Origin: Bryobacteraceae bacterium
Lineage (GTDB): Bacteria; Acidobacteriota; Terriglobia; Bryobacterales; Bryobacteraceae
Assembly (NCBI GenBank): GCA_030041035.1
Contig: JASHOO010000282.1
Span: 1-41,760, forward strand
Length of the DNA: 41,760 bases
Reading direction: 5' to 3'
Shown: positions 1 to 41,760 of the stretch, piece after piece
How positions within the stretch are numbered: position 1 is the stretch's first letter
How the letters are laid out: the number at the start of each line of letters is the position of its first letter
Translations under genes and position numbers: made by a program
The notes under the pieces: model-generated
Told to the model about the DNA's origin: nothing
Databases searched by the model: none
The model's input: the letters and a program-made list of their open reading frames with translations, nothing else

Positions 1-1109
1 AATCCGATTTTTTTGAGAAATGGGCGGGCCACTTTGCCAAGCTGATCAACACCCAGCAGAGGATCGATCTGCTCAATCAAAACCTGGGGCTGCTGCCGGT
101 ATTCCTCTCGGGCTTGATGACGGTTCTCATTCTGGGGGTGGGAGCCTTTCGCGTGATGAACGGCGCGTTGACCATCGGCCAGCTGATCGGTTTTCAGGCA
201 CTGATGGTCAGCTTTCTGCTGCCGGTGAACAGTCTGGTTTCGCTGGGATCCGTCATGCAACTGCTGGAAACCGACCTCTCCCGTTTGGACGATGTTCTGC
301 GAAATCCAGCGCAAGCGGAGCCGGGGTCGATCGCGCAGGTGACGGATTCCTGGCGTGGGGGCTACCGGCTGAGGGGGCGGGTGGAGCTGCGCAACGTCTC
401 GTTCGGCTACAACCCGCTGGGAGAGCCGCTGATTGAAGGACTTTCGGTGGTGGTAGAACCGGGGGAGCGAGTGGCGTTTGTAGGCGCCAGCGGGTCGGGC
501 AAATCCACGATCACGAAACTGATTGCAGGACTTTACGAGCCGGCCTCAGGCGAGATCCTGTTCGACGATTGCCCGCGCGCGCGCGTGCCACGCGAAGTTT
601 TGACGAACTCGCTGGCGATCGTGGAGCAGGATTTCTCGCTGTTCGAGGGGACGGTTTCGGAGAACATCACGCTGTGGGACGGCAGCATTTCTACCGAATC
701 CATCACGAACGCTTGCCGGGACGCGCTGGTCCACGATGTGATTGCCGCCATGCCGGGGAGCTACAACGCGAAGCTGCTCGAGGGCGCTCTGAACCTGAGC
801 GGCGGACAACGGCAACGGCTGGAGTTGGCGCGCGCGCTGGCGTTGAATCCGTCCGTTCTGATTCTGGACGAGGCTACCAGCGCGCTGGACGCCGAGACCG
901 AGCGGCTGATCGACCGGAATCTGCGCCGGCGGGGCTGCACCTGCCTGATTGCGGCACACCGGCTCAGCACGATTCGGGACTGTGACGAAATCATTGTGCT
1001 GGAGCGCGGGCGCGTTGCCGAGCGGGGCCGGCATGATGATTTGATACGGGCTCAGGGCGCATATGCGCGCCTGTTGGAGGCCGAGGGTCAAATGGAGGTG
1101 GTGCTTTGA
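1..1109 (+). CDS. NHLP/NHLM-type bacteriocin exporter, ABC permease/ATPase (C-terminal part)
   Basis: The 5' end lies outside the window; the first complete codon starts at base 3. About 368 residues remain: the end of an ABC transmembrane domain (hydrophobic stretches around bases 90-240) and a complete ATPase domain. The ATPase has Walker A 'GASGSGKST' (about 485-511), signature 'LSGGQRQRLELARAL', Walker B 'LILDEATSALD' and H-loop 'AHRLS'. The gene overlaps by four bases a second, longer ABC protein whose architecture fits the NHLM ABC2 subunit. By family knowledge the upstream partner is therefore probably the ABC1 subunit, whose missing N-terminus would carry a C39 leader peptidase that cuts the RiPP precursor during export. 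That peptidase is not visible here. A generic lipid or peptide exporter cannot be excluded from this fragment alone. Confidence 0.8.
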   Translation, partial: SDFFEKWAGHFAKLINTQQRIDLLNQNLGLLPVFLSGLMTVLILGVGAFRVMNGALTIGQLIGFQALMVSFLLPVNSLVSLGSVMQLLETDLSRLDDVLRNPAQAEPGSIAQVTDSWRGGYRLRGRVELRNVSFGYNPLGEPLIEGLSVVVEPGERVAFVGASGSGKSTITKLIAGLYEPASGEILFDDCPRARVPREVLTNSLAIVEQDFSLFEGTVSENITLWDGSISTESITNACRDALVHDVIAAMPGSYNAKLLEGALNLSGGQRQRLELARALALNPSVLILDEATSALDAETERLIDRNLRRRGCTCLIAAHRLSTIRDCDEIIVLERGRVAERGRHDDLIRAQGAYARLLEAEGQMEVVL

Positions 1110-3937
1110 GGGCCGGCGTGGAACAAGGCCCGCAAAGGCAGCCGGTGATTCTGGCCAGCGATGAACCGCTGGTTTTGTCCGGGAGCTTTCCCGCCTGGCA
1201 TGTAAAATCTGGCTCTCTCGCGCTGTTTGCCGTGGATACGGGAAATGGCGCGCACGGGCGGCGCCGGTTTTTGTTCACCGTTGCGCGAGACGAGATCCTG
1301 TTCGCGGCGGCGGAGGATCCCGAAGGCAGTCTCATTGCCGTTCCCACCGAGGAATCCATTGTGGAACCGCTGGAGACGAGCGAGCTGGTGACGCAGGTGG
1401 ACCTGGTCGAACGGTGGTGCACCAACGTGGCGCGGCTGCTCACGGTATTTGCGGTTCCGGAGGACGCTATACCCATGCCTGCCGCGGGGAACGCGGTCGC
1501 GGCAAAGGCGCTCTATTGGCTGGACCCTGAGCCTGGCTGGGTGCGCCTGGTTTCGGGCTCGGCGGCCGTGGCCGCCGACGGCGCGAACATTCCGGCAGGG
1601 TGGGTCGTCCCCATGGCGACCGGAATCTGGCTCGGTGCTTCTCAACCTTTCGAGGCAGAGCGCGTGGCGCGTGAGGCGGGCGCAGGGGAGTTGCGAATCG
1701 AGACGATGATGGCGCTCTCCGGAGCGCTTCTCGGAGCAACGCGGGAGATCGAACGGCGGACCGAATCCGAGGCGAAATTACGATTGGATGAGCGGCGGCA
1801 ACTGGAGGGGCGTATGGCGGCGGCGACTCTGGTGGACCTGGCCGGCGCCAGGAAACGGCCGAGCGCGCTCGCTGAATCACCTTTGCTCGCGGCGGCGCGC
1901 GTGGTGGCCGAGAGCCTGGGACTCGAGGTGTCCGCGCCGGTGAATCCGAGTGCGCGCGAGCACCCGGTTGCGGCGATTGCGACCGCATCCGGTTTCCGCA
2001 CGCGCCGCGTGCTGCTGGTCTCAGACTGGTGGCGGCGGGACAACGGACCGCTGCTGGCTTACCGTCGTGAGGACAAATCCCCCGTAGCGCTGATCCCGGT
2101 GCGGCGCGCTTCGGGAGGAATTGGTTACGAGCTGATCGACCCGCTGGGCGGGCCTGCGACCGCGGTAGATCGCAAGACTGCCACCTCGCTGGATTCACGC
2201 GCCTTCAGCTTCTACCGGCGATTCGGCACGAGCACGGCATTACTGGATCTGGCGCAGTTCGCCCTCCGGCCCTACCAGCGCGACGTGGCCACGGTGGTGC
2301 TGGCGAGCGTCGCCGCCAGTCTACTGGGTATGGCAGTGCCCGCGGCCAATTCCGTTCTGTTCGGCCAGGCGATTCCGGACGCGGATCGCAGTCTGGCGTG
2401 GCAGGTCATTTTAGGGTTGACGGTTGCGTTCTTGGGGGCCGGCCTTTTCAATCTCGCCGAGTCCATGGCGATGGTGCGAATTCAGAGCGGGATGAGCATC
2501 GCTCTCCAGTGCGGGATCTGGGACCGGCTTTTGCGGCTCAGCCCCTCCTTCTTCCGAAAGTTCAGCGTAGGGGATCTGTGGGTACGGACCGACGCCGTGG
2601 ACAGAATCCGCCGCCAGCTCACGCTGGGCGCTCTCACCGCCATCTTTACCGGGATCGCTTCTCTGTTTAACGTGGCGCTGATGCTCTATTATTCTGCGCC
2701 GCTCGCCGCGATCGCCTGCATCGCCGGTCTGATCATTCTGGGGGCAACGGCTGTGACGGCCCGAAAGCTCTATGATCTGGAAGGCGAACAGCAGAAGCTC
2801 GAAGGATTCCTGTCCGGATTCGTGGTGCAGTTGGTCCACTCCGTGGGGAAGCTCCGGGTCGCGGGCGCGGAGCAGCGGGCGTTTGCACGGTGGGGAACTG
2901 CTTACGGCCACAAGCAAAAAATCACTTACCAAACCAGGCGCCTGCGCGACGGCATGCACGTCTTGAACACGACGCTGCCGCTGGCGGCGACGGCGGTGAC
3001 GCTGGCATGGGTCGCTCCAGGCGCTAACGGCACATCCCTTCCCGTCGCCATTTACCTCGCGTTCGCGGCCGCATTTGGCACATTCATGTCGGGCGTGGTG
3101 AACCTCAGCGAAACCATCGTGGGGTTAAGCGCCGCCACGATCTGGAAACGGGCCAAACCGATTCTGGAGGAAACACCGGAGGTTCATGATACAAAGTCAC
3201 ACCCCGGGCGGCTCTCAGGTCGGATCCGGTTCGAGCACGTGGATTTCCGGTATGGCAGCGCCGGGCCGGCCACGCTCGAAGACATCGAGATCGAGGTGCA
3301 TCCGGGTGAATGCGTGGCGCTGGTCGGCCCGTCGGGAAGCGGCAAGTCAACCATCTTGAACCTGCTGTTGCAATTCGAGCTGCCGTCATCGGGCGCGATT
3401 TACGTGGATGGGCAGGATCTGGCCAGTCTCGACGTATCCGCCGTGCGGCGCCAGTTCGGCGTGGTGAACCAGGACAGCAAACTGATCGCGCAGTCGATCT
3501 TCGAGAATATCGTCTGCGGCAGCCTTTGCACGTTGAATGACGCATGGGAGGCCGCACGCGCCGCCGCGGTGGGTGACGATATTGAAGCCATGCCCATGGG
3601 CATGCACACCATGGTATCCGAGGGCGGTTCCAACCTCTCGGGAGGTCAGCGGCAGCGCATTCTTATCGCGCGCGCGCTGGTGCAGAAACCGGCCGTTCTT
3701 ATCTTAGACGAGGCCACCAGCGCCCTGGACAACCGCACGCAGCGCTCGGTCACGGAGAGCCTTGGCCAGCTAAGAACGACGCGGATCATCGTGGCGCACC
3801 GTCTCAGCACCATTCGGAACGCCGACCGGATCTACGTCATCGACGCGGGGCGGGTGGTGCAGCATGGCACGTTCCAGGAGCTATCGGCCAACGCGGGACC
3901 ATTCCACGAACTGGTAAAGAAACAGATGGCCCGCTGA
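1106..3937 (+). CDS. NHLP/NHLM-type bacteriocin system ABC transporter, ATP-binding/permease subunit
   Basis: This 943-residue protein is much longer than a standard ABC half-transporter. Residues 1-370 form a soluble N-terminal region with no recognisable catalytic motif. Residues about 385-680 are an ABC exporter membrane domain, and 700-943 are an ATPase with Walker A 'GPSGSGKST' (near 740), signature 'LSGGQRQRI' (near 845), Walker B 'LILDEATSALD' and H-loop 'AHRLSTI'. The long N-terminal extension with an ABC exporter core fits NHLM_micro_ABC2 (TIGR03797), which acts with the upstream gene in exporting nitrile-hydratase-leader peptides. TTG at 1106 was chosen as the start because it overlaps the upstream stop (TTGA) and sits seven bases after GGAGG (1094-1098), indicating translational coupling. 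The substrate peptide and the HlyD-like subunit are not in the window. Confidence 0.82.
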   Translation: MRAGVEQGPQRQPVILASDEPLVLSGSFPAWHVKSGSLALFAVDTGNGAHGRRRFLFTVARDEILFAAAEDPEGSLIAVPTEESIVEPLETSELVTQVDLVERWCTNVARLLTVFAVPEDAIPMPAAGNAVAAKALYWLDPEPGWVRLVSGSAAVAADGANIPAGWVVPMATGIWLGASQPFEAERVAREAGAGELRIETMMALSGALLGATREIERRTESEAKLRLDERRQLEGRMAAATLVDLAGARKRPSALAESPLLAAARVVAESLGLEVSAPVNPSAREHPVAAIATASGFRTRRVLLVSDWWRRDNGPLLAYRREDKSPVALIPVRRASGGIGYELIDPLGGPATAVDRKTATSLDSRAFSFYRRFGTSTALLDLAQFALRPYQRDVATVVLASVAASLLGMAVPAANSVLFGQAIPDADRSLAWQVILGLTVAFLGAGLFNLAESMAMVRIQSGMSIALQCGIWDRLLRLSPSFFRKFSVGDLWVRTDAVDRIRRQLTLGALTAIFTGIASLFNVALMLYYSAPLAAIACIAGLIILGATAVTARKLYDLEGEQQKLEGFLSGFVVQLVHSVGKLRVAGAEQRAFARWGTAYGHKQKITYQTRRLRDGMHVLNTTLPLAATAVTLAWVAPGANGTSLPVAIYLAFAAAFGTFMSGVVNLSETIVGLSAATIWKRAKPILEETPEVHDTKSHPGRLSGRIRFEHVDFRYGSAGPATLEDIEIEVHPGECVALVGPSGSGKSTILNLLLQFELPSSGAIYVDGQDLASLDVSAVRRQFGVVNQDSKLIAQSIFENIVCGSLCTLNDAWEAARAAAVGDDIEAMPMGMHTMVSEGGSNLSGGQRQRILIARALVQKPAVLILDEATSALDNRTQRSVTESLGQLRTTRIIVAHRLSTIRNADRIYVIDAGRVVQHGTFQELSANAGPFHELVKKQMAR

Positions 3938-3965
3938 GCGGGGCCGTAGTATACTTCCCAGACGC

Positions 3966-4736
3966 TTGAAAGTCCGACTCCTACCGAGTTCCATCGCCGC
4001 CGATGCGCAGCGCCAGTTCCTCACCACCCTTCTGGTGGATGATGCAGTCGCCATCGATGCCGGCAGCCTGGGCTTCGCTCTCACCTCCGAAGAAATGCGC
4101 CGTATCGGGCATATCCTGATCACTCACGCGCACGCGGATCATACGGCATCGCTGCCCATTTTTGTCTCGGAAGTCTTCCCCACCTTAACCGCACCGGTCA
4201 TCGTCCACGCCACTCCGCCGGTGGTTGACGCGCTGCGGCGCTTTGTCTTCAATGGCGAGATTTGGCCGGATTTTGCCCAGATCCCGCTTCTGAACGGTCG
4301 CGGTCCGGCGCTGGAATTCTGTCCCATGGAGCCTGGAAAGACCTTCGGGATCGGAAATTTTCAGGTGACTCCGATCAGCGTGAATCACCTGGTTCCCACG
4401 GTGGGTGTGGTTGTCGAAGACCAGCAAACCGGATTTGTATTTACCTCAGACACCTACGTGACGGACGAAATCTGGGCGGCCGCCAACCGATCGGAGCGCA
4501 TCAAAACTGTGTTCGTCGATGTGTCCTACCCGAACGAAATGGAAAATCTAGCCGTGGCCAGCAAGCATTTCACACCGTGCTCATTGGCCGGCGATCTGAA
4601 GAAGCTGACGCGCGACGTTCCCGTCCGCGTCGTTCACATCAAGCCTTCCCACCGCGATGCTGTGCTGGCGCAGCTCTCCGAGTTAAGAGACCCGCGCATT
4701 TCGGCCGTGGAGATTGGCCATACCTACGAGTGGTGA
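3966..4736 (+). CDS. MBL-fold class II 3',5'-cyclic-nucleotide phosphodiesterase-like protein
   Basis: This is a metallo-beta-lactamase-fold hydrolase of 256 residues. The metal-binding signature 'THAHADH' is near residue 57, followed by 'SLPIFVSEVFP', further metal-ligand candidates at 'VNHLVP' and 'FTSDTYVTDEIW', and a late 'VVHIKPSHRD' and 'IGHTYEW'. The N-terminus 'LTTLLVDDAVAIDAGSLGF' and the whole layout match class II cAMP phosphodiesterases (CpdA-like PF02112), which cleave cAMP/cGMP to the 5'-nucleotide. It converges on an FHA-cyclase gene 48 bases away, so a synthesis/degradation pair is likely. The start is TTG at 3966 without a clear ribosome binding site, 28 bases after the exporter gene. 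Substrate preference cannot be read from the sequence, and another MBL phosphodiesterase activity is possible. Confidence 0.78.
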   Translation: MKVRLLPSSIAADAQRQFLTTLLVDDAVAIDAGSLGFALTSEEMRRIGHILITHAHADHTASLPIFVSEVFPTLTAPVIVHATPPVVDALRRFVFNGEIWPDFAQIPLLNGRGPALEFCPMEPGKTFGIGNFQVTPISVNHLVPTVGVVVEDQQTGFVFTSDTYVTDEIWAAANRSERIKTVFVDVSYPNEMENLAVASKHFTPCSLAGDLKKLTRDVPVRVVHIKPSHRDAVLAQLSELRDPRISAVEIGHTYEW

Positions 4737-4756
4737 AGGGAGCAGAAGTTTTCATT

Positions 4757-4786
4757 ACCGCGGGGCTTCGACGCTGCGGTTTTCTT
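4757..4786 (+). terminator. Possible intrinsic terminator for the phosphodiesterase gene
   Basis: ACCGC at 4757-4761 pairs with GCGGT at 4776-4780. Two further inner pairs (one G-T) give a seven-base-pair stem with a ten-base loop, followed directly by TTTCTT. It lies between the convergent phosphodiesterase and cyclase genes, and the T-rich run touches the cyclase stop codon. The stem is short, so efficiency is uncertain. There is no T-run on the minus strand side. Confidence 0.4.
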
Positions 4787-5771
4787 AGATAGCGCGAGCG
4801 AGAAACTCGCTCAGCGCCGCGAAGGAGATATACCAGGCTTTGACGGGCAGGTCATAGCCCTTTAGGTTGGCCTCGGCGGCGCGGAAGTGTGCGGCTACAG
4901 ACGGAAGCAGGCGCAAGTACTCGAACGTGGAGTCTCCCAACACGAGGTCCGTGCGCAGTTCCTTGGATGCCGATTCCAGGCGGAAAGCCACGTTCACGCT
5001 GTCACCAATCGCGGTATAGTCGCTGGCGCTTCCGACGCCCGTGTTACCCAACGTAGCCACGCCGGTGTTGACGCCCACGCCGATTCGCACCGGCTCCGCC
5101 AGGCCAAGAGAATGGTGCAGCGTGCCCGTGACCCGTGCGATCTCCGCCACAGCACGCAGTATGCGCAGGATGTCGGCGTCTTCTTTGCCCCGGGCGCTGT
5201 GCGTCCAGATGGCCATCACGGCATCGCCGATGTGCTTCGGCGCCATACCGCCTGAATCGTGGATGATGCGATCGGCCTCGGCAAACCAGGTGCTGACCAG
5301 GCGGCTCAGCAGCCCGGCGTCGATCTTCTGAGCGAGTACGGTGAATCCCCGGATATCGACAACCAATACGGAGACGTTGACGCGCTTGAACAAGGCCACG
5401 GTTTCCCCGCGCGCCGGCGCATCGGAAGAAATGCCGGCCGCAGCTTTGGCCGCGGCAGCTTGCGCAGGGTTGTGGAAGCGCAACTTTGCTTCTCCAAACG
5501 ACAGCACATCGCCATCGCGCAGAGCCACCGGAGCCGTAAGGCGGCGGCCGTTCACGAACGATCCGTTACGGCTACCCATGTCGATGAGGTAGAACTCGCC
5601 ATCCTCCAACTGCTGGATCATGGCGTGATTCCTGGACACCATGTCATCCGACAAGACAACCATATTCTGCTCGGTGCGGCCTATCTTCCAAGCATTGCCG
5701 GAGTTCAGGGGAATCTCACGTCCGTCTTCGCTCTCAAACTTCAGGAAGGGCGGTGATAGTAGTTCAGCCAT
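4785..5771 (-). CDS. FHA domain - class III adenylate/guanylate cyclase
   Basis: The protein has 328 residues. Residues 10-100 form a forkhead-associated phosphothreonine-binding domain ('WKIGRTEQN', 'SRNHAMI', 'GSRNGSFVNG'). A short Ala-rich linker leads to a class III nucleotide cyclase homology domain at about 130-300. The catalytic set is complete: metal-binding D139 ('VVDIRGFT') and D183 ('HIGDAV'), K179 for purine recognition, T253 at the second purine position ('DYTAIGD'), and N260/R264 ('VNVAFR') for transition-state contact. The K/T pair resembles cyanobacterial CyaB1-type adenylate cyclases, so cAMP is the likely product. There is no membrane segment. The FHA domain suggests control by Ser/Thr phosphorylation. 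It faces the cyclic-nucleotide phosphodiesterase gene. Confidence 0.9.
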   Translation of the reverse strand: MAELLSPPFLKFESEDGREIPLNSGNAWKIGRTEQNMVVLSDDMVSRNHAMIQQLEDGEFYLIDMGSRNGSFVNGRRLTAPVALRDGDVLSFGEAKLRFHNPAQAAAAKAAAGISSDAPARGETVALFKRVNVSVLVVDIRGFTVLAQKIDAGLLSRLVSTWFAEADRIIHDSGGMAPKHIGDAVMAIWTHSARGKEDADILRILRAVAEIARVTGTLHHSLGLAEPVRIGVGVNTGVATLGNTGVGSASDYTAIGDSVNVAFRLESASKELRTDLVLGDSTFEYLRLLPSVAAHFRAAEANLKGYDLPVKAWYISFAALSEFLARAI

Positions 5772-6062
5772 GCGATTCTGAAATATTATCTCGACCGAAG
5801 GCCGAAAACATCCTGGCCATGTTCGGTCACCTGGCAGTTGAACATGGCCGAGTCCCAGCGGGCTTGAAGGGTTTTCGGTACGGAACCATCCATTCCGGGG
5901 CCGGGATCACTTAAAACAGGGCTTCAAATACCCTGACGACAGTAGCCTCCAGCAGCGCTTCGCTTCGTCTTATTCAGTGAAAGACAATTTGATGCGTGAT
6001 TGCCGGCGGGGCAAGCCGGAATTGTGCCCGCTGCCGGCGCTAAAGGGAGGAACTCAACAGCC
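5772..6062. promoter_or_regulatory. Divergent intergenic region with nested inverted repeats
   Basis: This 291-base gap separates the cyclase gene (minus) from the small exported-protein gene (plus); I see no coding sequence in it. It holds GACCGAA/TTCGGTC (5793-5799 with 5822-5828, extended by GGCC 5800-5803 with 5815-5818). It also holds a perfect ten-base repeat GGCCATGTTC (5815-5824) / GAACATGGCC (5840-5849), a small CAGGG/CCCTG hairpin (5917-5935), and a GC-rich hairpin at 6002-6038. Promoters for both genes must lie here, but no hexamer pair stands out. Confidence 0.5.
6002..6038 (+). promoter_or_regulatory. GC-rich leader hairpin before the small exported protein
   Basis: GCCGGC (6002-6007) pairs with GCCGGC (6033-6038), and GGGCA (6009-6013) pairs with TGCCC (6025-6029), around an 11-base loop and a small internal loop. 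It ends six bases before the ribosome binding site GGGAGG (6045-6050), so it would sit in the mRNA leader and could stabilise the transcript or modulate translation. Confidence 0.45.
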
Positions 6063-6389
6063 ATGATGAACAAGATAAACAAATGGATACTCTTGCTTAC
6101 CCTGATTGGCGTCCCGATTGCCAGTGCGAAGTCGTATACGGTAACGATCGCGACGCCCAGTGTTGTGCACAACGTAAAGCTGAATCCGGGGGACTACCGG
6201 GTGAAGCTGGATGGATCGAATGCGATCTTCACCGATGCAAGCGGGAACCACTACACGGCCCCGGTCAGCGTGAAACAGGAACAGAAAAAGAGTGACGACA
6301 CCGAGGTGGAGACTACGAACGTAGCAGGCCTGGACCACATTAGTGAGATTCGATTGAGCGGAACCAGAATGGCGCTCGAGTTCAATTAG
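6063..6389 (+). CDS. Small exported protein (acidobacterial beta-rich family), function unknown
   Basis: This is a 108-residue secreted protein. ATG at 6063 (or the adjacent 6066) is chosen because GGGAGG stands 12 bases upstream and the encoded N-terminus is a textbook signal peptide: a short basic region, a hydrophobic core 'WILLLTLIGVP' and cleavage after 'ASA'. The mature part, beginning 'KSYTVTIATPSVV', is short beta-strand-like sequence ('LNPGDYRVKLDG', 'APVSVKQEQKKS', 'EIRLSGTRMALEF') without cysteines. Similar small exported proteins are frequent in acidobacteria, in my recollection, but I know of no assigned function. It stands alone, with a 5' leader hairpin and a convergent downstream neighbour. 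A periplasmic or surface location is inferred. Confidence 0.8.
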   Translation: MMNKINKWILLLTLIGVPIASAKSYTVTIATPSVVHNVKLNPGDYRVKLDGSNAIFTDASGNHYTAPVSVKQEQKKSDDTEVETTNVAGLDHISEIRLSGTRMALEFN

Positions 6390-6404
6390 CGGCGGGAAAA
6401 CGGT

Positions 6405-7034
6405 CTACTTTTTAGCCAGCCAGGCGATCACTTCTTCGGCGTGCCTATCGGGCGGAAAAACGGGGTAGAAGACCTTCTCGATTTTGCCATCCGCGAGGAT
6501 CAGTGAGAGGCGCTTGAGCAAGCGCACGCCGTCGAATTCAAAGGTGGGGAGGCGCAAGGCGTTGGTCAAACGGAAATCGGCATCGCTGAGGATCTCGAAC
6601 GGCAGATGCAGGCGTTCGACTGCTTCCCTCTGGTACTCGGTGGTCTGAGTGCTCAGACCGAAAACGCGCACGTGCAGGGTCTGTAAAGCGGAGTAATGAT
6701 CGCGGAACCCACAGCTTTCAGGCGTACAGCCGCGCGCGCCGGGTATATCGTCCCAGCCCTTGGGAACCGGCTGACCCGGAGCACCCGTTCGCGGATAGCA
6801 ATAGATTACAGTGCGCTCGCGCGCCAGATCCGCCAAATTGACGCGGCGGTTGGCCGTCGAGGACAGGGTAATGGCCGGGACTCGCATTCCAGTCAGGTGA
6901 CGTGCCGCGCCGTCGTCTTTGGGAACAGGAAGGTTAGGCGGCAGGTTATAGAAGGCGTCTTTCGGCACGGACTGATCCTTTTGCGCGGCAAGACGGGCGG
7001 CGCCGATGATGGCAAGCAGAGAACGACGCGTCAT
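6405..7034 (-). CDS. PrxQ/BCP-like peroxiredoxin with N-terminal export signal
   Basis: The protein has 209 residues and a thioredoxin-fold AhpC/TSA domain. The peroxidatic/resolving pair lies in 'GARGCTPESCGFRD', with the two cysteines five positions apart as in PrxQ/BCP thiol peroxidases, which reduce hydroperoxides using thioredoxin. Compared with ordinary PrxQ there are extra residues between the 'YCYPRTG' strand and the catalytic loop. The N-terminus 'MTRRSLLAIIGAARLAAQ' resembles a signal peptide with an Arg pair, suggesting periplasmic action. ATG at 7034 is preferred over a TTG 18 bases upstream because it starts directly at this signal; neither has a good ribosome binding site. It converges on the small exported-protein gene. 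The family is clear, but the export is an inference. Confidence 0.8.
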   Translation of the reverse strand: MTRRSLLAIIGAARLAAQKDQSVPKDAFYNLPPNLPVPKDDGAARHLTGMRVPAITLSSTANRRVNLADLARERTVIYCYPRTGAPGQPVPKGWDDIPGARGCTPESCGFRDHYSALQTLHVRVFGLSTQTTEYQREAVERLHLPFEILSDADFRLTNALRLPTFEFDGVRLLKRLSLILADGKIEKVFYPVFPPDRHAEEVIAWLAKK

Positions 7035-7176
7035 AGGAAAAAACCAAAACAAGATGGTAACGCACCTGACACAGGCGCGCCAGCTAAGCCACCCCGAAAC
7101 TAACAGCCTTGAGGCAAAACGTCAGGTGGTTGTGCGCAACATAACATCGAACCCAACTTCTAGTAGAGGTCGCGCC

Positions 7177-7569
7177 TCAGCCACCCAAGCTTGGCTTCCA
7201 TCGATGCGGAAGAAGCTCACGCAGCCGAGCCTCCTCGTCAACTCCAAGCACCACCCACGTACCCTCGTTGCGGCCGTCTATCTGCCAGAGCAGCTCGCGG
7301 CACCGGCCGCACGGGGCTAATACAGCACCGTCCTCATTCACTGCGACAATCATCCTCACCGTGGACTCATGGGCTTTGAGCATTTCGGCCACGGCTGCGT
7401 GCTCGGCGCAGAACCCAATGCCGCATTCCGCATCTACGCAGACTCCGGTATACACGTTTCCCGACGCTGTGACCAGAGCTGCCGCAACGCTCGCCGCCGT
7501 GCAATCTTCGCTGGGGCTAAATGGACGTGCGAGCGATGCGGCGAGTTCGATCAGCTCGTTCCGATTCAT
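7177..7569 (-). CDS. cdd: Cytidine deaminase
   Basis: The 130-residue length is typical of tetrameric cytidine deaminases, which convert (deoxy)cytidine to (deoxy)uridine in pyrimidine salvage. The zinc site is complete: C54 with the proton-shuttling E56 in 'CAEHAAV', and C87/C90 in 'PCGRCREL'. The N-terminal helix 'NELIELAASLA' and the 'SGNVYTGVCVDA' strand also fit. A blasticidin-S-deaminase-like specificity cannot be excluded, because the region between the substrate strand and CAE is short and divergent. It is a single gene on the minus strand, 35 bases after phhA, so the two could share a transcript. ATG at 7569 is the only reasonable start. Confidence 0.88.
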   Translation of the reverse strand: MNRNELIELAASLARPFSPSEDCTAASVAAALVTASGNVYTGVCVDAECGIGFCAEHAAVAEMLKAHESTVRMIVAVNEDGAVLAPCGRCRELLWQIDGRNEGTWVVLGVDEEARLRELLPHRWKPSLGG

Positions 7570-7604
7570 GTCAGATAAAGGATACTTGGTTTCAGGAAAG
7601 CCCG

Positions 7605-8516
7605 TTACAGGAAACTGCGGAGGTCCCGCTCGTTTACTGCGGGCTCGCCGGGGGCTACATTGTCCAGCTTGCCTTGGCGCATCCAGCGCTCGAGTTCGTC
7701 AACCAGACTGAAGAGATGGTCGAACGATTCCACGATGAACAGCAGCGGCTGGTAGTGATCGATCTCGAAGGCCTGGTTGACGGCCCATTCGAGTTGTATA
7801 GGGTAACGCTGCACTTCCGGCGATTCGATGGCGTGCTCGATCTCGCCGAACGAGCTAAGCAGGCCGCTGCCATAAACGCGCAAACCGTCTTTGGCGCGCA
7901 TCAGGCCGAACTCGATGGTGAACCAGAAGAATCGGGCCATGGCGCGGATGATGCTGGTGAGGCGGCGCACCTGCTGGTGCTTGTCCCGGATGCCGGCCAC
8001 CAACTCGGCCGCGGTATGGGCGCATTCTCCAAAGCGCACCAGGGTTTCGGCAAATGCTCGGTCGGTATGCATGGGGACATGACCGGCGACGTCGTGGAAG
8101 ATGTCGGGCTCGGGAAGGTAATCGAGCCGGTCGGGCGGGCGGATGGTAATGGTAGTGGGAAAAGTGCGGTTGCGCAGACAGTCGAAGAACAGGAAGGCGG
8201 GAATATAGCCGCTGACGGCTTTCGCTTGAAACCCAGTAAGCGGCTGCAAGAATCGATTTACGTCCTCGAGCCTCGGAACGTGCAGAGGGTCGAGACACAG
8301 TGAGTGAATTCCCGCCTGGAAATGCTCATTGGCGTAGCGTTCCCAGCGCGGCGCGATGCGGGCAAACAGGCGGCGCCAGGCCTCGTGGTTCTCGACGGTG
8401 TAAAGTTCGTAGGGCTGGTGGATATAAAGCTGGCCGTCGCGGCGGGCCTGCTCAATGAACGGTGCCTGGTTGGTGGTTAAGCCGGGAGGTTCGACGATCG
8501 CACTCTGCCGCCTCAT
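7605..8516 (-). CDS. phhA: Phenylalanine 4-monooxygenase
   Basis: The protein has 303 residues and is an aromatic amino acid hydroxylase that converts phenylalanine to tyrosine with O2 and a tetrahydropterin. The iron facial triad is present: H141 and H146 in 'PDIFHDVAGHVP' and E202 in 'FTIEFGL'. The flanking 'SGYIPAFLFFDCL' and 'YGSGLLSSFGE' segments match bacterial monomeric enzymes. There is no regulatory ACT domain, as usual in bacteria. It diverges from hmgA, the ring-cleaving enzyme of the same catabolic route, across a 72-base promoter region with a perfect palindrome. ATG at 8516 is the start; the ribosome binding site is poor. No pterin carbinolamine dehydratase gene is adjacent, so cofactor recycling must be encoded elsewhere. 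Confidence 0.93.
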   Translation of the reverse strand: MRRQSAIVEPPGLTTNQAPFIEQARRDGQLYIHQPYELYTVENHEAWRRLFARIAPRWERYANEHFQAGIHSLCLDPLHVPRLEDVNRFLQPLTGFQAKAVSGYIPAFLFFDCLRNRTFPTTITIRPPDRLDYLPEPDIFHDVAGHVPMHTDRAFAETLVRFGECAHTAAELVAGIRDKHQQVRRLTSIIRAMARFFWFTIEFGLMRAKDGLRVYGSGLLSSFGEIEHAIESPEVQRYPIQLEWAVNQAFEIDHYQPLLFIVESFDHLFSLVDELERWMRQGKLDNVAPGEPAVNERDLRSFL

Positions 8517-8530
8517 ACCAAATTCATCTT

Positions 8531-8552
8531 ACCACCACAAGATTGTGGTGGT
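8531..8552. promoter_or_regulatory. 22-bp perfect palindrome, probable operator between phhA and hmgA
   Basis: ACCACCACAA (8531-8540), a two-base spacer GA and TTGTGGTGGT (8543-8552) form a perfect inverted repeat. The two-base centre cannot form an RNA hairpin loop, which favours binding by a dimeric regulator. The right arm contains TTGTGG (8543-8548), which is 17 bases from TATGCT (8566-8571), a plausible -35/-10 pair for hmgA. A repressor bound here would block it. The regulator is not encoded in the window. Confidence 0.6.
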
Positions 8553-8588
8553 GTAAATTCATGGCTATGCTAACAACAGGAGGCGGCC

Positions 8589-9704
8589 ATGTATCCTCTC
8601 AAGAAAGGCAAGATCGCAAGCCAGGCGCACGTCGGGCTTCCCGAGGGCACTTATGAGGAAGAGCACGGGCGCAGGGGTTTCTATGGGAAATCCGCACACC
8701 TGTATCATGCGCATCCACCGACGGGGTGGATCCGTTTCGAAGGGAAGCTGCGGCCCCACTGCTTCGATCTGAACCGGCTGGCGCCGACCGATCAGCGCGA
8801 TCCCGCGGGCATGCCGGTGGCATTCCTCGGCAACCAGGACGTGACGCTGTATGTTTCGCGGCGGGCGGACCCGATGCCGTTCTACTACCGCAATGCCGAC
8901 GGCGATGAGCTGATCTTCGTGCATCGCGGCGAGGGGACGGTCGAGACAGACTTCGGGCCACTGGAATTCGAGAAGGGTGATTACCTGAACATTCCGCGCG
9001 CGGTGACGTATCGTGTGGTTCCGCGAACGCGTGACAATTTTTTCCTGATCGTGCAATCGAAGAGGGAATTCAATCAGCCCGACAAAGGACTCGTCGGACA
9101 ACATGCGCTTTACGACCCGGCGGTGATCCAGACGCCGGAACCGGCGCCTATTTTGAACGACGACCGTGAGTGGGACGTGCGCATCAAAGTGGATGAGGAG
9201 ATTTCGAAAGTGGTTTACCCATTCAATCCTATGGACGTAGTGGGCTGGAAGGGCGATCTGACGGTGTGGAAGATCAACATGCGCGACATCCGGCCGATTA
9301 TGAGCCATCGCGCGCACCTGCCGCCTAGCGCGCACACGACGTTCGTGACCGAGGGCGCTGTGGTATGCAGCTTCTTGCCGCGGCCGCTCGAGCAGGATGA
9401 AGACGCGCTCCGGGTGCCGTTTTTCCACCGCAACACGGATTACGACGAGTTCATCTTCTATCACGACGGCGACTTCTTCAGCAAGGACAACATCAAACCG
9501 GGCTGGGCGACGCTGCATCCGCGCGGCATCCATCACGGGCCGCATCCGAAGGCCTTGGCCAACCAGAAAAAGAAAACGCACACGGACGAGTATGCGGTGA
9601 TGCTCGACGGGCTGAATCCCATTCACGTGCTTTCCGCGGGAGATTCGGTAGAGTGGAAGGAGTACTGGATGAGCTGGATGGAGCCGACGCCGGCCACGCG
9701 TTGA
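8589..9704 (+). CDS. hmgA: Homogentisate 1,2-dioxygenase (short form)
   Basis: This 371-residue cupin-type dioxygenase opens the ring of homogentisate to maleylacetoacetate in Phe/Tyr catabolism. The sequence has the family's 'NADGDELIFVHRGEG' region in the N-terminal half. The C-terminal iron-site region follows as 'FFHRNTDYDEFIFYHDGD' and 'LHPRGIHHGPHP', with closely spaced His/Glu ligand candidates. It is clearly shorter than the 430-445 residues of the classical Pseudomonas or human enzymes, so it belongs to the shorter bacterial branch. The start at 8589 follows AGGAGG (8578-8583) by five bases. It leads an operon with a flavin reductase (three-base gap) and a CoA ligase, and is divergent to phhA. 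The substrate assignment rests on family and context. Confidence 0.87.
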   Translation: MYPLKKGKIASQAHVGLPEGTYEEEHGRRGFYGKSAHLYHAHPPTGWIRFEGKLRPHCFDLNRLAPTDQRDPAGMPVAFLGNQDVTLYVSRRADPMPFYYRNADGDELIFVHRGEGTVETDFGPLEFEKGDYLNIPRAVTYRVVPRTRDNFFLIVQSKREFNQPDKGLVGQHALYDPAVIQTPEPAPILNDDREWDVRIKVDEEISKVVYPFNPMDVVGWKGDLTVWKINMRDIRPIMSHRAHLPPSAHTTFVTEGAVVCSFLPRPLEQDEDALRVPFFHRNTDYDEFIFYHDGDFFSKDNIKPGWATLHPRGIHHGPHPKALANQKKKTHTDEYAVMLDGLNPIHVLSAGDSVEWKEYWMSWMEPTPATR

Positions 9705-9707
9705 GCT

Positions 9708-10331
9708 GTGATCATCAACCCGCCCGAACACGACTATCGCGACATCTATAAGCTCATGGTCGGCGTGATCGTGCCGCGGCCGATCGCATTTGTTTCGACG
9801 ATCAGCGAGGATGGTATCCGGAACCTGGCGCCTTTCAGCTTCTTCACCGGCATCAGCGCCAATCCGCCGGTGATCTGTTTCTCTCCCATGATTCGCGGCT
9901 CTGACGGCGCGCGCAAGGACACACTGCGCAATTGCGAGGCCACGAAGGAATTTGTGGTGAACGTGGTCTCAGAGGAATTCGCGGAGAGGATGAACATCTG
10001 CTCGGTCGAGTATCCGCCGGAGGTGGATGAGTTTGAGATGTCGGGGCTCACGCCGGTTGCGAGCGACCTGGTGAAACCGCCGCGCGTGAAGGAATCGCAC
10101 ATCAGCATGGAGTGCCGCCTAGTGCAGATTGTAGAGGTGAGTTCGAAACCTCTGGGCGGAAGTCTGGTGATGGGCGAGGTTCTGCGCTTTCACGTAGACG
10201 ATGCGCTATTTGAGAACTACAAGATCGATCCTGACAAACTGCACGCCATTGGCCGCATGGGCGGGCCTACGTACACGCGCACCACTGATCTGTTCGACAT
10301 GGTGCGGCCTAAGGCGGGCCAAAGCCGATGA
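9708..10331 (+). CDS. Flavin reductase-like FMN-binding protein
   Basis: This 207-residue protein has the DIM6/NTAB flavin reductase fold. The N-terminal 'VGVIVPRPIAFVSTISEDG' and 'NLAPFSFFTGISANPPVICFSP' segments are the usual flavin-phosphate binding region, and 'DTLRNCEATKEFVVNVV' follows as in the family. Such proteins supply reduced FMN to a partner monooxygenase or act as FMN-dependent enzymes. The GTG start at 9708 lies three bases after hmgA, and the stop overlaps the next ATG as ATGA, so it is translationally coupled to both neighbours. No monooxygenase partner is present in the operon, so its job in homogentisate breakdown is unknown; oxidation chemistry on an aromatic intermediate is one possibility. 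Confidence 0.85.
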   Translation: MIINPPEHDYRDIYKLMVGVIVPRPIAFVSTISEDGIRNLAPFSFFTGISANPPVICFSPMIRGSDGARKDTLRNCEATKEFVVNVVSEEFAERMNICSVEYPPEVDEFEMSGLTPVASDLVKPPRVKESHISMECRLVQIVEVSSKPLGGSLVMGEVLRFHVDDALFENYKIDPDKLHAIGRMGGPTYTRTTDLFDMVRPKAGQSR

Positions 10332-12229
10332 CGTGGATCTGGGATCCTTCGCGCGAATGGATTGAACGGACCAATGTTTGGCAGTTCATGCGCAAACTCG
10401 GCTTTGCGGACCGCGAGGAGTTCCTCCGCTACTCGCGCGAGAGCATTGAAGACTTTTGGGAGCGCATGGTGGAACAGGAGGGAATCGAGTGGTTTCAGCC
10501 TTATAGCCGTGTGCTGGATGCTTCGCGCGGGGTGGAGTGGGCGGAGTGGTTCCTCGGCGGCAAGCTGAACCTCGCGTGGAACTGCCTGGACCGGCACCTG
10601 GCGCGGGGCAACGCGGCATGCATCTGGGAAGGTGAAGACGGCGCGGTGCGAACGCTGAGCTTTGCGCAACTGGCGGATGAAGTGAATCGGCTTGCCAACG
10701 GGCTGGCGGAGCTGGGCCTGGTGAAGGGCGATCGCGTAGCGCTGGTGATGCCCATGGTTCCGGAAGTCGTGATGATTCTCTATGCCTGCTGCAAGCTGGG
10801 ACTGATCGTGGTGCCGATTTTCGCGGGCTTCGGCGCGAGCGCCATAGCCACGCGCCTGGAGAACTCGGGCGCGCGTGTGGTTTTCACAGCGGATCACGCG
10901 CAGCGGCGCGGGCGTTTGCTACCGCTGAAAGAGAGGGTGGATCAGGCGATCGAGAGACGGACGGCTATTGAAAAGGTCATCATCTGGCGGTATAAAACCG
11001 GCGAGATTCCATGGCACGAAAGCCGCGATGTCTGGTGGAACGATCTGGTTCGAGGCCAATCTACGATTCGCGATTCGTTGCCGCTGGATTCCGAAGATCG
11101 CGCGTTCATCCTCTACACGTCGGGCACCACGGGCAAGCCCAAGGGCACCGTGCACACACACGCCGGATGCCTGGCGCAGATGTCCAAAGAGATTTACCTG
11201 GCTTTCGATCACAAGCCCGAAGACCGCTTCTGGTGGCTTTCCGACATCGGCTGGATGATGGGACCGTGGACCATCATCGGGAATCACAATTTCGGCGGCA
11301 CAATCTTCCTTTACGATGGCGCGCCGGATTACCCGGCGGCGGACCGTCTGTGGCAAATGATCGAGCGTCACGGCATTACGACTTTCGGGATCTCACCGAC
11401 GGCGATTCGGCTGCTCATGCGAGCCGGAACACCGACACAGCAGATGCCGTCGCTGCGGCTGCTGGGCTCAACCGGTGAGCCGTGGGATGACACGTCGTAC
11501 CTCTGGTATTTCGAAAATGTCGGACGCCGCCGGTGTCCCATTATCAACATCTCGGGCGGGACCGAGTTTGTGGGTTCGTTTCTAAGTGTGCTGCCGATCC
11601 AGCCGCTCAAGCCATGCACGCTCGGCGGGCCCGCTCCGGGCATGGCGACGGAGGTGGTTGACGAAGGCGGCCATGCAGTTCGGGGCAAGAAAGGCTACCT
11701 GGTTTGCATGAAGCCTGCGCCTTCGATGACACGCGGTGTCTGGGGGGATCCGGAACGCTACATGGAGACCTACTGGTCGCGTTGGCCCGGCTGGTGGAAC
11801 CATGGCGACTGGGCCAGCGTGGATGAAGACGGCTGCTGGTTCGTGCATGGGCGGGCGGATGAATCCATGAATGTGGCCGGGCGCAAGGTCGGGCCGGCGG
11901 AGGTGGAAGAGGCACTGATCGAACATCCGGCGGTCTCAGAAGCTGCGGTCATCGGGGTGCCGGACGAATTGAAGGGCGAGGCGATTGTGGCGTTCGTTGT
12001 GACGAAACCGGGGTTCGTGGCCGGTACTGCCCTGGAGGAGGAACTTGCCAAACATCTCGTGGATGCGCTCGGGCCAACGTTCAAGCCGCGGGCGGTGCGT
12101 ACGCTGCGAGAGCTTCCCAAGACGCAAAGCGGGAAGATTGTTCGAAGGCTGCTGCGCCAGAAGTATTTGGGCGAAACCCTCGGTGATCTCTCCACGGTGG
12201 AGAATCCGCAGGCCCTCGAAAGTTGTTAA
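10328..12229 (+). CDS. AMP-forming acyl-CoA synthetase (acetyl/acetoacetyl-CoA synthetase-like)
   Basis: This 633-residue ANL-superfamily ligase activates a carboxylate as acyl-AMP and transfers it to CoA. The P-loop 'YTSGTTGKPKG' (near residue 264), 'ISGGTE', 'NHGDWASVDEDGCWFVHGR', hinge region 'NVAGRKVGPAEVEEAL' and C-terminal 'KTQSGKIVRRLLR' with the catalytic lysine are all intact. An acetyl-CoA-synthetase-type N-terminal domain precedes the core ('WFLGGKLNLAWNCLDRH'). It overlaps the flavin reductase by four bases (ATGA) in the hmgA operon. Homogentisate breakdown ends in fumarate and acetoacetate, so activation of acetoacetate is an attractive role. That is an inference from context; acetate, propionate or an aryl acid are alternatives. 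Confidence 0.85.
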   Translation: MTWIWDPSREWIERTNVWQFMRKLGFADREEFLRYSRESIEDFWERMVEQEGIEWFQPYSRVLDASRGVEWAEWFLGGKLNLAWNCLDRHLARGNAACIWEGEDGAVRTLSFAQLADEVNRLANGLAELGLVKGDRVALVMPMVPEVVMILYACCKLGLIVVPIFAGFGASAIATRLENSGARVVFTADHAQRRGRLLPLKERVDQAIERRTAIEKVIIWRYKTGEIPWHESRDVWWNDLVRGQSTIRDSLPLDSEDRAFILYTSGTTGKPKGTVHTHAGCLAQMSKEIYLAFDHKPEDRFWWLSDIGWMMGPWTIIGNHNFGGTIFLYDGAPDYPAADRLWQMIERHGITTFGISPTAIRLLMRAGTPTQQMPSLRLLGSTGEPWDDTSYLWYFENVGRRRCPIINISGGTEFVGSFLSVLPIQPLKPCTLGGPAPGMATEVVDEGGHAVRGKKGYLVCMKPAPSMTRGVWGDPERYMETYWSRWPGWWNHGDWASVDEDGCWFVHGRADESMNVAGRKVGPAEVEEALIEHPAVSEAAVIGVPDELKGEAIVAFVVTKPGFVAGTALEEELAKHLVDALGPTFKPRAVRTLRELPKTQSGKIVRRLLRQKYLGETLGDLSTVENPQALESC

Positions 12230-12351
12230 ATCCTAAGGTAATTATCGCATCGAGCAAACACCTTACTAACCATTTTCAGCATTCCCACGCGTGCTTTCGG
12301 CATTTTATTCTGGGGCTGGAGACCCTTGTCGCCAGTTCGAACGGAAGAAAT

Positions 12352-13560
12352 GTGACCAAGCTGAGAAAACCACTGGATGTCCGGCAAACCGGCGAAGAAG
12401 CTGAGAAGCTCCGAGCGGATTTACATAAGCGCATTGTCGGGCAGGACGAGCCCATCCAGCAGATCGTGAACCTCTATCAAACCTACCTGGCGGGCATGGC
12501 GAGCCCGTCGCGCCCGGTCGGGAGCTTTCTGTTTCTGGGACCGACGGGCACGGGAAAAACGCGGCTGGTGGAGGCGATGGCGGAGAGCCTGGTGGGGGAC
12601 GCGCGAGCGATGATCAAAGTGGATTGCGCCGAATTTCAGCATAGCCACGAGATCGCCAAGCTGGTCGGCTCGCCTCCGGGTTACCTGGGCCACCGGGAAA
12701 CGCACCCTCTGCTGAGCCAGGAAGTGCTGGATCAATACCACACGGAAAAGGTGAAGCTGAGCTTCGTGCTGTTCGACGAAGTCGAGAAAGCCAGCGACGC
12801 GCTCTGGAACCTGCTGCTGGGCGTTCTCGATAAAGCCACGCTAACGCTAGGCGACACGCGCCGGGTGGACTTCACCCAGACGATGATTTTCATGACCAGC
12901 AACCTGGGGGCCGCCGAGATGAGCTCCATCCTCCGGCCCCGCCTGGGTTTTACGCCGGGAGACAAAGAACGGGAGCAGTTGGCTGGGACGCTGGATGGCG
13001 ACACAGCGGACAAGATTTCGCGCGCCGGAGTGGAGGCTGCGCGCCGACGCTTCACGCCGGAGTTCATGAACCGGCTCGACAAGGTGCTGGTGTTTCGCCC
13101 GCTAGGAGAGCCGGAACTGCGGAAGATTCTCAATCTGGAGCTGAATCTTTTGCAGCAGCGCATCTTCAGCTCGTCCACGCCCACACCGTTCTTTTTTGCA
13201 TTGACCGCGCCGGCCAAGGAATTCCTGCTGCGGGAAGGAACCGACCTGAAGTACGGCGCACGGCACCTGCGGCGCGCCATGGAGCGCGAATTGGTGAATC
13301 CGCTCTCCAACCTGATTGCCAGCGGGCAGGTGCGCGGCGGCGATCTGGTGAGCGTGGATTTCGATTCCTCCGCCAACTCGCTGTTGTTCTTCAAAGAAGC
13401 CGAGAACGTTCCGGAACACGCGGTGTTCAAGCTTTGGGATCTGGCGGGAAGCGATGGTGGCAAGAATCACTCCATCGCCGCTGAAGCGGAACTCATGCAG
13501 GCCGCGGTGCCCTTCCTCGAGCTGGAACACAGGGCTCTATCGGCCAGCGAACGCTCGTAG
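12352..13560 (+). CDS. Single-ring Clp/Hsp100-type AAA+ ATPase
   Basis: This 402-residue protein consists of one AAA+ module like the second domain of ClpA/ClpB. It has the entry 'IVGQDEPIQQIV', Walker A 'GPTGTGKT', pore loop 'GSPPGYLGHRE', Walker B 'VLFDEVEKAS', sensor 1 'MTSN', arginine-finger region 'FTPEFMNRLD' and sensor 2 'YGARHLRRAME'. There is no N-terminal Clp repeat domain, no first ATPase ring and no evident ClpP-docking loop. About 80 C-terminal residues after the small domain are not recognisable. GTG at 12352 is preferred because GGAAG (12343-12347) is close by and the family homology starts soon after. The frame stays open to a TTG at 12223, which would add 43 residues of low-complexity His-rich sequence. 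It probably remodels or unfolds a specific partner; the target is unknown. Confidence 0.85.
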   Translation: MTKLRKPLDVRQTGEEAEKLRADLHKRIVGQDEPIQQIVNLYQTYLAGMASPSRPVGSFLFLGPTGTGKTRLVEAMAESLVGDARAMIKVDCAEFQHSHEIAKLVGSPPGYLGHRETHPLLSQEVLDQYHTEKVKLSFVLFDEVEKASDALWNLLLGVLDKATLTLGDTRRVDFTQTMIFMTSNLGAAEMSSILRPRLGFTPGDKEREQLAGTLDGDTADKISRAGVEAARRRFTPEFMNRLDKVLVFRPLGEPELRKILNLELNLLQQRIFSSSTPTPFFFALTAPAKEFLLREGTDLKYGARHLRRAMERELVNPLSNLIASGQVRGGDLVSVDFDSSANSLLFFKEAENVPEHAVFKLWDLAGSDGGKNHSIAAEAELMQAAVPFLELEHRALSASERS

Positions 13561-13596
13561 GCCGCCGGTTTTCAAACGCGTGTTGGTCGTCCCGTT

Positions 13597-14379
13597 CTAC
13601 TTGCCTTGGAACATGGCCTTGCGCTTCTCGCGAAAAGCCGCGACGCCCTCGCGGAAGTCGGCGGAATCGTAGCAAATCTGCTGAGTGACAGCCTCGCAGT
13701 CGAGTGCCTCCGCCAGGGTGTGGCTTTCGCCGTACGAAAGAGCGCGCTTGATTCCCGCAATGGCCAGCGTGGCCATGCCCTGGAAACGCCGGCACCAGTC
13801 TTCAACGACGGCATCCAGTCTCTCGACTGGAACCACCGCGTTCACAATGCCCAACTGTGACGCCTGCTGCGCATCAATGATGGCGCCCGTAGCCATCCAC
13901 TCAAAGGCTTTCGCGTAGCCAATCATGCGCGGCAGAAAGTAGGTACTGCCGCCATCGGGAATCAGTCCGATCTTGCTGAACACCTGGCCGAACTTGGCCT
14001 CGGTGCTGGCGATGCGGATATCGGCGGCCAGGGCGTAATTGCAACCGATTCCCACCGCATGGCCGTGCACGCGCGCGATCACGGGCTTAGGCATCTCACG
14101 GAGCGCCAGGATAGCCGGATTCACCACCCTGCGCAGGTATTCTGTGACGTTGCCATCGCCGGGTTTCATGGCGCTTAAATCGGCGCCCGCGCAAAAGGAA
14201 TGCCCAGCTCCAGTCAAGACGACGACCTTACTCTGGTCCTGCGCAGTCTCGCGGACCACTTCCAACAGCCGCTCCGTGGTGGTGCGGTCCACGGCATTGC
14301 GTCTTTCCGGCGCATTGAATGTGATGCGCTTCACTCCGTCCTCAAGGCTTACCAGCAGCCTGGGTGCGTCGTCAGCCAT
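13597..14379 (-). CDS. Enoyl-CoA hydratase/isomerase family protein (PaaG-like crotonase)
   Basis: The protein has 260 residues, the standard crotonase length. Oxyanion-hole segments 'SFCAGADLSAM' and 'GHAVGIGCNYALAADIRI' are present. The glutamates of true enoyl-CoA hydratases are missing: the first position reads 'GCNYALA' and the second 'FGQVFSKIGL'. 'IGLIPDGGSTYFLPRMIG' carries an Asp like that of PaaG (ring-opening 1,2-epoxyphenylacetyl-CoA isomerase) and related isomerases. An isomerase role is therefore more likely than hydration, though the substrate is unknown. It lies on the minus strand with a TAAACT hexamer six bases before ATG (14379) and no ribosome binding site. It could serve aromatic or fatty acid breakdown together with the nearby Phe/Tyr genes, but there is no operon link. 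Confidence 0.87.
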   Translation of the reverse strand: MADDAPRLLVSLEDGVKRITFNAPERRNAVDRTTTERLLEVVRETAQDQSKVVVLTGAGHSFCAGADLSAMKPGDGNVTEYLRRVVNPAILALREMPKPVIARVHGHAVGIGCNYALAADIRIASTEAKFGQVFSKIGLIPDGGSTYFLPRMIGYAKAFEWMATGAIIDAQQASQLGIVNAVVPVERLDAVVEDWCRRFQGMATLAIAGIKRALSYGESHTLAEALDCEAVTQQICYDSADFREGVAAFREKRKAMFQGK

Positions 14380-14464
14380 AGCGCAAGTTTAGCGAAAGAT
14401 GGACGCCTTTGTTCCGGTTCACCGTCACGCGCATAGAGCCAGCTCGCGTTGAGTTGAAGGCGCG

Positions 14465-14483
14465 CACTGTGGAGAGTACAGTG
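14465..14483. promoter_or_regulatory. 19-bp palindrome upstream of the TIM-barrel gene
   Basis: CACTGT (14465-14470), seven bases, and ACAGTG (14478-14483) form a perfect inverted repeat. It ends four bases before the AGGGAG ribosome binding site (14488-14493) of the gene at 14500. It could be an operator or, in RNA, a six-base-pair hairpin that affects ribosome access. It resembles the E. coli LexA box but with a seven-base rather than eight-base centre. Confidence 0.35.
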
Positions 14484-14499
14484 TCTTAGGGAGTTTTTC

Positions 14500-15417
14500 G
14501 TGAGCTTTTCGGCATTGCTGCATTCGGTCAGTTATTCGGGTTCCTGGGGACAGGCGCACCTTTCGCTCGAGGATTTCATCGACAAAGCGGCGGATCTCGG
14601 CTATGAAGGCGTGATGCTCATGGCCAAGCGGCCGCACCTTTCGTTGCTCGATTACGGTCCGAAAGAGCGCGCGCAATTGCGCCAACATCTGGAGCGAAGA
14701 AAACTGCGGGACCTGTGTATCGCGGGCTACAACAATTTCAGCGGCGATATCGAGCACGGCGAGGTGCCGCAGCGCGAGATCCAGGTCTACTACATCTCCG
14801 AACTGGCGCGCCTGGTGCACGATCTGGGCGGGACCTTGGTCCGCATCTTCACGGCTTACGAAAACCCCGCAGCCGGCTATACGGCGCAGTGGAACCTTGT
14901 AGTAGGCGCGCTTAAGGAGTGCGCTCAACGCGCGCGCGAGTTCGGCGTGACGATTGGCGTGCAGAACCATCACGACATCGGGGCGGGTTACGAAAGCCAA
15001 TATGATCTGATTCAGGCAGTGTGCGAGCCGAACTGTAAGGCGTTGTTCGACGCCTGGGCGCCGGCCCTACATGGTGAGGACATCGCGGCGGCCGCGCGGA
15101 AACTGGCGCCGGTAACGGCACACACGACAATCGCGGCTTATCAGAAACGCCCGCGCTATCATCTTGATGCGGCCGTGGTGAACTATACACCGCTGACGCC
15201 CTACGTGCAGGCGGTACCGATCGACGAAGGCTTCATTGATTACCGGAAGTTCCTGGGCGCGTTGCGAGCAGGTGGATTCCATGGCAGTGTCGCGTATGAG
15301 ATGTGCTCGCCACTACTAGGTGGAGGTTCGATGGAGAACCTCGATCGCTACGCCGCGCGCTTCCTCGAGTTCTTTCACGATTTTCGCAGCCGCTCGGAAT
15401 CGGTCGCGGCAGATTGA
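14500..15417 (+). CDS. Sugar phosphate isomerase/epimerase-like TIM barrel
   Basis: This 305-residue protein is of the xylose-isomerase-like/AP endonuclease 2 fold. Typical segments are 'FIDKAADLGYEGVMLM', 'GGTLVRIFTAY', 'FGVTIGVQNHHDIGAGY' and 'EPNCKALFDAWAPAL', with the metal site expected from Glu/Asp/His residues at the strand ends; 'VAYEMCSPLLGGG' near the end supplies the last Glu. Such enzymes isomerise or epimerise sugars or inositols (IolE/IolI/3-keto-sugar types). The GTG start at 14500 follows AGGGAG by six bases. It is six bases upstream of a Gfo/Idh/MocA oxidoreductase, a frequent pairing for oxidation and isomerisation of a sugar or polyol. The exact substrate cannot be deduced. 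No signal peptide is visible. Confidence 0.8.
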   Translation: MSFSALLHSVSYSGSWGQAHLSLEDFIDKAADLGYEGVMLMAKRPHLSLLDYGPKERAQLRQHLERRKLRDLCIAGYNNFSGDIEHGEVPQREIQVYYISELARLVHDLGGTLVRIFTAYENPAAGYTAQWNLVVGALKECAQRAREFGVTIGVQNHHDIGAGYESQYDLIQAVCEPNCKALFDAWAPALHGEDIAAAARKLAPVTAHTTIAAYQKRPRYHLDAAVVNYTPLTPYVQAVPIDEGFIDYRKFLGALRAGGFHGSVAYEMCSPLLGGGSMENLDRYAARFLEFFHDFRSRSESVAAD

Positions 15418-15423
15418 GGGCGT

Positions 15424-16725
15424 ATGAACCGTAGAGACTTCATTCAGACCTCTGCCATCGCGATGGCATCGGGCATGACAGCGCTCGGCGCCAACGACCG
15501 CATCAACGTCGCAGTGATTGGCGTGCGCAGCCGCGGACGCGACCACATTACGAGCTACGCCAAACTGCCCGAGGCACGAATCGCTGCGGTGTGTGATATC
15601 GACCAGGCGCAGATCGAGCGCGCGGTCGCGTTCACGGAAAAAGTCACGGGCGCCAAGCCGCAAAAGACGTACCAGGACATTCGCAAGCTGCTCGAGGACA
15701 AAGATATCGACGCTGTGTCGATCGCCACTTGCAATCACTGGCATGCGCTCGCCACGGTTTGGGCTTGCCAGGCCGGCAAAGATGTCTATGTCGAGAAACC
15801 GGCCAGCCACGAGATCTGGGAAGGCCGCAAAATGGTGGAGGCCGCGCGTAAGTACAACCGCATGGTCCAGGTCGGCATGCAGAGCCGCACCACTGAGCAC
15901 AAGATCCGCGGCATGCAGCTCCTGCGTGACGGAGTGATCGGCAAAGTCTACATGGCGAAAGGCCTGTGTTATAAACGTCGCCCGTCGATTGGCCATCAGC
16001 CTGATGGTCTAGTGCCGGCCGGCGTCGATTACAACATCTGGCTCGGCCCGGCGGCCATGCGGCCGTTCAACCCGAATCGTTTTCATTACAACTGGCACTG
16101 GTTTTGGGACACGGGCAACGGTGACATCGGCAATCAGGGCGTGCATGAGATGGACATCTGCCGCTGGGGTTTGAACAAGACCACACTGCCCGAGGTTGTG
16201 GTGGCCGATGGCGGGAAATACATTTACGACGACGACCAGGAAACTCCCAACACGCAGCTCGCCACGTTCCACTATGACGATTGCGAACTCGTGTTCGAAG
16301 TGCGTGGCCTGCTGACCGGCGGAGAGAGCAGCATCGCTTACGACGGCGCCAACTTCATCGGCAACCTGTTTTTCGGCAGCGAGGGCTGGATGTCCATTGA
16401 CCTGAAAGGTTTCCAAATCTATCGCGGTGAAGGCCGCAAACTTGTTCAGGAAATGAACTACACCGAAAAAGAGCAGTGGGACACCACGCCGCACATCGCG
16501 AATTTCCTGAAGGCGGTTCGCAGCCGCAACCGCCAGGACCTCACATGCGACATTGAAGAGGGGCACCTTTCGGCAGCCCTGGTTCACATGGCCAATGTCA
16601 GCTATCGCACCGGCCGGAAGCTGCACTTCGATCCGAACGCCGAGCGTTTCGTGAACGACGAGGAAGCCAACAGCTATCTCAAGCGGAAATACCGCGAACC
16701 GTTCCTGATTCCTGAGAACGTCTAG
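15424..16725 (+). CDS. Gfo/Idh/MocA family oxidoreductase with Tat-type signal
   Basis: The protein has 433 residues. The N-terminus 'MNRRDFIQTSAIAMASG' is a twin-arginine signal, so export in folded form with bound NAD(P) is likely. A Rossmann domain follows ('INVAVIGVRSRGRDH', 'AAVCDID'), then 'SIATCNHWHA' and 'DVYVEKPASHE', where the EKP lysine is catalytic in this family. The C-terminal alpha/beta domain has 'NWHWFWDTGNGDIGNQGVHEMD' with His residues at the active site. These enzymes oxidise sugars, polyols or glycosides, including 3-keto-glycoside chemistry. The gene is six bases after the TIM-barrel gene and probably in one operon with it. Many copies of this family occur in Bryobacterales genomes. 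The substrate is not predictable. Confidence 0.88.
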   Translation: MNRRDFIQTSAIAMASGMTALGANDRINVAVIGVRSRGRDHITSYAKLPEARIAAVCDIDQAQIERAVAFTEKVTGAKPQKTYQDIRKLLEDKDIDAVSIATCNHWHALATVWACQAGKDVYVEKPASHEIWEGRKMVEAARKYNRMVQVGMQSRTTEHKIRGMQLLRDGVIGKVYMAKGLCYKRRPSIGHQPDGLVPAGVDYNIWLGPAAMRPFNPNRFHYNWHWFWDTGNGDIGNQGVHEMDICRWGLNKTTLPEVVVADGGKYIYDDDQETPNTQLATFHYDDCELVFEVRGLLTGGESSIAYDGANFIGNLFFGSEGWMSIDLKGFQIYRGEGRKLVQEMNYTEKEQWDTTPHIANFLKAVRSRNRQDLTCDIEEGHLSAALVHMANVSYRTGRKLHFDPNAERFVNDEEANSYLKRKYREPFLIPENV

Positions 16726-16727
16726 TT

Positions 16728-18404
16728 CTATTTGCAGCTCATCGCGATCAGGCGCTCGGCATGCTTCAAAGCCTCCGCCGTGACTTTCTGGCCCGAGAGC
16801 ATGCGGCCGATTTCGCGAGTGCGGGCGGCGTCATCCAGTTCTTCGATGGTTGCCACGGTGCGCCCTTTCTGCTCGCGCTTTTCCACGAGATAGTGGTGAT
16901 CGGCGAAGCAGGCGATCTGCGCCAGATGCGTCACACACAGCACCTGATTATTGGCCGACAATCTCTTGAGCCGCCGGCCGACACCCTCGGCCACCCCGCC
17001 ACCGATGCCTGCGTCGACTTCATCGAAGACCAGCGTGCGTACGGCGCCATTCGCACGGGCAGGAGCAGAAATGCAGGTTTTGAGTGCCAACGCAATTCGC
17101 GAAATCTCACCGCCCGAAGCGATCTTCTCAATTGGCTTCGGCGCTTCACCGAGATTGGGCGACACGAGAAACTCGATAACATCTTTACCTGACGCAGAAG
17201 CCTCAGCAGGACGGACGACGATCTCGAAGACCGCGCGCTGCATGGCGAGCGCGGCCAGTTCGGCTTCCACGCGTTTGGCCAGCTTGCCAGCCGCCTCTGT
17301 CCGGCGCGCTGTGAGTTGGCCGGCCAGCGCTTCGTACTGATCGCGTAACTTGCTGTGCTCTAAACGAAGCTGGTCTATCCGCTCGCCCGCGTGTTCCACA
17401 GCGTCAAGGCTGCGCGCGACCTGATCAAGATAGCCAAGAATCTCTTCGATGGTTGCCCCGTATTTGCGTTTGGCTTTGTCGATAGCCGCGAGCCGCGTCT
17501 CGATTTCTTCCAACCGCGTGGGGTTGGCCTCCAAGCGACTGATGTAATCACGCAAGGCATACGCGGCTTCGGATAATGCAATTTCCGCCGGCTTGAGAAC
17601 TTCGCGAATCTCGCCGAGCGCCGGGTCGATGCGAGTCAGTTCCTCCATTTTTTTTGCCGCCAGTCGCGCGAGCGCAACCGCCGACTCCGGCGAGTCGTAG
17701 AGCGCAGCATATGCACCGCCGGCCGTATCGAGAATCCGTCCCAGGTTCTGCAACACCCGGCGTTCGCTCTCGAGCACCGCATCTTCTCCGGGGTGCAAGC
17801 GCAGGCTTTCGATTTCCCGCTTCTGGAACTGCCAGAGATCCAGCATGCGGAGTTTTTCCTTCTCGGACCGCTCAACGCCGGCGAGCTCTGAATCGACTCG
17901 ACGCAAGGCGTGGTAGGTCTCGCTCACCTCATCAATCAGCTTTTGCGCCCCGGCGAAGCCGTCGAGCATATCACGCTGCGTCTCGGTCAAAAACAGAAGC
18001 TGCTGATCGTGCTGCCCGTGGATGTCTCCCAAATGCGGCGCGAGCTCGCGCAGCAGAGCGACCGTTGCCGGCCGGTTGGCCACGAACGCGCGCGACTTGC
18101 CCCCGCCGAGCACTTCACGCTCGACCAGCAGTTCGCCCTCTTCCACTCCAATGCCGGCCTGCTCCAGCGCCACGCGCACTGCCCGGTCATCGCGCACTTC
18201 AAAGATGCCGGAAACGCGCGCGCGATCTTCGCCAGAGCGGATCATCTCGTTGGACGCCCGTCCGCCCAGCAGCAGCCCAAGCGCGTCCACCACAATGGAC
18301 TTCCCGCTGCCGGTCTCTCCCGTCAACAAATTCAGTCCGGCGTGAAAGCGCACGCGCAAACGGTCGACCACGGCGTAGTTCTCGACCGTCAACTCCACCA
18401 GCAT
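16728..18404 (-). CDS. recN: DNA repair protein RecN
   Basis: This 558-residue SMC-like ATPase acts in double-strand break repair and holds DNA ends for RecA. Walker A 'GETGSGKS' (29-36), family segment 'HLGDIHGQHDQQLL', a long central coiled coil (about 150-370), signature region 'IASGGEISRIALAL', Walker B 'LVFDEVDAGIGG' and 'VLCVTHLAQIA' are all in RecN order and spacing. The length matches the family. ATG at 18404 has no ribosome binding site; a perfect TATAAT on the minus strand (18417-18412) ends seven bases upstream, suggesting a leaderless mRNA. It is divergent to tolQ, with a palindrome in between, and converges within two bases on the oxidoreductase gene. Confidence 0.95.
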   Translation of the reverse strand: MLVELTVENYAVVDRLRVRFHAGLNLLTGETGSGKSIVVDALGLLLGGRASNEMIRSGEDRARVSGIFEVRDDRAVRVALEQAGIGVEEGELLVEREVLGGGKSRAFVANRPATVALLRELAPHLGDIHGQHDQQLLFLTETQRDMLDGFAGAQKLIDEVSETYHALRRVDSELAGVERSEKEKLRMLDLWQFQKREIESLRLHPGEDAVLESERRVLQNLGRILDTAGGAYAALYDSPESAVALARLAAKKMEELTRIDPALGEIREVLKPAEIALSEAAYALRDYISRLEANPTRLEEIETRLAAIDKAKRKYGATIEEILGYLDQVARSLDAVEHAGERIDQLRLEHSKLRDQYEALAGQLTARRTEAAGKLAKRVEAELAALAMQRAVFEIVVRPAEASASGKDVIEFLVSPNLGEAPKPIEKIASGGEISRIALALKTCISAPARANGAVRTLVFDEVDAGIGGGVAEGVGRRLKRLSANNQVLCVTHLAQIACFADHHYLVEKREQKGRTVATIEELDDAARTREIGRMLSGQKVTAEALKHAERLIAMSCK

Positions 18405-18411
18405 CGAGCCG

Positions 18412-18417
18412 ATTATA
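18412..18417 (-). promoter_or_regulatory. Perfect -10 hexamer seven bases before recN ATG
   Basis: TATAAT on the minus strand is followed by seven bases and then the recN start codon. This places the expected transcription start at or within a base or two of the ATG. No -35 match is seen at 16-18 bases upstream. Confidence 0.55.
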
Positions 18418-18457
18418 CGAAGTTTGATCGGGCGCCCGGCGTCGCGCCGTCATTAGC

Positions 18458-18481
18458 AAACATTTCTGTGGCGAAATGTTT
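18458..18481. promoter_or_regulatory. 24-bp palindrome between recN and tolQ, probable operator
   Basis: AAACATTTC (18458-18466), six bases, and GAAATGTTT (18473-18481) form a perfect nine-base inverted repeat. It lies 41 bases upstream of the recN -10 hexamer and 16 bases upstream of the candidate tolQ -35, so a dimeric regulator could act on either gene. It is not the E. coli, Bacillus or alphaproteobacterial LexA sequence. Confidence 0.5.
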
Positions 18482-18496
18482 CGGACATTCAGTGAT

Positions 18497-18525
18497 TTGT
18501 AGCGATTCAGGGCCATTCCTATGTT
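18497..18525 (+). promoter_or_regulatory. Candidate tolQ promoter
   Basis: TTGTAG (18497-18502) and TATGTT (18520-18525) are separated by 17 bases and lie 24 bases before the tolQ start. Three of six and four of six bases match the sigma-70 consensus, so this is only a candidate. Confidence 0.3.
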
Positions 18526-18548
18526 ACATTTGCAAGTGAGGAGACAGT

Positions 18549-19235
18549 TTGGATCCAACGATCCTGGCACTTTTCCTGCAAACCTCGGTCTGGGAAATGG
18601 TGGTGGGCCGGGCCACCCCGCTTACTTTCGCTGTGTTTCTGATTCTATTGCTGTTCTCGGTCTTCTCCTGGACCATCATTTTCGCGAAATGGGGCTCTTT
18701 CAGGCGCGCGCGGCGTGCCGATGCCCGTTTCCTTCGCGCATTCCGCAAGGCCAACGCGCTGGATGCCGTCATGGTCGCGAGCGAGCAGTTTCGCCCGTCG
18801 CCGCTGGTGGCCGTGTTCGATTTTGGTTATGAAGAAGTGGCGCGCCAGGTGAAATCGCGCGGCACAATCAACAACAAGATCGCACTCGAGCGCACGCTGC
18901 AACTGGGAACCAGCGAAGAGATCACGAAGCTGGAACGCAACATGGGCTGGCTGGCGACGACGGCGTCGGTCAGCCCATTCATTGGCCTGTTCGGCACTGT
19001 GATCGGCATCATTCGTGCCTTCGACCAGCTTGGCCAGCAAGGCAGCTCGAGCTTGCGCGCGGTGGGTCCTGGCATTTCCGAGGCGCTCATCGCGACGGCG
19101 CTCGGCTTAGCCGCAGCCATACCCGCCGCGATCTTCTACAACTACTTCGGCCATAGGATCAAGGAAATGGGATCGCGCATGGATGATTTCTCGCTCGAGT
19201 TCCTCAACATGACTGAGCGTACCTATGGAGAGTAA
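18549..19235 (+). CDS. tolQ: Tol-Pal system proton channel protein TolQ
   Basis: This is a 228-residue inner-membrane protein of the TolQ/ExbB/MotA family. One membrane helix lies near residues 17-40 ('TPLTFAVFLILLLFSVFSW'). The paired C-terminal helices surround 'FIGLFGTVIGIIRAFDQLG' and 'AIAAAI'-like 'LGLAAAIPAAIFYNYF'. With TolR it forms a proton-driven motor that energises TolA during outer-membrane constriction. The TTG start at 18549 is supported by GAGGAG (18538-18543) five bases before it. It is first of six genes in the order tolQ-tolR-tolA-tolB-pal-cpoB, which argues for TolQ rather than ExbB. The TolR gene follows after three bases. Confidence 0.92.
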   Translation: MDPTILALFLQTSVWEMVVGRATPLTFAVFLILLLFSVFSWTIIFAKWGSFRRARRADARFLRAFRKANALDAVMVASEQFRPSPLVAVFDFGYEEVARQVKSRGTINNKIALERTLQLGTSEEITKLERNMGWLATTASVSPFIGLFGTVIGIIRAFDQLGQQGSSSLRAVGPGISEALIATALGLAAAIPAAIFYNYFGHRIKEMGSRMDDFSLEFLNMTERTYGE

Positions 19236-19238
19236 GCG

Positions 19239-19682
19239 GTGGCGATAGCGGTCAACGGTGGTGGCTCCTCGGGTCGTCGGCGGTCTTACGGAGGCGGCGC
19301 GCTCTCCGAAATTAACGTGACACCCTTTGTCGACGTGGTGCTCGTGCTGCTGATCATCTTCATGATGACGGCGCACGTAATGGAGTTTGGCATCGAAGTA
19401 GATGTACCCAAGACAAGGTACACCAAGGACAGCGCCAAGGACCTTCCCGTCATCAACATTACGCGTGACGGCAACCCTTATCTAAATGACAAGCCGATCA
19501 ACATCCATGAATTGGGCCCGGTTCTGCAAAGCCGTTACCATGGCCAGTCCGTTTATGTCCGGGCGGATCGTGGCGTGACCTGGGACGTGGTTGCCCAGGT
19601 TCTGAGCGAGCTTAGCGCCGCCAAGATCACGGTAAATATGGTGACGCAGCCGGAGGACTCCGCGGAAAAACGAGGGCGCTGA
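19239..19682 (+). CDS. tolR: Tol-Pal system protein TolR
   Basis: This 147-residue protein belongs to the ExbD/TolR family. The start 'ALSEINVTPFVDVVLVLLIIFMM' contains the single membrane helix with the conserved proton-carrying Asp ('PFVDVVLV'). The periplasmic domain follows with 'LPVINITRDGNPYLND' and 'VYVRADRGVTWDVVAQVL', both standard for the family. It partners TolQ in coupling proton flow to TolA. The GTG start at 19239 is three bases after tolQ, and the stop overlaps the tolA start as TGATG. A Gly/Ser-rich cytoplasmic N-terminus ('VNGGGSSGRRRSYGGG') precedes the helix, as in many acidobacterial and proteobacterial ExbD/TolR proteins. Confidence 0.92.
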   Translation: MAIAVNGGGSSGRRRSYGGGALSEINVTPFVDVVLVLLIIFMMTAHVMEFGIEVDVPKTRYTKDSAKDLPVINITRDGNPYLNDKPINIHELGPVLQSRYHGQSVYVRADRGVTWDVVAQVLSELSAAKITVNMVTQPEDSAEKRGR

Positions 19683-20467
19683 TGCCTCACGTCGACATCC
19701 TGGACGAGCCGGAACCGCTGAAAGGTCCGCTGACGGGTTCGATTGCGCTGCATGTCTCGGTCGCTCTGGCACTCACGCTGGTTTCCATCATTGGTGGCCG
19801 GCGCGAATACTGGGGTGACCGCAATTCCGGCGGAGGGTCCGCCATGATCGTGAATGTGGTTGGCCAGGTGCCGTTGCCGGCCCACGGGGGAATAGTAAAT
19901 CCGGTGGCAAACGACACCCAGTCCGAGGTACCCGAGCCTAAGCCGGACAAGGTGCAGCAAACGAAGGTCAAGGAACCCGAGCCGGACGCCATCCCGTTGC
20001 CGAGCCGCACAGCACCCAAGAAGCCATCCCACAAGGAGTCAAGCGTGAATACGTATCGCGCTAAACAAAATGACCGCCCTAACCAGCTCTACAGCCAGGA
20101 GGGTCAGGCGCTTAGCTCCCCCATGGTGGGTATGGCTGGATCAGGCGGCGTAGGCGTTGGCCGCGGGTCGCCCTTTGGCGATCGCTTTGGGTACTATGTG
20201 GACTTGCTCAAACAAAAAGTCGCACAGAACTGGCGTACCGGCGATGTCGATCCACGGATACGCACGGCGCCGCCCGCCGTGGTGACTTTCAACATCCGGC
20301 GGGATGGCTCGATTAACAGCATTCGGTTGGCGCAAACCAGCGGGAACCTGGCGCTCGACCTTTCCGCGGAACGTGCGATTCAGGATGCGGCCCCATTTCC
20401 TGCGCTGCCCCCGGCTTTTGACAAAAATGAAGTTTCCATTGAGTTCTGGTTTCAATTACAACGATGA
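19682..20467 (+). CDS. tolA: TolA-like protein with TonB-type C-terminal domain
   Basis: The protein has 261 residues: a short cytoplasmic start, one membrane helix at about 20-40 ('GSIALHVSVALALTLVSIIGG'), a Pro/Lys/Glu-rich periplasm-spanning region ('VPEPKPDKVQQTKVKEPEP') and a TonB/TolA C-terminal domain from about 180 ('VVTFNIRRDGSINSIRLAQTSG', 'AIQDAAPFPALPPAF'). The spacer is much shorter than the long helical spacer of enterobacterial TolA. The sequence alone would say TonB-like. Placement between tolR and tolB, with overlaps on both sides (TGATG and ATGA), supports a TolA role linking the TolQR motor to TolB-Pal. Confidence 0.85.
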   Translation: MPHVDILDEPEPLKGPLTGSIALHVSVALALTLVSIIGGRREYWGDRNSGGGSAMIVNVVGQVPLPAHGGIVNPVANDTQSEVPEPKPDKVQQTKVKEPEPDAIPLPSRTAPKKPSHKESSVNTYRAKQNDRPNQLYSQEGQALSSPMVGMAGSGGVGVGRGSPFGDRFGYYVDLLKQKVAQNWRTGDVDPRIRTAPPAVVTFNIRRDGSINSIRLAQTSGNLALDLSAERAIQDAAPFPALPPAFDKNEVSIEFWFQLQR

Positions 20468-21834
20468 ATAAGAAGCTGATCTTCGCAACGCTTGCCGCAC
20501 TCCTATTTGCGATCCCGGTTACGACCTGGGCTCAAGACAACACGGTGATCATCAAGCTGGTCGGCTCCCAGAAGCCGGTGATGGCCGTACCCGACCTTCG
20601 CGGTTCCGGCACGACCCAGAATTTCATGGGGGCGTTCAATGATACGCTTTTCGGCGACCTGCAAAACTCGGGTCTCTTTACCATGGCGCCGAAGGGCATG
20701 TATCCCTTGCAGGTGCCGCAACGCCCCGAGGATTTCCGCCAGCCAGCCAGGCCCGGCGAATCCATGGGGGGGCTGGCGCTCGCCGATTGGGCTTCGCCGC
20801 CGGTCAGCGCAAACTTCCTGGCGACGGGCTACACCGCCGAGCAGAACGGCCAGATTGTGCTATACGGCTGGCTTTTCGATGTCGGCCAGCCCAATCTGGC
20901 TAACGCGCAGATCCTGGGCAAGCGTTACTTCGGATCAGGGGACGAAGCCGGGGCGCGCAGCGTGGCACACCAGTTCGCCGCCGACATCCTGGCGCACTGG
21001 GGCGGAATATCCCTCTATGGAACAAAAATCTACTTCGTTTCGAACCGGACGGGCCACAAGGAAATCTGGTCGATGGACCCGGACGGCTCCAACCAGAAGC
21101 AGCTCACCTCATTTAAGTCGATCTCGATCATGCCCGCGATATCGCCTGATGGCAGTAAACTAGCGTTTACTAGCTTCGCCAGCGGAAATCCTGCTATATT
21201 TATACTCTCAACGGAGACTGGGCGCCGGTTACCGTTTTACAACCAGCGGGCATCGCTGAATGCCACCCCTGACTTCACGCCGGATGGGAAGCAGATATTG
21301 TATGCTTCCTCGGCCAGCGGGTACGCTCAGATCTACGTAGCGAATTTGGATGGGAGTAATTTGAGGCGGATCTCCTCGTCACGCGCCATCGAGGTAGAGC
21401 CAAAAGTGAATCCCAAAACCGGGAACGACATCGTATTTGTTTCCGGGCGAACCGGCCCACAACAGATTTTCCGGATGAATTTCGATGGGACCGGCGTTGA
21501 GCGGCTCACGAACGGGGAAGGCGAAGCTTCCAATCCATCCTGGAACCCGAACGGGGAGGTCATGGCATTTGCATGGACCCGTGGGTTTGCTACCGGGAAC
21601 TTCAACATTTTTCTGATGGATGTGGCATCGCGGGACTTCAACCAGCTGACTCACAGCGAGGGGCGAAACGAAAACCCGAGCTGGGCGCCCGACGGGCGGC
21701 ACTTAGTCTTTATGTCCACGCGCAGCGGCACTCATCAGATCTACACCATGCTGGCCGATGGCACCCAGGTGCATCAGTTGACCTCGGCAGGGAACAACCA
21801 GACGCCGGTGTGGGGGAAGGCGCCGAATTTTTGA
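20464..21834 (+). CDS. tolB: Tol-Pal system beta-propeller protein TolB
   Basis: The protein has 456 residues. A signal peptide 'KKLIFATLAALLFAIPVTTWA' is followed by a TolB N-terminal domain (about 28-190) and a six-bladed propeller with repeated motifs such as 'SPDGSKLAFTS', 'TPDGKQILYAS', 'NPNGEVMAFAW' and 'APDGRHLVFMS', spaced some 43 residues apart. TolB is the periplasmic protein that shuttles between TolA and Pal. The ATG overlaps the tolA stop (ATGA). It is followed after 22 bases by pal with its own strong ribosome binding site. The length and order are canonical. Confidence 0.95.
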   Translation: MNKKLIFATLAALLFAIPVTTWAQDNTVIIKLVGSQKPVMAVPDLRGSGTTQNFMGAFNDTLFGDLQNSGLFTMAPKGMYPLQVPQRPEDFRQPARPGESMGGLALADWASPPVSANFLATGYTAEQNGQIVLYGWLFDVGQPNLANAQILGKRYFGSGDEAGARSVAHQFAADILAHWGGISLYGTKIYFVSNRTGHKEIWSMDPDGSNQKQLTSFKSISIMPAISPDGSKLAFTSFASGNPAIFILSTETGRRLPFYNQRASLNATPDFTPDGKQILYASSASGYAQIYVANLDGSNLRRISSSRAIEVEPKVNPKTGNDIVFVSGRTGPQQIFRMNFDGTGVERLTNGEGEASNPSWNPNGEVMAFAWTRGFATGNFNIFLMDVASRDFNQLTHSEGRNENPSWAPDGRHLVFMSTRSGTHQIYTMLADGTQVHQLTSAGNNQTPVWGKAPNF

Positions 21835-21856
21835 AACATTTCTGGAGGCAGAGATC

Positions 21857-22627
21857 ATGTTGCTGAAACGGAATTGGAGCGTCATCTGGATCGCTATTGC
21901 GCTGGTTGTATTCGCAGCAGGTTGCAAGAAGAAGGCAGCCCCGCCGCCACCGCCGCCGCCACCACCTAAGCAGGAGGCAGCGCCACCACCACCTGCCGCG
22001 CCGGACATCAGTGAGTTTTCGGCCGAGCCGTCCACCATTGAGCGGGGTCAATCGTCGACACTGAGATGGACGGTGACCAATGCCAATCAGATTACGATCG
22101 ACAATGGGGTCGGCTCGGTGCAAGCCAGCGGCAGTCGCAGCGTGTATCCCAACGAAACCACCACTTACACGTTGAGGGCCGCCGGTCCCGGAGGAGCGCT
22201 CAGCAAGAGCGCCACGGTCACCGTGACTGCGCCGCCGCCTCCTCCTCCGCCGCCGGCCAAGCCAAACTTGACCGAGCGCATCAGCGCCTTGCAGGATGCC
22301 TATTTTGACTATGACAAGAGCGACATCCGCGACGATGCGCGCGCGACGCTCACTAAAGATGCCGACTTGCTGAAGGCCATCTTCCAGGACTTCCCGGATG
22401 CCGTGATCACCATCGAGGGGCACTGCGACGAGCGTGGATCGGCCGAGTACAACCTCGGGTTAGGCGATCGCCGCTCCACCTCCGCCAAGGATTTCCTGGT
22501 GCAATTGGGCGTTGCCGGTGACAAGCTGAAGACCATCAGCTACGGCAAGGAACGGCCGGTTTGCACGGAGTCCACCGAGGACTGCTGGCAGCGCTGCCGC
22601 CACGTGCACTTCTCGGCAGGCCAATAA
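21857..22627 (+). CDS. pal: Peptidoglycan-associated lipoprotein Pal with inserted Ig-like domain
   Basis: The protein has 256 residues. A lipoprotein signal peptide ends in 'FAAGC' with lipidated C23. A poly-proline stretch, an Ig-like beta domain (about 50-125: 'FSAEPSTIERGQSSTLRW', 'NETTTYTLRA'), a second poly-proline stretch and an OmpA-like peptidoglycan-binding domain (about 145-256) follow. The last has 'YFDYDKSDIRDDA', 'EGHCDERGSAEYN' and 'GDRRSTSAKDFL', keeping the Asp and Arg that bind diaminopimelate. E. coli Pal lacks the Ig domain; the extra length may span a wider gap. The C-terminus 'CWQRCRHVHFSAGQ' has unusual cysteines. GGAGG (21844-21848) lies eight bases before ATG. Confidence 0.92.
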   Translation: MLLKRNWSVIWIAIALVVFAAGCKKKAAPPPPPPPPPKQEAAPPPPAAPDISEFSAEPSTIERGQSSTLRWTVTNANQITIDNGVGSVQASGSRSVYPNETTTYTLRAAGPGGALSKSATVTVTAPPPPPPPPAKPNLTERISALQDAYFDYDKSDIRDDARATLTKDADLLKAIFQDFPDAVITIEGHCDERGSAEYNLGLGDRRSTSAKDFLVQLGVAGDKLKTISYGKERPVCTESTEDCWQRCRHVHFSAGQ

Positions 22628-22634
22628 CCACATC

Positions 22635-22687
22635 GGGTAGGACACCTCGCCGAAGCTGGTGGACAGGCACTGGCGGGTGTCCTACCC
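22635..22687. repeat. Perfect 12-base inverted repeat between pal and cpoB
   Basis: GGGTAGGACACC (22635-22646) and GGTGTCCTACCC (22676-22687) are exact reverse complements with a 29-base loop. The right arm ends eight bases before the cpoB ribosome binding site. No T-run follows, so a classical terminator is unlikely; an mRNA-processing or stabilising stem between pal and cpoB is plausible. Confidence 0.6.
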
Positions 22688-22706
22688 TCATATTGAGGAG
22701 GCCAGC

Positions 22707-23594
22707 ATGAAATTCCGCCGGCTGATCGCAGCCGTAGTGTTCTTTTTTCCAGTCCCTTGTCCGGCAGCCAGCAAAGAGATCGTAGAGTTGCAGCGTGATG
22801 TGGCGCAGTTACAGGATCAGGTCCGCACGCTGCAAAGCACCCTCGACACCAAAATGGCGACGCTCACCACACAAGTGCAGCAGGCCGCGGATGCCGCCAC
22901 GCGAACCGCCACGGCTCTCGCCGGATTGCAGGGCGGCATTCAAGAGCAACTGCGCGAGCAGGGAAAGACCGTGTCCGGTCCGGTAGCCAATCTGAGCTCC
23001 AAGATTGACGACTTGACTACCGCCTTTCAGCAGGTGCAGAACGGGATGGCCGATGTCACTACGCGGTTGGCCAATCTCGAGCAGCAGATGAAGGATCTGA
23101 GCAATCAGGTCCGTACCATCAACACGCCAGCGGCCGCTCCGCCATCTCCAGGCGGAATGGCCTCATCGTCCGGAACATCCGGCGTGCCGCCGGTCGATGG
23201 CGGCACGCTTTACGCCAATGCCGATCGCGACCGCCTGGGCGGGAAGAAGGATCTCGCCTTGCAGGAGTATCAACAGTACCTCCAGTATTTCGCTGACGGG
23301 GCGCTGGCGCCGAATGCGCAGTTCTGGATCGGCTACATTTACTACGCGCAGGGCGATTACGACAATGCGCTGAAGGCGTTCGATGAGGTGCTGGTGCGGT
23401 TTTCTCCTAATGCGAAGACACCGGATGCTTATCTATGGAAAGGCACCACACTGGTGAAGCTGGGCCAACGCACTGCCGGCGCCAAGGAATTTCACCAGGT
23501 AATCAAACTGTATCCCAGCAGTGAAGCCGCCACGAAAGCCAAGGCCCAGCTTAAGCAGTTGGGCCTTTCCCCCTCAGCAGCCCGCAAGCATTAG
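22707..23594 (+). CDS. cpoB: Tol-Pal accessory protein CpoB/YbgF
   Basis: This is a 295-residue periplasmic protein. The signal peptide is 'FRRLIAAVVFFFPVPCPAAS'. A coiled coil follows (about 22-130, 'IVELQRDVAQLQDQVRTLQ' and later heptads), then a Ser/Pro/Gly linker and C-terminal TPR repeats from about 165 ('AQFWIGYIYYAQGDYDNAL', 'TPDAYLWKGTTLVKLGQ'). This is the CpoB/YbgF plan, where the protein coordinates peptidoglycan synthesis with Tol-driven constriction. ATG at 22707 is chosen because GAGGAGG (22695-22701) precedes it and the signal peptide begins there. It is sixth in the tol operon but separated from pal by an inverted repeat. The coiled coil is longer than in E. coli. Confidence 0.88.
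   Translation: MKFRRLIAAVVFFFPVPCPAASKEIVELQRDVAQLQDQVRTLQSTLDTKMATLTTQVQQAADAATRTATALAGLQGGIQEQLREQGKTVSGPVANLSSKIDDLTTAFQQVQNGMADVTTRLANLEQQMKDLSNQVRTINTPAAAPPSPGGMASSSGTSGVPPVDGGTLYANADRDRLGGKKDLALQEYQQYLQYFADGALAPNAQFWIGYIYYAQGDYDNALKAFDEVLVRFSPNAKTPDAYLWKGTTLVKLGQRTAGAKEFHQVIKLYPSSEAATKAKAQLKQLGLSPSAARKH
23541..23570 (+). terminator. Terminator-like hairpin inside the end of cpoB
   Basis: AAGGCCCA (23541-23548) and TGGGCCTT (23560-23567) form an eight-base-pair stem with an 11-base loop, followed by TCC. It lies about 25 bases before the cpoB stop, inside the coding frame. The T-run is too short for a confident call. Confidence 0.3.
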
Positions 23595-23665
23595 TCCTCT
23601 CCAGGTCTCTTCGTTTTCTCCCCCGTCTGCATAATCCCTGGCCCAGTTGAGAGAATAGGCGGTAT

Positions 23666-24400
23666 ATGGAGCAGAATTTCGCCGGCGGCCGGCCACGGCT
23701 CACGACTTACGAAGAACTCGCTAAGATGATCGACCACTCCCTGGTGCGGCCCGAGCTGACCGACGAGCAGGTCATCGCGGGCTGTGAGCTCGCCAAACGC
23801 TATCACGTGGCAAGCGTGAGCGTCCGGCCGTGCGATGTAGATGTAGCCGTACGCCTGCTAGGCGGGTCGGGCGTAACGGTAGGCAGCATTGCCGGCTTTC
23901 CGCACGGTTCCTCCACCACAGCCGTTAAGCTATACGAGATTCGTGACGTGCTTCGACGCGGCGCCAGAGAAGTCGACATGGTGCTGAATATTTCCCGGCT
24001 GCTGTCACGTCAGTTCCAATACGTCGAGACGGAGCTTTTACAGTGCGCCGAAGAGTGCCACCAACAAGGCGCGCTGCTGAAAGTAATTTTCGAAAACGCT
24101 TATCTCACCGATGAGCTGAAGATCGTCGCCTGCCGCATCTCCGCGCGAGCGGAAGCGGATTTTGTCAAGACCTCCACGGCATTTGCTCCCACCGGCTACA
24201 CCATCGAGGACTTGAAGCTCATGCGCAAGCACACTCCCGAACGCGTCGGGGTAAAAGCCGCGGGCGGTGTGCGCACCCTCGAGAAAGCCCTCGAAGTATA
24301 TGACGCCGGCTGCTCCCGTTTCGGCGCCACGGCCACCGCCGCCATTCTGGATGCTTGGAAGGCGCGCCTCAGCCAGTCTGCGGAGAAAGTGGCTTCCTAA
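23666..24400 (+). CDS. deoC: Deoxyribose-phosphate aldolase
   Basis: This 244-residue class I aldolase interconverts 2-deoxyribose 5-phosphate with glyceraldehyde 3-phosphate and acetaldehyde in deoxynucleoside breakdown. The catalytic residues are D104 ('REVDMVLNI'), Schiff-base K168 ('ADFVKTSTAF') and K197 ('VGVKAAGGVRT'). 'IDHSLVRPELTDE' and 'SIAGFPHGSSTT' match the family. A slightly extended N-terminus ('EQNFAGGRPRLTTYEEL') resembles a DeoC variant found in several phyla. The start ATG at 23666 has only a weak AGGCGG nearby. It follows the tol operon by 71 bases and precedes aroDE by 39 bases; no functional link is obvious beyond general sugar-phosphate metabolism. Confidence 0.93.
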   Translation: MEQNFAGGRPRLTTYEELAKMIDHSLVRPELTDEQVIAGCELAKRYHVASVSVRPCDVDVAVRLLGGSGVTVGSIAGFPHGSSTTAVKLYEIRDVLRRGAREVDMVLNISRLLSRQFQYVETELLQCAEECHQQGALLKVIFENAYLTDELKIVACRISARAEADFVKTSTAFAPTGYTIEDLKLMRKHTPERVGVKAAGGVRTLEKALEVYDAGCSRFGATATAAILDAWKARLSQSAEKVAS

Positions 24401-24439
24401 CGTTTTTGCCGTGGTATTCTAAGAACCTCGCGAACGGCC

Positions 24440-25948
24440 ATGCCGCAGAAACGGCCCTTCCCTCGCATTTGTATCGCCCTCGGGCTTCCAGACGCCGCCA
24501 AATTGCTGGAACACGCCCGCCAGGAAGCTGCTGCGGGCGAGACATTCTTCGAATTCCGCCTGGACTATCTGGACAACCCCGAACGAGGGATCACGGTCAT
24601 TCGAGAGTTGCTCAAGGAGCACCCCGGTTGCCTCGTACTAGCTACCTGCCGCCGCCATCAGAACCAGGGCAAGTTCAATGGAAGCGTGGAAGATCAGTTA
24701 CGTATACTCGATCTCGCGGTCAGCGCCGGTGCGAAGGCAATCGACGTAGAGATTGAGACGGCCGAGGCCGCTTCCGAGCGTTTAAGCGGGTTCCGCGGGC
24801 GCTGCCAGATTGTCATCTCGTACCATAATTTCGAAACCATGCCGCAGCTCGACGCTCTCGTTAAACGCATGACGCTGCTCCCCGCGGATGCATACAAAAT
24901 CGTGACTACCGCGCGCAAGCCTTCCGACAATGCGCGCGTCCTCGGGCTGGCCCGCGCCTACGCTCGCACGCCGCTCGTTGTTCTCGCTACCGGCGAACTC
25001 GGATTTCCGACCCGCGTGCTGTCCCCTTCGTTCGGTGGAATGTATACTTACGCCGCTCCGCTAGCCACACAAGGAACCGCCTCGGGTCAGGTGAGTGCGC
25101 GCCTGTTACGGCATCTTTACCGCATCGACAAGATTTCGAGGGCCGTAAAGGTGTACGGCGTGATCGCCGATCCGATCCGTCACTCGATTTCACCTGCCGT
25201 TCACAACCGCGGCTTCCAGGCACGCCGGATCGACGGCGTTTATCTTCCCTTCCTGGTCTCGCCGCTGCAACTCCGGGATTTCTTCATCCTGGCCGACAGG
25301 ATTCCTATCTCCGGATTCAGCGTCACCATCCCGCATAAGCAAAAGGTGGTTCGGTATCTCGACGCTGTCGATCCGCTAGCGCGCCGCATCGGCGCTGTCA
25401 ATACGGTCTGGCGCAAGGCCGGGAAATGGCGCGGCACCAATACCGATGCGGAAGCCGTACTGGCGCCCTTGAGCCGCCACATGCGGCCCGCCAAGGCTTC
25501 GGTGTTAATCGTCGGCAACGGCGGCGCGGCTCGCGGCGCTGCCTGCGCGCTCATCGATGCCGGGGCGAAAGTTTCCATCGTAGGCCGCAATCCCGACCGC
25601 GTCAGGGCCCTCGCCCGGCTCTGTGGCGCCGAACCCTTGCTGCGTGAGCAGGCCGACCAACGCGGTTTTGACGCGTTGGTACACGCCACGCCCGTGGGCA
25701 TGTTTCCGCACGCCGAGGAATGTTTCTTCAACGGCAGGATTCCGGCTGATATCGTCTTCGACATGGTCTACAATCCTCTCGAAACCGCGCTCATTCGTCG
25801 GGCCCGCGCGGAAAATAAGGTTGTGGTGCCGGGCATCGAGATGTTCATCGAGCAGGCGGTGCGCCAATTCGAGATCTGGACCGGTGAATCCGCGCCGCGC
25901 GCGGTGATGGAAAAAGCCGCGCTGGAGGCATTGGAGCAGAAAGCATGA
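24440..25948 (+). CDS. aroDE: Bifunctional 3-dehydroquinate dehydratase / shikimate dehydrogenase
   Basis: The protein has 502 residues and fuses two steps of the shikimate pathway. Residues 1-225 are a type I (Schiff-base) dehydroquinase with the base His in 'ISYHNFE' (about 130) and the imine Lys in 'AYKIVTTA' (about 152). From about 235 follows shikimate dehydrogenase: 'VYGVIADPIRHSISPAVHN', the catalytic Lys in 'SVTIPHK' (about 300), Asp in 'GTNTDAE' (about 335), dinucleotide loop 'GNGGAARGA' (about 360) and 'VPGIEMFIEQAVRQFEIW'. The order is the same as in chlamydial and plant fusions. It makes shikimate from dehydroquinate with NADPH. The stop overlaps the next ATG (ATGA), so a 68-residue Tat peptide is translationally coupled. 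Confidence 0.93.
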   Translation: MPQKRPFPRICIALGLPDAAKLLEHARQEAAAGETFFEFRLDYLDNPERGITVIRELLKEHPGCLVLATCRRHQNQGKFNGSVEDQLRILDLAVSAGAKAIDVEIETAEAASERLSGFRGRCQIVISYHNFETMPQLDALVKRMTLLPADAYKIVTTARKPSDNARVLGLARAYARTPLVVLATGELGFPTRVLSPSFGGMYTYAAPLATQGTASGQVSARLLRHLYRIDKISRAVKVYGVIADPIRHSISPAVHNRGFQARRIDGVYLPFLVSPLQLRDFFILADRIPISGFSVTIPHKQKVVRYLDAVDPLARRIGAVNTVWRKAGKWRGTNTDAEAVLAPLSRHMRPAKASVLIVGNGGAARGAACALIDAGAKVSIVGRNPDRVRALARLCGAEPLLREQADQRGFDALVHATPVGMFPHAEECFFNGRIPADIVFDMVYNPLETALIRRARAENKVVVPGIEMFIEQAVRQFEIWTGESAPRAVMEKAALEALEQKA

Positions 25949-26151
25949 GTCACAGAATCACCCGCCGGCACTTGGCTAGAGCACTCGGATCGGTTGCCGG
26001 TATCGCTGCCGTGCGCGCACAGGCCCCATCCACCGGCCAGCCCCAAGACTTCGACGCGGCGGCTCAAGAGCAGATTCGCAAGTACAGACAGGCCCTGGCG
26101 AAAGTCGATCTGCCCGTGTCCACCGAGCCGGCCTTCCTGTTCAAAGCCTGA
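25945..26151 (+). CDS. 68-residue Tat-signal peptide coupled to an amidase, function unknown
   Basis: This small protein starts with a twin-arginine-like signal ('ITRRHLARALGSVAGIAAVRA') and continues as 'QAPSTGQPQDFDAAAQEQI', a short helix 'RKYRQALAKVDLP' and an end 'STEPAFLFKA'. It has no recognisable domain. Overlaps on both sides (ATGA with aroDE, TGATG with the amidase) give it two tight translational couplings, a strong argument that it is real. The amidase itself lacks a signal peptide, so this peptide may escort it through the Tat channel or bind it as a small subunit; that is inference. A split signal region produced by a frame change is the alternative. Confidence 0.6.
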   Translation: MSHRITRRHLARALGSVAGIAAVRAQAPSTGQPQDFDAAAQEQIRKYRQALAKVDLPVSTEPAFLFKA

Positions 26152-27578
26152 TGGCCGCGGAAATCAACGACGACATTTTCTTCGCCACCATCGGCGAGTT
26201 GGATTCCCGGCTGAAGGCCAGGGAGTTTTCGGACGTCGATCTCGTGCGCGCCTTCGCGCAGCGTCTGGAACAGCTCGGCCCACGCTATAACGCGCTGGCG
26301 CTGCCTCTCACTGAGGTCGCCATCCGCCGCGCGAAGGAGGTCGATAGCGATCTCAAGCGCGAGCGTTACCGCGGACCGCTGCAGGGCATTCCATTCGGCG
26401 CCAAGGATCTCCTCAGTTACGCGAATCACCCGACCACTTGGGGCGCTCGCCCGTATGCCGCACAAGTGTTCGACTACACCGCGACCGCTCTTCAGAAGCT
26501 CGACAAAACCGGTGCCGTGCTGATTGGAAAGCTCGCCATGGTGGAGCTTGCCGGAGGCGGCGGTTATCGCTTCCCATCCGCATCTATGTTTGGCCCGGGC
26601 CTTAACCCCTGGGACCGCACACGCTGGTCCGGGGGTTCCTCCAGCGGATCTGCCAGCGCCGTGGCCGCCGGCCTGGTCCCGTTCGCTCTCGGTTCGGAAA
26701 CCTCCGAATCCATTCTCACGCCTGCTGCGTTCTGCGGCGTCACCGGCTTGCGGCCCACCTATGGCCTGGTCAGCCGTTACGGCGCCATGGCGCTTTCCTG
26801 GACCATGGATAAAATCGGGCCTTTGTGCCACTCCGCCGAAGATTGCGGCTTGGTGCTGGCGGTCATTGCAGGCGGTGATCACGCCGATCCCGGCTCGGCC
26901 CACAAAGGTTTTTACTACGCGCCGCAATACGCCCGCCCGGTGAAAACCCTGCGCATCGGCTATGCACCCGCCGATTTTGCGGAATGGGCTCAGCCCGCTG
27001 CACGGCCCGCGTTTGAGCAAGCGCTGGCCGTCATTCGTGAAACCGGAGCGCAACTCGTCGAAACCAGGCTGCCTGATCTTCCATACAGCGCTCTCACTGC
27101 CACCATCATCCAGGCGGAAGGCGCTTCCGTCTTCGAGCCGCTGATCGCAAGCGGCCGGGTGCAGGAACTGGCGGATGCCAAACAGATTGCAGGCTTGAAA
27201 GCAGGGCTGGAGATATCGGCCAATGATTACCTGAAGGCCATGCGTATCCGCTCCCAGTTGCAACACAAGATCCGGCTCCTGTTCGTCGATGTCGACGTGC
27301 TGATCTCACCCAGCCGTTTCGGTCCTGCTCCAAAAGTCACCGAGCCACTGGACAAGAACCCTTCCGGCCAGACTCCCAAGGATCTCGGCCTGAGCGCCCT
27401 GATTCCAGCGGGCAATCTTGCTGGACTCCCCGCGCTATCGCTGCCTTGCGGGTTTACGGACGGCCTGCCGCTGGGAATTCAGTTGGTTGGCCCGGCATTC
27501 TCCGAAGGCGTTCTACTGACTGTAGCGAAGGAATTTCAAACCCGCACCGACTGGCACCGCAAGCGGCCCAAGGTGTAG
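26151..27578 (+). CDS. Amidase signature family hydrolase
   Basis: This 475-residue protein of the amidase signature family hydrolyses an amide (RCONH2) to acid and ammonia, or belongs to the GatA-like group. The Ser-cisSer-Lys triad is complete: K85 ('PFGAKDLL'), S163 ('WSGGSSSGSA') and S187, 24 residues later as in characterised enzymes. The nucleophile loop reads 'GSETSESILTP' instead of the common GSDTGGSIR type. 'GVTGLRPTYGLVSRYG' and a C-terminal 'LALSLPCG'-like 'LPALSLPCGF' are typical. The start at 26151 overlaps the Tat-peptide stop (TGATG). It has no signal peptide of its own. No gatB or gatC is adjacent, so a tRNA amidotransferase role is unlikely. Confidence 0.88.
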   Translation: MAAEINDDIFFATIGELDSRLKAREFSDVDLVRAFAQRLEQLGPRYNALALPLTEVAIRRAKEVDSDLKRERYRGPLQGIPFGAKDLLSYANHPTTWGARPYAAQVFDYTATALQKLDKTGAVLIGKLAMVELAGGGGYRFPSASMFGPGLNPWDRTRWSGGSSSGSASAVAAGLVPFALGSETSESILTPAAFCGVTGLRPTYGLVSRYGAMALSWTMDKIGPLCHSAEDCGLVLAVIAGGDHADPGSAHKGFYYAPQYARPVKTLRIGYAPADFAEWAQPAARPAFEQALAVIRETGAQLVETRLPDLPYSALTATIIQAEGASVFEPLIASGRVQELADAKQIAGLKAGLEISANDYLKAMRIRSQLQHKIRLLFVDVDVLISPSRFGPAPKVTEPLDKNPSGQTPKDLGLSALIPAGNLAGLPALSLPCGFTDGLPLGIQLVGPAFSEGVLLTVAKEFQTRTDWHRKRPKV

Positions 27579-27597
27579 GGCTCTCCGCGCGCGAAGC

Positions 27598-27603
27598 TAC
27601 AAT
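27598..27603 (+). promoter_or_regulatory. -10-like hexamer six bases before the transglutaminase-protein ATG
   Basis: TACAAT, five of six consensus bases, is followed by six bases and the ATG at 27610. With no ribosome binding site, this suggests a leaderless transcript. Confidence 0.4.
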
Positions 27604-27609
27604 GAGATC

Positions 27610-29751
27610 ATGGCGCGCGCCGTCAGTCCGCAACTTTCGGTCGAGCGCTTTTTCCAGCTTGCCATCCTCGGTCTCGTCACCAGCGGTTATCTCGCGGTAG
27701 CAGGCTCCGGTTATCTCGACACGCCCACCGTTGTTGTCACCGGGCTGGGATTGCTGTTGCGCGCGCTCCTGGTCATGGAGGTCATACGCCTGGAATTCTC
27801 CGCCGGCCTCGTAACCCTGGTAACTCTGGGCTACATCGCCTTCTATCCCGTCGATTACTTTTTCCTGTCCCAATCCTTTCTGCAAGCCACCATTCATCTG
27901 GTCTTTTTCCTCGCGGTCGTGAAAATTCTGACCGCAAGCACTAACCGCGACTATCTCTACGCCGGTGCCATCGCGTTTCTCGAAATTCTTGCCGCGGCGA
28001 TTCTGTCTGCCAGCTTAAATTTTCTTTTGTTCCTCGGCTTCTACCTGCTCTGCGCTATGGCTGCCTTTACCAGCGCTGAAATCCGCCGGGCTATGCAGAA
28101 GCCGCATCAGATTGCGCGCCTCGGCCTGCGCCGTTTTCATCTCCGGCTCGCGGCCGTCGCCGCATCCGTGACCCTGGGCATTCTGGTTCTCACGGCGGGC
28201 CTGTTTTTCCTGCTGCCCCGCGGCGCCAATGCCTCTCTGAGCCGCCTGGTTTCCCACCGCGTTCACGTACCGGGCTTCTCCAACGAGGTAACACTCGGCG
28301 AAATCGGTGAGATCAAGAATGATTCGAGCGCCGTGATGCACGTCCGCGCTGAGTCACCGCACTTCCCGGACAACCTCAAGTGGCGCGGCGTTGCCTTGAG
28401 TGATTTCGACGGCAAGCGCTGGTCGAATCCGCCTGGCGAAGGGCCGACCGTGCGCCTGGAGGATGGCTGGACGCTCGTCACCGATTGGCCGCACGTCGGA
28501 CATCCTCTCTACTACCACGTAACGCTCAATGCGGTCGATTCCAATGCCCTGTTCGTCGCCGGACTGCCCTCGCATGTGCGGCCGGAGCGTATTAGCCCCG
28601 GTCTTCCCGGCTTACAAAACGATGTGGTCCGCGGCCCGAACGACAGCCTGCGACTGCGCTTTCTCCCGCCCGGCAACTTCCGCTACTCCGTCTCCGGCGT
28701 TCTGGAAAGTCCTTCTCTGGTCGTAGATCACGCCCCTTTGTTCCCTGCGGCACGCGAGCACTACCTGCGGCTACCGCGAATCGATCCGCGCGTGCGGGAA
28801 CTCGCTGAACAAGTGACGGCCGGACTGTTCACACAATTCGCCCGAGCCCGCGCCATCGAGAATTATCTACGCCGCTCCTACGGCTACGCGCTGGAGTTCC
28901 CCGATCACGAGCCGAAAGACCCGATCGCATATTTCCTGTTTGAGCGCAAGAAAGGCCACTGCGAATACTTCGCCTCCGCCATGGCGGTCATGTTGCGCGC
29001 CATTGGCATCCCCTCGCGGCTGGTCAACGGCTTTCAAAGTGGAACGTTCAACCCGATTTCTGGTCAATATGTCATTCGCGCCTCCGACGCGCATAGTTGG
29101 GTAGAGGCGTACCTCGAGGCCCGGGGCTGGACTACGTTCGATCCCACACCGTCCGACCCGTCCGCCCACAATGGGGGTTTGCTCGCCCGGTTCGCTCTGT
29201 GGACCGACGCTGCCGATACCTTCTGGCAAGACTGGATCCTGCGATATGATCGAGGCCGGCAATTCTTCCTCGCCGCTCAATTGGATGGTGCAAGCCGGCG
29301 CTTGCGTCTCGGGTGGCTGGGCGGCTGGAGTGGCATCTTCGGCCAATGGCGGGTGCAAATCGCCGCCAGGCTCAAAACATATGGACCCGCGCTGGCCGTA
29401 CTTGTCGCCCTGGCCACAGCGCTGGTGTTTGCAGGTCCGCGCGCGTTTCGCTCGTTGCGCATGCTGCATCGCGTCCGGCGCGTCCGCGAGGGTCAGGTGT
29501 CGGCCGGCGACGCCACAATCTTATACCAGCGCATGCTCGACGTGCTGCGTAATCGTGGTTTTCAAAAGCCTGCCTGGTTCACGCCGCGCGAGTTCGCCGC
29601 CTCCCTCCCCGCCGAAACCGGTATGCTGGTCGATCAGTTCACCGCTGCATATAATGATGTCCGCTTTGGCGGCAAGCTCGACGCTGCACCTCGCCTGACC
29701 CTGCTGCTCGAAGAATTGGAAACCGGGCGGACAGGTATCCCGACAATCTGA
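27610..29751 (+). CDS. TgpA-like membrane protein with transglutaminase domain (DUF3488 type)
   Basis: The protein has 713 residues. Residues about 15-210 contain six or more membrane helices (for example 'FFQLAILGLVTSGYLAVAG', 'VTLGILVLTAGLFFLLP'). A periplasmic domain at about 215-550 includes a transglutaminase-like cysteine-protease fold with catalytic Cys in 'KGHCEYFASAMAVMLRA', His in 'DAHSWVEAYL' and Asp in 'WTTFDPTPSDP'. A further helix near 605 and a C-terminal cytoplasmic DUF4129-like tail ('LYQRMLDVLRNRGF', 'TPREFAASLP') follow. This is the TgpA plan, essential in Pseudomonas; the reaction is not established. Such genes often accompany MoxR-DUF58 genes, but here it stands between an amidase and a GAF gene. 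A DUF4129/DUF4350 group lies 9 kb downstream. Confidence 0.87.
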   Translation: MARAVSPQLSVERFFQLAILGLVTSGYLAVAGSGYLDTPTVVVTGLGLLLRALLVMEVIRLEFSAGLVTLVTLGYIAFYPVDYFFLSQSFLQATIHLVFFLAVVKILTASTNRDYLYAGAIAFLEILAAAILSASLNFLLFLGFYLLCAMAAFTSAEIRRAMQKPHQIARLGLRRFHLRLAAVAASVTLGILVLTAGLFFLLPRGANASLSRLVSHRVHVPGFSNEVTLGEIGEIKNDSSAVMHVRAESPHFPDNLKWRGVALSDFDGKRWSNPPGEGPTVRLEDGWTLVTDWPHVGHPLYYHVTLNAVDSNALFVAGLPSHVRPERISPGLPGLQNDVVRGPNDSLRLRFLPPGNFRYSVSGVLESPSLVVDHAPLFPAAREHYLRLPRIDPRVRELAEQVTAGLFTQFARARAIENYLRRSYGYALEFPDHEPKDPIAYFLFERKKGHCEYFASAMAVMLRAIGIPSRLVNGFQSGTFNPISGQYVIRASDAHSWVEAYLEARGWTTFDPTPSDPSAHNGGLLARFALWTDAADTFWQDWILRYDRGRQFFLAAQLDGASRRLRLGWLGGWSGIFGQWRVQIAARLKTYGPALAVLVALATALVFAGPRAFRSLRMLHRVRRVREGQVSAGDATILYQRMLDVLRNRGFQKPAWFTPREFAASLPAETGMLVDQFTAAYNDVRFGGKLDAAPRLTLLLEELETGRTGIPTI

Positions 29752-29809
29752 TCTCTTCGGCCACTGCCAAGCCCTGCAATCGAGATAGAATCATCTCTGG
29801 CTTCACGAA

Positions 29810-30274
29810 ATGAGCGCGCCCAACCCGATCTACCCGGCAGCGTCCGCAGGCAAACTGGAGGAAGTGCTTCGCCTCACCATTGCGCATTTCCACGCTGATA
29901 CCGGCACCATTCACCTTCTGGAAGCCGACGGCGTACTGCACCTGAAAGCCGCCAGCGACGGGATTCCCGAGCCCATCCTGAAAGCCGTGGAACTCGTCCC
30001 CATCGGCAAAGGAATGGCCGGCCTCGCGGTCGAGCGGAAACAACCCGTCAGCGTTTGCAACCTGCAAACTGACGCCAGCGGCAACGCCCGCCCGGGCGCT
30101 AAAGCCACCGGCATGGAAGGCGCCCTGGTGGTGCCCATCCTCCTGGGTGAAAAGGCTGTCGGTGCGATCGGCATCGCCAATCGGAAACCGCGCACCTTCA
30201 CACCCCAAGAGACCGCCGAGCTGATCAACATCGGGCGCGCCATTGCCCTGGCTAAGGATTCTCAACACCTATGA
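29810..30274 (+). CDS. Stand-alone GAF domain protein
   Basis: This 154-residue soluble protein is a single GAF sensory domain ('KLEEVLRLTIAHFHADTGTIHLLEADG', 'ELVPIGKGMAGLAVERKQPVSVCNL', 'GALVVPILLGEKAVGAIGIANR', 'FTPQETAELINIGRAIA'). There is no attached kinase, cyclase or DNA-binding domain, so it would have to act through a partner. The catalytic cysteines of free-methionine-(R)-sulfoxide reductases are not evident, as only one cysteine is seen. A TAGAAT hexamer (29786-29791) lies 18 bases before the ATG. The stop overlaps the next start (ATGA at 30271), so it is coupled to an exported oxidoreductase, an unusual pairing. Confidence 0.82.
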   Translation: MSAPNPIYPAASAGKLEEVLRLTIAHFHADTGTIHLLEADGVLHLKAASDGIPEPILKAVELVPIGKGMAGLAVERKQPVSVCNLQTDASGNARPGAKATGMEGALVVPILLGEKAVGAIGIANRKPRTFTPQETAELINIGRAIALAKDSQHL

Positions 30275-31383
30275 TGAATAACGATCTCAGCCGCCGTAGT
30301 TTCGTATCAGCTTCCGTCGCCGCTTCGAGCGCTGCCCTGCTCCCGGCCCAATCGCCCAACGATACCGTCCGCGTTGCCTTCATCGGCGTCGGCAATCGCG
30401 GCTCCTATCTGCTCCGGAACATGCTCAAGGTGCCGGGAATAAACGTCGTCGCTATCTGTGACATCGATCCCGATCACTTGAAGAGTGCGGTCGACGCCGC
30501 CGTAGCCGCCGGCCATACCCCCGAGGCTTATACCGAGTTTCGCAAAATGCTCGACCGCAAAGACATCGATGCCGTCGTGATCGCCACCCCGGTCGACCTT
30601 CACAAAGAGATGGCCATCGCGGCGCTCGAAGTGGGCAAGAACGTCTACTGCGAAAAGCCCATGGCGCTCAACCCGGAGCAGTGCCGCATGGTCGCCAATG
30701 CCGCCAAGAGCGCCAAAGGCATCTTCCAGGCCGGCTTCCAGTTGCGCCATGATCCCAATCGCGCAGCCTCAATGAAACTCATCCACGAGGGCGGTATCGG
30801 CAAAGTGCTGTTCCTTCAGGCCTACCGCCATACCGGCGACCTGCCGCGCCAGACGCTCTGGTATTTCGACCGCTCCCGCTCCGGCGACAATATCGTCGAA
30901 CAGGCTTGCCACATCATCGACCTGATGGTCTGGGCCGCGGGCAGCCATCCGCTGCGCGCCTACGGCACCGGCGGCATCAATCTCTACAAGGACGAGCCGC
31001 CCGGCCGCACTACCATGGACAATTACGCCGTCATCTATGATTTCCCCAACGATGTGCGCTTCGTCTTTAGCCACATCTATTTTGATCCTCCACATTTCTC
31101 CGGAATCAAAGAACGTGTGTACGGCTCCCAGGCCGCCATCGACATCGCTACCGCTACCCTAATCGAGCTCAGTAAGCAGGCGCAACCGCGGACCCTCGAG
31201 GTGCCCGACGCCGCCCAGGATTCCACGTACCTGTCGCTCGCCGCGTTTATCGATAACGCCCGCGGCAGGAAAACACCGTTGAACGACGCCGAGTCCGCTC
31301 GCATCTCCACCCTGACCGCCATGATGGGCCGCAAGTCCATTTATGAAAAGCGCGCGGTCGACTGGGCGGAAGTAGATGTATAG
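30271..31383 (+). CDS. Gfo/Idh/MocA family oxidoreductase with Tat-type signal (second copy)
   Basis: The protein has 370 residues, shorter than the copy at 15424. The N-terminus 'LSRRSFVSASVAASSAALLPA' is a twin-arginine signal. The Rossmann core has 'VRVAFIGVGNRGSYLL', 'VVAICDIDPDHL' and 'VVIATPVDLHKEMAIAALEVGKN', with the EKP motif in 'NVYCEKPMALNPEQ'. 'NIVEQACHIIDLMVWAAG' gives the active-site His region. It likely oxidises an exported sugar or polyol with a tightly held NAD(P). It overlaps the GAF gene by four bases; the ATG three bases later is an equally possible start. It is convergent with the LolA-like gene 12 bases on. Confidence 0.87.
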   Translation: MMNNDLSRRSFVSASVAASSAALLPAQSPNDTVRVAFIGVGNRGSYLLRNMLKVPGINVVAICDIDPDHLKSAVDAAVAAGHTPEAYTEFRKMLDRKDIDAVVIATPVDLHKEMAIAALEVGKNVYCEKPMALNPEQCRMVANAAKSAKGIFQAGFQLRHDPNRAASMKLIHEGGIGKVLFLQAYRHTGDLPRQTLWYFDRSRSGDNIVEQACHIIDLMVWAAGSHPLRAYGTGGINLYKDEPPGRTTMDNYAVIYDFPNDVRFVFSHIYFDPPHFSGIKERVYGSQAAIDIATATLIELSKQAQPRTLEVPDAAQDSTYLSLAAFIDNARGRKTPLNDAESARISTLTAMMGRKSIYEKRAVDWAEVDV

Positions 31384-31395
31384 CCGGCCCGCCTG

Positions 31396-32226
31396 CTACT
31401 TCGCGAACTGAATCGTAGAGTCCGCGCTGAACCGCTTGTAGTTGCTGTAGCGGATTTGCAGCCGGATGCGTTGCAGCCCTGTGCGAAACGCCAGCGTATC
31501 ATCCGCGTACGTGAAAACAGGGAACCAGTGTTTCCCATCGACTGGCTCGCGCACCGTCGTAAAACGTGGAAACAGATTCTCCTCTTTCGCCGTATGCAAC
31601 TGCGGTACCGCCTGCCCTTCGGAACGGATGATGGCGAAGTCATCTTTCTTGATCCACAGCATGCCATCGAACAACCTCTGCCCAGAGAGAATCTGGCGCG
31701 GCTTCACCTGGAGCACCCAGCAATCTACGTCGTCGATCTTTTCATCGCCGCGAGGTTTGGTTTCGTAGAGTGACAGCAGCTCGTCTACCAGCACGAAGGG
31801 CTGGATGTTGCGGATGTCGGCGAAATCCTCGTCCGTTAACTTGAGGTTCTTCAGCGTCTCTAACGGCGCTCCGATCATCACCTCGGTGCGCTCTGCGGCC
31901 GGGGAAAAAATCACGTCCCGCACTTCGTGATATTGCCCCACCATGGCGCCGCGATCACTCAGCTCTTCGACGGTCACCGTCTGCCGGTAGGTGTAATGGC
32001 CGCGCGCCTGCTGCGTTTCCGTTTCCACCTGTGCCGCCCGGCGCGCCAGGTTGGCAGGCGGTTCTTGCGCGAGTGCCGCCAGCCCCGATGCTAGAATGAT
32101 GCCGATGCATCCCAGGCTCGGCGCCTTCCGCGCGGCCCTGTTGACCGGCTGGATGGGGTTGAGCGCCGCTGGTATCCTGTACGCCCGCCAGAAAAATATT
32201 CCTCTGTGGGCGGCCGTTCCCATCAT
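31396..32226 (-). CDS. Exported LolA-like / outer-membrane lipoprotein-sorting-like protein
   Basis: The body of the protein, from about residue 55, is secreted-looking and beta-rich: 'YTYRQTVTVEELSDRG', 'VDDVDCWVLQVKPRQ'-like 'IDDVDCWVLQVKPRQ', 'FDGMLWIKKDDFAIIRSEG' and 'IRYSNYKRFSADSTIQF'. This pattern matches LolA/LppX-like folds (COG2834) that bind lipid or lipoprotein. A signal-like segment 'CIGIILASGLAALAQ' ends near residue 54. The only ATG codons in frame are at 32226 and 32223, which leaves 35 residues before that segment and runs antisense across the start of the CPBP gene. A rare start codon nearer 32110 would give a normal signal peptide. The extent of the 5' end is therefore uncertain; the family call is moderate. 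Confidence 0.6.
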   Translation of the reverse strand: MMGTAAHRGIFFWRAYRIPAALNPIQPVNRAARKAPSLGCIGIILASGLAALAQEPPANLARRAAQVETETQQARGHYTYRQTVTVEELSDRGAMVGQYHEVRDVIFSPAAERTEVMIGAPLETLKNLKLTDEDFADIRNIQPFVLVDELLSLYETKPRGDEKIDDVDCWVLQVKPRQILSGQRLFDGMLWIKKDDFAIIRSEGQAVPQLHTAKEENLFPRFTTVREPVDGKHWFPVFTYADDTLAFRTGLQRIRLQIRYSNYKRFSADSTIQFAK

Positions 32227-33082
32227 CGCCGCGTTCCTTGTCGAGTTTTCATTTTATCTGGTTCCCAGTTTCGAGACCGTCCGCAACTGGCTCTGCAATA
32301 CGCTTTCGCGCCGGTGGCTTGCCGCTGCCGTTGCTCTTAGCGCAGTCCTGCCCTACCTCATCTACAGCATCCCTACCGGCGAGTTCCACTGGACGGCGTT
32401 CGCCACGTTGTGCGCCCTGATCGCGGCCGTGTCGTTCTGGTATGTCGCGCTCGGACCTTCCATCGTGGCCGACGCTCTGTTTCTTACTTTGCTGGCCGCG
32501 ATTATCCTGACCCGCTCCTTCGATCACATCTATACATCCTCCGCCGTCAAGGGCATCTCCATCCTCGGCCATCTCATGTTGATCCATACCGGAGCGCTGG
32601 CGGTGCTCGTCGTGCGCGGCGGCGAGCGCGTAGCCTTCGGTTTCATTCCCACCCAAAAGGAATGGATCATCGGTGTCCGCTATTTCTTCTATTTCATCCC
32701 TCTCGGTTTTCCATTGGCCATATGGCTCGGCGTTGCCCATCTCAGCTTCACCGCAGGTGTGCTTCTGTGGAAAGCATTGGCTTATTTTTTCGGCGCCCTC
32801 TGGGTAATCGCGCTTTCCGAAGAATTCTATTTCCGCGCCCTCCTACAGCACTGGCTGACCGCGTGGACCGGCAGGCCCTGGCCCTCGCTTGTCGCCGCAT
32901 CCATTCTCTATGGCGCTGCTCATCTTGGATTTCGGGCCTTTCCTAATTGGAAAATGGCTCTGGTCGCCGCAGGCCTCGGATGTTTTTGCGGCATGGCGTT
33001 TCGAAAGGCCGGCAGCATGCGTGCCAGCATGGTCACGCACGCGCTGGTCGTCGCTCTTTGGCGTACTTTGTTCGTTTCTTGA
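32105..33082 (+). CDS. CPBP family intramembrane metalloprotease
   Basis: This multi-pass membrane protein of about 325 residues has roughly eight hydrophobic segments. The Abi/CPBP signature is present: 'ALSEEFYFRALLQHWL' with the Glu pair and Arg, then 'ASILYGAAHLGF' with His, and a late segment 'MRASMVTHALVVALW' with another His. These residues bind the metal and water in Rce1-like proteases that cut CAAX proteins or other membrane substrates. Starts at 32096, 32099 and 32105 are all in frame; 32105 is chosen because TAGAAT (32092-32097) ends seven bases before it, as in the leaderless pattern seen elsewhere here. The substrate is unknown. Divergent to the LolA-like gene, whose 5' end overlaps it. 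Confidence 0.82.
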   Translation: MHPRLGAFRAALLTGWMGLSAAGILYARQKNIPLWAAVPIIAAFLVEFSFYLVPSFETVRNWLCNTLSRRWLAAAVALSAVLPYLIYSIPTGEFHWTAFATLCALIAAVSFWYVALGPSIVADALFLTLLAAIILTRSFDHIYTSSAVKGISILGHLMLIHTGALAVLVVRGGERVAFGFIPTQKEWIIGVRYFFYFIPLGFPLAIWLGVAHLSFTAGVLLWKALAYFFGALWVIALSEEFYFRALLQHWLTAWTGRPWPSLVAASILYGAAHLGFRAFPNWKMALVAAGLGCFCGMAFRKAGSMRASMVTHALVVALWRTLFVS

Positions 33083-33149
33083 CATAATATCTAGGTCGCG
33101 GTTGTACGAAATGTAACCGATGCGGCCGGAATTGCGTCGGAGTTTCATA

Positions 33150-36100
33150 ATGAAGCGTCGAAATTTCGGTACGTTCCTGCTGATATTTTCCTGCCTGGGC
33201 GTGCTGCGCGCTGCTCCCTCAGCCGCATTTTCCGGCCGCTATGCGCTGATTCTCTCCGACCCCTCGGCCGCCGAGTTCGCGCAGGCACATCGCAATGCGC
33301 GGCAGGCGGTCGAAAACCATCGTCAGCAGCTTCGCGACGCGCAATCGTCTTTGCGTAGCCAGTTGGCAAACCGCCATTACACGGTGACGGGCTCAGTGCA
33401 AACCGTGCTGAATGCAGTCTTCGTCATCGCTACGCCGGCGCAGGTAGCCGAACTACGAAGCCTGCCGGGCGTCAAGGCCGTCCGGCCCCTGCGCCGCTTT
33501 CATCTCAACCTCGATCGCGCGGTGATCGTCATCAACGCCAATCCGAAAGGATGGGACCTCGTCGGCGGACCGGCCAATGCTGGAAAAGGCCTGAAGATCG
33601 CCATGATCGACACCGGCATCGACATCACCCACCCTGCATTCCAGGATCCCTCCCTCTCCATTCCCGCCGGTTTTCCAAAGTGTGACGTCCCGTCCGACTG
33701 CGTCAACTTCACCAACAGCAAAGTCATTGTGGCTCGCAGCTATATCAAGCTACTGGCCGCCGGCAGCGGGACCCCCGCCACCACGACGCCCGACGATTAC
33801 TCCGCCCGCGACCGGGATGGTCATGGCACTTCCACCTCGATGTGTGCGGCCGGTGAAACCAACTCCGGACCCGTCACCACCATTACCGGTGTCGCGCCTA
33901 AGGCCTATCTGGGCAACTACAAAGTTTTTGGCGATCCCGAGGTCAATGGGTTTACCACCGGCGATGTCATCATCGCGGCTCTTGAGGATGCCCTCAATGA
34001 CGGGATGGACATCGCCTCCCTCTCGCTCGGCAGCACCGCGTTCTCTGGCGCGCTCGATACTGGCTCCACCTGCGGCGAACCTGCGGGTTCCCCTTGTGAT
34101 CCTGAAGCATACGCCGTCGAAAACGCGATCCAATCCGGAATGCTGGTCGTGGCCGCTGCCGGCAATGAGGGCGCGAACGGTGATCTGACCACCTCAGATG
34201 GCACAACCGTCACCACCCTCAACACCATTGATAGCCCCGGCGACGCCCCGTCCGCCATTTCCGTTGCCGGCAATCAGAACGGCCACACGTGGACGTCGGC
34301 CGTGCTCGTCACCAGCTCCAATGCTCCCTCCACTATCCAGAACATTCAGGCCCAGGCCAGCCTCGATGGCCCGCAGCCGGGCAGAACCACCGCCCCTTTG
34401 TTCGACGTCGGTCCCATAACCGGCGATCCGCTCGGCTGCAACACCATTCCCGGCGGCGCTCTTAGCGGCGACTTAGCCCTCATCGAGCGGGGAACCTGTG
34501 ACTTCTCCACCAAAGTATTCAACGCACAGGCCGCCGGTGCTGTCGGAGTGATCGTCTACGATACCAGCACAAGCACCCCCATTACGGCCGTAGGCTTGTT
34601 CGGAACTGCCATTCCCATGGCTATAATCGCCGAACCCGGAGCCTCCGCCCTTCAGAGCTTCACCGACGCTAATCCCGGCTCCCCGGCAACTCTGGAATCC
34701 GTAGCGATAGGTCAGGACTCCGACATCATGGCCTACTTCTCCTCGCGCGGACCCACCATCGACGGCATGATGAAGCCTGACGTGACCGCCGTAGGAACCG
34801 ATCTCTACATGGCAGCCGAGCGCTTCAATCCCGATGGAGATCTCTACGGCCCGGATGGTTACACCATCGCCGACGGTACCAGCTTCGCTACCCCGCAAGT
34901 GACCGGTACTGCCGCTCTGGTCAAACAGGCACACCCGAACTTCACGCCCGCCGAGCTGAAGTCTGCCGTCGTCAATACCGCGGTGGGGAACGTGCTCACC
35001 GAAACTGCCTTCACCGGATCGCAAGCCGGCGCCTCAGTTCCGGCTTTCCTCATCTCCCAGGGAGCCGGCCTCCTTAACGTGGCCGCGGCCCTCTCCAGCA
35101 CAGTCGCCATCGATCCGGCGGCGGTGTCATTCGGATACCTGGGAACGGGTGCCTTCCCGCCGGCGGGCCAGCAGCTCAAACTCACCAATACAGGCTCCTC
35201 TACCCTCAATCTCACGCTGGCCGTGAACCAGATCACCACCGATGCCAACGCCAAGGTCAGCCTTAGCTCGAACTCCATCTCGCTCGCCGCAGGCCAGTCG
35301 GACACTGTCACCGCTTCGCTGGGCGGCACCATGCCCGTTGCCGGCAGTTACCAGGGATTCATTACCATCACCGGCGGAGCCGAGGTTCTGCAAGTGCCCT
35401 ATCTGTATATACTGGGGGATGGCGTGCCCTATAACACCACGCCGGTTCTCAGCATTAGCGATTTCGATTGTACGGTCGGCCAGACCCTCCCCGACGGTGG
35501 CCTCGCCTTCCAACTCATCGATCAGTACGGCGTCCCCATTTCCGGCACGGCGATAACCTGGAGCGTCAATACGGGTGGAGGCTCGATCAGTAGCGACCCC
35601 AACCTCACCGACTCTGCCACCGAAGCCATCCCGGGTACGCCCGGCCTCGGTTTCGCCACGGCTACCTGCGGCCCTCAACCCGGCCCTCAAGAGTTTCAGG
35701 CGCTGGTGGCCGGTATGCAGGTTTTGTTCGATGGAACGGCGCGCTTGAATCCCACCATTGCCCCAAACGGCGCCGTGAATGCAGCCAGCTTCCTGGTGGG
35801 CAACGGTGTCGCGCCAGGCTCCTACGTGACTCTGTTCGGCACCGGTTTGAGCGACACGACCGACAGCTTCACCACGCCCTATCTCCCCTTGGCCATCGAC
35901 TATGCCAGCGTCAGCTTCGACGTTCCCAGCGCCGATCTCAGTCTGCCTGGCTTGATCTCTTACGTCAGCCCCGGCCAGGTCAACCTCCAGGTTCCGTGGG
36001 AATTGCAAGGGCAATCTTCAGTCTTCATTAAGGTGACTATCGAGGACAGCCAGGGCACCGTCTACACGCTGCCCCTGGCCCAGTATTCACCCGCATTCTT

Positions 36101-36476
36101 CGATTACCTGGAGCCTGTCACCAATAATCTCCTGCTCATCGCCTACGATTCGTCCGGCGATTTGATCGGCTCCTCGAATCCCGCCACTCCTGGTCAAACG
36201 ATTCAACTCTATGCCAACGGCCTGGGACCCGTAAACAACCAGCCTGCTGACGGCCAGGTCACGCCCGCTTCGCCTGCTGCCGCCACCACAACCACCCCCA
36301 CCGTTACCATCGGTGCACAGACAGCCGCGGTCCAGTTCAGCGGCCTCGCTCCCAATCTGATCGGCGTATACGTGTTGACCGTGCAAGTTCCGGCCGGCAT
36401 CACCGCCGGAATGCAACCTGCCGTCGTCAGCATCAACGGCGTGGCTTCCCCGCCATCAACCCTACCCGTGCAGTAA
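33150..36476 (+). CDS. Secreted subtilisin-like serine protease with PA and TIGR03437 domains
   Basis: The protein has 1108 residues. ATG at 33150 is preferred over 33120: GGAG (33139-33142) precedes it and the signal peptide 'RRNFGTFLLIFSCLGVLRAA' begins there. A propeptide-like inhibitor region follows (about 25-130). The S8 catalytic domain has Asp in 'IAMIDTGIDITHP' (about 153), His in 'DRDGHGTS' (about 226), Asn in 'AAAGNEGANG' and Ser in 'DGTSFATPQVTG' (about 576). A PA insert lies at about 430-520 ('LIERGTCDFSTKVFNAQAAG'). Fn3-like segments follow, and the TIGR03437 domain occupies about 870-1108 ('NAASFLVGNGVAPGSYVT'). It is an extracellular or surface protease. The TIGR03437 domain is characteristic of Solibacter-like acidobacteria and may be a surface-anchoring or sorting module; its role is unknown. 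Confidence 0.92.
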   Translation: MKRRNFGTFLLIFSCLGVLRAAPSAAFSGRYALILSDPSAAEFAQAHRNARQAVENHRQQLRDAQSSLRSQLANRHYTVTGSVQTVLNAVFVIATPAQVAELRSLPGVKAVRPLRRFHLNLDRAVIVINANPKGWDLVGGPANAGKGLKIAMIDTGIDITHPAFQDPSLSIPAGFPKCDVPSDCVNFTNSKVIVARSYIKLLAAGSGTPATTTPDDYSARDRDGHGTSTSMCAAGETNSGPVTTITGVAPKAYLGNYKVFGDPEVNGFTTGDVIIAALEDALNDGMDIASLSLGSTAFSGALDTGSTCGEPAGSPCDPEAYAVENAIQSGMLVVAAAGNEGANGDLTTSDGTTVTTLNTIDSPGDAPSAISVAGNQNGHTWTSAVLVTSSNAPSTIQNIQAQASLDGPQPGRTTAPLFDVGPITGDPLGCNTIPGGALSGDLALIERGTCDFSTKVFNAQAAGAVGVIVYDTSTSTPITAVGLFGTAIPMAIIAEPGASALQSFTDANPGSPATLESVAIGQDSDIMAYFSSRGPTIDGMMKPDVTAVGTDLYMAAERFNPDGDLYGPDGYTIADGTSFATPQVTGTAALVKQAHPNFTPAELKSAVVNTAVGNVLTETAFTGSQAGASVPAFLISQGAGLLNVAAALSSTVAIDPAAVSFGYLGTGAFPPAGQQLKLTNTGSSTLNLTLAVNQITTDANAKVSLSSNSISLAAGQSDTVTASLGGTMPVAGSYQGFITITGGAEVLQVPYLYILGDGVPYNTTPVLSISDFDCTVGQTLPDGGLAFQLIDQYGVPISGTAITWSVNTGGGSISSDPNLTDSATEAIPGTPGLGFATATCGPQPGPQEFQALVAGMQVLFDGTARLNPTIAPNGAVNAASFLVGNGVAPGSYVTLFGTGLSDTTDSFTTPYLPLAIDYASVSFDVPSADLSLPGLISYVSPGQVNLQVPWELQGQSSVFIKVTIEDSQGTVYTLPLAQYSPAFFDYLEPVTNNLLLIAYDSSGDLIGSSNPATPGQTIQLYANGLGPVNNQPADGQVTPASPAAATTTTPTVTIGAQTAAVQFSGLAPNLIGVYVLTVQVPAGITAGMQPAVVSINGVASPPSTLPVQ

Positions 36477-36565
36477 CTCGGTGTCGCGTCGCTGCTAACA
36501 ACGGTTAATCCTCGCGCCGCTTGCCTCCGCGCGTGACGGGAACTTACAATGGCGATGCGGCTTCT

Positions 36566-37348
36566 ATGGACTGGTATTACGCCGAATCGGGGCGTCAGAT
36601 AGGTCCGATTCAGCAGGAATCTTTCGAGGCGCTGGTGCGTTCCGGCGTCGTACGGCCCGACACCCTCGTTTGGCAGCAAGGCATGCAAAACTGGCAGCCC
36701 TATGGAACGGTTGCGCCGCCGCAACCCCAGCCTGTCGCCGTGGCCACCGCGGTCGCCGATTCTTCAACCCGCTTCTGCACCGAGTGCGGCCGGCCCTTTC
36801 GCCAAAGCGAACTGATCCCCTTCGGCAATTCCTTCGTTTGCGTGGCGTGCAAAGAGGTCTTTGCCCACAAACTGCGGGAAGGGGTCAATGTGGGCGGGGC
36901 CGTCCGCTATGCAGGATTCTGGATCCGCTTCGTGGCCCTCCTGATCGACGGCGCTATTTTGGGAACCATCGGCACCCTCCTCAATATGGTCGGCATGCTC
37001 GTGTTCTTTCGAGGGTTGGCGCCGCGCGCTCCGGGCGCCGCGGTGGTCTATTCCGGGGTGTTTATCGCATACGAGGGGGCCCTGTTCCTGATCAACATCG
37101 CCATCGGCATTTCCTACAGCGTCTACTTTTGGACCCGCTATGGAGCCACTCCCGGCAAGCTGGCTCTCAGGCTGAAAGTCGTGACCTCGGCCGGAGGACC
37201 GATATCGGTGTCGCTCGCCATAGGCCGCTTCTTCGCCTATTACATCAGCGCCTTTACTTTGGGCATCGGCTACATCATGGCGGGATTCGACCCGCAGAAG
37301 CGCGCTCTACATGACCGCATCTGTGACACCCGTGTGATTCACGTCTGA
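36566..37348 (+). CDS. GYF_2-zinc ribbon-RDD membrane protein
   Basis: The protein has 260 residues. ATG at 36566 starts exactly at a GYF_2 (DUF4339) domain: 'MDWYYAESGRQIGPIQQ' and 'WQQGMQNWQPYG'. A Pro/Val linker, a four-cysteine element ('FCTECGRPF...FVCVACKEVF', about 70-100) that probably binds zinc, and an RDD membrane domain from about 110 follow ('RYAGFWIRFVALLIDGAIL', 'TRYGATPGKLALRLKVV', 'FDPQKRALHDRICDTRVIHV'). RDD proteins are thought to be transport- or envelope-related; GYF_2 is believed to bind proline-rich peptides. It heads a run of membrane genes with nine-base and smaller gaps. The exact role is unknown. Confidence 0.83.
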   Translation: MDWYYAESGRQIGPIQQESFEALVRSGVVRPDTLVWQQGMQNWQPYGTVAPPQPQPVAVATAVADSSTRFCTECGRPFRQSELIPFGNSFVCVACKEVFAHKLREGVNVGGAVRYAGFWIRFVALLIDGAILGTIGTLLNMVGMLVFFRGLAPRAPGAAVVYSGVFIAYEGALFLINIAIGISYSVYFWTRYGATPGKLALRLKVVTSAGGPISVSLAIGRFFAYYISAFTLGIGYIMAGFDPQKRALHDRICDTRVIHV

Positions 37349-37357
37349 CGAGAAGCA

Positions 37358-37936
37358 ATGCCCGTTCCCTGCGCCCGCTGCCAGGCTCCCCTCCCCAACT
37401 ACTTCTTCGTCGCCAACCACCCCATGCCGTGCCCAGCCTGCGGCGCCGAAATGGCCGTCCGTGCCTTTCCGGCCCTCTTTGCGGGCCCTCGGCCCACGGC
37501 GGTGGGTGAGGATTCTTCGGCCGGAGAGGCGAGCTGTTTCTACCATCCGGAAAAACGCGCCTCCGTCACCTGCCATCTCTGCGGCCGATTCCTGTGTGGG
37601 ATGTGCAACGTCGAATTCAAAGCCCGGAACTGGTGCCCGAGCTGTCTCGAATCGAGCAGCCGCAAGCGAAAGGGAGCCGATTTTGAGAACCATCGCGTTC
37701 TGTACGATTCCATTGCGCTGGCCTTCGCTACTTTTCCGTTTCTCGCACTTTTCTGGCCCTGCATCGTCGGCGCGCCCGTGGCTCTCTACATCTCAGTCCG
37801 CCACTGGAAATCTCCCGGCAGCATCCTGCCGCGTACCAAGATCCGTTTCCTTGTGGCGATTCTCCTCGCCGTGGGCCAGTTGGTTCTGATGGGAGCGTTG
37901 ATCTATACCATCGCGCGCGCTCCCCGCCTGGCATGA
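37358..37936 (+). CDS. Zinc-ribbon / B-box-like two-helix membrane protein, function unknown
   Basis: The protein has 192 residues. An N-terminal zinc ribbon ('PCARCQAPLPN', 'MPCPACGAEM') is followed by a B-box-like finger at about 60-105 ('CFYHPEKRASVTCHLCGRFL', 'CGMCN', 'WCPSCLES') and two membrane helices at about 125-150 and 165-188. This arrangement, Cys-rich cytoplasmic head and short membrane tail, recurs in the gene at 38903, suggesting related proteins. I know no assigned function. Nine bases separate it from the RDD gene, and its stop overlaps the next start (ATGA at 37933), so it is co-translated with its neighbours. Confidence 0.75.
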   Translation: MPVPCARCQAPLPNYFFVANHPMPCPACGAEMAVRAFPALFAGPRPTAVGEDSSAGEASCFYHPEKRASVTCHLCGRFLCGMCNVEFKARNWCPSCLESSSRKRKGADFENHRVLYDSIALAFATFPFLALFWPCIVGAPVALYISVRHWKSPGSILPRTKIRFLVAILLAVGQLVLMGALIYTIARAPRLA

Positions 37937-38892
37937 GGTGGCGAACCGAACGCCGGTACCGCAGGCTGCCCGGCAGGCCCTTCACCGCCTTTCGTCGTGA
38001 CTCCCTCTGGCTCGCCGAAGATCACCTGCTTTCCGTACAATGCAACCGCTTCGCGGAAGACTATCGCCGGTATTATTTCCGTGACGTGCAGGCGCTCACC
38101 ATCCACCGCACTGCGCCCGTTAGCCCCTGGGTTTATCTCACTGGCGCCCTGGCTGCCGTGCTCCTTGCGCCTGGACTGTTCTTCGAATTGCAAAACGCCT
38201 TTCTGTGGTCCTCCGGCGGCCTGTTCCTGGCCCTCACACTGGCCTTCATCGGTCTCGGCCCTACCTGCACCTGCTACATACAGACCGCCGTCAGCCGGGA
38301 GCGCCTCGGTTCTCTCCGTTGGATGCGCGTTGCCGAAAAGGTCCTGCGCATCCTCCAGCCTCGCATCGACGAGGTGCAGGGCCCTCTCAACCTCGAAATG
38401 CTGTCGTTGCCTTTTGAGCCGCCGCTCAGTGATCCCGCCATTCCTCCACCCCTCCCCACACACAAACTCCCCGAAACCGGCTGGGGCTATGAGTTCCTTT
38501 TCGCAGTCCTGTTGCTCGACAGTCTCCACGCCTATCTCGGCCTCTCCCACAGGGGAACCGCTATGGAGGTCGCCACCTGGGCCATCCTGATCACCGAGAT
38601 CGTTTCTATTGTCTGGCTGCTCGTCCGCCAGCGGCGATTTGAAGTTCCCCTCAGCATCCGCGTCCTGGTGATTGTCGCGCTGGTTGCAACTGCCGGCTTC
38701 AGTTATGCCGCCAACATCGTGAGCGCCATCGGAAGGCAATTGAGACCCGGCAACACGGTTTATCCCGGTTACGTTCCTCTTCACCTGATCGATATGGCCA
38801 TCTATGCCGTCCTGGGCGCCGCAGGCTTTGTGCTCATCACCCGTCATCGGCGAACCCTGCGCCGGCCGCCGCCTCTGGCCGCCCCTCAGTGA
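37933..38892 (+). CDS. Multi-pass membrane protein, unknown family
   Basis: This 319-residue protein is not recognised. The N-terminal 55 residues are soluble and Arg/Tyr-rich ('RRYRRLPGRPFTAFRRDSLW', 'LSVQCNRFAEDYRRYYFRD'), somewhat like a PH-like or DUF304-type membrane-associated domain ('DVQALTIHRT'). Two close helices follow at about 60-110, then a cytoplasmic or periplasmic segment ('LRILQPRIDEVQGPLNLEM'), and four more helices from about 175 to 310. It is coupled by ATGA overlap to the upstream zinc-finger gene and 10 bases from the next one. Conserved gene order could reveal its partner; no enzymatic motif is visible. Confidence 0.72.
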   Translation: MRWRTERRYRRLPGRPFTAFRRDSLWLAEDHLLSVQCNRFAEDYRRYYFRDVQALTIHRTAPVSPWVYLTGALAAVLLAPGLFFELQNAFLWSSGGLFLALTLAFIGLGPTCTCYIQTAVSRERLGSLRWMRVAEKVLRILQPRIDEVQGPLNLEMLSLPFEPPLSDPAIPPPLPTHKLPETGWGYEFLFAVLLLDSLHAYLGLSHRGTAMEVATWAILITEIVSIVWLLVRQRRFEVPLSIRVLVIVALVATAGFSYAANIVSAIGRQLRPGNTVYPGYVPLHLIDMAIYAVLGAAGFVLITRHRRTLRRPPPLAAPQ

Positions 38893-38902
38893 AGATTCTT
38901 CT

Positions 38903-39208
38903 ATGTCTACCCTTGCCCAACAGCGTTGTTTGCATCATCCTCACCGCGAAGCGGTTTGCCGCTGCCCCAACTGTGCCAATTATTTTTGCCGCGAATGCGT
39001 TACCGAACATGACGACCGCCTTGTCTGCGCGGCTTGCCTCCGCCGTCTTTCCTCGCCGGCCCCGCGCCAGCGCGCCCTTGGCCACGCCGCGGGCCTCATA
39101 AGCGCGTTCGTCGGCCTCGTACTCGCCTGGCTCTTCTTCTACTACGCCGGACGCGCCTTGATCCTGATCCCAGCCGACGTTCACGAAGGCACCGAATGGC
39201 GGCCCTGA
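38903..39208 (+). CDS. Small B-box-type zinc-finger membrane protein
   Basis: The protein has 101 residues. A B-box-like zinc finger lies at about 8-48 ('RCLHHPHREAVCRCPNCANY', 'FCRECVTEH', 'LVCAACL'), with Cys/His spacing similar to the second finger of the protein at 37358. One membrane helix lies at about 60-85 ('LISAFVGLVLAWLFFYYAG'). ATG at 38903 is chosen because the finger begins shortly after; an open frame extends upstream over the previous gene but looks non-coding. It overlaps the following DUF4129 gene by 13 bases. The finger probably mediates protein contact; the function is unknown. Confidence 0.75.
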   Translation: MSTLAQQRCLHHPHREAVCRCPNCANYFCRECVTEHDDRLVCAACLRRLSSPAPRQRALGHAAGLISAFVGLVLAWLFFYYAGRALILIPADVHEGTEWRP

Positions 39209-40776
39209 AAGAGCGCAGCGCCGTCGAGCTGCTCGAAGAAGCTTTTCACCTGCTGCGCCAGGCGCCGCACGCCCTGCTGCTCTACTACTACATCGGCGCC
39301 CTTCCCTTTCTTTTGGCCGCGCTCTTCTTCTGGGCCGACATGGCGCACAGCGGTTTCGCTCGCGCCAACTGCGCTGCCGAATCGCTGGGCGTCGCAGTCC
39401 TTTATGTCTGGATGGCCTTCTGGCACGCGCGATTCGCCCACGGCCTCCACACCCAGGTCGATCCTTCCACCGCCGCCAATCCCCCACACCTCTGGCGTAT
39501 CGCTTACCTGCAATCTTTGGTGCAATCCAGCAAGCTCTTCATCCTGCCGATTGCGCTGTTCTGCCTGCTCCCCTTCGCCTCCGTTTTCGCTTTCTACCAG
39601 AATGCCGCCGTGCTCGTGACTGAAGCCCCTGACTTTCGCTCCCTCATCGCGCACTCCGCGCGCCAGGCCGGCTACCGTGCGCGGCAAAACTGGACAATCG
39701 TTTCCATCCTGCTCCTGTTTTCCCTGTTCGCATTTTTCAATCTCGGGATCACCCTCTTCATCGCCCCGCATCTGGTCAAAATGCTCCTCGGGATCGAAAG
39801 CGCCTTCACCCGCAGCGGCGTCCATTTGCTGAATTCAACCCTGATCGCCGCCGCCGCTGGCCTCGCCTGGGCCGCCATCGATCCGCTCATCAAGGCCGTC
39901 TATGTGCTCAGATGTTTCTACGGTGAATCTGTGACCACCGGAGCCGACCTCAAAGCCGCCATTGCGAGCCTCCGCCGCGCCGCCGTCCTCGCCTGCCTGC
40001 TCGCGGCCGTTTGTCCCGCCATCCGCGCGCAAAACAACATCCCGCCCTCCGAGCTCGATCGCTCCATCAACCAAGTCATCCACCGCCCCGCCTACACCTG
40101 GCGCATGCCGCGCGACGTAGCGCCCGAAGCCGCTCCCGGATTCCTCGACGCGGCCGCCGATGCCACCAGGCGCGGCCTGCATCGCGTGACCGAATGGCTC
40201 CGGCCCATCATTGATTGGGTCCGCGATATGCTTCGCGAAAAACCGACGCCCCACGACTCCAGAATCGGTGAACTCGGTCCCAGCGCAAAACTCCGCTGGC
40301 TACTGTACTCGTTAATCGCCCTGCTTGCCATCGCCGCCGCCATCCTCGTCCTGCGCTTCCTGCGATCCAAGCGGCGCGCGAAGCCGGTTCCCGTAATCGC
40401 CCAAGCCACGCCCGACGAAGACCTCGCCGCCGATCGCCTCGATGCCGCCAGGATCCCCGAAGACCGCTGGCTCACACTCGCCGAGGACCTCGTGGCGCGC
40501 GGCGAGCTCCGTCTTGCCCTCCGCGCTCTGTATCTGGCCGGCCTTTCCTACCTCGCGCTCCGCGGCCTTCTCACTGTCCAGGCCGCCCGAACCAACCGCC
40601 AGTACGAAATCGAGCTCCGCCGTAGAACCCGCGACCGAATCGAGGTGGCGCAATCATTCTCCGAAAATGCCCGCATTTTCGAACGCATCTGGTACGGCGA
40701 TCATGAAGTGACCGCGCCCGTCATCGAGAACTTTCGCGAAAATCTCCAAAGGATGAAGGCCCGTGCGGAAAGCTAG
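39196..40776 (+). CDS. Large membrane protein with C-terminal DUF4129 domain
   Basis: The protein has 526 residues. ATG at 39196 (overlapping the previous gene by 13 bases) starts a sensible protein; longer upstream frames are Arg-rich shadows. The N-terminal half (about 20-290) is a hydrophobic membrane domain with about six helices ('LLYYYIGALPFLLAALFFW', 'TIVSILLLFSLFAFFNLGI'). 'ACLLAAVCPAIRA' follows like an internal signal or helix, then an extracytoplasmic stretch, one more helix near 382 ('LLYSLIALLAIAAAILVL') and a C-terminal DUF4129 domain ('LALRALYLAGLSYLALRG', 'ARIFERIWYGDHEV'). DUF4129 proteins usually sit beside DUF4350, MoxR and DUF58 genes. The N-terminal membrane half is more than DUF4129 proteins normally carry, so this may be a fusion. 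Confidence 0.8.
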   Translation: MAALKERSAVELLEEAFHLLRQAPHALLLYYYIGALPFLLAALFFWADMAHSGFARANCAAESLGVAVLYVWMAFWHARFAHGLHTQVDPSTAANPPHLWRIAYLQSLVQSSKLFILPIALFCLLPFASVFAFYQNAAVLVTEAPDFRSLIAHSARQAGYRARQNWTIVSILLLFSLFAFFNLGITLFIAPHLVKMLLGIESAFTRSGVHLLNSTLIAAAAGLAWAAIDPLIKAVYVLRCFYGESVTTGADLKAAIASLRRAAVLACLLAAVCPAIRAQNNIPPSELDRSINQVIHRPAYTWRMPRDVAPEAAPGFLDAAADATRRGLHRVTEWLRPIIDWVRDMLREKPTPHDSRIGELGPSAKLRWLLYSLIALLAIAAAILVLRFLRSKRRAKPVPVIAQATPDEDLAADRLDAARIPEDRWLTLAEDLVARGELRLALRALYLAGLSYLALRGLLTVQAARTNRQYEIELRRRTRDRIEVAQSFSENARIFERIWYGDHEVTAPVIENFRENLQRMKARAES

Positions 40777-41760
40777 CTGGCTCGTGCTCGCGCTCGCCCT
40801 GGCCTTCGCCTTCGGCCTGGTGGAATTGTTCCGCTGGCGCTTCGAGACGGGCGACATCTACCCTGATTATTCGTCCCTCCGCACCGATCCCATGGGAACC
40901 GAGGCGCTGTTCGAAAGCCTCCAGGCCATTCCCGGACTCTCCGTCACCCGCAACTATCAGCCCCTCGATCAGGTCCAGCCCATGGGCGCCACTATCTTCT
41001 ACCTGGGCGTGGGCCTACCATCACTCCTGCTCACCGATCCGGCCGATTTCAACAAGCTCACCTCCGCCGGCGCGCGCCTGGTCATTGGCCTGTTGCCGGT
41101 TTTGGATTGGCACGCTGGAACCAAGCCGGACCAATTCGAACTCAAGCCGTGGCGTGTCACACTCGCGCTCGCCCAGCCCAATCCGAAACGCCGTTCCAAT
41201 CTGCTCTACTTCAACCCCTCGAAAGATTGGACCATCGCACGCGCCGCCTCGGGCCACGCTATCTTGATCGAGCGCCCGTTCGGCAAAGGTTCCCTCGTGC
41301 TCGCCGCCGACAGCTATCCCATGAGCAACCAGGCCCTGATGTTCGATCGCGACGCCGGCTTGTTGAGCTGGCTCGCCGGCTCCAACCAACATCTGATTTT
41401 CGATGAATCGCATTTTGGCGTGACCGAGACCGGCAGCGTTGCCGCCCTCGGCCGCCGCTATCACCTGCAAGCCTGCCTGGCCGTGCTGCTGCTGATCGCC
41501 GTGCTCTTCATCTGGAAGAATTCCACGCCGCTCGTGCCGCTGCACGATTCGCCTGATCCCGCGCCGCCCACCGCTCAATCCTGGGGCATGCCGCACTACC
41601 TGTTGCGCCGCGCCGTGCCGCCCGCGGAATTGGTCGGTTCCTGTTTGCACGAATGGCGCAAATCCGTGCCGCTCGGGCCGAATTATCCCCACGAGAAGCT
41701 GCACCAAGTCGAACAAATCGCCGACACCGAGCGTGATCCGATTAAAGCCTATCAGGCCAT
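40763..41760 (+). CDS. DUF4350 domain-containing membrane protein (C-terminus off the window)
   Basis: The open frame from GTG at 40763 continues to the right edge without a stop (332 complete residues and part of the next codon). It starts with a membrane anchor ('KASWLVLALALAFAFGLVE') and continues into 'YPDYSSLRTDPMGTEALFES', the recognisable start of DUF4350, with 'TIFYLGVGLPSLLL', 'GKGSLVLAADSYPMSNQAL' and 'FDESHFG'. A second helix near residue 240 ('ACLAVLLLIAVLFIW') is followed by a cytoplasmic tail. It overlaps the DUF4129 gene by 14 bases, a pairing frequent in bacteria and commonly followed by MoxR and DUF58 genes. The function of the group is unknown; a MoxR/vWA-type envelope or maturation system is suspected. 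Confidence 0.8.
   Translation, partial: MRKASWLVLALALAFAFGLVELFRWRFETGDIYPDYSSLRTDPMGTEALFESLQAIPGLSVTRNYQPLDQVQPMGATIFYLGVGLPSLLLTDPADFNKLTSAGARLVIGLLPVLDWHAGTKPDQFELKPWRVTLALAQPNPKRRSNLLYFNPSKDWTIARAASGHAILIERPFGKGSLVLAADSYPMSNQALMFDRDAGLLSWLAGSNQHLIFDESHFGVTETGSVAALGRRYHLQACLAVLLLIAVLFIWKNSTPLVPLHDSPDPAPPTAQSWGMPHYLLRRAVPPAELVGSCLHEWRKSVPLGPNYPHEKLHQVEQIADTERDPIKAYQA

Follow-up and report, generated by a model that had tools for sequence, protein, structure and literature searches.

The six genes packed on the + strand at positions 36566-41760 of a Bryobacteraceae contig raise the question of whether small membrane proteins with zinc fingers and the DUF4129 and DUF4350 proteins encoded next to them are parts of a single molecular system. 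The window, i.e., the whole stretch of DNA analyzed here, is one complete contig of 41,760 bases, so its right edge is an end of the assembly. The sequence-only reading of this DNA described six genes spaced by at most 10 bases or overlapping, and the measured spacings of 9, -4, 10, -13, and -14 bases agree with that description. A promoter-like site at 36521-36550 is at the chance level (1 in the stretch versus 0.9 expected). The genes are as follows.

36566-37348, + strand: gene A, 260 amino acids (aa), with a GYF_2 domain, a CxxC..CxxC zinc motif, and an RDD membrane domain
37358-37936, + strand: gene B, 192 aa, with an N-terminal CxxC..CxxC zinc ribbon and a B-box-like finger, followed by membrane helices
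37933-38892, + strand: gene C, 319 aa, with a predicted PH/PTB-like domain containing an inserted membrane hairpin, followed by four long helices
38903-39208, + strand: gene D, 101 aa, with a B-box-like finger and one membrane helix
39196-40776, + strand: gene E, 526 aa, with a multi-pass N-terminal membrane domain and a C-terminal DUF4129 domain
40763-41760, + strand: gene F, a DUF4350 protein, 332 aa of which are visible before the contig end interrupts it

Genes E and F, adjacent in this genome, exceed the respective Pfam cut-offs (DUF4129, 26.7 bits versus 24.8; DUF4350, 35.0 bits versus 30.4), and the final hydrophobic segment of E lies at residues 368-386. MoxR and DUF58 genes had been expected beyond the right edge, and both are indeed present in the same genome, at bases 2-4039 of contig C596, along with genes for SpoIIM and a second RDD protein. 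All four products score above the Pfam cut-offs (MoxR, 206 bits for AAA_3; DUF58, 79 bits; SpoIIM, 122.8 bits; RDD, 73 bits). The window contig (C175) finishes in DUF4350 and C596 starts at MoxR; their ends share no 15-mers, and the DUF4350-MoxR junction is contiguous in relatives. C596 probably continues the window contig directly. We consider it possible, with a probability of roughly 0.4, that the ten products make up one membrane machine, consisting of a MoxR-DUF58 engine, a membrane core, and an adaptor layer of the A-D proteins for docking the ATPase and/or choosing its clients.

The same core could be read in other ways. An export role has been proposed by Makarova and co-workers for archaeal DUF4350-MoxR-vWA operons (PMC5898192, section 3.2), and DUF4350, MoxR, and DUF58 are common to those operons and the set described here. 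By analogy, the products could form a protein export machine in which secretion through the membrane proteins would be driven by MoxR, a vWA-type partner, and DUF4350, whose outer domain is large, while A-D would dock substrates in the cytoplasm. However, the Ig-like/S-layer proteins of the archaeal system are not seen by Pfam among the ten proteins (C being unmatched and F partial), and no conserved neighbor presents itself as possible cargo, so that we consider this version unlikely.

Gene C has no Pfam match, and its architecture comes from predicted models (pLDDT of 86.7 and 92.2). In these, a PH/PTB-like domain spans approximately residues 9 to 150 and consists of a beta sandwich (strands at 22-59 and 111-124) closed by a C-terminal helix (131-149), with a membrane hairpin (65-107) inserted into the domain; residues 184-310 form four long helices that are membrane-spanning in appearance, three of which are detected by hydropathy. 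Since structure searches with the whole protein were swamped by helical bundles, the N-terminal part was modeled separately. In structure comparisons, its best matches are peptide-binding PTB domains (best Z score of 9.6, rmsd of 3.0, 94 aligned residues), and the 50 matches listed consist almost entirely of PH, PTB, or FERM domains, judged by title or by what we take to be their domain content (4tyz carries no name). A Foldseek search with this part returned nothing at E≤0.001, the top row being 3dcx (E of 0.057, probability of 0.98). The model thus predicts that the N terminus of C is a member of the PH-like superfold.

Some members of the PH-like fold bind lipids, and the modeled fold of C could suit a role of the complex in membrane remodeling or lipid handling, whereby SpoIIM and the RDD proteins would bend or organize the membrane, with the PH-like, GYF, and B-box domains serving to position the complex. 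SpoIIM belongs to the set, and membrane remodeling has been proposed for its relatives (PMC5898192, section 3.3). Nevertheless, such a role appears improbable, given that the predicted domain of C resembles peptide-binding PTB domains best and that a lipid-metabolism enzyme is recognized in none of the ten proteins.

The single membrane machine favored here draws its remaining adaptor candidates from genes A, B, and D. Protein A scores well above the Pfam cut-offs for GYF_2 (PF14237; 57.7 bits versus 25.8) and RDD (90.3 bits versus 24.1). The CxxC..CxxC motif is present in 86 of 93 A sequences, and its cysteines (C71, C74, C92, and C95) are invariant in the 19 aligned ones. The Myxococcus gliding motility protein GltJ, like A, has a GYF domain on a membrane protein, and residues 2-68 of A match the NCBIfam GltJ model (E of 4.2e-8), although at 32.7 bits versus a cut-off of 450, which confines the likeness to the domain. 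The GYF and zinc parts of GltJ reportedly act as a recruitment switch. Proline runs, a possible GYF ligand, occur in 19 of 102 C proteins (1.3 in shuffled sequences), most C proteins having none, and also in A (16 of 92 versus 1.2 shuffled) and F (10 of 90 versus 1.9); a GYF ligand encoded inside the operon would be a weak lead from sequence composition.

The description of B and D as B-box-like is true at the family level. Taken as single sequences, B (20.2 bits) and D (11.6 bits) fall below the Pfam cut-off for zf-B_box (PF00643; 24.1 bits), as does D below that for the ANCHR-like B-box (16.9 bits versus 27). At E≤0.1, zf-B_box is matched by 33 of 35 aligned B sequences and 35 of 40 aligned D sequences, 38 of which match the ANCHR-like B-box, and two B genes, in genomes G342 (25.4 bits) and G222 (26.2 bits), contain zf-B_box matches above the cut-off. 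There are 12 invariant Cys/His positions in the 35 aligned B sequences and 9 in the 40 aligned D sequences, and the paired Cys/His pattern of two putative zinc sites is shared by 103 of the 105 D sequences and by 95 of the 97 B sequences. The last ligand pair of these fingers is CxxC, a position occupied by histidines in the textbook B-box. The fingers of D and B match each other in profile comparison (E of 1.2e-12); a profile search of PDB with D yielded nothing significant, with Midline-1 (E of 0.084) among the weak rows. In 38 of the 40 D sequences, the net positive charge is higher on the finger side of the helix, which argues for a cytoplasmic finger and, by extension from D, suggests that the adaptors are cytoplasmic. 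The sequence-only reading also held that bacteria seldom have B-box-like fingers on membrane tails, which appears to be overstated: 62 of 297 genomes of the phylum have matches above the Pfam B-box cut-off, membrane-anchored or not. Such matches are found in 0 of 14 well-known control genomes. Prokaryotic B-box domains were reportedly the subject of work by Burroughs and co-workers in 2011, to which PMC8195603 refers.

The ten genes are found in the order A-B-C-D-E-F-MoxR-DUF58-SpoIIM-RDD across at least seven phyla, not counting Myxococcota (4 loci titled Deltaproteobacteria) and Pseudomonadota (3 loci), which were excluded because their labels are doubtful. Named carriers include Trichlorobacter thiogenes and Chthoniobacter flavus, and a split set is found in Desulfonema magnum. 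Loci were collected by a D-based scan that detects only D proteins with one exact motif, and the best 80 of the 259 found were kept. Among these 80, the strict ten-gene order is seen in 42 and B-C-D-E-F in order in 62, many of the loci without the full order being interrupted by contig ends; where there is room, all ten genes are present in some arrangement in 45 of 53 loci and E follows D in 75 of 79 (L066 included). One locus, L122, has no match to the second RDD gene within the 3.4 kb remaining on its contig. Median intergene distances range from -4 to 9 bases (with starts picked by a script). The flanks are not conserved (the largest flank cluster covers 16 of 105 loci), so the unit comprises these ten genes. 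Closer to the window, in the Acidobacteriota relatives where the sequence-only reading had suggested checking the gene order, all six genes A-F are in order in 22 of the 25 same-family regions around C matches (L041 among them, with a frame break); of the other three, L040 ends after E at a contig end, L032 has only B and C, and L053 has none. In three distant genomes, all ten genes are present in the permuted order D-E-F-MoxR-DUF58-SpoIIM-RDD-A-B-C, with C matched weakly (23-32 bits).

Horizontal transfer of the window operon was considered and is not claimed. The window D shares 35-44% identity with 17 same-family D proteins and up to 56% with a Verrucomicrobia D, these two identities being computed differently; three D proteins from Bryobacteraceae/Bryobacterales reach 52-55% in the same list as the latter. 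A quick tree built from 91 E proteins places Bryobacteraceae/Bryobacterales sequences nearest to the window by path; phyla cluster in it (17 changes versus 33.7 shuffled, with 25 rows uncounted), and the window falls in no starred set.

Zinc-finger genes occurring without DUF4129/DUF4350 in related genomes had been named as the case against a common system, and the opposite is observed: of 150 genomes from the order, 28 have both strong B (>110 bits) and strong E (>360 bits). The other 122 have neither, which makes the set dispensable; nine of these genomes have only weak B-model matches and four have only weak C-terminal E-model matches. In the phylum sample of 297 genomes, strong D and strong E coincide fully, in 7 genomes, and D is present in a diverged form adjoining E in three others; some D-model match is seen in 66 genomes and some E-model match in 49, most of them short (finger-only or DUF4129-only). 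The set can also be lost, as the same-genus genome G001 retains only short B and C genes on a 6,753-base contig (L032) and G002 has no C match.

Where neighbors are absent despite sufficient room, the missing gene is located elsewhere in 6 of 7 genomes. Thus, E is encoded elsewhere in all four genomes that lack it beside D (in one case as an N-terminal half on a short contig), a long DUF58 is found in all six such split-locus genomes checked, and B is found elsewhere for two of the three loci without a nearby copy, the third being L103, whose genome (a 2.1-Mb record) has no B beyond its own D. Among the 11 E regions without D, nine (L194-L202, all in the same phylum) have DUF4350 beside E and two have E alone, one of these at a contig end. 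The nine loci include MoxR in five cases, DUF58 in two, and SpoIIM and RDD in one (profiles may miss distant copies), which indicates that A-D are not required for persistence of the DUF4129-DUF4350 pair. Their E is a DUF4129 protein of 343-413 aa, with a separate membrane-protein gene immediately upstream in seven of the nine. An origin of E by fusion of two such genes is at most a lead, as the similarity of the upstream protein to the E N terminus is not significant (P of 0.096; unrelated control, 0.13).

That A-D and the core can be separated to distant loci, and that the pair occurs without A-D, would fit two separate functional units under one promoter. This arrangement seems quite improbable, as presence at the genome level is concordant in 6 of the 7 split cases and in all 28 genomes of the order with strong B or strong E, and the permuted order retains all ten genes. 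A MoxR-vWA-type system for biological conflict (defense or cell death), to which the eukaryote-like adaptor domains and a MoxR score above the Pfam bpMoxR cut-off (32.7 bits versus 27) could point, can be largely dismissed, because AAA_3 scores far higher on MoxR, DUF58 is the only Pfam domain recognized on the 432-aa DUF58 protein, gene content is constant with no swapping of effectors, and PADLOC gives one weak match in ten proteins (DolB, E of 0.0026, for MoxR), so a defense identity was rejected.

In the favored single-machine reading, the MoxR AAA+ ATPase would team up with DUF58 on the cytoplasmic side to act on a membrane core formed by E, SpoIIM, the RDD proteins, and the DUF4350 protein. 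A-D would provide a membrane-anchored cytoplasmic layer of GYF, zinc ribbon, two B-box-like, and split PH/PTB-like domains that docks the ATPase and/or picks its client proteins, and the ten products would be in contact with each other. ATP hydrolysis would then assemble or remodel envelope proteins, perhaps under stress. The latter suggestion is by analogy with mycobacteria: in an expression table from a Mycobacterium smegmatis sigF-mutant study (PMC4694148), a MoxR-DUF58 pair (MSMEG_6612 and MSMEG_6610) is lowered. More tentatively, the set may represent a distinct, undescribed envelope machine, AAA+-driven and made of ten parts, that occurs in at least seven phyla and uses a eukaryote-style kit of membrane-anchored adaptors to direct MoxR-DUF58 to membrane clients for assembly or disassembly. 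Clusters with MoxR and DUF58 are widespread, and to our knowledge their function is unsolved; a ten-gene version that is kept across phyla, when split, and when permuted offers a fixed parts list and named carrier strains for direct testing. A widespread bacterial membrane system that contains B-box and PH/PTB-type domains would also bear on the origin of these eukaryotic adaptor domains.

Several known systems share parts of this set. TgpA/YebA-type operons encode MoxR, DUF58, and a transglutaminase-DUF4129 protein; the ten-gene set has the first two and DUF4129 but no transglutaminase, E being without Transglut_core. A TgpA-type gene lies apart from the operon, at 27610-29751 of the window. 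The Bat (aerotolerance) operon has MoxR and DUF58 in common with the set (PMC11834572), but its separate vWA and TPR proteins are not seen by Pfam among the ten proteins. The MoxR-vWA ternary conflict systems outlined in PMC8195603 share the MoxR ATPase, whereas their effector domain, VMAP, and iSTAND are not recognized here. The archaeal arCOG01314/DUF4350 predicted secretion system likewise combines DUF4350 with a MoxR-family ATPase and a vWA-type protein, but its account in section 3.2 of PMC5898192 includes no B-box, GYF, or PH-like parts. The plain MoxR-DUF58-DUF4129-DUF4350-SpoIIM-RDD cluster of mycobacteria (Rv3689-Rv3695 region) has all the core kinds of the ten-gene set but lacks A, B, C, and D. 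Presumably, the mycobacterial cluster includes DUF4129; the other five kinds appear under neighboring gene numbers in an expression table of Mycobacterium chelonae (PMC8191103). In the same phylum as the window, L202 has all six core kinds of the plain cluster, but with SpoIIM on the other strand. The searchable open-license PubMed Central literature yielded no recognizable description of the ten-gene set. The suggestion of an undescribed system fails for the core, a known cluster (PMC8191103), and stands for the additional genes A-D and the ten-gene version that they define.

Six packed genes, A to F, occupy the + strand from position 36566 to the right end of the window, which at 41,760 bases is one entire contig; the distances between them are 9, -4, 10, -13, and -14 bases. 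The MoxR and DUF58 genes expected past that edge from the sequence-only reading were found on a second contig of the same Bryobacteraceae genome (C596; 4,053 bases), the single strong match to the profile of the long DUF58 partner in that genome (615.9 bits; runner-up, 66.9), and the MoxR and DUF58 profiles had no match anywhere within the window. The window closes within the DUF4350 gene and C596 opens at the MoxR gene. The two contig ends have no 15-base word in common, and gene content and the arrangement in relatives suggest that C596 adjoins the window in the source genome.

Genes of the ten-gene set (window genes, + strand; domains of A, E, and F are from Pfam, and the C596 genes score above Pfam cut-offs)
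Gene A: GYF_2 domain, CxxC..CxxC motif, and RDD membrane domain
Gene B: cysteine-rich finger N-terminal to membrane helices
Gene C: discussed below
Gene D, 38903-39208: cysteine-rich finger N-terminal to a membrane helix
Gene E: C-terminal DUF4129
Gene F: DUF4350 protein, incomplete at the contig end
C596, 2-1000: MoxR
C596, 997-2295: DUF58
C596, 2292-3284: SpoIIM
C596, ending at about 4039: RDD gene

Upstream of the operon lie a large subtilase with a PA domain (33120-36476), encoded on the strand of gene A and ending 89 bases ahead of it, and, two genes upstream, an Rce1-type membrane protease (32051-33082; Pfam, 51.5 bits). A TgpA-type protein (27610-29751; TgpA_N, transglutaminase core, and DUF4129 by Pfam), encoded about 7 kb upstream, and gene E are the only two DUF4129 matches in the source genome.

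The order of these genes is conserved well beyond the source genome. Among 25 same-family regions fetched around matches to C, 22 carry A-B-C-D-E-F in order; of the other three, one is truncated past E where its contig stops, one (L032, from the same genus as the window genome) retains just B and C, and the last lacks all six. A scan of a species-genome collection with the D alignment, restricted to sequences with one exact motif, gave 285 matches to the pattern; 259 of these are relatives, and the best 80 of these 259 were analyzed. The titles given by submitters place them in Verrucomicrobiota (34), Thermodesulfobacteriota (19), Acidobacteriota (7), Myxococcota (4), Nitrospirota (3), Pseudomonadota (3), Hydrogenedentota (3), Kiritimatiellota (2), Lentisphaerota (2), and Poribacteria (1), with 2 unassigned; the Myxococcota and Pseudomonadota labels are doubtful. 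The strict order A-B-C-D-E-F-MoxR-DUF58-SpoIIM-RDD is found in 42 of these best 80 loci, in Verrucomicrobiota, Thermodesulfobacteriota, Acidobacteriota, Nitrospirota, Kiritimatiellota, Lentisphaerota, and Poribacteria, plus the doubtful labels, and most of the remaining loci are truncated by contig ends. All ten genes, in any arrangement, occur in 45 of the 53 loci with enough room, and E follows D in 75 of the 79 loci that have room for it (counting L066, which had been mislabeled). Three distant genomes (L203-L205) carry all ten as D-E-F-MoxR-DUF58-SpoIIM-RDD-A-B-C, with C weakly matched. The genes flanking the block are not conserved across the relatives' loci. Gene A varies in number and placement: in two relatives the operon opens with two adjoining genes that match the A profile (L033:7372-8965 and L034:11155-12636), a gene matching A lies upstream of B on the opposite strand in three Chthoniobacter-type loci (L057, L065, and L099), and A is placed between C and D in two Cerasicoccus loci (L094 and L102).

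The proposed association of the zinc-finger genes with the DUF4129/DUF4350 genes is borne out by their distribution. Strong matches to B (>110 bits) and E (>360 bits) were detected in the same 28 of 150 genomes of Bryobacterales and neither in the other 122 (Fisher p 5e-31, ignoring kinship and the neighboring position of the genes); a one-sequence query found C in 23 of the 150, all within these 28. Across 297 Acidobacteriota genomes, the 7 with a strong D (>100 bits) are also the 7 with a strong E (>370 bits), and the two genes share their contigs. E is missing from the surroundings of D at four loci, whether A-C are there or not; each of these four genomes encodes E elsewhere, one of them just the N-terminal half, on a short contig. 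The long DUF58 is present in all six split genomes examined. For three loci lacking B nearby, B is found elsewhere in two genomes; the third is a 2.1-Mb record. Against linkage, the majority of genomes lack the ten-gene set, and DUF4129-DUF4350 loci without A-D persist in the same phylum (L194-L202). The same-genus genome G001 has only short B and C, and genome G002 has no match to C. In one D-less genome, DUF4350 and MoxR are separated by a TauE/SafE-family gene (L200:10266-11024; 149.8 bits), and similar-looking genes, judged by eye, take this position in L194 and L195.

The fingers of B and D are strongly conserved. An alignment of 40 D sequences shows no variation at C9, H12, C21, C24, C29, C32, H36, C42, and C45, and 103 of 105 D sequences have the ligand pattern; for B, twelve Cys/His positions never vary among 35 aligned sequences, and 95 of 97 have the pattern. 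Profile comparison (hhalign probability, 97.8; E, 1.2e-12) shows that the B finger and D are homologous. Window B and D score under the Pfam B-box cut-off; their relatives show widespread matches to B-box models at E <= 0.1, and positions inside the B genes of two relatives exceed the cut-off. The sequence-only reading took B-box-like fingers on membrane tails to be rare in bacteria; in this phylum B-box fingers of any kind are not rare: 62 of 297 genomes have an above-cut-off B-box match, versus none of 14 control genomes. A further match above the cut-off lies outside the operon in the source genome (C612:15606-15686; 27.9 bits). The D finger is probably cytoplasmic, since in 38 of 40 sequences more positive charge lies on the finger side of the helix. 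A short HxGT tail motif past this helix, seen in 22 of 40 aligned D sequences, probably lies outside the cytoplasm.

Protein C matched no Pfam family, and none was common to 26 aligned C sequences. Its models (pLDDT 86.7 for the whole protein; pLDDT 92.2 and pTM 0.80 for residues 1-155) place four strands before a membrane hairpin (65-107), with further strands and then a long helix after it. PH, PTB, or FERM entries, identified by title or known domain, make up nearly all of the 50 structural matches listed for the N-terminal part (4tyz is unnamed).

Structural matches of the N-terminal part of C (Z scores from re-ranking of Foldseek matches)
CCM2 PTB: Z 9.6, rmsd 3.0, 94 aligned
Avo1 PH: Z 9.0, rmsd 2.5, 79 aligned
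3dcx, bacterial PH protein: Z 9.0, rmsd 2.6, 84 aligned

Foldseek alone gave no match to this part at E <= 0.001 (top, 3dcx; E 0.057). Taking the best C per scan locus, some of them cut, 37 of 77 are 150-239 residues long, approximately the N-terminal part alone, and 39 are longer. From the models, structural matches, and lengths, C most likely consists of a PH-like domain surrounding a membrane hairpin; we know of no described case of this arrangement.

DUF58 is a vWA-like domain. The DUF58 protein of the ten-gene set (gene at L217:997-2295) has the consensus DASRLSAR, in which the Asp and both Arg residues are the same in all 26 sequences; a T-x-L-D further on is almost invariant, and the spacing differs from the DxSxS of the textbook metal site. 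MoxR ATPases and vWA-type partners are described as chaperone pairs in PMC8195603 and PMC12067865. Because the MoxR-DUF58 pair is encoded with eight further proteins, membrane-bound by appearance, four of which bear adaptor-type domains, and because the D finger is probably cytoplasmic, the favored reading is that A-D form a membrane-bound adaptor layer serving MoxR-DUF58, which would act on a membrane core of E, SpoIIM, RDD, and DUF4350. Its role could be the assembly or remodeling of the envelope, perhaps under stress. One table of an M. smegmatis sigF-mutant study (PMC4694148) shows as lowered a MoxR-DUF58 pair that may or may not belong to a DUF4350 cluster. An export machine (PMC5898192, in its section 3.2) and membrane remodeling (section 3.3 of the same article) are live alternatives to the adaptor-layer reading; a conflict system is unlikely.

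No description of the ten-gene version with A-D was recognized among the papers listed by searches of the open-licence literature, and the core is already known, so newness is limited to that version. The core belongs to a known kind of cluster: an M. chelonae expression table (PMC8191103) lists DUF4350, MoxR, DUF58, SpoIIM, and RDD genes under neighboring numbers, and these five are shared with the set described here.
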